In this document: positions 1 to 43,759 of the stretch, piece by piece
Numbering within the stretch: the first letter of the stretch is position 1
Layout: every line of letters starts with the position of its first letter
Assembly: GCA_018970085.1 (NCBI GenBank)
Contig: JAGWXD010000026.1
Location: forward strand, 1-43,759
Source: Cyanobacteria bacterium REEB459
Lineage (GTDB): Bacteria; Cyanobacteriota; Cyanobacteriia; Phormidesmidales; Phormidesmidaceae
Direction: 5' to 3'
Length of the DNA stretch: 43,759 nt
Made by a program: the position numbers and the translations under genes
The notes under the pieces: generated by a model
Database searches by the model: none
What the model was told of the DNA's origin: nothing
Seen by the model: the letters and a program-made list of their open reading frames with translations, nothing else

Positions 1-517
1 CAAGGGTGGTTTCCTGGTAGGTAACTGGAATGACGGCTACGGCGAACCAGTCGCCGGCCGGGTTGCACTCGGCGATGGTCAGACTAATGCCGTTGATGGC
101 GATGCTACCCTTGGCGACAATGTATGGAGAGACCTGGCGATCGCCCACGGTAAAGCTAAGCCGCCAGGCATTGTCGGTGACTGTGGCCGCCTCTAAGCAG
201 CCCAGACCATCAACATGACCGGTTACAAAGTGCCCCCCAACCTTGCCACCCGCCCGCAGGGCCGACTCCAGGTTGACCCAGCGCCCCTCTGGTAGCTGCC
301 CCAAGGTACTACGGGCCAGGGTTTCGGGAGAGGCCGCCGCCACAAAACCCTGGGGTAAAACCTCTGCCACGGTCAGGCAAATGCCATCGACTGCAATACT
401 GTCCCCCAGTTGGATGTCCTCTAACAGGGGGTGAATGGGTTCCAAAACAGTCACCTGGAGTTGGCCATGGTGACGATGGAAAAGTTCACCCCGGGCTTGG
501 ATTAAACCAGTAAACAT
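1..517 (-). CDS. ribE: Riboflavin synthase alpha chain (3' part missing)
   Basis: Makes riboflavin by dismutation of two 6,7-dimethyl-8-ribityllumazine molecules, the last step of the pathway. The protein starts MFTGLIQARG, the classic start of this family, and 172 residues are visible before the left edge cuts it. Both lumazine-binding barrels are recognisable. The first covers about residues 1-97, with GDSIAVDGICLTV. The second begins near FVTGHVDGLG and has GSIAINGISLTIAE. The usual length is about 200-220 residues, so only the C-terminus is missing. It stands alone on the minus strand, divergent from the bifunctional-nuclease gene. The identification is secure; the 3' end lies outside the window. 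Confidence 0.95.
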   Translation of the reverse strand, partial: MFTGLIQARGELFHRHHGQLQVTVLEPIHPLLEDIQLGDSIAVDGICLTVAEVLPQGFVAAASPETLARSTLGQLPEGRWVNLESALRAGGKVGGHFVTGHVDGLGCLEAATVTDNAWRLSFTVGDRQVSPYIVAKGSIAINGISLTIAECNPAGDWFAVAVIPVTYQETTL

Positions 518-811
518 AGGTCAATCAAGGGGAAAGATGGATTCACCCAGCAGTTATTAACACTTAATTATATCCTTAGGTTAGGCTCCCCCAGCCAGGG
601 TAGGATCGAGGCATACTGGATCTATGAAATAGGATTCTGGTAAAGCCCAGGCAGCAGCAGCAATCCGGTTCATGTACCTGATCAGGTCTGGCTATTGGCA
701 ACAGAAGGCTGAAGGCAATCTGGCCAAGGGCATGGACTGGGTCTAGTCCCGTCATTCCCCTGGACTTGAGGCAGGCTGTCCAGGGTGCAACGAATCCAAG
801 AGGCCAAATTC
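518..811. other. Intergenic region between ribE and the bifunctional-nuclease gene
   Basis: About 290 bases separate two divergent genes, so it should hold promoters for both. The part near ribE (about 555-585) is AT-rich. I could not assign convincing -35/-10 pairs, and I see no RNA gene or repeat. An in-frame GTG at 785 could extend the right-hand gene by nine codons, but the ATG at 812 fits the family better. Confidence 0.4.
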
Positions 812-1330
812 ATGATCGAGATGAAAGTTGCCGGGATCGCCCTTGATGCGGCGTCCCATAGTCCACTGATTCTGCTGCGCGATACCACCGATCGCCGCCA
901 GCTACCCATTTACATCAGCCGGGAGCAGGCCAGCTCAATTATTACTGTGTTAGAAAACCAGCCCCCTCCCCGGCCCCTCACCCATGACCTGTTTGTCAAC
1001 CTGCTGGAAGCCTGGGACATGACCCTGGAGCGGGTGGTCATCCATTCTCTACGGGACAATACTTTCTATGCCCTGCTGAGCCTGGCCCAAGGGGAGACCC
1101 GGCAAGAACTGGATGCCCGCCCCAGTGATGCCATTGCCATTGCCCTGCGCCTCGACGCCCCCATCTGGGTGATGGAAGAGGTGATTGCTGAAGCCTCAAT
1201 GCCTGTGGATCGGGACGCAGACCAAGCCGAGAAAGAAGCCTTTCATAGCTTTCTATCCAATCTCAGTCCGGCTGATTTTATTCAGCGAGGCGGCCATCCT
1301 TCCCCCAGTAATGAGCCTTTAGAGGGTTAA
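812..1330 (+). CDS. Bifunctional nuclease family protein (DUF151)
   Basis: A 172-residue member of the bifunctional nuclease (BFN) family, a widespread single-domain fold. Plant relatives have reported DNase and RNase activity; the cyanobacterial role is not established. The start MIEMKVAGIALDA is typical of cyanobacterial members, which is why I chose ATG 812 over the in-frame GTG at 785. Other family features are the ALPIYI-like segment (QLPIYISREQA), PRPLTHDLFVNLL, and the very conserved DARPSDAIAIALR near residue 115. The acidic C-terminal part (VDRDADQAEKEAF) is also usual. It lies 35 bases before the aldo/keto reductase and is probably co-transcribed with it. Confidence 0.9.
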   Translation: MIEMKVAGIALDAASHSPLILLRDTTDRRQLPIYISREQASSIITVLENQPPPRPLTHDLFVNLLEAWDMTLERVVIHSLRDNTFYALLSLAQGETRQELDARPSDAIAIALRLDAPIWVMEEVIAEASMPVDRDADQAEKEAFHSFLSNLSPADFIQRGGHPSPSNEPLEG

Positions 1331-1365
1331 ACGAGATCGAGCCACTGGCTGTGGGGCCACCGCCT

Positions 1366-2490
1366 ATGCACTACCGCCGCTTCGGTCGTACTAATCTGCA
1401 ACTGTCCCTGTTTTCCCTGGGAACCATGCGCTGTCTGGACTCCTGGGAAAGCTTTCAGGCCACCCTAAACCGGGGCCTGGATCTGGGCATTAACCACATC
1501 GAAACCGCTCGAGGGTACGGTAGCAGTGAACGTTGGTTAGGACGATGGCTCCAGGAAAAGGGGCGACCCCAGGGATTGGTGCTTACCACCAAGATTCCCC
1601 CCCTTCCCGATCGGACTACCATGGCGGCCTATCTTCAGGACTGCCATGCCCGGCTGGCAGGTGAACCGATTGATTGTCTGGCTTTGCACGGCCTCAACAC
1701 CTGGGAGCACCTGGCTTGGGTACAGCAGCCAGAGGGCTGTATGGCGGCGGTGCGGCAGGCTCAGGCGGAGGGTTGGATTGGTCACGTGGGATTTTCCAGC
1801 CATGGCTCACGGCAATTGATCGAGGCGGCGATCTCGACCGGGCTATTTGACTTCCTCAACTTGCATTACTACTTTTTTTTTCAGCGCCATGGGCCCCTGA
1901 TTGATCTGGCCCTGCAACAGGACATGGGGATATTTATTATTTCTCCCGCAGATAAGGGTGGACTGCTCTACACCCCTTCCCAGACCCTGGTAGACCTCTG
2001 CCAACCCTTTACGCCGTTGGCCCTTACCTACCGCTGGCTGCTAAGTCAACCGGGAATCACCACCCTCAGTACCGGGCCTGCCCACCCAGAGGAGTTAGAT
2101 TTTCTCCCTCCTCTGGTGGATCAAAGCCAGCCCCTCAGTGAGTTGGAGGCGGCCACTCTGGATCGCCTCAGCCAACACCAAACCCTGGTGTTGGGGACAG
2201 ACCAGTGTAGTCAATGCTATGCATGTTTGCCCTGTCCAGAGGCTATTCACATTCCGGAGGTACTGCGGTTGCGCAACCTGGCGGTTGCCTTTGACATGGA
2301 GAACTTTGGCCGTTACCGCTATGCCATGTTTGAGCAAGCTGGCCATTGGTTTCCAGGCCGTCGGGCCAACCGTTGTACTGACTGTGGCGACTGCCTGCCT
2401 CGCTGTCCTGAGCAGTTGCCCATTCCCACCCTATTGCAGGATAGCCACGATCGCCTGCAGGGCCCCCAACGTCGCCGACTCTGGGACTGA
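1366..2490 (+). CDS. Aldo/keto reductase with C-terminal ferredoxin-like Fe-S domain
   Basis: A 374-residue fusion of an NAD(P)H aldo/keto reductase barrel with a cysteine-rich tail. Barrel residues Y51, K76 and H108 match three of the AKR catalytic tetrad. At the usual Asp position (DTA) this protein has Glu46 in HIETARGYGSSE. The tail has two cluster motifs: C281-C284-C287-C290 (CSQCYACLPCPE) and C337-C340-C343-C347 (CTDCGDCLPRCPE). They probably bind two [4Fe-4S] clusters. The substrate is unknown. I chose ATG 1366 (MHYRRFGRTNLQLS); an in-frame GTG at 1351 would add five residues. It converges on pgm with ten bases between the stops. Confidence 0.88.
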   Translation: MHYRRFGRTNLQLSLFSLGTMRCLDSWESFQATLNRGLDLGINHIETARGYGSSERWLGRWLQEKGRPQGLVLTTKIPPLPDRTTMAAYLQDCHARLAGEPIDCLALHGLNTWEHLAWVQQPEGCMAAVRQAQAEGWIGHVGFSSHGSRQLIEAAISTGLFDFLNLHYYFFFQRHGPLIDLALQQDMGIFIISPADKGGLLYTPSQTLVDLCQPFTPLALTYRWLLSQPGITTLSTGPAHPEELDFLPPLVDQSQPLSELEAATLDRLSQHQTLVLGTDQCSQCYACLPCPEAIHIPEVLRLRNLAVAFDMENFGRYRYAMFEQAGHWFPGRRANRCTDCGDCLPRCPEQLPIPTLLQDSHDRLQGPQRRRLWD

Positions 2491-2496
2491 CCAGAG
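2479..2496. terminator. Small hairpin at the convergent AKR/pgm junction
   Basis: CTCTGG (2479-2484) and CCAGAG (2491-2496) form a perfect 6-bp stem with a 6-base loop that covers the AKR stop codon. There is no T-run on either side, so at best it is a weak bidirectional terminator or mRNA 3'-end structure. Confidence 0.3.
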
Positions 2497-2500
2497 GGGC

Positions 2501-4162
<1,662 letters not shown>

Positions 4163-4290
4163 TTAAACATTCAGGTATTGGTTCTAATCTATATCTTTAT
4201 CGATACCCTGGGACCGCTAAAAATCTAAAATCTGGCCCCGACAGCATCGGCCCGTGGCTAGCCAACGCCATCAACCAGAGCTATAAAAGT

Positions 4291-4319
4291 GGGGAAGCAC
4301 CCATTGAGAGTGCTTCCCC
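4291..4319 (-). terminator. Terminator hairpin downstream of clpC
   Basis: GGGGAAGCAC (4291-4300) and GTGCTTCCCC (4310-4319) form a perfect 10-bp stem with a 9-base loop. Read on the minus strand, the stem is followed by ACTTTTATAG, a short T-rich run. It sits 24 bases past the clpC stop and fits an intrinsic terminator for that gene. Confidence 0.75.
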
Positions 4320-4342
4320 CGGCTTGGGTCTAACCCCAAGGC

Positions 4343-6808
4343 CTAGCTTTCTGCCCCCACCAGTTCCCGGCGGTGCTCAGCCTGGATGGTGACCTTACCC
4401 GTGTCATCCACATCCACAGTAGCCGTATCCCCATCCACCAGGCGACCGGAGAGAATTTCCTCCGCCAGGGTGTCTTCCAGCAGGCGCATGATCGCCCGCC
4501 GCAGGGGACGAGCCCCGTAGCTGGGGTTGTAACCCTCTTCCACCAGGCGCTCTTTAAAGCGATCTGTAACTTGCAGATGGATGTGTTTTTCCGTCAGACG
4601 GGCAAAGACTTCCTTCAGCAAGATTTCGGCAATCTCCTTCACCTCGTCCTTAGTGAGCTGGCGGAAGACAATAATTTCATCCAGACGGTTGAGAAACTCA
4701 GGCCGGAAGTACTGCTTCAGCTCCTCGTTCACCAGGGAGCGAATCCGGTTGTACTGGGATTCGGCCTGATTTTGCTCAAACTCAAAGCCCAGACCGCCGC
4801 CACCCTTCTCAATCACCTTGGAGCCAATGTTGGAGGTCATGATCAGCAGCGTATTTTTGAAATCCACTGTACGACCCTTGGCATCAGTAAGACGACCGTC
4901 TTCTAAGATTTGCAGCAGCATGTTGAAGACATCGGGGTGGGCCTTTTCAATTTCGTCAAACAGCACCACGGTGTAGGGTCGCCGCCGCACCGCTTCGGTG
5001 AGCTGGCCGCCTTCGTTGTAACCGACATAGCCCGGAGGCGAACCAATCAGTTTGGAGACGGTGTGACGTTCCATGAATTCCGACATGTCGAGTCGAATCA
5101 TGGCGTCTTCGGAGCCAAAGAAGTAGGAGGCCAGGGACTTGGCCAGCTCAGTTTTGCCCACCCCAGTGGGACCAGAGAAGACAAAACTGGCAATGGGACG
5201 GTTGGGGTTTTTAAGCCCCACCCGAGCCCGCCGGATGGCGCGGGAAATAGCTTTTACTGCTTCGTCCTGGCCCACCAGCCGCTGGTGCAGGGTGTCCTCC
5301 ATGTGCAGCAGCTTTTCGGACTCGGATTCGGTCAGTTTATTGACAGGCACGCCGGTCCAGGAGGCGACGATATGGGCGATGTCTTCTTCGCCCACCACTG
5401 GGGATTCTTCCCCTTCTGACTCTTCGGCAGCCTTGTTCTGAGCGATCGCCCGGATTTCTGCCTTGATTTCCATTTCCCGATCGCGCAGTTCACCGGCTTT
5501 ATCGAAGTCCTGGGAGCGAACGGCGTTGTCCTTATCCTTAAGCACCTGACGCAGCTCCCGGTCCAATTCCTTGGCGGCGGGGGGCAACTGGGAATTGATC
5601 AGCCGCACCCGGGAGCCGGCTTCATCCACCAAGTCGATGGCCTTGTCGGGCAGGTAGCGGTCAGAAATATAGCGATCGGAGAGCTTAGCCGCGGCCTCCA
5701 GGGCTTCGTCAGAAATTTTCAGCTTGTGGTGCTGTTCGTAGCGATCGCGCAAGCCATGGAGAATCTCAATGGTTTCATCAACGCTGGGTTCACCCACCAT
5801 CACCGGCTGAAAACGCCGTTCCAGGGCGGCATCCCGTTCGATGTGCTTGCGGTACTCGTCTAGGGTGGTGGCCCCAATGCACTGTAGTTCTCCCCGAGCC
5901 AGGGCCGGCTTGAGGATGTTAGCAGCGTCGATCGCCCCTTCGGCGGCGCCGGCCCCGATCAGGGTATGGACTTCATCAATCACCAGAATGACGTTACCGG
6001 CAGAGCGAATTTCATCCATGATTTTCTTCAGCCGCTCTTCAAACTCACCCCGGTACTTAGTGCCCGCCACCAGCAGGCCAATATCTAAGGTGACCACCCG
6101 GCGGTCTTCTAGAATGTCGGGCACATCGCCATTACCAATGCGCTGGGCCAGCCCTTCGGCAATGGCGGTCTTACCCACCCCAGGCTCACCAATCAGGACT
6201 GGATTATTTTTGGTGCGACGACCCAAAATTTGAATCACCCGCTCAATTTCTTTTTGACGGCCTACCACCGGATCCAGCTTACCCTCGGCAGCCATTTGGG
6301 TGAGGTTAGAGCCAAACTCGTCCAGGGTGGGAGTTTTAGTACGGCCTTGCCCACCGCCAGTGGAAACTTCAGCGGTTTCCCCCAGCATGCGAATCACCTG
6401 GGTACGCACCTTGGAGAGATCGACACCGAGGTTTTCTAATACTCGGGCGGCTACACCCTCCCCTTCCCGAATCAGCCCCAACAGCAAATGCTCGGTGCCA
6501 ATATAGTTGTGGCCCAGCTGTCGGGCTTCTTCTAGGGAAAGTTCCAGCACCCGCTTGGCCCGGGGAGTGAAGGGAATTTCCACCGCCACAAAGCCCGAGC
6601 CCCGACCAATAATCTTTTCCACCTCAATGCGAGCATCCTTAAGGTTGACCCCCATGGACTTCAACACCTTGGCGGCTACGCCGGTGCCTTCGCCAATCAG
6701 GCCCAGGAGGATTTGCTCGGTGCCAACGAAGTTATGGCCAAGCCGCCGGGCTTCCTCTTGAGCCAGCATGATGACCTTGATAGCTTTTTCTGTGAAGCGT
6801 TCAAACAT
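4343..6808 (-). CDS. clpC: ATP-dependent Clp protease ATP-binding subunit ClpC
   Basis: The Hsp100 unfoldase that feeds substrates to ClpP and is essential in cyanobacteria and plastids. The 821-residue protein starts [20 protein letters not shown]. Further in-frame codons upstream (to 6955) overlap the rimI stop and match nothing in the family, so I chose ATG 6808, preceded by AGGTGATT. In order it has two Clp_N repeats (about 1-150), AAA1 with [13 protein letters not shown] and [11 protein letters not shown], a UVR-type middle segment ([18 protein letters not shown]), and AAA2 with [12 protein letters not shown] and [21 protein letters not shown] loop resembles the ClpP-docking region. It lies 89 bases after rimI and is probably transcribed with it. 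Confidence 0.96.
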
Positions 6809-6897
6809 GATGGTAATAATCACCTGGTGCGAGCCGGATAGTGAAATTCTAGCACAGGGAATTTTGCGGGTTGTGCCCCAGGAAACAGCGGGTTTCC

Positions 6898-7440
6898 TCA
6901 CCCCTTTAAAGTCCATCCCTGCTGGGCCAGGCGGTGCCGACTGCGATCGCGGCATTCAACCAGTCTGGCTTGAAACTCAGCGCTCTGTAGGGCCTGCTGC
7001 CACAGCACCAGGGCATCTTCGCCGTCGGCGTAGTAACGCCGCCGCCGGCCCAGGGCCTGAAAGCCAAAACCCTGGTAGAGCAAAATTGCCCCCTGGTTAG
7101 AGCAGCGCACCTCCAGGGTGGCGCGTTGCAGCCCCTGCTGTCTGGCCTCCATCAACAGCTGACTCAGCAGCCACTGGCCCAGCCCCCGCCGCTGATAGGT
7201 TGGCTCAATGGCTAGCAGGGTCAGGTGGGCTTCCTCTAAAATTGCCCAGTAGCAGCCCAGACCAATGACGCAGGGGGAGGGTAAGGCCGAGCTGGTCAGC
7301 ATCCGCAGGCAGCTATTGGGACTGGCAATTTCTTGACCGTAGGTAGCCCCAGACCAGAGTCCCCCCAGCGATCGCCGGTCTAGATCCACCAGGGCAGCAA
7401 TATCCTGGAGAGATGGTTCCAGACAGCAAATTTCACCCAT
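6898..7440 (-). CDS. rimI: Ribosomal-protein-alanine N-acetyltransferase RimI (GNAT)
   Basis: A 180-residue GNAT enzyme that should acetylate the N-terminal alanine of ribosomal protein S18. The acetyl-CoA-binding signature is [18 protein letters not shown] (the R-x-x-G-x-G part is QRRGLG). The C-terminal half has [38 protein letters not shown], the arrangement typical of RimI. ATG 7440 ([10 protein letters not shown]) was chosen; the frame stays open to 7491 with MTARPQ. Residues around YY.DGEDAL agree with RimI rather than a general GNAT, but substrate specificity cannot be seen from sequence. Confidence 0.88.
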
Positions 7441-7630
7441 GGCTGTGTGTCGTAACCCGCGGATAATTGTACACTGAGGCCGGGCCGTCAACCCAATTCG
7501 GTGGTTGAGTCGACCTCAGTCCAGTAGGATAGGCACAGTCTGATCACTATTGTTGGCTAATCACTTGATTGGCCAGAGTGGCAGCCAGAACCGAAGATAG
7601 TTGCGGCCAGGGATTGATTAGGAACTCGTC

Positions 7631-9037
7631 ATGGTATCGACATTTACAGTCACCACGCTGGGTAGCACCCAGTACTTAGGCATTCAAGGAGAAGGGCCGG
7701 AACCCTCCCCCAACCAGAGTCTGCTGCCTCTGACAGCGGCGGTAAACCAGGCCGACCATCTGGTGGTGGGGGGCTGCGATGTGGTGGACCTAGTGGAGCA
7801 GTTTGGCTCTCCCCTCTACGTTTTAGATGACCACACCCTGCGGACGGCCTGCCAGCAGTACCGCCGGGGCTTTGCCCGGCACTATCCAGGCGAAGCCCTG
7901 GTGCTCTACGCCTCTAAGGCCTGGAACTGTATGGCAGTTTGCGCCATTGTGGCCGCTGAGGGACTGGGGATTGATGTGGTCTCCGCCGGAGAACTCTTTA
8001 CCGCCACCCAGGCCGGGGTGCGCCCTGAAACCATCTATTTTCATGGGAATAATAAATCCCTTGAGGAACTCACCCTGGCCCTGGCCGTGGGCTGCCGTAT
8101 TGTTGTTGATAACTGGCTAGAGCTGCAAACCCTGGCGACCCTGGCGGCCACTGCTAGTCAGCCGGTGCCCATGCTGCTGCGGATCACCCCCGGCATTGAG
8201 TGTCACACCCATGAGTACATCCGCACCGGTCACCTGGATAGCAAGTTTGGCTTTGATCCCGACCAGATTGAGGCGGTGTTTGAGTTTCTGGCTAACCATC
8301 CCCAGTTGCATTGCCTGGGGGTGCATGCCCATATTGGCTCTCAGATTTTTGAACTCAATCCCCATGGGGATCTGGGGGGGGTGATGGCCCAGTGGTTAGT
8401 GGCCGCCCAGGCCTATGGCCTTGCCCTGACGGAGTTAGACGTGGGGGGTGGGTTGGGGATTCGCTACACCGAGGCGGACGATCCTCCCAGTATTGATACC
8501 TGGGTGCAAACCGTCTGTGACAGTGTGGTGACCGCCTGCCAAACTCACCAACTGCCCTTGCCAAGGTTACTGTGTGAGCCGGGGCGATCGCTGATTGGGT
8601 CGGCCTGTATCACCGCTTACCGGGTGGGCAGTCAGAAACAGATTCCTGGGCTGCGCACCTATGCCGCCGTTGATGGTGGTATGTCCGACAATCCCAGGCC
8701 GATTACCTATCAGTCGGTCTATCGAGCCCTGGTGGCCAACCGCATGACGGCCCCCCTGGATCAACGGGTGACCCTGGCAGGTAAACACTGCGAATCGGGA
8801 GACATTGTCATTAAGGATGCTCCCCTGCCGGTGTTGCAAGACCAGGATGTGATCGCCATTGCCGCCACCGGTGCCTACAATTACAGCATGGCGTCTAACT
8901 ATAATCGAGTCCCCAGACCCGCCGCCGTTCTGGTTCACCACGGGGAGGCTGAGTTAATTTTGAGGCGGGAAACCTTGCAGGATTTAATTCGCCAGGATTG
9001 CCTGCCCGCCACCCTGGGGCAGACGCCCCAGACCTAA
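7631..9037 (+). CDS. lysA: Diaminopimelate decarboxylase
   Basis: A PLP enzyme that converts meso-diaminopimelate to L-lysine, the last step of lysine synthesis, competing with the use of DAP in peptidoglycan. The protein has 468 residues. PLP lysine K96 is in LYASKAW, followed by HAHIGSQI, the glycine-rich phosphate loop GGGLGIRY, CEPGRSLIG and the active-site cysteine region CESGDIV near the C-terminus. The first 40 or so residues precede the conserved barrel and are usual in cyanobacterial forms. AGGA lies about 8 bases before ATG 7631. It is the first gene of lysA-cdaA-uppS, with a 55-base gap to cdaA. Confidence 0.95.
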   Translation: MVSTFTVTTLGSTQYLGIQGEGPEPSPNQSLLPLTAAVNQADHLVVGGCDVVDLVEQFGSPLYVLDDHTLRTACQQYRRGFARHYPGEALVLYASKAWNCMAVCAIVAAEGLGIDVVSAGELFTATQAGVRPETIYFHGNNKSLEELTLALAVGCRIVVDNWLELQTLATLAATASQPVPMLLRITPGIECHTHEYIRTGHLDSKFGFDPDQIEAVFEFLANHPQLHCLGVHAHIGSQIFELNPHGDLGGVMAQWLVAAQAYGLALTELDVGGGLGIRYTEADDPPSIDTWVQTVCDSVVTACQTHQLPLPRLLCEPGRSLIGSACITAYRVGSQKQIPGLRTYAAVDGGMSDNPRPITYQSVYRALVANRMTAPLDQRVTLAGKHCESGDIVIKDAPLPVLQDQDVIAIAATGAYNYSMASNYNRVPRPAAVLVHHGEAELILRRETLQDLIRQDCLPATLGQTPQT

Positions 9038-9092
9038 ACCTGGCCCCGGGAGACCTTAATCGGCTGGGCCCTGCACCTTCTCCTCAAACGGC

Positions 9093-10013
9093 ATGAACTA
9101 CCTCTGGGAGCAATGGCTGATCAACCCGGACCGGGTCCGGTTAGGGTTACAAATTCTTGACATTGCCCTGGTGCTGCTACTGAGCTATGTTGTGCTGATC
9201 GTGATTGGCGATCGCCGCACCCTCTGGATGGTGCGAGGACTGATTTTTCTGATGCTGGCCGCCGCCTTCAGTAAAACCCTGGGACTGGCCCTGCTGGGCT
9301 TTGTGCTTGACAAACTGGTGATTGGAGCGGCGGTGGCCATGGCCTTTATGCTGCAAGGGGAGTTTCGCCGCCTGCTAGAACTGCTGGGTCAGGGCCGGTT
9401 AAGGCAGTTATTATGGCCCTCCCGGGAAGCCCTGCCCCAGGCCAACAGTGTGATTGATGAAATTGTCGATGCAGTCAAGGAGTTATCCCAAAATCGGACC
9501 GGGGCTCTGTTAATCTTAGAAACCGATAAACCCATGGACGACCGAGATTTTTCCGTCCCCGGAGTCAGGCTCAATGCCGAGGTTTCGAAGGAATTGATTC
9601 AAACTATTTTTCAGACCACCACCCTGCTTCACGACGGCGCCCTGCTGATTCGGGGCGGGAGGGTGGTGGCGGCTGGAGTAATCTTACCGATTTCTGAGCG
9701 GGCGGCCTCGCGCCAGTTGGGCACCCGGCACCGGGCCGCCATGGGCATTACCGAGCGGGTTGAACATTGCATCTGCGTGGTGGTCTCGGAGGAAACCGGG
9801 TCCATTTCCCTGGCCCAGGGCGGTATGCTAGATCGACCCTTAACCAGTAGCCGCCTGCGTAGTATCCTGCGATCTAGATTTGCCAAAACCAGCGATCGCG
9901 AACCCGTAGCTCCTCGACTGAGAACCCTGGGGCGACAGTTGATTGATGAGGCAATCACCTTTGTTTCTCGTTCAGCTAGTCGGTCCTCCTCCCCCCCTCC
10001 CAAGCAGAAATGA
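9093..10013 (+). CDS. cdaA: Diadenylate cyclase CdaA (membrane-bound, DisA_N domain)
   Basis: Makes the second messenger c-di-AMP from two ATP. The 306-residue protein has about three N-terminal transmembrane helices (roughly residues 18-100) and then a DAC domain with both signature motifs: DGA at about 181-183 ([12 protein letters not shown]) and RHR at about 212-214 ([11 protein letters not shown]). Its stop overlaps the uppS start (ATGA, 10010-10013), so the two are translationally coupled. No CdaR/YbbR-like regulator is adjacent. Known roles of c-di-AMP are potassium and osmotic balance, cell-wall homeostasis and, in cyanobacteria, night survival. The neighbours here are both cell-wall related. 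Confidence 0.94.
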
Positions 10014-10765
10014 TCCCCAAGCCTGTTGTCCGTTATCCCCTACCCAACGATTTGCAGCCCGATCGGCTGCCCCAACACGTAGCCGTCATTATGGATGGCA
10101 ATGGACGCTGGGCCAAGGGCCGGGGGTTGCCCCGGATCATGGGTCATCGGCGCGGGGTAGATACCCTCAAAACCCTGCTACGCTGCTGTCGTGACTGGGG
10201 CATTGGGGCCCTCACCGCCTACGCCTTTTCTACGGAAAACTGGGGTCGCCCCGTCGAAGAGGTAGACTTTTTGATGACCCTGTTTGAACGGGTGCTGCGC
10301 CAGGAATTGATAGAAATGATGGCAGAGAACGTCCGCATCCGCTTTGTGGGGGACCTAAGCGCCCTACCCCTGTCGCTGCAGCAAGAAATGCAATCGGCGG
10401 TGACCAAAACCCAACACCACCAGGGGATTAACTTTACCGTGGCGACCAACTACGGTGGCCGGGAAGACATTGTCCAGGCCTGTCGGGCCCTAGCCAGCCA
10501 GGTGCAGGCGGGCAATCTAGCCCCTGAAGAGATTACCGAGGCCCTGTTTAGCCACCATCTTTACACCGCCAACCTGCCCGATCCCGATTTATTGATCCGC
10601 ACCAGCGGTGAAATGCGGATTAGTAACTTTTTGCTATGGCAACTGGCCTACGCTGAAATTTACGTTACCGATACCCTCTGGCCTGACTTCGATATCAGTG
10701 AATTCCATCGAGCCCTGGCCGCCTATCAACAGCGCGATCGCCGCTTCGGCAAGGTCAAAGCCTAA
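10010..10765 (+). CDS. uppS: Isoprenyl transferase (undecaprenyl diphosphate synthase)
   Basis: A cis-prenyltransferase that extends farnesyl diphosphate with isopentenyl diphosphate to the lipid carrier for peptidoglycan and other glycans. It has 251 residues with all family signatures: [15 protein letters not shown] (catalytic Asp) near residues 24-38, [19 protein letters not shown], and the C-terminal [24 protein letters not shown]. It starts inside the cdaA stop codon (ATGA). A lysA-cdaA-uppS order is, to my knowledge, shared with Synechocystis. Confidence 0.95.
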
Positions 10766-10812
10766 GACCACCTCAGCTCTAGTTTCTCCTGGAGCCCCGC
10801 CAGTCTATTTTC

Positions 10813-10866
10813 AAACAGCTGTTTAGTCGGCTAGGCCCTAGGTGAAAAACCGGCTTTACAGTAAAG
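10813..10866. promoter_or_regulatory. Three consecutive palindromes upstream of serA
   Basis: The 132-base gap before serA contains AAACAGCTGTTT (10813-10824), CTAGGCCCTAG (10831-10841) and CTTTACAGTAAAG (10854-10866), each a perfect short palindrome. They lie 32-85 bases before the serA start. They are candidate operators or mRNA structures; I can match none to a known cyanobacterial regulator. Confidence 0.35.
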
Positions 10867-10897
10867 TAAATGCTTGTGACATTTTTGCAGTTGACCC

Positions 10898-12478
10898 ATG
10901 CCCAAGGTTCTTGTTTCTGACCCCATTGATCAAGTTGGCCTGGATATTCTCTCCCAGGTGGCCCAGGTAGATGTTAATACCAGTCTTGCCCCTGAGGAGC
11001 TGATTAACATTATTGGTGATTACGACGCCCTGATGATTCGATCCGGCACCCGGGTAACCGAAGCTGTCATAACCGCCGGACAAAACCTCAAGATCATTGG
11101 TCGGGCTGGGGTCGGAGTCGATAATGTAGATGTACCGGCAGCCACCCGCCGGGGCATTTTGGTGGTCAACTCCCCGGAGGGCAATACCATTGCCGCCGCC
11201 GAGCACGCCCTGGCGATGATGATGGCCCTTTCCCGCTATATTCCCAGCGCTGATCGCTCCGTTAAGGCCGGCGAATGGAAACGCAGTGATTTCACCGGGG
11301 TGGAGGTCTACAAAAAAACTCTGGGGGTAGTGGGTCTGGGCAAAATTGGCTCCCATGTGGCGGCGGTGGCTAGGGCCATGGGCATGAAGTTGCTGGCCTA
11401 CGACCCCTTCATCTCAGCGGAGCGAGCAGAGCAGTTGGGTTGTCGCCTGGTGGATTTAGACCTGCTGTTTCGGGAGGCCGATTACATCACCCTACACCTG
11501 CCTAAAACCCCAGAAACCACCCATCTGATCAATGCTCGCACCCTGGCGATGATGAAGCCGACGGTGCGGATTATCAACTGTGCTCGCGGTGGCATCATTG
11601 ATGAAACCGCCCTGGCAGACGCCCTGCGCCAGGGCCACATTGGTGGTGCCGCTCTGGATGTCTACGAGGCTGAACCCCTGGGGCCCTCTGACCTGCGAGA
11701 GTTGGGTAAGTCGGTGGTACTGACTCCCCACCTGGGGGCCTCTACGGAAGAAGCCCAGGTCAACGTGGCCATTGATGTAGCGGAGCAAATTCGAGACGTG
11801 CTATTGGGCCTGCCGGCCCGTTCTGCGGTTAATATTCCTGGCTTGAGTCCTGAGGTCTTGCAAAAACTAAGGCCCTACCTACAACTGGCAGAAACCCTGG
11901 GCAACCTGGTGGGCCAGCTAGCGGGGGGGCGGGTGCAGGAGCTCACCGTTCGGCTGCAGGGAGATATTGCCTCCGGGGATAGTCAACCGATTATGATTGC
12001 CACCCTTAAGGGGTTACTCTCCAATGCCCTCCAGGAGCGGGTCAATTACGTCAATGCGGCCATTGAAGCCAAACAACGGGGGATTCACGTGATTGAGACC
12101 CGGGATGCGGGTATCCGCGACTACACCGGCTCCTTGAGCATTTCTGCCCGGGGTAATCTGGGGGAACATGCGGTTACCGGTGTACTCCTGGGGGGCAGCG
12201 AGATTCGGGTGACCGATATCGATCAGTTTCCCATCAATGTCCCTCCCACCCAGCATATGCTGTTTACCCTGCACCGGGATATGCCCGGCATTATTGGCAA
12301 AATCGGGTCCCTGCTGGGCAGCTTTAATGTCAACATTGCCAGTATGCAGGTAGGCCGCAAAATCGTGCGGGGCGACGCGGTCATGGTGCTGAGTCTAGAT
12401 GATCCACTGCCAGAGGGGATTTTGACAGAAATCCTGAAGGTCGAGGGTATTCGCGATGCCTATACGGTTAATCTATAG
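10898..12478 (+). CDS. serA: D-3-phosphoglycerate dehydrogenase
   Basis: First committed step of phosphorylated serine synthesis, oxidising 3-phosphoglycerate with NAD. The 526-residue protein is the long, ACT-containing form. Visible parts are the NAD loop VGLGKIGSHVA near residue 150, catalytic Arg in NCARGGIIDE near 235, His in TPHLGASTEEAQ near 282, then an intervening domain (about 320-440). A C-terminal ACT domain (HMLFTLHRDMPGIIGKIGSLL) usually senses serine. It leads a run of four genes with prmA eight bases downstream; serA-prmA adjacency is usual in cyanobacteria. Confidence 0.96.
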   Translation: MPKVLVSDPIDQVGLDILSQVAQVDVNTSLAPEELINIIGDYDALMIRSGTRVTEAVITAGQNLKIIGRAGVGVDNVDVPAATRRGILVVNSPEGNTIAAAEHALAMMMALSRYIPSADRSVKAGEWKRSDFTGVEVYKKTLGVVGLGKIGSHVAAVARAMGMKLLAYDPFISAERAEQLGCRLVDLDLLFREADYITLHLPKTPETTHLINARTLAMMKPTVRIINCARGGIIDETALADALRQGHIGGAALDVYEAEPLGPSDLRELGKSVVLTPHLGASTEEAQVNVAIDVAEQIRDVLLGLPARSAVNIPGLSPEVLQKLRPYLQLAETLGNLVGQLAGGRVQELTVRLQGDIASGDSQPIMIATLKGLLSNALQERVNYVNAAIEAKQRGIHVIETRDAGIRDYTGSLSISARGNLGEHAVTGVLLGGSEIRVTDIDQFPINVPPTQHMLFTLHRDMPGIIGKIGSLLGSFNVNIASMQVGRKIVRGDAVMVLSLDDPLPEGILTEILKVEGIRDAYTVNL

Positions 12479-12486
12479 GTTTAGCT

Positions 12487-13383
12487 ATGGCCACAAGTTG
12501 GTGGGAAGTACAGGTACTGGGCAGCCCCGCTCTAGAAGATGCTATCTTCTGGCGCTTTGACAGCTTTGGTAGCCAGGGCACCGCTAGTCAGATGCGGGGA
12601 ACGGCCTGTGTGGTGAAAACCTACTTTCCCCAACACCGGATGGAACTCCTCGATCTCTCCGCCCTTGCTTTACTGATCAAGCAAGATGCCCTGGTGTATG
12701 ACCAGCCTTCTCCCCAAATCTGGTGGACGGTGATCGAAGAAGAGGACTGGTCAAAAAGCTGGAAGCAGCACTGGCAACCCGAACCGATCGGCGATCGCCT
12801 GTTAGTCACCCCCGCCTGGCTTGACCCCCCTGCCGACAACCAACGGCTGGTGTTGCGCTTAGATCCAGGGATCGCCTTTGGTACCGGTGCCCACCCTACC
12901 ACCCAACTTTGTCTGGAGTCTCTAGAAATGCGCCTGGCGGACCCCGGTGAGCCGGTTACCCTGGCGGATATCGGTTGCGGCTCTGGCATTCTCTCCATCG
13001 CTGCCATCCTGCTGGGAGCCCAGCGGGTTTATGCCGCCGATATTGACGATATGGCCGTCAATTCTGCCATCGCCAATCGGCAACTCAACCAGATTACCGC
13101 CGGGCAACTGGCGATCGTCCACGGTAGCCTGGACACCCTCAAGGAGACTGTGACAGCTCCGGTGGACGGAATTCTATGCAATATTCTGGCGGAGGTAATT
13201 ATTGATTTGATTCCCCAACTGCCGCCCCTGATCACCCCCCAGAGTTGGGGGATTTTTAGCGGGATTCTCCTCAGCCAATCTAAACTGGTAGCCGAAACCC
13301 TGGAGCAACATGGCTGGGTAGTAGCCACCCTGTGGCGCCGTGAGCAGTGGTGTTGTCTAAATGTGCGGCGTTCTGAGGTTTAA
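12487..13383 (+). CDS. prmA: Ribosomal protein L11 methyltransferase
   Basis: A class I SAM-dependent methyltransferase that trimethylates ribosomal protein L11. The protein has 298 residues. After an N-terminal substrate-recognition domain come DPGIAFGTGAHPTTQLCLE (about 127-145), SAM motif I LADIGCGSGILSIAA (about 159-173), and the catalytic CNILAEVI (about 228-235). It lies eight bases after serA, and its stop is three bases before the next small gene, so it is part of the same transcript. Confidence 0.94.
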   Translation: MATSWWEVQVLGSPALEDAIFWRFDSFGSQGTASQMRGTACVVKTYFPQHRMELLDLSALALLIKQDALVYDQPSPQIWWTVIEEEDWSKSWKQHWQPEPIGDRLLVTPAWLDPPADNQRLVLRLDPGIAFGTGAHPTTQLCLESLEMRLADPGEPVTLADIGCGSGILSIAAILLGAQRVYAADIDDMAVNSAIANRQLNQITAGQLAIVHGSLDTLKETVTAPVDGILCNILAEVIIDLIPQLPPLITPQSWGIFSGILLSQSKLVAETLEQHGWVVATLWRREQWCCLNVRRSEV

Positions 13384-13386
13384 CCC

Positions 13387-13584
13387 ATGGCCTTTGCTGC
13401 TCTCCGACTGATTTTCAAGCTGTTAGCCCTATCGGCCTTGATCAGCGCCTTGATCAAGTACATCGCACCGATGCTGAATCCCCTGCCGTCCCCCGGATTA
13501 CTCTGCCTAATGCTACTATTTCCCTCCCTGGTGATGGCCGGGCTACTAGCATTACAGCCCATACCACCGGATCAGCCTGACTAA
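13387..13584 (+). CDS. Small two-helix membrane protein, unknown function
   Basis: A 65-residue hydrophobic protein with two predicted transmembrane segments (about 5-25 and 36-56) and a short Pro/Asp-rich end (PIPPDQPD). It starts three bases after the prmA stop and ends five bases before the next start, so it is embedded in the serA-prmA-DUF39 operon, which supports it as a real gene. The proline between the helices (MLNPLPSPG) suggests a hairpin. I do not recognise a named family. It may be a small conserved cyanobacterial protein, but no function can be inferred beyond membrane location. Confidence 0.7.
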   Translation: MAFAALRLIFKLLALSALISALIKYIAPMLNPLPSPGLLCLMLLFPSLVMAGLLALQPIPPDQPD

Positions 13585-13589
13585 CTCCT

Positions 13590-14774
13590 ATGCGTACCAT
13601 CGACACCATCAATGAGAAAATTCGCCAGGGTCAGGTGGCGGTTTACACAGCTGAGGAATTTAAAACCCTGGCCCAGCAGGAAGGCATTGCCGCCGCTGCT
13701 AAGGCGGTTGATGTGGTGGTCACCGGCACCTTTGAACCGATGGAATCCTGCGGAGCCATTCTTAACCTGGGTCACACCGATCCCCCCATTAAGCTCTTGC
13801 ACTGCTATCTAGATGGAGTCCCTGCCTATGCTGGCTTTGGTGCCGTTGATATCTATGTGGGGGCCAGCCAGCCAGCAGTGGCCAGCCGAGCAGGAGACTC
13901 ACTGGATAGTCAAGAAACCCGGGAGTATGGCGGCGGTCATGTGATTGCCAATCTGATCGCCGGTCGCTCTGTCCATGTGCAGGCGACGGGCCATGTCACC
14001 GATTGCTACCCCCGGGCAACCTTAGAAACCACCATTAACCGGGATACCATCAACCAGTTCTATCTGTTTAACCCTCGCTGTCTGTACCAAAATTTTATTG
14101 TGGGGGTGAACGGTGGAGAACAGCCCCTATCCACCTATCTGGGCCCCCTCCAGCCCCATCTGGGCAATGCGGTCTATGCCAACCCCGGTGCCCTCTCCCC
14201 CCTGCTCAACGACCCCGACCTGGAGGCCATTGGCATTGGCACTCGCCTCTGGCTGGGCGGTGGGGTGGGCTACATTGCCTGGGAAGGCACCCAGCACTTT
14301 CCTCTGCAACGGCGGCTACCTAACCACACCCCCATTGGCCCCGCCGCCACCGTAGCCCTGATTGGTGACGCTAAGCAAATGCAGCCAGAGTGGGTACGGG
14401 GCTGTTACTTCAAGGGCTACGGTCCCTCCCTGATGATTGGGGTGGCGGTGCCCATCCCCATTCTTAATGAGACCGTTGCTAGCCATTGCGCCGTTCAAGA
14501 TCGAGATATTGTGGCCCCGGTTATGGATTTTGCTATTCCCCGCCGGGTCCGCCCCACCTTTGGGCTGGTGAGCTATGCCCAGCTAAAGTCTGGTTCTATT
14601 ACAATTGAAGGCCAGGCGGTAAGAACTGCTCCCCTGGCCAGCCTATACCTGGCTAGACAAGCCCAGCTAGAACTGAAGCGGTGGATTAGCCAGGGCCAGT
14701 TTGAATTAACGGCTGCCGTAGCCACCTTGCCTAAAGACCGTAACTTTTTATCCCAGGATGCCCTGGGTAGTTAG
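13590..14774 (+). CDS. DUF39 homocysteine-biosynthesis protein (aspartate-semialdehyde sulfurtransferase family)
   Basis: A 394-residue protein of the family whose methanogen member converts L-aspartate semialdehyde plus sulfide to homocysteine, bypassing cystathionine. The start MRTIDTINEKIRQGQ is typical. Two conserved cysteines are visible: C54 in FEPMESCGAILN and C139 in HVTDCYPRATLE. These probably correspond to the two catalytic cysteines reported in the archaeal enzyme. The archaeal system pairs it with a small ferredoxin/NIL-domain protein; none is adjacent here. It lies five bases after the small membrane protein in the serA operon. The activity in cyanobacteria is inferred from family membership, not from anything visible here. 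Confidence 0.85.
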   Translation: MRTIDTINEKIRQGQVAVYTAEEFKTLAQQEGIAAAAKAVDVVVTGTFEPMESCGAILNLGHTDPPIKLLHCYLDGVPAYAGFGAVDIYVGASQPAVASRAGDSLDSQETREYGGGHVIANLIAGRSVHVQATGHVTDCYPRATLETTINRDTINQFYLFNPRCLYQNFIVGVNGGEQPLSTYLGPLQPHLGNAVYANPGALSPLLNDPDLEAIGIGTRLWLGGGVGYIAWEGTQHFPLQRRLPNHTPIGPAATVALIGDAKQMQPEWVRGCYFKGYGPSLMIGVAVPIPILNETVASHCAVQDRDIVAPVMDFAIPRRVRPTFGLVSYAQLKSGSITIEGQAVRTAPLASLYLARQAQLELKRWISQGQFELTAAVATLPKDRNFLSQDALGS

Positions 14775-14789
14775 CCAGAGCATCCTGGG
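14752..14789 (+). terminator. Hairpin over the stop codon of the DUF39 gene
   Basis: CCCAGGATGC (14752-14761) and GCATCCTGGG (14780-14789) are perfect 10-bp complements with an 18-base loop containing the TAG stop. There is no T-run after it, so it is either a 3'-end stabiliser or a non-canonical terminator at this convergent junction. Confidence 0.45.
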
Positions 14790-14820
14790 CAGCCACCGCC
14801 GCCCCGACCCAGAATAGCGC

Positions 14821-15864
14821 TTAGCTATCTAGAACAACCTTCTTTGGTCGGGCAATATCGGGCTTGACCAGAGGTTGGCTAGGGACCTGATCGGTTGGTG
14901 GTTTGCGCCGGGGGCCCTGACGCCCTGATGACGATCGCTTCTTCGGCGGTACGATACCCACCACCGCCGCCTGCTGGGCAAACAAAATCTTGCCTTCACG
15001 TTTTACCTTAAAGTCCCAGAAATAACCGACGGTACGGCCTTCAATAGTGCCCTGAAGATTAAGCTTAAAGGGCTTAGGCACCCCCGGAGAGCGCTTTATA
15101 CCCTGGAGTATTTTGACCGTGATCGCCTGTTCTTCAGGAGAGTATTTAATCACCTCGCCACGGATAGAGAAAAAATTCTCATCGATCGCGGGCAAGTCAG
15201 CCCCTGGCCCCTTAGATAGCCTGTCCTCAGGGGGCAAGGATTGGTCATCTTGATCCGTCGCCGGGGTTTCTCCAGGTAAACCCAGGGTTTCGGGCTCCCA
15301 AACCCCGACAATTTGCAAATGCAGGTCTAAATCCGCTGGGGCGTCTTCCCTCTGTCGGGTGCGGGGATAGACCACCCATAGATGGGGGAGATTTAGATCA
15401 AGGTGCTTTTTAACCAGACTGGTAACCCGTCCTAGCAGCACCGCGTCAATGGTATCGCCCTGCTCGGTAATCAGGTTACCGCGATTCAGCTCATCGGCTA
15501 CCATGGGGCTGTAGGTGCCCCGCACCAGCCCAATGGCCCGGTACTGCATAGGCTCGCTAGGTGGAGCAATGGGCAAATAACGATACATAGCCGGATCTAA
15601 AGACGCTGCCTGGTCTGGTTCCACTGGAATGGCCAGGGCGCTATCGGGGCGGCTGGGGCGAGGCGACTGGGGACGATGGGAATTCAGCTCTGGCTTAGAT
15701 TGAGACGGTAGGGTTGGCCGGGGCAGGGGAGCGACCAGTTTGGGCCGCGCCGGCGGAGCCTTGAGTGGTTCCGGCGACACCTGGGGGAGTGGTTCCGAAT
15801 CGGGGGTTGACGGCACCACCTGGGACGGGCTTTGCTCTAGGGACTTTTGCTCTGCCGAACTCAT
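14821..15864 (-). CDS. Conserved protein of unknown function with proline-rich flanks
   Basis: A 347-residue protein I cannot assign to a named family. Residues 1-100 are rich in Pro, Ser and Glu and probably disordered. A folded core follows (about 105-200, 220-310), with MQYRAIGLVRGTY, NRGNLITEQGDTIDAVLLGRV and SLVKKHLDL, then FSIRGEVIKYSPEEQAITVKI. The core looks beta-rich and could be an OB- or SH3-like fold. The C-terminal 40 residues are strongly basic (KKRSSSGRQGPRRKPPT), which hints at nucleic-acid or ribosome contact; this is inference. AGGAGG lies 12 bases before the ATG. It has no signal peptide or membrane helix, and is divergent from the TPR gene. Confidence 0.75.
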   Translation of the reverse strand: MSSAEQKSLEQSPSQVVPSTPDSEPLPQVSPEPLKAPPARPKLVAPLPRPTLPSQSKPELNSHRPQSPRPSRPDSALAIPVEPDQAASLDPAMYRYLPIAPPSEPMQYRAIGLVRGTYSPMVADELNRGNLITEQGDTIDAVLLGRVTSLVKKHLDLNLPHLWVVYPRTRQREDAPADLDLHLQIVGVWEPETLGLPGETPATDQDDQSLPPEDRLSKGPGADLPAIDENFFSIRGEVIKYSPEEQAITVKILQGIKRSPGVPKPFKLNLQGTIEGRTVGYFWDFKVKREGKILFAQQAAVVGIVPPKKRSSSGRQGPRRKPPTDQVPSQPLVKPDIARPKKVVLDS

Positions 15865-15987
15865 AACACCACTAACCTCCTCTTAACCTTAATCAGCTAA
15901 AGGCTGACCAACTAATTAACCCATACCTGACTTGTAAGCCTAGCGTAACATTCAAATTTCGGTGTTCTCTTTGATATATTTCCACGG

Positions 15988-16030
15988 CTTTTTCTAAAAA
16001 TCCGCATCTTTTCTAAAAGTTCTGCATAAT
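15988..16030 (+). promoter_or_regulatory. Tandem 20-base direct repeat and possible -10 before the TPR gene
   Basis: CTTTTTCTAAAAATCCGCAT (15988-16007) is followed immediately by CTTTTCTAAAAGTTCTGCAT (16008-16027), an imperfect tandem repeat of two 20-base units. The second unit runs into CATAAT (16025-16030), a fair -10 box about 45 bases before the GTG start. The repeat would cover the -35 region, where an activator or repressor could bind. Confidence 0.4.
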
Positions 16031-16074
16031 ATCTTTGCTACTGTAGCCCTGTTAGCAAGTGTGAGGCTATTACT

Positions 16075-16926
16075 GTGACCGAGAAACGAAATCGCTGGCT
16101 GGTGGGCACCGTTCTGATTCTAGCGATGGCGGCCTTTTTGTCCCTGTCTCTGCTGCCGATTTTAAGTGGCAGTCAAGGCCGTCGCCCAGCCAACCCCTCT
16201 CCGGCGGTTGACCCAACGGCTCAAAAGGGGGAGTTGGAGGCTCAAGCCAAGGGCTACGAATTAGTTCTAGGGCGAGAACCCACTAATCAAACCGCCCTCA
16301 AGGGCCTGATTGAAACTCGCCTGAAGCTGGGAGACATTAAGGGAATTTTAGAGCCCCTACAAACACTGGTTGAACAAAACCCTAAGGTATCGGAGTATCA
16401 GGTTCTACTGGCTCAAACCAAACAGCGCCTGGGGGACCTGGAGGGGGCTGCCCAGGCTTACCGGCAGGTACTGGATGGTAATTCTGCTGACCTGAATGCC
16501 CTGCAGGGGTTAACCGCCTTATTGATGGAACAAAAACGGCCTCAAGCCGCGATCGGGCTATTAAAGGACACCCTGGCCACTGCGGCTAAAACCCAGGGAG
16601 GGGCTAAACCCCAGGGTGACGGATCACCTGGGACTGTTGATACCCTTTCGGTTAGACTCTTACTAGCTCAGGTCTATGCCGAAACCAAGCAGTTTGACCA
16701 GGCCCTGGGGCTCTATGATGAAGCTATTGCTGCCAGCCCCAACAACTTTCGGCCAATTCTGGCTAAGGCCCTGGTACTTAAGGAGAAGGGCGACTTAGGG
16801 GCCGCCCAACCCCTGTTTGATCAGGCCGTCACCATGGCTCCCGCCCAATTCAAAGATCAGATTAAACAAATGGCCGCCCAGGAGACAGGCCCTGGGACTA
16901 GCCCGACTCCAGCTCCAGCTAAGTAA
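16075..16926 (+). CDS. Membrane-anchored tetratricopeptide repeat protein
   Basis: A 283-residue protein with one N-terminal membrane anchor (about residues 8-28, VGTVLILAMAAFLSLSLLPIL) and several TPR-like repeats spanning roughly 45-255. The repeats include GYELVLGREPTNQTALKGLIE, AAQAYRQVLDGNSADLNALQG and ALGLYDEAIAASPNNFRPILA. The C-terminus is Pro/Thr/Ala-rich. The start is GTG 16075 with GAGG about nine bases upstream. The layout (anchor plus TPRs) resembles Ycf37/Pyg7-type photosystem I assembly factors, but the protein is longer and the match is only architectural. It converges on trpS with 21 bases between the stops. Confidence 0.85.
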   Translation: MTEKRNRWLVGTVLILAMAAFLSLSLLPILSGSQGRRPANPSPAVDPTAQKGELEAQAKGYELVLGREPTNQTALKGLIETRLKLGDIKGILEPLQTLVEQNPKVSEYQVLLAQTKQRLGDLEGAAQAYRQVLDGNSADLNALQGLTALLMEQKRPQAAIGLLKDTLATAAKTQGGAKPQGDGSPGTVDTLSVRLLLAQVYAETKQFDQALGLYDEAIAASPNNFRPILAKALVLKEKGDLGAAQPLFDQAVTMAPAQFKDQIKQMAAQETGPGTSPTPAPAK

Positions 16927-16964
16927 TTCCAGGTTTACCCTCAGGTTTTACAGGGGCCTGGAAT
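16926..16964. terminator. Shared hairpin between convergent TPR gene and trpS
   Basis: ATTCCAGG (16926-16933) pairs with CCTGGAAT (16957-16964), and inside it CCCT (16938-16941) pairs with AGGG (16952-16955). The structure covers both gene ends and would form in either transcript, so it is a candidate bidirectional terminator. It lacks a clear T-run. Confidence 0.4.
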
Positions 16965-17958
16965 AGCCCAGCGCGTCTTTCACCCGGGTCAGGGTTACAT
17001 TGGCTACCGACGCGGCCTTTTCCCGGCCCTGACGCAGAATTCCTTCCAGGTAGGTGCGATCGCCCATCAGCTCTGCCAATCTGGTCTGAATTGGGGCCAG
17101 GGCAGTGACCATGGCTTCCCCCAGCCGGGGCTTAAACTGACCCCAGCCCATGGAGGCGCATTCTGCTGCTACCGCCGCCTTTGACTGTTGCGATAGCAGC
17201 ATGTATAGATTGAGCAGGTTATGGCATTCGGGGCGGGCCGGGTCATCAAACCAGAGGCCCCGTTCCTGGTCAGTTTTGGCCCGTTTAATTTTTTTGATAA
17301 TCACCTCGGGAGGATCGCTCAGATCGATGCGACTTTGCTCAGAGGGGTCTGACTTAGACATTTTACGAGTGCCGTCACTGAGGCTCATGACTCGGGCTCC
17401 AGCCTCTCTAATCAGGGGCTCAGGCACCTTTAGCAGGGGACTTTCCTGGCTACCGTATTGAAAATTAAGCCGGTTAGCGATATCGCGGGTGAGCTCCAGG
17501 TGTTGTTTCTGGTCTTCGCCGACAGGCACCAGGTCGGGCTCGTAGAGTAAGATATCGGCTGCCTGTAAAACCGGATAGTCGAGCAACCCAATACTGACGT
17601 TTTCCCCCTGTTTGACCGCCTTCTCCTTGAATTGAATCATCCGTTCTAGCCAGTTGAGGGGGGTCAGACAGTTAAACAGCCAGGCCAGTTCTGCATGGGC
17701 CGACAGGTGGGACTGGACAAAAATCGTGGCCCGGGCTGGGTCAATGCCACAGGCGATATAGGTGGCCGCCACCTTGTAGGTGTCTGCCGCCAGGCGCCGG
17801 GGATCGTGGGGAACGGTTATGGCATGAAGATCGGCCATAAACAAAAAGGCATCATACTCCTGTTGCAGGTCTATCCAGTTACGGATTGCCCCCAGATAAT
17901 TGCCCAGGTGAAGATTGCCAGTCGGTTGAATGCCAGAGAGAATACGTTGTCTAACCAT
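16948..17958 (-). CDS. trpS: Tryptophanyl-tRNA synthetase
   Basis: Class I aminoacyl-tRNA synthetase that charges tRNA-Trp. The protein has 336 residues, the normal bacterial length. The HIGH-type motif is PTGNLHLGNYLGA (residues 12-24) and the KMSKS loop is RKMSKSDPSE (near residue 198). GEDQKQHLELTRDIA in the catalytic domain is also typical. Start ATG 17958 gives MVRQRILSGIQPTG. It appears monocistronic, with 262 bases to the upstream SulP gene. Confidence 0.96.
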   Translation of the reverse strand: MVRQRILSGIQPTGNLHLGNYLGAIRNWIDLQQEYDAFLFMADLHAITVPHDPRRLAADTYKVAATYIACGIDPARATIFVQSHLSAHAELAWLFNCLTPLNWLERMIQFKEKAVKQGENVSIGLLDYPVLQAADILLYEPDLVPVGEDQKQHLELTRDIANRLNFQYGSQESPLLKVPEPLIREAGARVMSLSDGTRKMSKSDPSEQSRIDLSDPPEVIIKKIKRAKTDQERGLWFDDPARPECHNLLNLYMLLSQQSKAAVAAECASMGWGQFKPRLGEAMVTALAPIQTRLAELMGDRTYLEGILRQGREKAASVANVTLTRVKDALGYSRPL

Positions 17959-18220
17959 GGTCGCCGTTAGGAGTTAGCTGCCCTCGCGCCCAGCAGGGCA
18001 GGGGCTGTTGTTAAGGTTGGCGGTGATCGATCTTGGCCAGCCTGGGGGAGATTAACGTCAGCTGGCGCGCACCCAAGGGTAGGGACCTCAGGAGCCCGCT
18101 TCTGCCCCTGGCCTTAGTCAGCTATCTCGCCTGGCGTTGTTACCGGATCTGTTTCTAAGAATAGGCCATTCAACCGATCTGCTGCACAGAATTCTGCTAA
18201 CTGGGGCCGCCGCCAGCCAG
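17959..18220. other. Intergenic region between trpS and the SulP gene
   Basis: About 260 GC-rich bases between two minus-strand genes. It should contain the trpS promoter and the SulP 3' end. I see no tRNA, no open frame worth calling and no clear terminator. Confidence 0.4.
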
Positions 18221-19912
18221 TTAGCCGGCTGGGAGATCGGGCTTTCCATCGGTACTCTTCAAGAAGGCCGCGATCGCGCTCGGCAGGGTGAAATAGATAT
18301 GATCTCCCAGGCGAGCTAGTAACCCCGATCGCTCCAGTTGCATATAGAGGTCTTGCTTCACCCGGGCCATCCCCATGGTGATGCCCCGGGCGGTTAACTC
18401 ATCGTACAGGTCTGCCAGCATGTCAGCGGCGGTAATATCCATTTCCCCAATTGCCTCCGCATTCAGCACAAACCAGCGAACTGGAGAGCTTTCCAAATCA
18501 ATGGCTCGCAACGCTCGCCGCTTAAAGTCTTCAACATTGGCAAAAAACAGCGGCGCATCGTAGCGGTACAACAGCAGACCAGGGATGGTAGTCGCCCCGG
18601 GCCAGTCACTAATATCGTGGAGCCCCTCCAGACCTGGCACCTTGCCCATTACCGCATCGTGGGGGCGGGCCACCCGGGCCAACAACTCAATTACCGACAG
18701 TGCCACCGCGATCGCCACCCCTACCAGTAAATCAGTGGCCAGCACCCCCAGGGTGGTCAGAACTGCCAGGGCAAAATCATTCCAGCGAAATCGTCGCAAT
18801 CGCCCGAACTCCTGCGGGTCAATTAAGCGAGTGGCGGCGTAGATCACCAGGGTCCCCAGGGCCGCCTTAGGAAATAACCCCAGCAGGGGCCGTAACCATA
18901 GCAATACAGCCCCTACAACTGCCCAAGACACCAGAGAATAGACCTGGGTTTTACTCCCCAGGGCATCGCCAATGCTAGCCCGACTGGCACTACTACTGAC
19001 CGGAAAGCCCTGCATCAGCCCCGCCGCCAGGTTAGCCATGCCCAGGGCCAGCAACTCCTGGCCGGGGTCGATGGTGTAGCGATTGCGGGTAGCAAAGGCC
19101 CGAGCCGTCAACACATTGTCAGAATAGGCAACCACCGCAATGCCAATGGCCGCCGTTAGGGCGGGCCCAACCTCCGCCCCGGTAACCAGGGGTAACTGGG
19201 GCCGGGGGAAGCCTGCCGGAATCGGCTCAACCAGCGCAATACCCTGGCCATCCAGATCGCCCAGCCACACCACCAGGGTGGCCAGTAAGACCGCTAGCAG
19301 GGGACCCGGCAGCCTGGGGAAGTATGCCTGCCCGACCAAGAGAAACCCCAGCAGACCAAGGGACAATAGCAGGGTAGGAAGATGGATCCGGTCTAAATGG
19401 CTAAAAAACTCCAGTACCTGACCCACCAGCGAGGTGGACTCTATGGTCAGGCCAGTCACCTTACCCAATTGCCCCACCATCATCATCACAGCCACCCCGG
19501 TCATATAGCCAATCAGAATTGGCCGTGATAGCAGATCGGCCAGAAAGCTCAACCGGGCCAGGTAAGCCACCAGGCACACACACCCCACCAGACAGGCCAG
19601 CAAGGCCGCAATTAGAGCATAGCTACCGCCGTAGGTGGCGACCAGAGTCCCCACGGTGGCGGCGGTCATAACGGCAGTGGTGGACTCGGGGCCCACCGAT
19701 ACCTGGGGAGATGACCCCAACCAGAAGTAAACCAACAGAGCCGGCAGACTTGCCCACAACCCCGGTGCCGGGCCAACTCCAGCCAACTCACCGTAGGCCA
19801 TACATTGGGGCACCAGGTAAGCCGCCACCGTTAGGCCGGCTAACACGTCAGGGGGCAGCCAGCGCAGGCGATAGTGACGCAGGGTTAACCAGCCCTGCAA
19901 AGGTAGCACCAT
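18221..19912 (-). CDS. SulP (SLC26) family anion transporter with STAS domain
   Basis: A 563-residue inner-membrane anion transporter. The start of the membrane domain is typical: LPPDVLAGLTVAAYLVPQCMAYGELAG, then SSPQVSVGPESTTAVMTAAAT-like repeats and about 10-14 hydrophobic segments to residue 415. A cytosolic STAS domain fills about 430-545 (LLLYRYDAPLFFANVEDFKRRAL, ending in MARVKQDLYMQLERSGLL). Cyanobacterial relatives include the Na-bicarbonate transporter BicA and sulfate permeases; the sequence alone does not tell which anion. I chose ATG 19912 (MVLPLQGWLTLRHYRLRW); a TTG at 19942 would add ten residues. Confidence 0.9.
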   Translation of the reverse strand: MVLPLQGWLTLRHYRLRWLPPDVLAGLTVAAYLVPQCMAYGELAGVGPAPGLWASLPALLVYFWLGSSPQVSVGPESTTAVMTAATVGTLVATYGGSYALIAALLACLVGCVCLVAYLARLSFLADLLSRPILIGYMTGVAVMMMVGQLGKVTGLTIESTSLVGQVLEFFSHLDRIHLPTLLLSLGLLGFLLVGQAYFPRLPGPLLAVLLATLVVWLGDLDGQGIALVEPIPAGFPRPQLPLVTGAEVGPALTAAIGIAVVAYSDNVLTARAFATRNRYTIDPGQELLALGMANLAAGLMQGFPVSSSASRASIGDALGSKTQVYSLVSWAVVGAVLLWLRPLLGLFPKAALGTLVIYAATRLIDPQEFGRLRRFRWNDFALAVLTTLGVLATDLLVGVAIAVALSVIELLARVARPHDAVMGKVPGLEGLHDISDWPGATTIPGLLLYRYDAPLFFANVEDFKRRALRAIDLESSPVRWFVLNAEAIGEMDITAADMLADLYDELTARGITMGMARVKQDLYMQLERSGLLARLGDHIYFTLPSAIAAFLKSTDGKPDLPAG

Positions 19913-20369
19913 GGGACAGAAAAATGGGGCAGAAGAACTCAAAAAACCCTAATCCTAACTTTACACCAGGCTAGCAACGGCCCCGAGCCCACCCAACTCC
20001 CCTACCCAAGGCCGAGGGCCACCCTAGCGCCAGAGATTCGCCCGATTAGCCGGGGCACCTGACCTGGTCATCCATAGATGGAAGCAGATAGAAAACATAG
20101 ATGAATTCTAGGCTAGTTTAACCTAACCTTTAATTAAATTTATTTTAGATATAATTTAACCTTAATTCTGAATTAAACTTAATCCTGATTTTTGTTGATT
20201 CGAAATTAGATTGATTTCCCTTCAAAAAGCTGTTACTATTGCTTCCACGAGCTGTTCATAGTCAATCCTGACCAGTAACTGTTCAGGGGATTTTGACAGC
20301 AAGTGTTTTGACTTAAATGCCCCAAGGGCTAAATGCAAATCCTTTTTATAAGGTGTGAGGAAAAACTAC
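19913..20369. promoter_or_regulatory. Long AT-rich leader/promoter region before the first porin
   Basis: About 450 bases without a gene, divergent between SulP and porin 1. The stretch 20100-20215 is much more AT-rich than its surroundings. It contains a perfect TATAAT (20150-20155), TTTAACCT twice (20117-20124 and 20155-20162) and the similar CTTAATCC (20178-20185). A TTGACA lies at 20293-20298 without a well-spaced -10. A 13-codon frame (ATG 20317, TGA 20356-20358) ends within the GTGAGG ribosome-binding site of the porin. Expression of the porin is probably controlled here, through a leader of roughly 200 bases if TATAAT is used. Confidence 0.5.
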
Positions 20370-21869
20370 ATGTCTAAACTTTTGTGGAAAGCCCTACTGG
20401 TAGCCCCCGCCGCTCTGGGAGCTGCTGTGGCTGTATCGGGTACGGCTCTGGCGGCTGAATCCGCTCCTGTAAATACCGTTGATGGTCTGCAGTCCACTGC
20501 TGTTAAGTCAGCTCCTGTGCAACTGGCTCAGGTTACCAACGTTTCTGAACTGACCGACGTTAAGCCTTCCGATTGGGCTTTCCAGGCTCTGCAAGGGCTG
20601 GTGCAAAACTATGGATGCCTGCAGGGCTACCCTGACCGCACCTTCCGTGGCAGCAGCTCCCTCACCCGCTACGAATTCGCTGCTGGTCTGAACTCCTGCT
20701 TGGATGTAGTTGCGGTGTTGATTTCCCAGTCGGCCATTAATCCCGACGATCTGGCTGCCATTCGCCGCCTACAAGAAGAGTTCCAGTCTGAACTGGCTAT
20801 TCTGCGTGGCCGGGTAGAAACTCTAGAAGCCACCACCGCCAAGCTAGAGGCCCAGCAGTTTTCTACCACCACTAAACTGCGGGGTCAGGTAGATATGCAC
20901 CTGGTTACTCCCATTGACGTTTTGGATAACACCAATAGCAAGGAAACCAGCACCAGTGTTGAAGCCCGGGCTCGCCTGAACTTTGACACCAGCTTCACCG
21001 GCAGGGACCGGCTGCGCATTCGTCTGCAAAGCACCACTGGTGCTAATGCCCTGGCTGGCTTCGCTGGTCTGGCTAACTCCAGCGGTGTTGGTAACAGTGT
21101 TTCTTACGGCGTGATAGTCGATGACTTTTACTATAGGTTCCCTGTTAGCAATAGCCTGACCGTAGCTGTGGCGGCCAAGGGTTTCTCGGGTAACGACTGG
21201 GTTAGCAGCACCATTCTGCCCTACGATGGTCCCGCCGTGGCTGACGCCAGTGGCGCTCAGTTCTATGACTTTGGTGGTAGCAGCAGCAACGGGGCTGGGG
21301 TTGGTCTGAACTTCTCCTTCTCCGACAGCGTGGTGCTGGACCTGGGTTACACCGCTGGTTACGGTGGTGCTAGTGCCCCTAATGTGGGTATATTTGCCGC
21401 TTCTAACCAAAGCTACATCGCCCAGTTGAACTTCATTCCCAAAGGTGGGTTCCTCAACGCCGCTGTCGCCTACCTGCACAACGATAGGTCCGCCCAATTT
21501 GCTGCGGCTGGTCCTACCGATACCTTTGCCGGTTTGGTTAGCTTTAACTTTGATAAGTTCTTCCTGGCTGGTCACGGTGCCTACACCACCTTCACCGGTG
21601 GTAGTGGCAACGACTTCAGCTGGACCGTTGGCGCTGGGGTTAGCGACTTTGGCCTGACCGGTTCCAAGTTAGGGGTCTACGGTGGCCAGTTACCCCAGGT
21701 TTCTGGTCGTACCGATAATCCTTTCCTGGTGGAAGGTTATTACGAGATTCCCTTTAGCAAGTACCTGACCGTTACCCCTGCTGTTATCTATGGCGATGCC
21801 AAGTACAGCACTGGTGGTAGCGATACCGCGGGTATCTGGGGTGCTCTGCGGGCTACCTTCAAGTTCTAG
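20370..21869 (+). CDS. SLH-domain outer-membrane porin (OprB-like), copy 1
   Basis: A 499-residue outer-membrane channel of the cyanobacterial SLH-porin family, some of which are annotated as iron-uptake or carbohydrate porins. A signal peptide spans residues 1-28 with cleavage near ALAAE. An S-layer homology domain (about 55-115: ELTDVKPSDWAFQALQGLVQNYG, GYPDRTFRG, LTRYEFAAGLNSCLD) should bind the pyridoxylated or modified peptidoglycan. A coiled-coil linker (about 130-170, LRGRVETLEATTAKLEAQQ) leads to a beta-barrel ending in Phe (ATFKF), the usual outer-membrane assembly signal. ATG 20370 has GTGAGG upstream. It is paralogous to the next gene. The solute transported cannot be told from sequence. 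Confidence 0.92.
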   Translation: MSKLLWKALLVAPAALGAAVAVSGTALAAESAPVNTVDGLQSTAVKSAPVQLAQVTNVSELTDVKPSDWAFQALQGLVQNYGCLQGYPDRTFRGSSSLTRYEFAAGLNSCLDVVAVLISQSAINPDDLAAIRRLQEEFQSELAILRGRVETLEATTAKLEAQQFSTTTKLRGQVDMHLVTPIDVLDNTNSKETSTSVEARARLNFDTSFTGRDRLRIRLQSTTGANALAGFAGLANSSGVGNSVSYGVIVDDFYYRFPVSNSLTVAVAAKGFSGNDWVSSTILPYDGPAVADASGAQFYDFGGSSSNGAGVGLNFSFSDSVVLDLGYTAGYGGASAPNVGIFAASNQSYIAQLNFIPKGGFLNAAVAYLHNDRSAQFAAAGPTDTFAGLVSFNFDKFFLAGHGAYTTFTGGSGNDFSWTVGAGVSDFGLTGSKLGVYGGQLPQVSGRTDNPFLVEGYYEIPFSKYLTVTPAVIYGDAKYSTGGSDTAGIWGALRATFKF

Positions 21870-21877
21870 ATAGCTGA

Positions 21878-21911
21878 GGGGGAGAAAAACCCTAGTGGGT
21901 CTTTCTCCCCC
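21878..21911 (+). terminator. Hairpin after porin 1
   Basis: GGGGGAGAAA (21878-21887) pairs with TTTCTCCCCC (21902-21911), extended inside by ACCC/GGGT. The stem is strong and starts eight bases past the stop, but lacks a following T-run. It is probably a terminator or 3' stabiliser that separates the two porin transcripts. Confidence 0.6.
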
Positions 21912-22206
21912 AATCCCAGCTATCTGCTCGGGGGTTAACTAAGTAATCTTTTACTAGTGTGTTGATTTAATCTCTCTCTCAACTTAACTGGCCATACCGG
22001 AACGGTTGGTCTCTAAAACTCCTCACCGGGTTAAGGATTTATTTTGATCAGCTCTGGTCAAGATGGCTTTAATCTGTTAGCATTTGTTTCGAAAGGAATG
22101 CGAGGATGTTTCGGAGACTATTGACTCCGGTATGTTTTTGTCATTTTCAGTTCTTTATGAACTGTTGCTTGCAAAATTAGCCTTTTAAGGTGTGAGGAGA
22201 GATTAA
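21912..22206 (+). promoter_or_regulatory. Leader region of porin 2
   Basis: About 300 bases between the two porins. It holds a 9-base inverted repeat, CATACCGGA (21993-22001) with TCCGGTATG (22126-22134). It also holds a 24-codon open frame (ATG 22106, TAG 22178-22180) preceded by AAGGA. The last 20 bases before the start share AAGGTGTGAGGA with porin 1. No well-spaced consensus promoter is obvious. Confidence 0.45.
22106..22180 (+). CDS. Possible 24-residue leader peptide before porin 2
   Basis: An ATG at 22106 with AAGGA (22093-22097) at usable spacing opens a short frame that ends 26 bases before the porin 2 start. The product is aromatic- and cysteine-rich (four Cys, five Phe). It could be a regulatory upstream frame or chance; nothing similar precedes porin 1. 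Confidence 0.2.
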   Translation: MFRRLLTPVCFCHFQFFMNCCLQN

Positions 22207-23679
22207 ATGTCTAAGTTACTTTGGAAAGCTTTGCTGGTAGCCCCTGCCGCTCTGGGTGCAGTGGTGGCCGTATCGGGTGCTACCTTGGCGGCTGAATCCG
22301 CCCCTGTAAATACGGTTGATAGTCTGCAAGCGGCTACCCTGAAGTCAGCCCCTGTGCAATTGGCTCAGGTTACCAGCGTGGCTGAATTAACCGATGTTAA
22401 GCCCTCTGATTGGGCTTTCCAGTCGCTGCAAAGCCTGGTACAGAATTATGGTTGTTTGCAGGGCTACCCCGATCGCACCTTCCGTGGCGATCGGTCCCTC
22501 ACCCGCTATGAGTTCGCCGCTGGTTTGAACTCTTGCTTAGACGTAATGGCGGTGCTGATTTCCCAATCGGCTATCAATCCCGATGATTTAGCGGCCATCC
22601 GTCGTCTGCAAGAAGAGTTTCAGGCTGAACTGGCCACCCTGCGCGGTCGGGTTGACTCCCTAGAAGCGAAGACCGCCACCCTGGAAGCTCAACAATTTTC
22701 TACCACCACCAAGCTGGCTGGCCAGGTTGATATGAACCTGGTAGTGCCTTTTGACAAGCTGGGTAGTACTGAAACCAGCACTAGCGTTGCCAGTCGGGCT
22801 CGCTTGAACTTCAACACCAGCCTCACCGGAAGCGACTTGCTGAAGATTCGTCTGCAAGGTAGTGTGGGTAATGCTATTTCCCCCGAAGATCTGGGTGGCC
22901 TGGCCTATGCTTCTGGTACTGACACCTCGATTAGTCTGAATCAACTGTTCTACAAGTTCCCCGTTGGTAAGACCATTAGCGTCACCCTGTCAGGTGTGGG
23001 TCTGTCTGGCAACGACTGGGTCACCAGCACCATTCTGCCCTACGATGGTCCTGGCGTGGCTGATGCCAGTGGTGCTCAGTTCTATGATGTGGGCGGCAGT
23101 ACCGGTGCTGGCGCTGGCGCTGGTGTCAACATTGGCTTTGGTAAGGCCCTGACTTTAGATTTGGGCTACACCGCAGGTTACCCTGGGGCGGCCAATCCGG
23201 CGGTGGGTATTTTCTCTGCTGCTAACCAGAGCTACATTGCCCAGCTGACCTACCTGCCCGGTGGAGTATTTAGCGGTGCCTTGACCTACCTGCACAGCGA
23301 CAACTCTGCGGTGTTTGCGGGTGGTGCTGCAGGCGCTGCCAACACCTATGCGGGTTCTGTTAGCTTTGACTTTGGCAAGTTCTTTGTGGCTGGCCACGGC
23401 GCTTACAGTGACTTTAGTGGTGGCAACGACTTTAGCTGGACCGCTGGTGTCGGTCTTAAGGATTTGATGCTAGAAGGTTCCCAACTGGGTATCTACGGCG
23501 GTCAGCTACCTCAAACCGTCGGCGAAACGGCTAATCCTTTCCTGGTGGAAGGCTACTACCAGATTCCCTTTAGCAAGTACCTGACCATTACCCCCGCCGT
23601 TATCTACGGCGACACTAAGACCGGTGGCTCTGACACCTCCGGTGTATGGGGCGCAGTCAAGGCTAGCTTCAATTTCTAA
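22207..23679 (+). CDS. SLH-domain outer-membrane porin (OprB-like), copy 2
   Basis: A 490-residue paralogue of the preceding porin with the same layout: signal peptide (1-28, MSKLLWKALLVAPAALGA), SLH domain (about 50-110), coiled coil (LRGRVDSLEAKTATLEAQQ) and beta-barrel ending KASFNF. The signal peptide, SLH domain, linker, a VSSTILPYDGPxVADASGAQFYD-like block in the barrel and the last strands are nearly shared with copy 1. The first third of the barrel and the loops between strands differ. That pattern suggests a tandem duplication followed by loop divergence, perhaps with different solute or phage-receptor properties. ATG 22207 has GTGAGGAGA upstream. It has its own terminator. Confidence 0.92.
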   Translation: MSKLLWKALLVAPAALGAVVAVSGATLAAESAPVNTVDSLQAATLKSAPVQLAQVTSVAELTDVKPSDWAFQSLQSLVQNYGCLQGYPDRTFRGDRSLTRYEFAAGLNSCLDVMAVLISQSAINPDDLAAIRRLQEEFQAELATLRGRVDSLEAKTATLEAQQFSTTTKLAGQVDMNLVVPFDKLGSTETSTSVASRARLNFNTSLTGSDLLKIRLQGSVGNAISPEDLGGLAYASGTDTSISLNQLFYKFPVGKTISVTLSGVGLSGNDWVTSTILPYDGPGVADASGAQFYDVGGSTGAGAGAGVNIGFGKALTLDLGYTAGYPGAANPAVGIFSAANQSYIAQLTYLPGGVFSGALTYLHSDNSAVFAGGAAGAANTYAGSVSFDFGKFFVAGHGAYSDFSGGNDFSWTAGVGLKDLMLEGSQLGIYGGQLPQTVGETANPFLVEGYYQIPFSKYLTITPAVIYGDTKTGGSDTSGVWGAVKASFNF

Positions 23680-23726
23680 GCGATTTTGGCCAAGCTTTTG
23701 GTTAATTAGCTAGATAGTTGGTTATA

Positions 23727-23756
23727 AAAAAGTCCTGCCCTAGGGCAGGACTTTTT
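23727..23756. terminator. Strong intrinsic terminator after porin 2
   Basis: A perfect 30-base palindrome: a GTCCTGCCC-TA-GGGCAGGAC core flanked by five A and five T. Read on the plus strand the hairpin ends in TTTTT, so it terminates porin 2. Being symmetric it could also work on the minus strand. It lies 20 bases before the next gene. Confidence 0.9.
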
Positions 23757-23775
23757 GTCTATGTAGAGGTTAGCT

Positions 23776-24912
23776 ATGGAGTTTGAAACCCAGGTCGTTT
23801 ATGGTGCCAATACCCTTGACCCAGCTACCGGGGCCTTAATATCGCCGATTTACCTATCCACCACCTTTGAGCGGTGCGCTGACGGTAGCTATGGGGGTGG
23901 GTACAGCTACGGTCGCAGTGGTAATCCTAACCGTAATACCCTGGAGTCGGCCCTAGCGACCTTGGAGCAGGGGGTTGACGCAGCGGTTTTTGCCTCTGGC
24001 TCCGTGGCTACCCTGAGTTTGTTGCAAACTCTCAAGCCTGGGGATCATGTGGTTGCCCCCACCAGTGTTTACTTTGGGGTGCAACAAATGCTGGAAAAGA
24101 TCCTGGGGCCTTGGGGTCTTGCCTATACCCTGGTGGATACCACTGACCTAGGGGCTCTAGCTAGTGCGCTGCGTTCCCAAACTCGCCTGGTTTTAATCGA
24201 AACCCCCTCTAATCCCCTGCTAAAGGTTAGCGATGTCCGGGCGGTTGCCGACCTGGTTCACCGCGCCGGTGCTTACCTGGCCTGTGATAACACCCTTGCC
24301 TCACCGGTGCTGCAAACCCCTCTCACCCTGGGGGCAGATTTTGTGATTCATGCCACGACTAAATACCTGGCCGGCCACGGCGATGTGATTGGGGGAGCGG
24401 TGATTACCCGCGAGATAAATCCTCTTTTTGAACAGCTACGGTTGATTCAAACCGTGGGTGGAGCGATTCCCTCACCCTTTGATTGCTGGCTCACCCTACG
24501 GGGTCTGCAAACCTTACCCCTACGGGTGCGGGCCCAGAGCCAAACAGCCCAGGCGATCGCCCACTGGCTTGACCAACACCCTGCCATTGAAGCCGTCCTC
24601 TATCCGGGGTTAGAGCATCATCCGGGGCATCGCATTGCCCAGCAGCAAATGGCGGGGTATGGCGGGCTGCTATCGGTGCTGGTGAGGGGGGGACAGACCG
24701 CTGCTCTGCGGGTTGCTGCCCAAACTCGGCTTTTCACCCAAGCCACCAGTTTTGGCGGTCCCCACAGTACCCTGGAGCACCGGGCCTCGGTGGAAGCCCC
24801 TGGCACCCAAACACCGACCAATCTGCTACGGCTTTCTATTGGCCTGGAGCACGAGCATGACCTGAAAGCCGATCTGGACCAGAGCCTACAGTCTATAGAA
24901 ACTGAGCCCTAG
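23776..24912 (+). CDS. metB: Cystathionine gamma-synthase-like PLP enzyme
   Basis: A Cys/Met-metabolism PLP enzyme of 378 residues. It most likely joins an activated homoserine to cysteine to give cystathionine; methionine gamma-lyase or cystathionine gamma-lyase are alternatives in the same fold. The PLP lysine is K196 in IHATTKYLAGHGDVIGG. YSYGRSGNPNRNTLE near residue 50 supplies the phosphate-binding Tyr/Arg of the neighbouring subunit, and the SFGGPHSTLEHRAS segment is typical of the family C-terminus. It begins 20 bases after the porin terminator. Its stop overlaps that of the convergent PBP gene by three bases. Confidence 0.82.
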   Translation: MEFETQVVYGANTLDPATGALISPIYLSTTFERCADGSYGGGYSYGRSGNPNRNTLESALATLEQGVDAAVFASGSVATLSLLQTLKPGDHVVAPTSVYFGVQQMLEKILGPWGLAYTLVDTTDLGALASALRSQTRLVLIETPSNPLLKVSDVRAVADLVHRAGAYLACDNTLASPVLQTPLTLGADFVIHATTKYLAGHGDVIGGAVITREINPLFEQLRLIQTVGGAIPSPFDCWLTLRGLQTLPLRVRAQSQTAQAIAHWLDQHPAIEAVLYPGLEHHPGHRIAQQQMAGYGGLLSVLVRGGQTAALRVAAQTRLFTQATSFGGPHSTLEHRASVEAPGTQTPTNLLRLSIGLEHEHDLKADLDQSLQSIETEP

Positions 24913-27239
24913 GGCGTGCTTCCCGGTCCCCCTGAGGGCAATGGGGCTGGTGCTAAGGGGACCGGCGGTGGAGCTGGGGGAGCCGGACTGACGACAGGGG
25001 GAGGGGTTGGATCTGGAGTATGCTGACGCGGTGGCTCGGGTATGACGGGGGGCTGAGGATCAGGCAAAGTCGGCACCTCAGGAACTGGGGCCGGAGTTAG
25101 GCCTGGAGAGGCCGAGCCAGAGGACCCCGTGGAGGGTTCCTGATTGGTGGAAGATTTACTCGGATCTTGGGATTTTGACTTAGATTCAGTATCGCTGGTG
25201 GCATCCACTGGTGGATCGTTGCTAACCCGACTGGGCTTAATTGGCTTGGCCTTAATGCTGCCCTTACGGCCCGCCAGGCGGGGCAACTCAGGAAATTTCT
25301 CCACCGGGATATCATCTGTGAGTTGGGCCATAAACATGCGCCAGATAGCGGCGGCGGTACCACTAGCCCCCCGGGTAGGACTACTATCGTCCTTACCCAT
25401 CCATATCCCAGCTACCAGTTGGGGAATATAGCCAATAAACCAAAGATCGCGGTTTTTCTCAGAGGTACCAGTCTTACCTGCTACAGGTCGGCCCAGAGAG
25501 GCACTGGTCGCCGTGCCTCCTTGGACGACTCCTTGGAGCATCCAGGTCATAATGGCGGCGGTGTCTTTATCGACCGCCTGGGTAGATTTCTTGGGAGCCT
25601 GGTAAAGAACTTTGCCCTGGCTATTCCACACCCGCCGAATACCGTGGGCTGGCACATGGCGGCCTTGATTGGCCAGGGTGCCGTAGGCGCTGGTTAACTC
25701 TAGAAGGTTGACCTCTGAAGAGCCCAATGCCAGAGAATAGGCCGATAACAAGGGAGACTCGATGCCCATCGCCTTGGCGATTTTGACCACTGGGTCAAAA
25801 CCCACATCTATCAGCAGCTTGACCGCCACCACATTGACAGAGTGACGCAGTGCATCCAGTAGGTTAACCTTACCGCGGTAGTTTTTATCGTAATTCTCGG
25901 GCTGATAGGCATCAACCGTGTAGGGAGCATCGACGTACTCCTTATAGGGGGAGAAACCAGCCGCAATAGCCGTCGTGTAAACAAAGGTTTTGAAAGTAGA
26001 GCCGGGCTGGCGCTGGGCCTGGGTAGCCCGGTTAAACTGAGTTTTATTAAAGTCGTTGCCCCCTACCATGGCTTTGATTTCCCCAGATCGGGGGTCAACC
26101 GCCGCCAGGGCCACCTGGTCGATGCCCTGCCAGCGGCTGTACTGCTCGATCGCCTGGTCTACGGTTTTTTCTGCCTTTTTTTGCCAGTTAACATTGAGAC
26201 TGGTCTCTACCGTTAACCCACCTGCTGCCAGTTGTTCAGGGGATAGGACCTGTTCTAACTGCCTCTGAACATAGATGGTGAAATAGGGAAACTGACTGTA
26301 GAGAAATTTGGGTTGTTTGGGCTGGATCTGAATCGGGGTCGCGATCGCCGCATTCGCCTCAGCGGCGGTAATTGCTTTGGTCGCCAGCATTTGCCGAATC
26401 ACCCGGTTACGCTGATTCTGGGCTGCTTGAGGATTAACCACTGGCGAGTAACGGCTGGGGGCGGGGGCCATACCAGCGATCATGGCCATTTCCGCCACGG
26501 TCAACTGCTTCATGGTTTTACCAAAATATACCCAGGCCGCATCAGCCACGCCGTAGGCCCCAGAACCCAGATAAACCAGGTTCAGGTACCGCTCCATAAT
26601 CTGATTTTTCTTGAGTTTCTTCTCTAGTTTGTAGGCCATCAGAATTTCCTTAGCTTTGCGCTGGAAACTCTTATCTTGATTTAGGTAGACAATCCGAGCT
26701 AGTTGCTGAGTGATGGTACTGGCCCCTTCGACCACATCTCGCTGGCGCAAATTAGCCCAAACAGCTCGACCAATACCATGGGCATCCACCCCTTGGTGTT
26801 GATAAAATCGCTGGTCTTCAGCCGCAATGAAGGCCTCGATCAGCCGGGGAGGAATGTTTTTGTAGGCAATGGTTTCATGGGCCCCCGGCCCGATTTTTTG
26901 TAACACTACCCCGTCTGCCGACACCATGGTCAGGGTGCCGTCTCGTTGATAGGTAAGGGCTAGCTTAGCATCGGGAAGACTGGCATAGGTGGTTTGGGCC
27001 AGAGCCCAGACCCGGGTCAGCCCGCCTGCCCCCAGGGCACTGACCAGCATCAGCAACCACAGCAGGATCTGGGGTCTTTCGCTGGGGGGAAGCCACCCCC
27101 AGCCCCGTCGGTTAGAACCTGGCCGCGGCTGGGCTGCACCCTGGCGACGGGAAGAAACGGTACGGGAAAAGTTGACCGACCCGGCTGCGGGTGATGGACT
27201 GCGGTAGGGAGATAGCCAGATCAACCAAGGTCGGGGCAT
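24909..27239 (-). CDS. Class A penicillin-binding protein (GT51 + transpeptidase)
   Basis: A bifunctional peptidoglycan synthase of 776 residues. A basic cytosolic N-terminus (1-55) precedes one membrane anchor (about 57-79). The glycosyltransferase-51 domain has catalytic E141 in AAEDQRFYQHQG and EGASTITQQLAR. The transpeptidase domain has S414-x-x-K417 (GSTFK), S467-x-N469 and K589-TGT. All catalytic motifs are intact. From about 670 to the end the chain is a low-complexity Ser/Thr then Pro-rich tail, probably disordered and periplasmic. The ATG at 27239 is preceded by a T-rich stretch without a Shine-Dalgarno. PBP1A-like in layout; I leave the symbol open because cyanobacteria have several. 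Confidence 0.93.
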   Translation of the reverse strand: MPRPWLIWLSPYRSPSPAAGSVNFSRTVSSRRQGAAQPRPGSNRRGWGWLPPSERPQILLWLLMLVSALGAGGLTRVWALAQTTYASLPDAKLALTYQRDGTLTMVSADGVVLQKIGPGAHETIAYKNIPPRLIEAFIAAEDQRFYQHQGVDAHGIGRAVWANLRQRDVVEGASTITQQLARIVYLNQDKSFQRKAKEILMAYKLEKKLKKNQIMERYLNLVYLGSGAYGVADAAWVYFGKTMKQLTVAEMAMIAGMAPAPSRYSPVVNPQAAQNQRNRVIRQMLATKAITAAEANAAIATPIQIQPKQPKFLYSQFPYFTIYVQRQLEQVLSPEQLAAGGLTVETSLNVNWQKKAEKTVDQAIEQYSRWQGIDQVALAAVDPRSGEIKAMVGGNDFNKTQFNRATQAQRQPGSTFKTFVYTTAIAAGFSPYKEYVDAPYTVDAYQPENYDKNYRGKVNLLDALRHSVNVVAVKLLIDVGFDPVVKIAKAMGIESPLLSAYSLALGSSEVNLLELTSAYGTLANQGRHVPAHGIRRVWNSQGKVLYQAPKKSTQAVDKDTAAIMTWMLQGVVQGGTATSASLGRPVAGKTGTSEKNRDLWFIGYIPQLVAGIWMGKDDSSPTRGASGTAAAIWRMFMAQLTDDIPVEKFPELPRLAGRKGSIKAKPIKPSRVSNDPPVDATSDTESKSKSQDPSKSSTNQEPSTGSSGSASPGLTPAPVPEVPTLPDPQPPVIPEPPRQHTPDPTPPPVVSPAPPAPPPVPLAPAPLPSGGPGSTP

Positions 27240-27285
27240 AGTAAAAAAAATATTAAAAAAACCTAAAAAGAACTGTAGGGGGTTT

Positions 27286-27307
27286 CCGCCCTTTCAGCAA
27301 GGGGCGG
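27286..27307 (-). terminator. Terminator-like hairpin after chlG
   Basis: CCGCCC (27286-27291) pairs with GGGCGG (27302-27307). Next to it GCGGC (27307-27311) can pair with GCCGC (27315-27319). Read on the minus strand the hairpin is followed within about 25 bases by runs of five, seven and eight T, so it probably ends the petP-arsA-chlG transcript. The same T-rich run precedes the PBP start. Confidence 0.55.
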
Positions 27308-27322
27308 CGGCAGAGCCGCTGG

Positions 27323-28339
27323 CTAGGTTGCCAGTAGTCCATGGCCAAAGGCCAGGCCCGCTACCAGCATACCCAACACCAGAAAGGGCTGGGCTCTGGC
27401 TTGATAGGTAACATCGTTAGCCAGGGGGTCCCGCAGGAAATACATATCCTGCAAGGTAATCTGGGGAATAATCAGCAGAATCAGGATCACGGCGTAGAGG
27501 TTTTGATGAATGGCGATTAGATAGGCGGCGATCGCCCCTTGAAAAATATCAATCATCAACACACAAATCCAGGCGGCCGAACCAATGCCAAACATAACTG
27601 GCAGCGACTTCAGCCCCATCTGGCGATCGCCCTCAACACTTTTAAAATCGTTGACGATGGCGATTCCCAGACCGGCCAGACTGTAGAACAGGGTGAGCAC
27701 CACCAGGGTGCTGTTGAGGTCCCCAAACAGGGCATGGCCGGCCCACCAGGGCAGGGCAATGTAGCTGGCCCCCAGGGCGTAGTTGCCCAGCCAGCCATTT
27801 TGTTTCAACTTTAGGGGCGGAGCCGAATAGATATAGGACAACAGGGCTCCCCCCAGGGCCAACCCCGTAATCGTGGGAAAACTATGACCAGCCCAGCGAT
27901 CTAGGGTGTAGGCCAGGGCCACCCCAAGCCCCAGAAGTAGCCAGATTTGGCCAATCACCTGGGGGATAGAAATGGCCCCCGAGGGAATGGGGCGGTAGGG
28001 TTCGTTGATGGCGTCAATGTCGCGATCGTAAAAATCGTTGAGGGTCTGGGTATAGCCCGTTAACAGGGGGCCAGATAGCAACATACAGGCCGCTGAAATC
28101 ATCACCTGCTCCAGGCTCCAGTGAAACTGCCCAGAGGATGCCGCCCCACACACCACCCCCCAGATCAGAGGGATCCAAGTAATGGGCTTCATTAATTGCA
28201 GGCGAATTTTCCAGATCGAGGTTTCACCACTTTTTGCCCCCTTCATCCCTAACAGCTGGCGGGCTGCACTGCCCTGGTCGGTAGTCGGTTCGGGAAGGGG
28301 GGGGCGATCGCCCGGTGGCGAGGCGAGGGGTTCAACCAT
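27323..28339 (-). CDS. chlG: Chlorophyll synthase
   Basis: A UbiA-type prenyltransferase that attaches phytyl (or geranylgeranyl) to chlorophyllide, the last step of chlorophyll a synthesis, in the thylakoid membrane. The protein has 338 residues and about eight to nine membrane helices. The first Asp-rich motif is NDFYDRDIDAINEPYRPIPSG (about residues 121-141). The second is NDFKSVEGDRQMGLKSLPV (about 229-247). The first 40 residues are Pro-rich and variable. Third gene of the minus-strand group petP-arsA-chlG, 61 bases after the ATPase stop. Presence of this gene shows a chlorophyll-making organism. Confidence 0.96.
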   Translation of the reverse strand: MVEPLASPPGDRPPLPEPTTDQGSAARQLLGMKGAKSGETSIWKIRLQLMKPITWIPLIWGVVCGAASSGQFHWSLEQVMISAACMLLSGPLLTGYTQTLNDFYDRDIDAINEPYRPIPSGAISIPQVIGQIWLLLGLGVALAYTLDRWAGHSFPTITGLALGGALLSYIYSAPPLKLKQNGWLGNYALGASYIALPWWAGHALFGDLNSTLVVLTLFYSLAGLGIAIVNDFKSVEGDRQMGLKSLPVMFGIGSAAWICVLMIDIFQGAIAAYLIAIHQNLYAVILILLIIPQITLQDMYFLRDPLANDVTYQARAQPFLVLGMLVAGLAFGHGLLAT

Positions 28340-28400
28340 AGTAAACCTTCAGGGATAGATAGGGCAAAGGCGATCGCGGCGGAGAGCGAGAAGGGCTGGT

Positions 28401-29501
28401 TCAAGCAAAGGAAATCACCAGATACTGGTCTTGAAATCTGGCCCCAGTCACAGACTTACCCTGCAGCTCCGATGGCAGAGCCAGGTTACGCCGTTGGTTA
28501 CCAGCTTGCACCGTCACCTCTGGACCCGACTGGGTTAACTTCACCTGACTTTTATCAAAACTGGGCAAAAACAACTTCACTACCCGACCACCCAGGTCCA
28601 CAACGGTAGCCCGGTTAGCGGTCTGGGCCAGATGCTGGGGATCCGGCAGATTAGCCATGAGAGCGCCCCAACCAGCCTCAGTTTGTTCAGGCATAGAAAA
28701 ATGAGGCAAGGGGGCAAAGGCCTGTTCATACTCCAATCCCAGTGCCCCCTGATGAACCAGGACCCCTGCTACGGTCAGGCCAATCTGCTGAGCACTCCCC
28801 CAAAGATAGCGGGCAGTGGCAATGGCGGCCGCCGCCGGGGTAGTCACCAAAAAGGCCAGCACCCGCTGGGGATCGCTGACCGCATCGCGGCCTAACTGCA
28901 GTAGGGACCTCACCTCTCCGGTGGGTTGCTCCAGTAAATCCCCCGACCAATCTACAGCCAATACCGTTGCGGCGATGGGTTGAAGTAGGGGAGAAACAGT
29001 GCGCACTAGATCGGATTGCTGAAAAACTCCGCGAAACCGCCGCACATACCAGTCCAGCACCTCGGGCAAACCAAACATCCGTAAGGTCGCCATGGCCTGG
29101 TTACCATCGTAAACAATCACATCATAATCGCCACTGGCGTCGTACTCCCGCAGAGCGTTGAGGGCCAGAGCTTCGTCCATACCAGGCAATATCGCCAATT
29201 CCTGGCCGTAGATATCCTTTAGAAAAGGAGTGCGGAGATAGCGTCCTTCTAAGGCCTTAAGACTATCCCAGCTATGCTCTAACAAATCGGTGGTGTGGAC
29301 CTGCAGAGCCCATAGCTGGGGCTCAATTTCTTGCCGCACCGGACCCAGGGCTGCTCCCAACACAAGTCCGGGAGCAGGGGTGACATCCTGAATCATCAAT
29401 AAAACTCGCCGACCCTGGGCTGCCAGTTGCTTAGCTGTGGCAATGGCATAGGTGGTGCTGCCACATCCCCCTTTGCCTAAGAAGGTCAAAATTTGAGCCA
29501 T
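28401..29501 (-). CDS. ArsA/Get3-like ATPase with C-terminal Hsp20-like domain
   Basis: A 366-residue ATPase of the ArsA/Get3 group. The deviant Walker A loop is FLGKGGCGSTT (residues 7-17). The switch regions are degenerate: an intact DxxPTGHTLR-like segment is not obvious, though VYDGNQAMATLRMFGLPE occupies its place (about 131-149). From about 295 onward is an ArsA_HSP20-type beta domain (VVDLGGRVVKLFLPSFDKSQV to QDQYLVISFA). Get3 proteins deliver tail-anchored membrane proteins; ArsA powers arsenite export. No arsenite gene is near. The position between petP and chlG points to thylakoid membrane-protein handling, which is inference. Divergent switch residues mean ATPase activity is not certain. 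Confidence 0.85.
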   Translation of the reverse strand: MAQILTFLGKGGCGSTTYAIATAKQLAAQGRRVLLMIQDVTPAPGLVLGAALGPVRQEIEPQLWALQVHTTDLLEHSWDSLKALEGRYLRTPFLKDIYGQELAILPGMDEALALNALREYDASGDYDVIVYDGNQAMATLRMFGLPEVLDWYVRRFRGVFQQSDLVRTVSPLLQPIAATVLAVDWSGDLLEQPTGEVRSLLQLGRDAVSDPQRVLAFLVTTPAAAAIATARYLWGSAQQIGLTVAGVLVHQGALGLEYEQAFAPLPHFSMPEQTEAGWGALMANLPDPQHLAQTANRATVVDLGGRVVKLFLPSFDKSQVKLTQSGPEVTVQAGNQRRNLALPSELQGKSVTGARFQDQYLVISFA

Positions 29502-29526
29502 AGCTTTATTACAAACAACAAGAAAC

Positions 29527-29724
29527 CTAGGCTGGACCTAGTTCATCTTCAAAGAACCAGGTGGCATATTGGTCATCAAAACTGACAACAACGCCAACGC
29601 CACTACCGTCCACCATTTTAAACTGACTCACCAGTCCACTTTTACCCAGGTAGCCGGCCACATCTTTGGATACCCGATCCCTGAGGCGCATAACTTTAAC
29701 TTTTTGGCCAATCTCTAAAGCCAT
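29527..29724 (-). CDS. petP: Cytochrome b6f complex subunit PetP
   Basis: A 65-residue soluble protein of the DUF2862 family, identified in cyanobacteria and red algae as the cytochrome b6f-associated subunit PetP that affects electron flow and complex stability. The sequence MALEIGQKVKVMRLRDRVSKD, then DGSGVGVVVSFDDQYATWFFEDEL, is characteristic. It folds as a small SH3-like barrel and sits on the cytosolic face. I chose ATG 29724 because it matches the family start; the frame stays open to 29760. First gene of petP-arsA-chlG, 25 bases before the ATPase gene. Confidence 0.92.
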   Translation of the reverse strand: MALEIGQKVKVMRLRDRVSKDVAGYLGKSGLVSQFKMVDGSGVGVVVSFDDQYATWFFEDELGPA

Positions 29725-29800
29725 AGCGAACAAGGGCTCCCACTGCAACTCTATAAACAATTCTAAATTTTAGTCTATCAGCGTCTTGTCCCTTAATGTC

Positions 29801-29828
29801 GGCCCTGGGGCAATCATTGCCCAGGGCC
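29801..29828. repeat. Strong hairpin in the petP/hisF divergent region
   Basis: Positions 29801-29813 (GGCCCTGGGGCAA) and 29817-29828 (TTGCCCAGGGCC) form a 12-bp stem with one bulged G and a three-base loop. No T-run follows on either strand. It lies about 100 bases before hisF and 77 before petP, so it would be in the leader of hisF if transcription starts upstream. Confidence 0.5.
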
Positions 29829-29926
29829 CGATCGCCGCCGATTGGGCTAAATCGATGGCACTCCAGAGGGCTGCAAGGGCCCCTATCTGGGTTAGATTAC
29901 TGATGGTAGTACCCTGCAGGACACCC

Positions 29927-30700
29927 ATGCTAGCCAAACGAATTCTTCCCTGTTTAGATGTCAACGCTGGCCGGGTGGTGAAGGGCATTAATTTTGTTGA
30001 TTTAAAAGACGCAGGCGACCCGGTCGAGCTAGCCCAGGCCTACAACGACGCAGGGGCCGATGAGCTGGTATTTCTCGATATTACCGCCACCCACGAAGAC
30101 CGGGATATTATTTACGACGTCGTTTACCAAACCGCCGAGCGGGTATTTATTCCCCTGACCGTTGGTGGTGGCATTCAATCCTTAGAGACAATTAAACAAC
30201 TGTTACGGGCCGGGGCCGACAAAGTTAGCATTAATTCTGCCGCGGTCAAGCATCCTGAGTTTGTCCAGGCAGCCAGCGATCGCTTCGGCTCCCAGTGTAT
30301 TGTGGTCGCCATCGATGCCCGACGCCGCCCTGGTTCTGAAGCTCCTGGCTGGGATGTTTATATTCGCGGCGGTCGGGAAAATACCGGTCTCGACGCCCTT
30401 GTCTGGGCCGAGGCCATGGTGGCCCGAGGCGCGGGAGAACTGCTAATTACCAGCATGGACGCCGATGGCACCCAGGCCGGCTATGACCTGGAGTTAACCC
30501 GAGCCATTGCCGATCGGGTGCCCGTACCGGTGATCGCCTCGGGTGGAGCCGGCAACTGCCATCATATCTATCAAGCCCTCACCACCGGCCAAGCCGAAGC
30601 CGCCTTACTGGCGTCCTTGCTGCATTACGGCCAACTCACCATTGACCAGATCAAGCACCACCTCCAGGACCAGGGAGTACCGGTGCGCCTAGGGATTTAA
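29927..30700 (+). CDS. hisF: Imidazole glycerol phosphate synthase cyclase subunit HisF
   Basis: Cyclase half of the HisF-HisH complex; it uses ammonia from HisH to turn PRFAR into imidazole glycerol phosphate and AICAR. The protein has 257 residues. The catalytic aspartates are D11 ([15 protein letters not shown]) and the Asp of [12 protein letters not shown] near residue 130. Both half-barrels carry phosphate-binding loops (VGGGIQS and ASGGAGN). The frame is open from 29786, but ATG 29927 ([12 protein letters not shown]), preceded by AGGA, is the family start. It stands alone among histidine genes, as is common in cyanobacteria where his genes are scattered. Confidence 0.96.
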
Positions 30701-30748
30701 CCCCGGCCAAAAGTAAATTCTTTCTGTTAAAGCCAAACTAGTTTTATG

Positions 30749-30773
30749 AACAGCTGTTACAATGCGTAACAGA
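30749..30773 (+). promoter_or_regulatory. Candidate HLR1 (RpaB) site and inverted repeat before a small membrane-protein gene
   Basis: GTTACAAT-GC-GTAACAGA (30756-30773) resembles HLR1, the RpaB site made of two 8-base repeats with a two-base spacer. The first repeat matches exactly and the second matches 6 of 8. The same bases form the inverted repeat CTGTTAC-N5-GTAACAG (30754-30772), contain a -10-like TACAAT (30758-30763), and overlap the palindrome AACAGCTGTT (30749-30758). The site is 23-40 bases before the next start codon. Confidence 0.45.
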
Positions 30774-30795
30774 GAAACTGTGATACAGACTATTA

Positions 30796-31101
30796 ATGCC
30801 TTCCATGTTGTTTCTACTGCTGGCCATTGTTATTGTTCTTGTCGCCTGGGCTCTGCGGCTGATGGATCAGGCCGTGAGGGTGCAGGAGTTTTCTCTAATG
30901 TTAGCGGGTTTCCTGGTGGCCTCTTCAGCGGCGGCCATTGTGGGGGTGTATTTTTTGATGGGTAACTATAGAGTTTACATTCACCAACAGTCAGCTCAGG
31001 TCAATGCTTTACCCGCTCCTGAGTATGCCCTTCCCTACACCGCAGCCAGTTTGGGAGAAATTGCCGATTTACCTGCCACCTGGGTGTTGTCCTCTGACTA
31101 G
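30796..31101 (+). CDS. Small two-helix membrane protein, unknown function
   Basis: A 101-residue protein with two membrane segments (about 4-22 and 35-56, LAGFLVASSAAAIVGVYFLMG). The soluble tail contains NYRVYIHQQSAQVNALPAPEYALPYTAASLGEIADLP. I do not recognise a named family. The Pro/Ala tail probably faces one compartment with the N-terminus on the same side. A regulatory-looking element with HLR1 character lies directly upstream, which would fit a light-responsive or thylakoid-related gene, but this is inference. It precedes guaD by 120 bases on the same strand. Confidence 0.7.
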   Translation: MPSMLFLLLAIVIVLVAWALRLMDQAVRVQEFSLMLAGFLVASSAAAIVGVYFLMGNYRVYIHQQSAQVNALPAPEYALPYTAASLGEIADLPATWVLSSD

Positions 31102-31221
31102 TTCGCTCTGTCTAGTTAAATTTGATTAGTTCAGATTGTTTTGTCGGCTCTGGGTGTTGGTAATGGGCAGAATCGTCAAGGTTTGACCCAATCCTTGGGA
31201 TTTGAGAGACTTAGATCAACT

Positions 31222-32586
31222 ATGGTTGATCAATTCTTACCAACCCAATCTGACTCCTGTCACGCCATTCGCGGGGCAATTTTAGATTTTTCTGACGACC
31301 CCTTTTTCTTGCCAGCCGAGCAAGTCACCCGCTACTGGAGCGATGGCTTACTGGTGATTTGCCAGGGTTGTGTGGCCGCCTGTGGTCCTTACCAGCGACT
31401 GCGGACGGCCTGGCCAGATATTCCCCTGACCGATTATTCGGGCAAGCTGGTTACCCCTGGGCTTATTGATACCCATATCCACTACCCCCAAACGGCTATG
31501 ATCGCCTCCCACGGCGAGCAGTTGCTGGAATGGCTGGAGCGCTATACCTTTCCTACGGAGCGAAAGTTCGCTGATGCCAACTATGCCGCTGAAGTGGCTG
31601 AGCTATTTTTAGATGAGTTACTTAAAAATGGCACCACCACTGCGCTGGTGTTTGCGGCAGTATTTCCCCAGTCTGTCGAGGCCTTTTTTGCCGCCGCCGC
31701 CGCCCGTAACCTGCGTATGATTAGCGGCAAGGTGATGATGGACTGTCGAGCCCCGGCCTATCTCTGCGATACCGTCCAGTCTTCCTATGCGGATTCCAAA
31801 GCCTTGATTCAACGTTGGCATGGTCGGGGGCGTTTGCTTTACGCCGTTACTCCCCGTTTTGCCGGTACCTCCAGCCAGGCCCAGTTGCAGATGGCGGCTC
31901 GGCTATTGGAGGAATTTCCCGACGTCTATCTGCATACCCATCTGTCGGAAAATCTCAGGGAAGTGGCCTGGATTCAGTCGTTGTTTCCCGATCGGGCTAG
32001 CTATCTAGATGTTTACGATTACGCTGGCCTGGTGGGGGAGAAGTCTGTCTTTGCCCACGGTATTCACCTCAGTGCCCAAGAGTGGCAGCGGTTATCCCAG
32101 GCCCGGGCGGCGGTCTCCTTTTGTCCTACGTCTAATTTGTTTTTGGGTAGCGGTTTGTTCAACCTGCACCAGGCCAAGCGTCTTGATCGCCCGGTTAAGG
32201 TCGGCCTGGGCACTGACATTGGGGCGGGGACTAGCTTTTCCCTTTTGCAAACCAGCAACGAAGCCTATAAGGTGGCCCAGTTGCAAGGCCAGAACTTATC
32301 GGCTCTTCAGGCTCTGTTCCTGGCTACCCTGGGGGGCGCTAGAGCCCTGAGTCTGGAGGATAAAATTGGTAGCTTTGATGTGGGCAAGGAAGCGGATTTC
32401 ATTGTCTTAGACCCCCAGGCCACTCCCCTTTTGACCCTGCGTAACGCGGGTGGTTTACCCGCAGACCTGACGGGGCTGGCGGATGTACTGTTTGCTCTAT
32501 TGATGATGGGGGACGACCGGGCGATCGCCGCCACCTATATTATGGGTCAGCCTCTCCATCCGAAACCAGACCGTCCGGCCCCATAG
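31222..32586 (+). CDS. guaD: Guanine deaminase
   Basis: A metal-dependent amidohydrolase that converts guanine to xanthine and ammonia in purine salvage and nitrogen recovery. The protein has 454 residues. Metal ligands are visible: DTHIHYPQ near residue 90, HTHLSE near 240, the AHGIHL His near 277 and GLGTDIGAG Asp near 330. The segment GEQLLEWLERYTFPTE after the first metal site is specific to guanine deaminases. I chose ATG 31222 (MVDQFLPTQ); an in-frame TTG at 31141 would add 27 unlikely residues. Its 3' end overlaps the convergent acyltransferase gene by 47 bases. Confidence 0.94.
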   Translation: MVDQFLPTQSDSCHAIRGAILDFSDDPFFLPAEQVTRYWSDGLLVICQGCVAACGPYQRLRTAWPDIPLTDYSGKLVTPGLIDTHIHYPQTAMIASHGEQLLEWLERYTFPTERKFADANYAAEVAELFLDELLKNGTTTALVFAAVFPQSVEAFFAAAAARNLRMISGKVMMDCRAPAYLCDTVQSSYADSKALIQRWHGRGRLLYAVTPRFAGTSSQAQLQMAARLLEEFPDVYLHTHLSENLREVAWIQSLFPDRASYLDVYDYAGLVGEKSVFAHGIHLSAQEWQRLSQARAAVSFCPTSNLFLGSGLFNLHQAKRLDRPVKVGLGTDIGAGTSFSLLQTSNEAYKVAQLQGQNLSALQALFLATLGGARALSLEDKIGSFDVGKEADFIVLDPQATPLLTLRNAGGLPADLTGLADVLFALLMMGDDRAIAATYIMGQPLHPKPDRPAP

Positions 32587-33172
32587 GGGAGGAATGGGAA
32601 TTGGCCCGGCTCGGTCGGTAAGAACTCGGGTGAGGGAGTTGGCGCACAATGCGAGGGGGATTACCCGCCACAATAGTATAGGGAGGAACTTCTCCATCAA
32701 TCACACTGCCAGCCCCAACGATAGCGCCTTCGCCAATCCGCGCCCCTGCCAGTAAGATGGCCTGGGCTCCAATCCAGGTGTTTTCACCAATCAGGATGGC
32801 TGGCTGGTGGGCAGGGGTGAGGTTATCCTCAAGTCTGGATCGGGCTGAAAAAGGCGTGGCAGCGGCGGTATCGGCCAGCACCACTTCATGGGAAATAAAA
32901 ACATAGTCTCGAATCACTATGGATCGATTCGTACAGATAGTCACGCCCACCAGGGTACAGTAGTTACCAATGCTAACGTCCCCATCCGGACCCAGGTGGA
33001 AAAAAGTGTTACTGTAAATTCCCGTATCATGGCCGGTGGTTAAACCTAGAGGCCGTTGACTCTGGTAGTGGCGAAAGCCAAAGCTACTGTGGAACCAGGT
33101 TCGTTCCCCCAGGTGGATGTTGGGGGGTAGGGAGTCAGGAAACCAGTCGTGTTCAAGCCTCAACGGGATCAT
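32540..33172 (-). CDS. Left-handed beta-helix acyltransferase B
   Basis: A 210-residue hexapeptide-repeat acyltransferase (xenobiotic/maltose acetyltransferase type), likely transferring acetyl from acetyl-CoA to a sugar or glycolipid. Hexapeptide turns run through [36 protein letters not shown] and [33 protein letters not shown]. The catalytic His is probably in [10 protein letters not shown]. The last 30 residues, after [11 protein letters not shown], look unconserved and extend 47 bases over the convergent guaD end. It starts in the stop codon of acyltransferase A (ATGA, 33169-33172) and is the last gene of the glycan operon. Confidence 0.85.
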
Positions 33173-33765
33173 GGATGACTCTCCCCGGGTTGCAGTTGGG
33201 CCGGGTTACCCAAGACGGTGGCTGCCGCCGGAACATCGCGGGTAACGACGGCCCCAGCCCCAACCCGGGCTCCCTGGCCAATCCGAACCCCTTTCAGAAT
33301 AATGGCTCCGATACCAATCCAGGCATCGTCTTCAATGACGACCGGGCGGGCAATCACCGGGGGGCGGTGCTGGCGATCGCCCAGGGGGCTGTTGGCGATC
33401 GCATCCTGTCGGCGTTCTTGGGGGTCCAAGGGGTGAAAGTCGGAATCGGCAATGGTCACGTGGTAGGAAACAATCACCCGATTGCCAATGGTAATGGCCT
33501 CCTGGCACATAAAAATAGCCCCCACCAGAATCGTGTCTGAACCCACCAGAATTTGGCCAGAGGGCTCAACGTTAAAGGTTGTCCAGGTATAGACCTGGGT
33601 GCGATCGCCAATCACCAGGCCAGGGTGGCGCTGACTGCGAAATCTGGCAAAACTATCCTGGCGTTCCAGCCAACATTGATGGCCAACCTGAATATTGGCA
33701 GGCAGATCGGTGTAGTCCCAATCGCCGGTAAGGGTACGAAAGTCAGATAGGGTCATGGTACTCAT
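33169..33765 (-). CDS. Left-handed beta-helix acyltransferase A
   Basis: A 198-residue paralogue of the next gene, with hexapeptide repeats from about residue 60 ([42 protein letters not shown], then [33 protein letters not shown]). The likely catalytic His is in [17 protein letters not shown] chose ATG 33765 (MSTMTLSDF), seven bases after the ABC stop; the frame is open to 33840 inside the ABC gene, which I reject. Two trimeric acyltransferases side by side may make a heterotrimer or modify two positions. The target is unknown and inferred to be the exported glycan. Confidence 0.86.
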
Positions 33766-33772
33766 CTCAAAT

Positions 33773-35548
33773 CTAAGGACCCAGGGATAGGAGGCGGGAG
33801 TAATAGCCACCAGCGGCCACCAGCTGCCCATGGGTACCACTTTCGATAATCTGTCCCCTGGAAAAGACTACAATCCGGTCGGCCTTGCGGATGGTAGAAA
33901 GGCGGTGGGCGATGATAATGGTGGTGCGTCCCCTGCGGCGAGAAGCCAGGGCTGACAACAGTAGTCTTTCCGTTTCCGTATCGAGGGCAGCGGTGGGTTC
34001 ATCCAGAATTAAGATGGGGGCCTTTTTTACCAGGGCCCGGGCAATGGCCAGCCGCTGCCGCTGGCCCCCGGAGAGGGTGGCCCCCCCTTCCCCCAGCACC
34101 GTATCGTAGCCCTGGGCTAGTTGGCGAATAAAGCCATCTGCCCGGGCCGCCATCGCCGCCGCCAGCACGTCCTCCCGGCTGGCCCCAGGGCACCCATAGG
34201 TAATATTGTCCCAAACCGAGAGGGGCAACAGGAAGGGGTCCTGCAAAACTAGGGAAATCTGCGATCGCAGGGACTTGAGATCAAGTTCCCGAATATCCTG
34301 GCCATCCAGCCAAATCCGTCCCTGCCAGGGGTCGTGGAAGCGCGGTAGGAGGGAAATCAGGCTACTCTTACCCGCTCCGGTTGGCCCTATCAAGGCCAGG
34401 GTTTCCCCCGCCTGAATGGTTAGATTCACCTGCTGGAGGACGGGGTGACCGGGGCGGTAGCCAAAGGTAACCTGTTCTAGACGAATTTCCCCTTTAACCA
34501 GGACAGGATCCAGGTAGCCAGGATGGGAACTAGCGTCAACTCCTACCGGCTGATCTAAAATCTCCAGCACTCGTCGACCACTGGCTGCTGCTCCAGCAAA
34601 TCCTGAGGATAGATAGGCCAGGGCTTCCATAGGCTCATACAGGGCATTCAGGTAGGATAAAAACACCAGCAAAGAACCCAGAGATAGCCGTCCCTGGGCC
34701 ACCTCCAGCCCTCCCAGCACCATCATGGTAGCGGTTCCCAGGGTAGTTACCCCCGTTACCCCAACTTTAAATTGCAGCTGGGTCAAAATGCTCTGCAGGT
34801 AAGCCTTTAGGGTATGGTGGGAGACCTGACGAAAGCGCTGATCGGACTCCACCTCGCGGCTGAAGGCTTGAATCATCGGCAGCACAGAAAGGGTCTGTTC
34901 TCCCACCGCCATCAGGTCTGCCTCCAGTTGCTGATGGGCATAGGCAGAGGTGGCCATGGGTTGGTTTAAGACTCGAATTAGGATCACCAGTAAGGGGGTT
35001 ATCAGCATCGCTATGAGGGAAAGATGGAGGTTTAAACGCCCCATCACACTCAACATCACCACCAGGTTAAGCAGGGAGGTCACGACAGGTTGATAGACAT
35101 TGAGAAGCAGATCCTTAATACAACTGCTGTCAGTAGTCACCCGGCGAATTAGGTCACCGCTGCGGTGGTGTTGATGAAACCCTGGGGATAGATACTGCAG
35201 GTGATCGAACAAATCAGTTGCCAAGGCGTAGGTCGCCCGATTACCGATACCCGTAGATAGGTACTGCTGGGCCAGGGTGGCGACTTCGCTGGCCAGAAAT
35301 AGGGCGATCGTGCCCAGGGTTAACCAGGCTAAAAGACCCAGGCTGGTACTACCCCCCGGCAGAGCCTGCAGCCAGGACAGATTGGTAGGATGGGAGGGAT
35401 GGGTGATGACGCCATCAACAATCCACTTTAAGGGCCAGGGTTTGAGGGCCTCTAAGCCCACCGTCACCAGGGTTAGTCCTACCGTAGCCCCCAGCCCTGG
35501 CCACCAGGACAGAGCATAACGGCTGATGCGTAGCCACCATGTCTTCAT
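33773..35548 (-). CDS. ABC exporter half-transporter (permease-ATPase), second of pair
   Basis: A 591-residue MsbA-type exporter half: six membrane helices (about 1-320) and a C-terminal ATPase with Walker [10 protein letters not shown] (near residue 380), signature [15 protein letters not shown] and Walker [13 protein letters not shown]. All motifs are intact. It starts with ATG 35548 inside the stop codon of the partner gene (ATGA); GGGAGG lies upstream, so I reject the five-residue extension to 35563. Family members move lipids, glycolipids, peptides or drugs. Together with its neighbour it probably forms a heterodimeric flippase for the product of this operon. Confidence 0.92.
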
Positions 35549-37347
35549 CTGACTACCTCCCATCGCCGATCGGGAAACTGCAAGTTATACATCCGGTGGT
35601 AGATACCACCAGCCGCCATGAGTTCGCTATGGGTACCCGTTTCAACAATTTTTCCAGCCTCTAGAACCACAATTCGATCGGCCTTGCGAACGGTGGAGAG
35701 GCGGTGGGCAATCACCAGGGTAGTGCGGCCCGATCGCAGACGCTCCAGGGCCTCCACCAGGTAAGCCTCGGTTTCTCCATCCAGGGCAGCGGTGGGTTCG
35801 TCTAGAATTAGCACCGGAGCGTCCCTTAAGAGGGCTCGGGCAATGGCCAACCGTTGTTTTTGGCCGCCCGAGAGGGTAGCGGCCTGTTCCCCCAGGACGG
35901 TGTTATAGCCCTGGGGTAAACCCTGAATAAATTGATCGGCCTGGGCCGCCTGGGCCGCCTGAACGATCTCTGCCAGGGGGGCTCCAGGGCGACCGTAGGC
36001 AATGTTTTCAGCGATGGTGAGGGGCAGCAAAAAGGGGTCCTGAAAAATCAGAGCAATCTGCGATCGCAAATTCTCCAGGCGTAGCTGGCGCAGATCTATC
36101 CCATCAAATAGAATTTGCCCCTGCCAGGGATCGAAAAACCGGGGTACCAGAGATACCAAGGTAGTTTTGCCCGACCCCGTAGCCCCTACCAAAGCCAGGG
36201 TCTGGCCAGGCAGAACCTCTAGGTTCAGGTTATCAAGAACAGGCCGCCCGGGTTCATAGCCAAAGGTTACCGCTTCGAAGCGTAGATGACCCAACACCGG
36301 CTGGGGTAGGGCCTGGGCCTGGGGGTTATTCTTAATCTTGGGGGGAGTCTCAAGAATTTCTAGAACCCGATCGATATTGGCTTCAGAGGCTTTCAGGTGA
36401 CCATAGGTGGTCAATAAATGGCGGTAGGATTCCTGCATAGCTTCCAGGTAAAAGAGAAAAACCAGCAGACTACCCACACTGAGACCCCCCCCTAGAGCCT
36501 GACGTCCGGCCACGTAGAGGATCAAGGCTTTACCCAGAACGGCAATGATGCCATTAACAACCCCATAGAAGCCGTTGACCAGGATAGCTTTTTGCTCCAG
36601 AAGCACCCGGGTTTCAGCCAAACTGGAGAATTTTTGCCGATTACGGGCCTCTGTGCTGAAAGCCCGCACCAACGGTAGGGCCCGCAGGGTTTGGTGAACA
36701 AAACTGGTCAAGCGGGCCTGGGCGATCTGGTTCTGACTGTTACGCTGCTTCAAACGAGCCCCAAAAAATAGGGCAGAGCCAGCCAGCCCTGGAGCAATGG
36801 TTAGGGATAAAAGGGTGAGGGTTGGACTGAGTTGCCAGGCTATCCACCCCATGGTCACCAGGGTCAACAAATTATGGACTGGGGAAATCAGCAGGGCTTC
36901 CGTCAGACCGTAGATACAGTAGCTATCATCGGCCAGGCGACTGAGAAAGTCGCCCACGCTGCGGCGCTGGTGAAACAGCAGGGACAGGCGCTGGAGATGG
37001 TAGAACTGTTGGCCCGCCAAATCGTAAACCATACCCTGACCCGCCAAACTCCAGGTCCAGGTTAAGGCCCCCTCTAGGCCAGCGTTCAGCAGGTATACCC
37101 CCAAACTGGCGATCGCCGCCAGTCCCACCACCACGGTTGGAGAAGCCTCTAGGGCCAGACTGGACAAAAATCTACCCACCCCCCCTGGCAGAGACTGCTG
37201 TCCCAGGTAATCCGCCAGCAGTTTCAGGGGCCAGGGCTGAAGAGCGCCTACCAGGGCCATGACAGCGGTTAAGCCCAGAATCAAGAGCAGGGAGGGCCAT
37301 TGCCTCAAGGCATAGGGTAGGAGTTTTGTGTAACTTTGCAATCTCAT
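35545..37347 (-). CDS. ABC exporter half-transporter (permease-ATPase), first of pair
   Basis: A 600-residue MsbA-type half-transporter with six helices and a complete ATPase: Walker A GATGSGKTT, signature [15 protein letters not shown], Walker [13 protein letters not shown]. It is paralogous to the next gene (both have WPLK in the first helix region: ALQPWPLKLLADY and [13 protein letters not shown]). ATG 37347 (MRLQSYTKLLP) overlaps the stop of the upstream glycosyltransferase (ATGA). The frame runs on to 37491 inside that gene, but those residues are not credible. Because both partners keep consensus motifs, neither is a degenerate site subunit. Confidence 0.92.
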   Translation of the reverse strand: MRLQSYTKLLPYALRQWPSLLLILGLTAVMALVGALQPWPLKLLADYLGQQSLPGGVGRFLSSLALEASPTVVVGLAAIASLGVYLLNAGLEGALTWTWSLAGQGMVYDLAGQQFYHLQRLSLLFHQRRSVGDFLSRLADDSYCIYGLTEALLISPVHNLLTLVTMGWIAWQLSPTLTLLSLTIAPGLAGSALFFGARLKQRNSQNQIAQARLTSFVHQTLRALPLVRAFSTEARNRQKFSSLAETRVLLEQKAILVNGFYGVVNGIIAVLGKALILYVAGRQALGGGLSVGSLLVFLFYLEAMQESYRHLLTTYGHLKASEANIDRVLEILETPPKIKNNPQAQALPQPVLGHLRFEAVTFGYEPGRPVLDNLNLEVLPGQTLALVGATGSGKTTLVSLVPRFFDPWQGQILFDGIDLRQLRLENLRSQIALIFQDPFLLPLTIAENIAYGRPGAPLAEIVQAAQAAQADQFIQGLPQGYNTVLGEQAATLSGGQKQRLAIARALLRDAPVLILDEPTAALDGETEAYLVEALERLRSGRTTLVIAHRLSTVRKADRIVVLEAGKIVETGTHSELMAAGGIYHRMYNLQFPDRRWEVVR

Positions 37348-39899
37348 CCTTTTATCTGAGGTGATCCGGATAAAGAGGTCAGGGCTGTCAGGTAGGTTCC
37401 CATGGCTACGGCCCAATCCCAAAGCACAACAAATCCTAGAACGAGGGCTATGGTGCCCAGCACAATAGCCGATTGAATGTACTGATCCCAAAGGGCAAAT
37501 AGGGTTAATCCAATCAATACGCCCAGGGTCACTACCGCCAGCGGTGCCAGTTTGGGCCAGGACCGAAAGCGCAACAGCTGTTTACCAGCTCCATGCTCCT
37601 CGATGGTCATCAAGACTTGAATAGACCCCATCAATCCACCTCTGATCTCCAGATCCCAGGCGGAAAAGTCATCGCCGTATAGGGCAATAGTTCCCTGCTG
37701 GTTAATTTTCTGGACAATGGCTAAAATCCAATCGGCTGCCGAACACCACTGTTCACTCCAGAGCGATCGCTGTTGGGGTAAGGGCAATCGCAATAATCCA
37801 ATACGCCGGCGCCGCCAGGGGGTTAACCCATTATCTAACCGCCCCCACAACCGGGCCAGCGGTTGCATAAAGTAGAGTAGGGTGGTTAAACCATACAGCT
37901 TCAGGCGTTGCCAGCGAGTCAGCGGCCCCAGACTAAAGCGGGCCTGGGAGGCACTCCAAACCGCCTGACTGAGGGAAATGGCGATGGCGGTTAGCAGCAG
38001 GGGAAACACCCAAAGTTCAGGGGTCCAAAACCAATCCAGGCCTGCCAGTCCGATTAACAATAGAATAATCAAATACCATTCTGGCATAGCGGGAATAGCA
38101 CTCAACAGTCCCTGGGCGGGCTCGTAGAGCGACTGAAAGGGAGCGCTGCCCCAAACCCCATGGTAAATTCGCTGGGGCTGAACCCCCAGGGTTCGGATCA
38201 ATCCTCGACCGTAGAGGCGGCCGCTCCAACTTAAATGGCCAAGGGCGTTATAGCGTTCGGGCCACTTGATTTCCAGCAGGGCTTCGGCTTTGCCGTAGCC
38301 TTTTTGCTGTTTCCAGTAGGCTTTGACGGAGTTGCGTCGGTGGTGCCAGACCAGGGCTGCGGGGCTAAAACCAATTTTCCATCCCTGGTTCTGCAGGCGC
38401 CAGCAGATATCGACATCATCCCCCGCTGCCCGATAGCGGGGGTCAAAACCATTAATGGCCCGTAACCGATCAACCCAGAAGGCCATATTGCAACCGGGAA
38501 TGTGTTCCGCTTCCCGGTCGGAGATTAAAACATGGATAGGCCCACCGGGAGCATTGGCCACACAGGCGGCAATGGGGCCATCCTCGGGGGGAGGCAGATT
38601 GGGCCCACCGGTTCCGGCCCAGTCAGCCTGACTAAAGGTGATGGCCAGATAGTGCAACCAGTGGGGGTCAGGATAGGCGTCATCATCAATGTAGGCAATA
38701 ATTTCCCCCCTGGCGGCGGCTAAGGCGGTATTACGGGCCGCACTTAACCCCTGATTGGTGGAGTGGGTAATTACCCTGACTCCCTGATATGTTTTGGCAA
38801 TTTCCCCAACTCCATCGGTGGATCCATCATCCACCACAATTGTCTCAAAGTGGGGATACTCTAAGCTTTGGAGCGCGTTCAGGGTATCCCGAATGGTGGC
38901 GGAACCATTGTAGGAACAAATGGCCACGGAAATATAGGGAAAGCTCGCAAGGGTCGAGAAGGGGCCAGCCAGAAAACTTTGGCCTACGGTTTGCAGGGCC
39001 GCTTTGGGTTGGCGATCGCGGCTGGTCAGGCCAAAATCCCAATCCTCTATTTCAAACCCACCCCGATACCATTCATCGGTCCAGGCGAAAATAAAACAGC
39101 CCCCACAGCCGCCATCGAAGATAGTTCTAATCTGCCACTCTAAAACTTCCGCCTGCTTCGCCTCCCCATTCCTCTGGCTGTCGAGGCCAATTTCCGCCAT
39201 CACTAAGGGTTTGTCTTCCGCCAGATTCTGCAACCGGGCTAGATAATCTGCCAAACGTTCCCTGGACTCCAGGTAAACGTTAAAGCAGTAAAAATCCACA
39301 AAGGGAGTTAATAAATATTCCGTACTGGGGTAGTTAACGTAGGTGACCAGGCAGGCCGGATCTACGGTCTTAACGATTCGGTATAAGCGATTGAGAAAGC
39401 TTTGCACCCGAGGTGCACCGTACCAGCGCACAATTGGGGCAGGAATTTCATTGCCGATGGCAAAGCCTAAAATGGCTGGATGGCCCCCACAGGATTGGAC
39501 ATCAGCGCGGATCTGCGCTTCAATACGCTGAACGCGGCGGCGATCGTCAAGAAAGGTAATATGTTGCTCCCAGGGCAGGCCCACCATTACCCATAGGTTG
39601 TTTTCCCAGGCCAGATTCAGTAACCACCGGGGCGGTACCGTATAGGTTCGCAGGGCATTGATGCCATTTTCCATCATCATTTTGAAGTCCCGTGCTACCA
39701 CCTCCGGTTCGGGAAAGGGCAGTCCCTCCTGACCAGGCCGGAAAGTTCCGTAGGTAACGCCCTTGATGTAGAGCTTTTGGTTGCCAAGGAAAATAAACTT
39801 GCCTTTGACCACCGGGCGCAGCACCGGAAAAGCATGGGAATCCTGGGTTGGCAATGGGGATAGAGTCCCCGGCCATGAAGATTTTGTCTTGCCAAACAT
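37344..39899 (-). CDS. Fusion: clan GH-A hydrolase domain + family 2 glycosyltransferase + membrane region
   Basis: An 851-residue protein of unusual layout. Residues about 25-320 form a TIM-barrel glycoside-hydrolase domain (GH2/GH5-like) with both catalytic glutamates in place: E151 in FAIGNEIP and E236 in VMAEIGLD. Residues about 330-560 are a GT-A glycosyltransferase 2 domain: ISVAICSYNGS, VVDDGSTDG, metal-binding D405-D407 in YIDDDAYPD and RAAGDDVDICWRL. From about 610 there are hydrophobic segments, a soluble Trp/Arg-rich stretch, and two or three helices at the C-terminus. I chose ATG 39899 (MFGKTKSSWPG); the open frame to 40118 overlaps the deacetylase gene. It may both make and trim a polysaccharide; substrates are unknown. 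Confidence 0.85.
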   Translation of the reverse strand: MFGKTKSSWPGTLSPLPTQDSHAFPVLRPVVKGKFIFLGNQKLYIKGVTYGTFRPGQEGLPFPEPEVVARDFKMMMENGINALRTYTVPPRWLLNLAWENNLWVMVGLPWEQHITFLDDRRRVQRIEAQIRADVQSCGGHPAILGFAIGNEIPAPIVRWYGAPRVQSFLNRLYRIVKTVDPACLVTYVNYPSTEYLLTPFVDFYCFNVYLESRERLADYLARLQNLAEDKPLVMAEIGLDSQRNGEAKQAEVLEWQIRTIFDGGCGGCFIFAWTDEWYRGGFEIEDWDFGLTSRDRQPKAALQTVGQSFLAGPFSTLASFPYISVAICSYNGSATIRDTLNALQSLEYPHFETIVVDDGSTDGVGEIAKTYQGVRVITHSTNQGLSAARNTALAAARGEIIAYIDDDAYPDPHWLHYLAITFSQADWAGTGGPNLPPPEDGPIAACVANAPGGPIHVLISDREAEHIPGCNMAFWVDRLRAINGFDPRYRAAGDDVDICWRLQNQGWKIGFSPAALVWHHRRNSVKAYWKQQKGYGKAEALLEIKWPERYNALGHLSWSGRLYGRGLIRTLGVQPQRIYHGVWGSAPFQSLYEPAQGLLSAIPAMPEWYLIILLLIGLAGLDWFWTPELWVFPLLLTAIAISLSQAVWSASQARFSLGPLTRWQRLKLYGLTTLLYFMQPLARLWGRLDNGLTPWRRRRIGLLRLPLPQQRSLWSEQWCSAADWILAIVQKINQQGTIALYGDDFSAWDLEIRGGLMGSIQVLMTIEEHGAGKQLLRFRSWPKLAPLAVVTLGVLIGLTLFALWDQYIQSAIVLGTIALVLGFVVLWDWAVAMGTYLTALTSLSGSPQIKG

Positions 39900-40030
39900 A
39901 GGGCTAATAATTATTTTGGAGTGGATGTGGATATAGCTTTGGCCAGAACCCTGAGGACAGAGTAGATCGATTAAAACCAAGGCTGGGTAGGCGTTCTGGC
40001 TCGCCTCCGCCTGGTCAACTGTAGCTATGG

Positions 40031-40744
40031 CTATAGCTGAGCCATGGCAGCCATAGAGGTAAAGGAACAGAGTTGAATGTCCAAATCCGTGAGTTGCTGG
40101 CGAATCAGAGGATCGCACAATGCCGCTAGTTCCAGCCGCCGTTCCTGGCTGTATACCGATTGCAGCCCGTCTAGAAAACCGGGATGACAGGCCATTTCGG
40201 TAATCCCTTCGGGTAGGGCCGCTAAAATTTGGCTCAGAGAGGCCACACTAATCTGCTCTGGCATCGCCACGCCCTCACCGTATTGACCGTAGAAGTCGCC
40301 GCAATAGCGCACCAAGGGGGTCACTTCCCGCAGACAGATACCCAGGGATTGGGCGATCTCCTGGGTAATCGACCTGACCGGTTCATTCAGATGGGCATGT
40401 TGATGGGAATCTAGATGGGTGGGTTGTCTACCCACTAACCGCTGAAACTCTTCCAGTTGCCAGGCAATTTCCTTGGCTACCAGCAATTCATCCTCAGGGT
40501 CAACCACCTGGTAGAGTGGCACCCAATCGCCATGCTCATAGATCCATTCCCCCAGATCAATATGGAGACCTACACTAATGGGGCAATCTTCCCGGGCATA
40601 GGCGGCGGCCGCCGCCGCCCCCGGTTGCCGTACCATCAAACTAGTACTGGTAACAATTCCCTGCTGGGCAGCCTGCATAATGCCCTGGTTGACCCCTTCA
40701 CAGAGACCAAAATCATCGGCATTTACAATTAAATACTTGGCCAT
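40031..40744 (-). CDS. ChbG/HpnK (YdjC) family carbohydrate deacetylase
   Basis: A 237-residue metal-dependent deacetylase-like protein. It has the family markers NADDFGLCEGVNQGI (residues 8-22, metal Asp pair), SVGLHIDLGE, THLDSHQHAHL (near 110-120) and MACHPGF (near 185). Characterised relatives deacetylate chitooligosaccharides (ChbG) or act in hopanoid glycolipid synthesis (HpnK). Here it stands between two glycosyltransferase genes, so it may remove N-acetyl groups from a glycan or lipid-linked sugar precursor. ATG 40744 gives MAKYLIVNADDFG. It lies 27 bases after the upstream gene and 131 before the fusion gene. Confidence 0.9.
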   Translation of the reverse strand: MAKYLIVNADDFGLCEGVNQGIMQAAQQGIVTSTSLMVRQPGAAAAAAYAREDCPISVGLHIDLGEWIYEHGDWVPLYQVVDPEDELLVAKEIAWQLEEFQRLVGRQPTHLDSHQHAHLNEPVRSITQEIAQSLGICLREVTPLVRYCGDFYGQYGEGVAMPEQISVASLSQILAALPEGITEMACHPGFLDGLQSVYSQERRLELAALCDPLIRQQLTDLDIQLCSFTSMAAMAQL

Positions 40745-40771
40745 GGTTGCGTAATTTAATATCCCAATCGC

Positions 40772-41950
40772 CTACAATCCAGCTCGACTCATCAAACTGG
40801 CTAAAACCTTTTCCGCAGCAAAATATTCGGCGGCAATCTCCCGGGCCGCCTCACAGTTACCCTGGTAATCTGTGCTAATTTCCTCCAGGGCCGCCAGAAT
40901 ATCTTCCCTGGTTTGAAAGCTAAAGAGGCCCTTACCGGTCGGCAGGTAGCTGCCAAAGCCCGTGTCCTGGGTAATCACAGGTCGCCCTGCGGCCAGATAG
41001 CAGGCACTGCGATCGCTAAACCAACCACTCCGCAGGCGAATATTTTGATCCTTGGCAACGGTGAACTCGCCTCGGGAGTTGACAATAAAGTCGTGGTACG
41101 AAGCCATATCCCTAGATAGATCGACGGGATCGGTCAGCTTCCAGCGATGGGCCTCCAGTAATTGACGGTCCCTTCCCTCTACGCCAACGGCTAACTCAAA
41201 ATTATGGGGACAATAACTGGGTAAATCGATGAACTTCCTAAACTCCCGGTCCTTTGACCAGTAATAGGTTTCACCGTTAAAGACAATGTCCTTACCCTGG
41301 TTTTGCCAGGTGGCGATGGTATTAAAGCAGGGGTCAGCCCCGGGCAAACTCTGATTGTCCCAAAGGTCCAACAGCACTGGTTGCACCGTGGGTAACCAGG
41401 TAAATCGCTCCAGAGGAACTAGGCAGTCGGGCTGACCAAAGTTGCCGCCGTAGCTAAAATGGGTGTCGTGACCGGCCAGGGTATTGATCATATCTTGATC
41501 CCCCTGGGCCACCAGAATTTGACCGGCCACCGGATCGGTCTCTACATAGATGTGGCGAGGACAGGCTCGATGCTCTGCCCGTAACTCCTGGGAACCCGTG
41601 ACATTTAAGCAGGCATCGACCTCGCCATAAAGCTGGAGAATTTTGGCCTCATCCAGGCCATAGCATTGGCCGCCAGGATAATCTCCTCGAAACCCCCACC
41701 GGTCCTTGAAACCATAGGCCTCCAGAATCGGGGCAACGGCCTCAATATTCTTGCTGGCATCGGGGGACAGATCGTTGCGATCGGGATCGTAAACCCAACG
41801 ACCGGAATCTTCAATGTAGTAAACATCGTAGCCCAGGCGCCGTAAACCCAATAGAAAGTGGAGAAACTGATAGGTCACCCCAGCCAGGGGAAACCAGAAG
41901 AGAATACCGAAAACAATCACCTTACCCCTAGAAGGCTGGAAAGCACCCAT
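40772..41950 (-). CDS. GT1/GT4-like glycosyltransferase family protein
   Basis: A 392-residue protein of GT-B type by appearance. The N-terminal half has GKVIVFGILFWFPLAGVTYQFLHFLLGLRRLGYDVYYIED. The C-terminal half has IRLRSGWFSDRSACYLAAGRPVITQDTGFG, which fits the sugar-nucleotide binding region of GT4-like enzymes. The usual E-x7-E signature is not obvious; EDILAALEEIS near 360 is the closest part. It is the first gene of the operon; donor and acceptor are unknown. The ATG at 41950 is the only sensible start. It differs enough from standard GT4 enzymes that I call it only at family level. Confidence 0.72.
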   Translation of the reverse strand: MGAFQPSRGKVIVFGILFWFPLAGVTYQFLHFLLGLRRLGYDVYYIEDSGRWVYDPDRNDLSPDASKNIEAVAPILEAYGFKDRWGFRGDYPGGQCYGLDEAKILQLYGEVDACLNVTGSQELRAEHRACPRHIYVETDPVAGQILVAQGDQDMINTLAGHDTHFSYGGNFGQPDCLVPLERFTWLPTVQPVLLDLWDNQSLPGADPCFNTIATWQNQGKDIVFNGETYYWSKDREFRKFIDLPSYCPHNFELAVGVEGRDRQLLEAHRWKLTDPVDLSRDMASYHDFIVNSRGEFTVAKDQNIRLRSGWFSDRSACYLAAGRPVITQDTGFGSYLPTGKGLFSFQTREDILAALEEISTDYQGNCEAAREIAAEYFAAEKVLASLMSRAGL

Positions 41951-42079
41951 AGCCGCCTCAGTTGTTAACCCGTTCTACGTCTCATCACCAAACCCGGCAA
42001 CCCGCCGGGGTACAGCTCTAGACGGTGGTCATCACCATAATTGATGCCAGTTCAATCTAGGGGACTGGTATGGCGCTGA

Positions 42080-42134
42080 TGTGACACTGATGCGACGAAG
42101 CTAGGAAAAAGCTGTGGCGAAGTTGTGACGAACC
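42080..42134. repeat. Four phased copies of a TGYGRCGAAS-like motif
   Basis: TGTGACACTG (42080), TGCGACGAAG (42091), TGTGGCGAAG (42113) and TGTGACGAAC (42125) start 11, 22 and 12 bases apart, close to whole turns of the DNA helix. The first two sit in a near-perfect 11-base tandem, CTGATGTGACA then CTGATGCGACG (42076-42097). They lie 130-185 bases before the start of the glycan operon, a plausible place for an activator array. Confidence 0.4.
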
Positions 42135-42160
42135 CATCCTCACGGGCTAATTATCATCAT

Positions 42161-42201
42161 CGGGGTGCTAAAACCCCGAGCCAGGGCCCTGAAGGGCTGG
42201 C
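42161..42201 (-). terminator. Two adjacent hairpins downstream of the LptA-like gene
   Basis: CGGGGT (42161-42166) pairs with ACCCCG (42173-42178). Right beside it, GCCAG...CCCT and AGGGCTGGC (about 42181-42201) pair with a two-base bulge. No clear T-run follows on the minus strand, so this is a tentative terminator for the LptA-like gene. Confidence 0.35.
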
Positions 42202-42254
42202 CACACCCTGCTGCCCCTGCAGGAACGAACCGTAGCTGGAGCGATGCTGATTTT

Positions 42255-42743
42255 TCAAGGAGAGGGCAGGGGGCTGACATCCAACACCGTTGGGGGCCGG
42301 TTCAGGGGTCTGGCTGCGCCCCCCGGCCCCTGGTTACTGGCCGGAGGCTGGCTGGGCAGCAGATAAACTGCCTGTACCTGTTGATTAGGAGCTGGCGCTG
42401 CCACAAAACGACCTTCGTCCACCAGATAGGTGATTACCTCTGCCCGCAGGGTATTTCCCTTCTGGTGAACCACCACATTGCCACTCAGCACAATTCGCCG
42501 TTCCTTACTGTAGTACTGAGCCTGGGCCGAGGTAGCTTGGATTTGCTCAGCTGGATAGTCAATATAGACATGACCTCGAGCGGTAATCACCCCTGTCTCG
42601 GTATTGGCCTCCTGCAGGTCAGACCGCAGGGTAATGGCATTACCTGGCGGAAGCTGAGCCAGGGTAACCGGCAAACGGCCCGTAAACGGTACCATCATCA
42701 TAAGTGCCAGGACAAGCCAGAACCGGTGTGAAGGAGACCCCAT
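42255..42743 (-). CDS. LptA/OstA-like periplasmic protein
   Basis: A 162-residue exported protein. A signal peptide covers about residues 1-30 (FWLVLALMMMVPFTGRLPVTLAQ). Then comes one OstA-type beta-jellyroll (about 36-120) with ITLRSDLQEANTETGVITARGHVYIDYP and ATSAQAQYYSKERRIVLSGNVVVHQKGNTLRAEVITYLVDEGRF. The end is Pro-rich. In other bacteria LptA bridges the periplasm for LPS transport; cyanobacterial relatives are less studied. The ATG at 42743 (MGSPSHRFW) fits better than GTG 42752. It lies 108 bases after nfeD and about 300 before the glycan operon, same strand. Confidence 0.85.
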   Translation of the reverse strand: MGSPSHRFWLVLALMMMVPFTGRLPVTLAQLPPGNAITLRSDLQEANTETGVITARGHVYIDYPAEQIQATSAQAQYYSKERRIVLSGNVVVHQKGNTLRAEVITYLVDEGRFVAAPAPNQQVQAVYLLPSQPPASNQGPGGAARPLNRPPTVLDVSPLPSP

Positions 42744-42851
42744 GCTGTTCACGCTGATTGATCCAGATATCAGGAAGCTTCACTATAGCAATCGGTACTT
42801 AAATTAAAACCGCCCTTAGCTAAGATCTTTACTCACCTTTGCCAGCCCGAG

Positions 42852-43277
42852 TTAGTCATTCAGCCCCTGGTCAGGCATGACGTAGAGAGTATTGCCCCGG
42901 CGTCGAGTCACCACCACCCGTTGGTTCTCTCCAATTTCTGCCGCTTCATCTTCACAGCGGGCTTGCCAGGAATTGCCTTCGTAGAGGACTCGCCCTGGTT
43001 GACCCGGCGGGATGGTGGTCAGGGTACGGGCCTCGGTGGAGGCTTGCAGAATATAGGGAGTTTGCTTGGGAGAAAATCGTCTGAGCAGGGCAATAAAAAC
43101 CACTGAGAGCGCCATCCACAGAATAATCTGGGCCGTCAGGGAGGGAATTACCTGGGAGGCCATGGCCACCACAAAGGCGCTCAGGCCCAGAGTGGATTCT
43201 ACAAAGGCGGTGGGCAAAAGCAACTCCATCAGGCAGAGTGTGGTTCCTAGCACAAGCCAGATCAGGACGTAATTCAT
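42852..43277 (-). CDS. NfeD-like membrane protein
   Basis: A 141-residue protein with two or three N-terminal membrane helices (VLIWLVLGTTLCLMELLLPTAF, then up to about residue 65) and a C-terminal OB-fold domain (TIPPGQPGRVLYEGNSWQARCEDEAAEIGENQRVVVTRRRGNTLYVMP). This is the short NfeD form, which usually works with SPFH/flotillin-type scaffold proteins in membrane microdomains. No partner gene is adjacent. ATG 43277 (MNYVLIWL) has AGGT upstream and starts directly at the first helix; ATG 43313 would add 12 residues and cannot be excluded. Confidence 0.85.
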   Translation of the reverse strand: MNYVLIWLVLGTTLCLMELLLPTAFVESTLGLSAFVVAMASQVIPSLTAQIILWMALSVVFIALLRRFSPKQTPYILQASTEARTLTTIPPGQPGRVLYEGNSWQARCEDEAAEIGENQRVVVTRRRGNTLYVMPDQGLND

Positions 43278-43435
43278 GACTGGGTTACCTGCCGCAATTT
43301 TCGCTATGCTCATAGGATTAATCTAATCTGAGGGTCAACCCTTAGGGAAGCCCATGAAGTTGTCTTAATGGATGACCTAGGCAAATAGCTTAGTGGATAT
43401 TATCACCGCCCCCTTGCCCCTATCCATCCTTACCT

Positions 43436-43759
43436 ATGAACTCTGTTGTCCCTCCCTCTAACCGCCCTTCCCCCTATCTGTGGGTCGTGGGGGAGGGGGT
43501 TGCTAATTTACCGGCTGGGGAACTAGTGGACCAGCGCTATCAGGTTGTGGCACCGCGGCTCTGGTTAGATACCCAACCCCAGCAGCCCCCCAATTGCCCT
43601 GATCACCTACCACCCCAGGCCCGACCTTACTTGCTCAGCCATCCCTATCGCCTGCATCTGCCTGGCCTTTATGGCATCTTGCCGCGCCCCGGTGGCTCAG
43701 TTATTCTCTTGCTGGATAATGTTCCCATTCACCCCCAAACCGGGGAGCCCCTGCCCGCC
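43436..43759 (+). CDS. Probable N-terminus of a PP2C-type phosphatase protein (cut by the right edge)
   Basis: The first 108 codons of a plus-strand gene, without a stop before the edge. The sequence YLWVVGEGVANLPAGELVDQRYQVVAPRLWLDTQP, then HPYRLHLPGLYG and LLLDNVPIHPQTGEPLP, recalls the N-terminal region that precedes the PP2C domain in some cyanobacterial serine/threonine phosphatases. None of the PP2C metal-binding motifs are within the window, so this is a tentative match from memory of the family. It is divergent from nfeD across 158 bases that hold a short palindrome, AGGGT-CA-ACCCT (43331-43342). Confidence 0.5.
   Translation, partial: MNSVVPPSNRPSPYLWVVGEGVANLPAGELVDQRYQVVAPRLWLDTQPQQPPNCPDHLPPQARPYLLSHPYRLHLPGLYGILPRPGGSVILLLDNVPIHPQTGEPLPA

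Follow-up and report, generated by a model that had tools for sequence, protein, structure and literature searches.

A petP-linked cyanobacterial Get3d with an eroded ATP site, a candidate holdase for thylakoid membrane proteins

In the window, a 43,759-nucleotide stretch of DNA from Cyanobacteria bacterium REEB459 (contig JAGWXD010000026.1, positions 1 to 43,759, forward strand), a Get3-like gene was found between petP and chlG, and judged by its sequence the product is a Get3d of the NosAFP type, an already described kind of protein. We propose, with a probability of roughly one half, that Get3d acts on thylakoid membrane proteins as a holdase fused to an alpha-crystallin domain, its ATP turnover being weak or not needed. 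The proposal builds on the family, the predicted fold, the order of the genes, the recurrent loss of catalytic residues and the purifying selection computed here, and it goes beyond the literature found in the breadth of the petP linkage and in the eroded ATP site. Neither the petP-get3d-chlG order nor a wide loss of the Get3d ATP site was found reported in the open-licence PMC literature, which gives a partial view.

All three genes lie on the minus strand. petP (29527..29724) encodes the 65-aa cytochrome b6f subunit PetP (NF050003, 105.4 bits against a cut-off of 65; PF11061), get3d (28401..29501) a 366-aa protein with a Get3/ArsA fold and a C-terminal alpha-crystallin domain, and chlG (27323..28339) the 338-aa chlorophyll synthase (TIGR02056, 583.1 bits against a cut-off of 436.45); coordinates and family models thus agree with the order previously read from the letters. 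The gaps are 25 bp between petP and get3d and 61 bp between get3d and chlG, which together with the shared strand is compatible with an operon. Scanning the cluster on both strands yielded one promoter-like site (1.3 expected) and eight terminator-like sites (3.8 expected). Upstream of petP lies a divergent plus-strand ORF (29927..30700, with the start ATG chosen by eye) that is presumably hisF, and downstream of chlG a minus-strand ORF (24909..27239) that we take to encode a penicillin-binding protein, both named from their sequence.

The window Get3d scored 533.2 bits against NF050088 (Get3_fold_NosAFP; cut-off 325), with residues 1-365 aligned to model positions 1-364, and its top PDB matches were 3igf/8egk (E 5e-115) and Arabidopsis 8elf. 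Its AlphaFold model (pLDDT 88) had a TM of 0.91 to 8egk_B. Pfam placed ArsA_ATPase at residues 3-251 (100.7 bits) and ArsA_HSP20 (PF17886) at residues 305-365 (67.7 bits), the latter within the alpha-crystallin (Hsp20-like) domain at residues 303-366 (28404..28595, minus strand), and the model has predicted strands at 299-365. By homology, Get3d would dimerise and enclose a hydrophobic chamber able to accommodate a transmembrane helix. Taken by its Pfam name and score, the product could be an ArsA-type arsenite pump ATPase, a reading to which we give practically no weight: the ArsA model TIGR04291 scored 34.3 bits where 650 are required, the 366-aa protein has one core domain rather than two homologous halves, and its sole cysteine is C13 in the P-loop, whereas ArsA arsenite ATPases carry metalloid-binding cysteines. 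The earlier assignment to a Get3-type factor instead of an arsenite pump therefore stands. The canonical Get3/TRC40 model TIGR00345 reached 88 bits and thus missed its cut-off of 135, and the CXXC zinc motif is absent.

The P-loop of the window Get3d (residues 9-16; 29454..29477, minus strand) reads GKGGCGST, where the intact loop of canonical Get3/TRC40 follows GKGGhGK[ST], so that serine (S15; 29457-29459, minus strand) takes the place of the Walker A lysine; the signature lysine K10, the switch I aspartate D39 and the switch II aspartate D132 are kept. The sequence-only reading had singled out C13 as the oddity of the P-loop and had called the switch motifs degenerate. Both points have to be given up: position 13 is variable across Get3d (T, V, I, S and others; C was seen in 2 of the 80 named relatives and in none of the 107 other loci), which leaves S15 as the true oddity, and D39 and D132 are both retained. 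Its suspicion that ATP turnover at the site may be abnormal is strengthened by S15 and by the family as a whole, since the Walker A position across 106 loci is K in 12, R in 77 and another residue in 17. As the alignment reads, having K or R at this position is variable among Get3d proteins and does not define them. The R form need not be dead, because Nostoc Get3d (NosGet3d), which has R at Walker A and E in switch I, remains active as an ATPase in vitro, with a kcat of 0.28 per min (PMC10248533).

That text also describes the intradimeric (signature) lysine as conserved in Get3d; here it is missing in 15 of the 106 loci, 10 of which are still petP-linked, and it is therefore not defining for Get3d either. 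K10, K15, D39 and D132 occur all together in 2 of 106 Get3d loci versus 13 of 13 loci of a second paralogue (see below), and with either K or R allowed at position 15 the set is kept in 49 of 106; some Get3d loci have no recognisable P-loop. On a tree that included the paralogue, a quick build under a plain LG+G4 model, at least nine changes between K and non-K were counted at position 15 and at least five changes at the signature lysine.

The get3d genes with a broken P-loop are under purifying selection like the R-bearing clades. Quoting pairs only at dS under 1.5, dN/dS was 0.044, 0.066 and 0.084-0.102 in five unsaturated pairs, all without the signature lysine, and 0.061-0.115 in seven pairs from R-bearing clades with it; these clades are the only control, as the dS limit was exceeded by 6 of 6 pairs of the lysine-bearing clade and 28 of 28 pairs of the paralogue. 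One Get3d without any P-loop (locus L211) keeps the predicted fold (pLDDT 87.5, TM 0.84 to 8egk), its first helix beginning three residues earlier in the model. The best conserved region of the Get3d family is the alpha-crystallin domain, in which 27 of 64 columns reach at least 90% conservation, a level attained by one of the 9 P-loop columns and by none of the 13 in switch I.

These data bear on whether Get3d is an ordinary ATP-driven Get3-like targeting factor, in which ATP drives the dimer open and shut so that tail-anchored thylakoid proteins can be taken up and let go, with R or S at Walker A tolerated since the signature lysine does the work. We consider this rather unlikely. Slow ATP hydrolysis and tail-anchored protein binding by the Nostoc and Arabidopsis Get3d (PMC10248533) agree with it, as do K10, D39 and D132 of the window protein, but it sits poorly with the loci that lack the signature lysine or have neither K nor R at Walker A, with the rarity of the complete residue set relative to the paralogue, and with Get3d proteins that have no recognisable P-loop and are nevertheless under purifying selection.

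To place the window in context, 107 get3d loci were surveyed, of which 105 had room for an upstream petP and 102 for a downstream chlG. By profile, 88 of the 105 loci, in 32 of 38 families, have petP no more than 1 kb upstream of get3d and on its strand, with petP unlinked in the other 17 loci, whereas a downstream chlG was present in 52 of the 102 loci and 21 of 38 families; among 80 named close relatives the counts were 73 of 77 for petP and, with the score threshold relaxed, 46 of 76 for chlG. Thus, the steady partner of get3d is petP, with chlG frequent but not constant, and the conservation of the gene order, which had been suggested as a check, held for petP and only about half the time for chlG. 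Unbiased clustering of the neighbours recovered the petP family at 66 loci as against 88 by profile, because petP is short. A hisF homologue within 3.5 kb (47 of 107 loci), a small ORF (36 of 107) and a penicillin-binding protein homologue (34 of 107) also recur; each further neighbour family is found in at most 9 of 107 loci, so the petP-get3d-chlG order is well beyond chance.

The petP-get3d link is not obligatory. In one family (f2, like f13, f23, f26 and f33 below a working label of the survey) all 23 genomes match PetP and ChlG and are without Get3d, and the function of Get3d is therefore not essential to photosynthesis; in f13, 6 of 6 genomes have Get3d without a PetP match. Such separate occurrence of the two proteins, and the recurrence of hisF, the small ORF and the penicillin-binding protein, which have no obvious tie to them, would suit a gene order without a shared pathway, kept by a common promoter region or by inheritance, in which case Get3d would be a stress chaperone of general use with no connection to b6f or chlorophyll. 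We see this as a minority possibility, given that the petP linkage is much broader than that of these genes, extends to f33, placed close to the root of the Get3d tree, and stands apart from the rarity of all remaining neighbour families.

Another genome, G143, was rejected as a case of biological get3d loss: it has no petP, no petP-linked get3d and no ChlG over the cut-off, yet psaA/psaB are present, which makes an assembly gap likelier, and it was left out as evidence. The draft genome G085 (about 260 contigs) also has neither petP nor a petP-linked get3d and was likewise left out.

The adjacent chlG raises the question of whether the chamber holds a lipid or pigment precursor instead of a protein helix, with Get3d as a hydrophobic ligand carrier and the chlG neighbourhood a sign of prenyl or chlorophyll intermediates being supplied. 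The presence of chlG next to half of the loci would fit, as would a density in the chamber of Arabidopsis Get3d (AtGet3d) that is consistent with a phospholipid (PMC10248533). However, the same text has the authors calling this lipid possibly nonspecific and demonstrates tail-anchored protein binding for two homologues, and the link to chlG depends on the lineage (seen in none of 12 loci in f26, none of 5 in f23 and neither of 2 in f33), and we regard a ligand carrier as improbable. The earlier remark that ChlG works next to the membrane-insertion machinery is borne out by its reported work beside YidC (PMC6175206). The available text of PMC9958174 makes no mention of an operon, gene cluster or Get3, and in that of PMC13421787 the name PetP denotes a different protein, the protease Slr0241, with no Get3 there.

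In the holdase reading that we prefer, Get3d would shield hydrophobic segments of thylakoid membrane proteins ahead of their insertion, and in cyanobacteria it would act mainly as a holdase, ATP turnover being weak or dispensable; holdase action in vivo and the dispensability of ATP are what we infer from the data above. Because of the standing petP pairing, small single-span cytochrome b6f subunits or assembly intermediates may be the first candidate clients, and the pairing across so many families makes this a concrete first client set. It is the gene order that points to a possible b6f link, and common regulation of neighbouring genes can by itself produce such an order. A bolder version, which we hold only tentatively, is that petP-linked Get3d is a decommissioned ATPase, a selected ATP-independent, alpha-crystallin-fused chaperone for b6f or other thylakoid membrane subunits, whose ATP site was lost several times while the ATP-driven function stayed with the paralogue and the lysine persisted in the plant descendant. 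The repeated loss of the ATP site would imply that a Get3 fold can act as a holdase for membrane proteins with no ATP cycle, a point of relevance to the action of such factors in chloroplasts.

The 2023 description of Get3d (PMC10248533) presents an ATPase of low rate to which a tail-anchored protein binds; there, the Nostoc and Arabidopsis proteins bind it in the hydrophobic chamber, the alpha-crystallin domain is dispensable for this binding, the A-loop is missing in both, tail-anchored targeting or chaperoning is raised as a possible role, and b6f and photosystem subunits are named as clients only as possibilities. NosGet3d (All4481, Nostoc sp. PCC 7120; 3igf, 8egk) belongs to the same family as the window protein and matches it over its full length, with 51% identity to 8egk_B. 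They share the alpha-crystallin domain, the absence of CXXC and an altered Walker A site, and differ in that NosGet3d has R at Walker A and E in switch I whereas the window protein has S and keeps D39. Arabidopsis Get3d (At1g26090; 8elf) is a full-length homologue with an alpha-crystallin domain (TM 0.78) that, unlike the window protein, has retained the Walker A lysine in its GKGGSGKT loop; with 148 bits to the window gene and 43 bits to the second paralogue, it groups with the former.

The genome from which the window comes carries this paralogue (L228:4014-5195, minus strand), an Sll0086-type Get3-like protein, typed by the features given in PMC10248533 and not by direct comparison with Sll0086. 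A search of 21 genomes with the family model found the paralogue in all 21. Like the window Get3d it has a Get3 core and an alpha-crystallin-like tail, but 13 of 13 loci retain GKGGVGKT and the catalytic residues, and its mean identity over the same 12 genomes is 78%, versus 41% for Get3d. No conserved neighbour was found for it (best 3 of 13 loci), and its nearest PDB relatives are archaeal Get3. With canonical Get3/TRC40, the window Get3d shares the nucleotide-binding core fold (TM about 0.55, normalised to the model) and differs in having no CXXC, no Walker A lysine and an extra alpha-crystallin domain.

Three minus-strand genes, petP (29724-29527), get3d (29501-28401) and chlG (28339-27323), are separated in the window by gaps of 25 bp and 61 bp, respectively. 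Each was matched over cut-off by its curated model (PetP, 105 bits; Get3_fold_NosAFP, 533 bits; ChlG, 583 bits), in agreement with the sequence-only reading, which had placed petP, an ATPase with an Hsp20-like domain and chlG close together on this strand. The get3d product has a single ArsA/Get3 core (residues 3-251) and an ArsA_HSP20 tail (residues 305-365), and belongs to a known family. Its best solved relatives are Nostoc All4481 (3igf, 8egk; E 5e-115) and At1g26090, a chloroplast protein of Arabidopsis (8elf; E 4e-42). An AlphaFold model built with 41 sequences (pLDDT 88, pTM 0.87, low confidence at residues 175-178 and 180-190) matched 8egk_B with a TM score of 0.91.

Proteins of the All4481/At1g26090 type were described as Get3d by Barlow et al. 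2023 (PMC10248533). According to that paper, Get3d forms a closed dimer whose chamber is hydrophobic and whose active site is incomplete. It hydrolyses ATP slowly, with a kcat of 1.10 per min for the Arabidopsis protein and 0.28 per min for that of Nostoc, and captures a tail-anchored protein with or without its alpha-crystallin domain. The authors raise a chaperone role as a possibility and list subunits of the photosystems and of b6f as possible clients; the targeting role proposed by the sequence-only reading is therefore already published. The words petP, chlG, synteny, neighbor and gene order are absent from the text of that paper, "operon" occurs in one reference title only, and no report of the petP-get3d-chlG neighbourhood was found in the open-licence PMC papers searched. 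Two aspects seem to be new: how widely petP is paired with get3d, and how far the ATP site has been lost.

Among 214 genomes drawn evenly from the class, the window protein matched 191 (E up to 0.001), in two of which (G085 and G143) the family model yielded only a weaker second paralogue. Neighbourhoods were compared at 107 loci from 105 genera, three loci being from one genus. Conservation of the gene order across cyanobacteria was borne out for petP, which lies no more than 1 kb upstream of get3d and on its strand in 88 of the 105 loci with enough sequence, and less so for chlG, found within 1 kb downstream in 52 of 102; both genes flanked get3d in 51 of 107. At least one linked locus was present in 32 of 38 families for petP and 21 of 38 for chlG, with median spacings between matched regions of 137.5 bp (petP-get3d) and 173 bp (get3d-chlG), and among 80 named close relatives the links numbered 73/77 and 46/76. 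The chlG link varied with lineage, from 14/14 and 6/6 loci in families f15 and f32 to 0/12 and 0/5 in f26 and f23. When the open frames up to about 4.4 kb from get3d were all clustered as a yardstick, the neighbours recurring besides petP were chlG (56 of 107 loci), hisF (47), a small ORF (36) and a penicillin-binding protein gene (34), and every other family recurred in at most nine loci. Judged by these counts, petP-get3d is the steady pair and chlG a partner in some lineages. The small ORF, which adjoins hisF in the window (30796-31101, plus strand), encodes an uncharacterised protein of 101 aa with hydrophobic stretches.

The pairing is not obligatory, as petP was unlinked to get3d in 17 of 105 loci. 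The 23 genomes without any match to the window protein all belong to one family, f2, where the family model also found none (0/23). PetP matches (E up to 0.001) came from 202 of the 214 genomes, and f2 contributes none of the remaining 12, so all 23 f2 genomes match PetP; ChlG was likewise matched in 23/23 and Get3d of either type in 0/23, a family-wide loss. Conversely, family f13 (G013, G033, G047, G072, G083 and G114) has Get3d in 6/6 genomes and a PetP match in 0/6. These two families show that neither PetP nor Get3d depends on the other and that photosynthesis is possible without Get3d. ChlG matches in f13 (best E 2e-138 to 6e-149) score below those of most other families, and one in-frame TAG was seen in a ChlG reading frame elsewhere (G031:C1:2151440-2152357). 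Neither petP nor petP-linked get3d is present in G143 (one contig, 3.8 Mb), where ChlG is likewise not matched over cut-off while psaA and psaB are found; this is probably an assembly gap over the cluster.

The Walker A lysine position of the window protein is occupied by serine (GKGGCGST). Across 106 loci, one truncated locus being omitted, this position (residue 15) is R in 77, K in 12 and another residue in 17, and the signature lysine (K10) is absent from 15. Only two loci have K10, K15, D39 and D132 together, or 49 if R is accepted at position 15. The loci without the signature lysine are spread over five families (f1, f16, f26, f32 and f33), and most have no P-loop recognisable by eye. 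A quick ML tree including the second paralogue, with P-loop columns blanked, requires at least nine K/non-K changes at position 15 and at least five changes at the signature lysine.

We quote dN/dS only for unsaturated pairs (dS under 1.5). In clades without the signature lysine, get3d values were 0.044 (genus g2, one pair), 0.066 (g37, one pair) and 0.084-0.102 (g62, three pairs), compared with 0.061-0.115 (seven pairs) in clades that combine R with the signature lysine and 0.011-0.102 in the window's S15 genus (10 pairs, excluding the too distant window sequence itself). Thus, get3d is under purifying selection even in these clades without the signature lysine, and the loss is not simply decay. 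The petP link is kept in 10 of the 15 loci that lack this lysine. For one P-loop-less homologue (L211), the predicted fold is unchanged (pLDDT 87.5; TM 0.84 to 8egk), its first helix beginning at residue 12, versus 15, where the P-loop would be. Conservation in Get3d peaks in the alpha-crystallin domain, where 27 of 64 columns reach 90% or more, against 1/9 in the P-loop and 0/13 in switch I.

Most likely, thylakoid proteins are the clients of Get3d, which would act as a holdase on their transmembrane segments; the alpha-crystallin domain and the chamber would be the working parts, and ATP turnover would be weak or dispensable. The clearest caution on the latter point comes from NosGet3d, which carries the arginine and yet hydrolyses ATP in vitro (PMC10248533). 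Because PetP lies on the cytoplasmic face of b6f, displacing the PetG C-terminus (PMC9342900), small b6f subunits are a reasonable first guess as clients, which a factor made with PetP might hold. Every step past the binding of a transmembrane segment we infer from gene order.

The window's own genome carries the second Get3-like paralogue, with an alpha-crystallin-like tail, on contig C5 (L228:4014-5195, minus strand), between genes which we take to encode a ribose-phosphate pyrophosphokinase and a glycogen synthase. It was present in 21/21 genomes searched with the family model, and its ATP site is intact, with GKGGVGKT and all four catalytic residues in 13/13 loci examined. Pairwise identity of this paralogue averages 78% over 12 genomes, versus 41% for the petP-linked copy of the same genomes, and is higher in 66/66 pairs. 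No conserved neighbour was found, the best family recurring in 3/13 loci. Outside the class, no genome had a Get3d-model match over cut-off (0/58); six genomes of other classes of the phylum (G216, G220, G226, G235, G239 and G243) gave near end-to-end matches, alpha-crystallin part included, at 118-140 bits, below cut-off. As psaA/psaB matched in 0/7 of these and G245, a Get3d-like protein seems, on sequence similarity, not to be confined to photosynthetic members.

The closest solved relatives of the second paralogue are archaeal Get3. Bit scores of Arabidopsis Get3d were 148 against the window protein, 100 against a P-loop-less homologue and 43 against the second paralogue; by these scores the plant protein groups with the petP-linked copy, though it retains the Walker A lysine. 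The second paralogue has the features given for Sll0086 in PMC10248533, where both lineages are called Get3d. The signature lysine is stated there to be conserved in Get3d, and the arginine to be distinct from most cyanobacterial homologues. Our counts over 106 loci disagree with these statements, and pooling with the second paralogue is possibly one cause.
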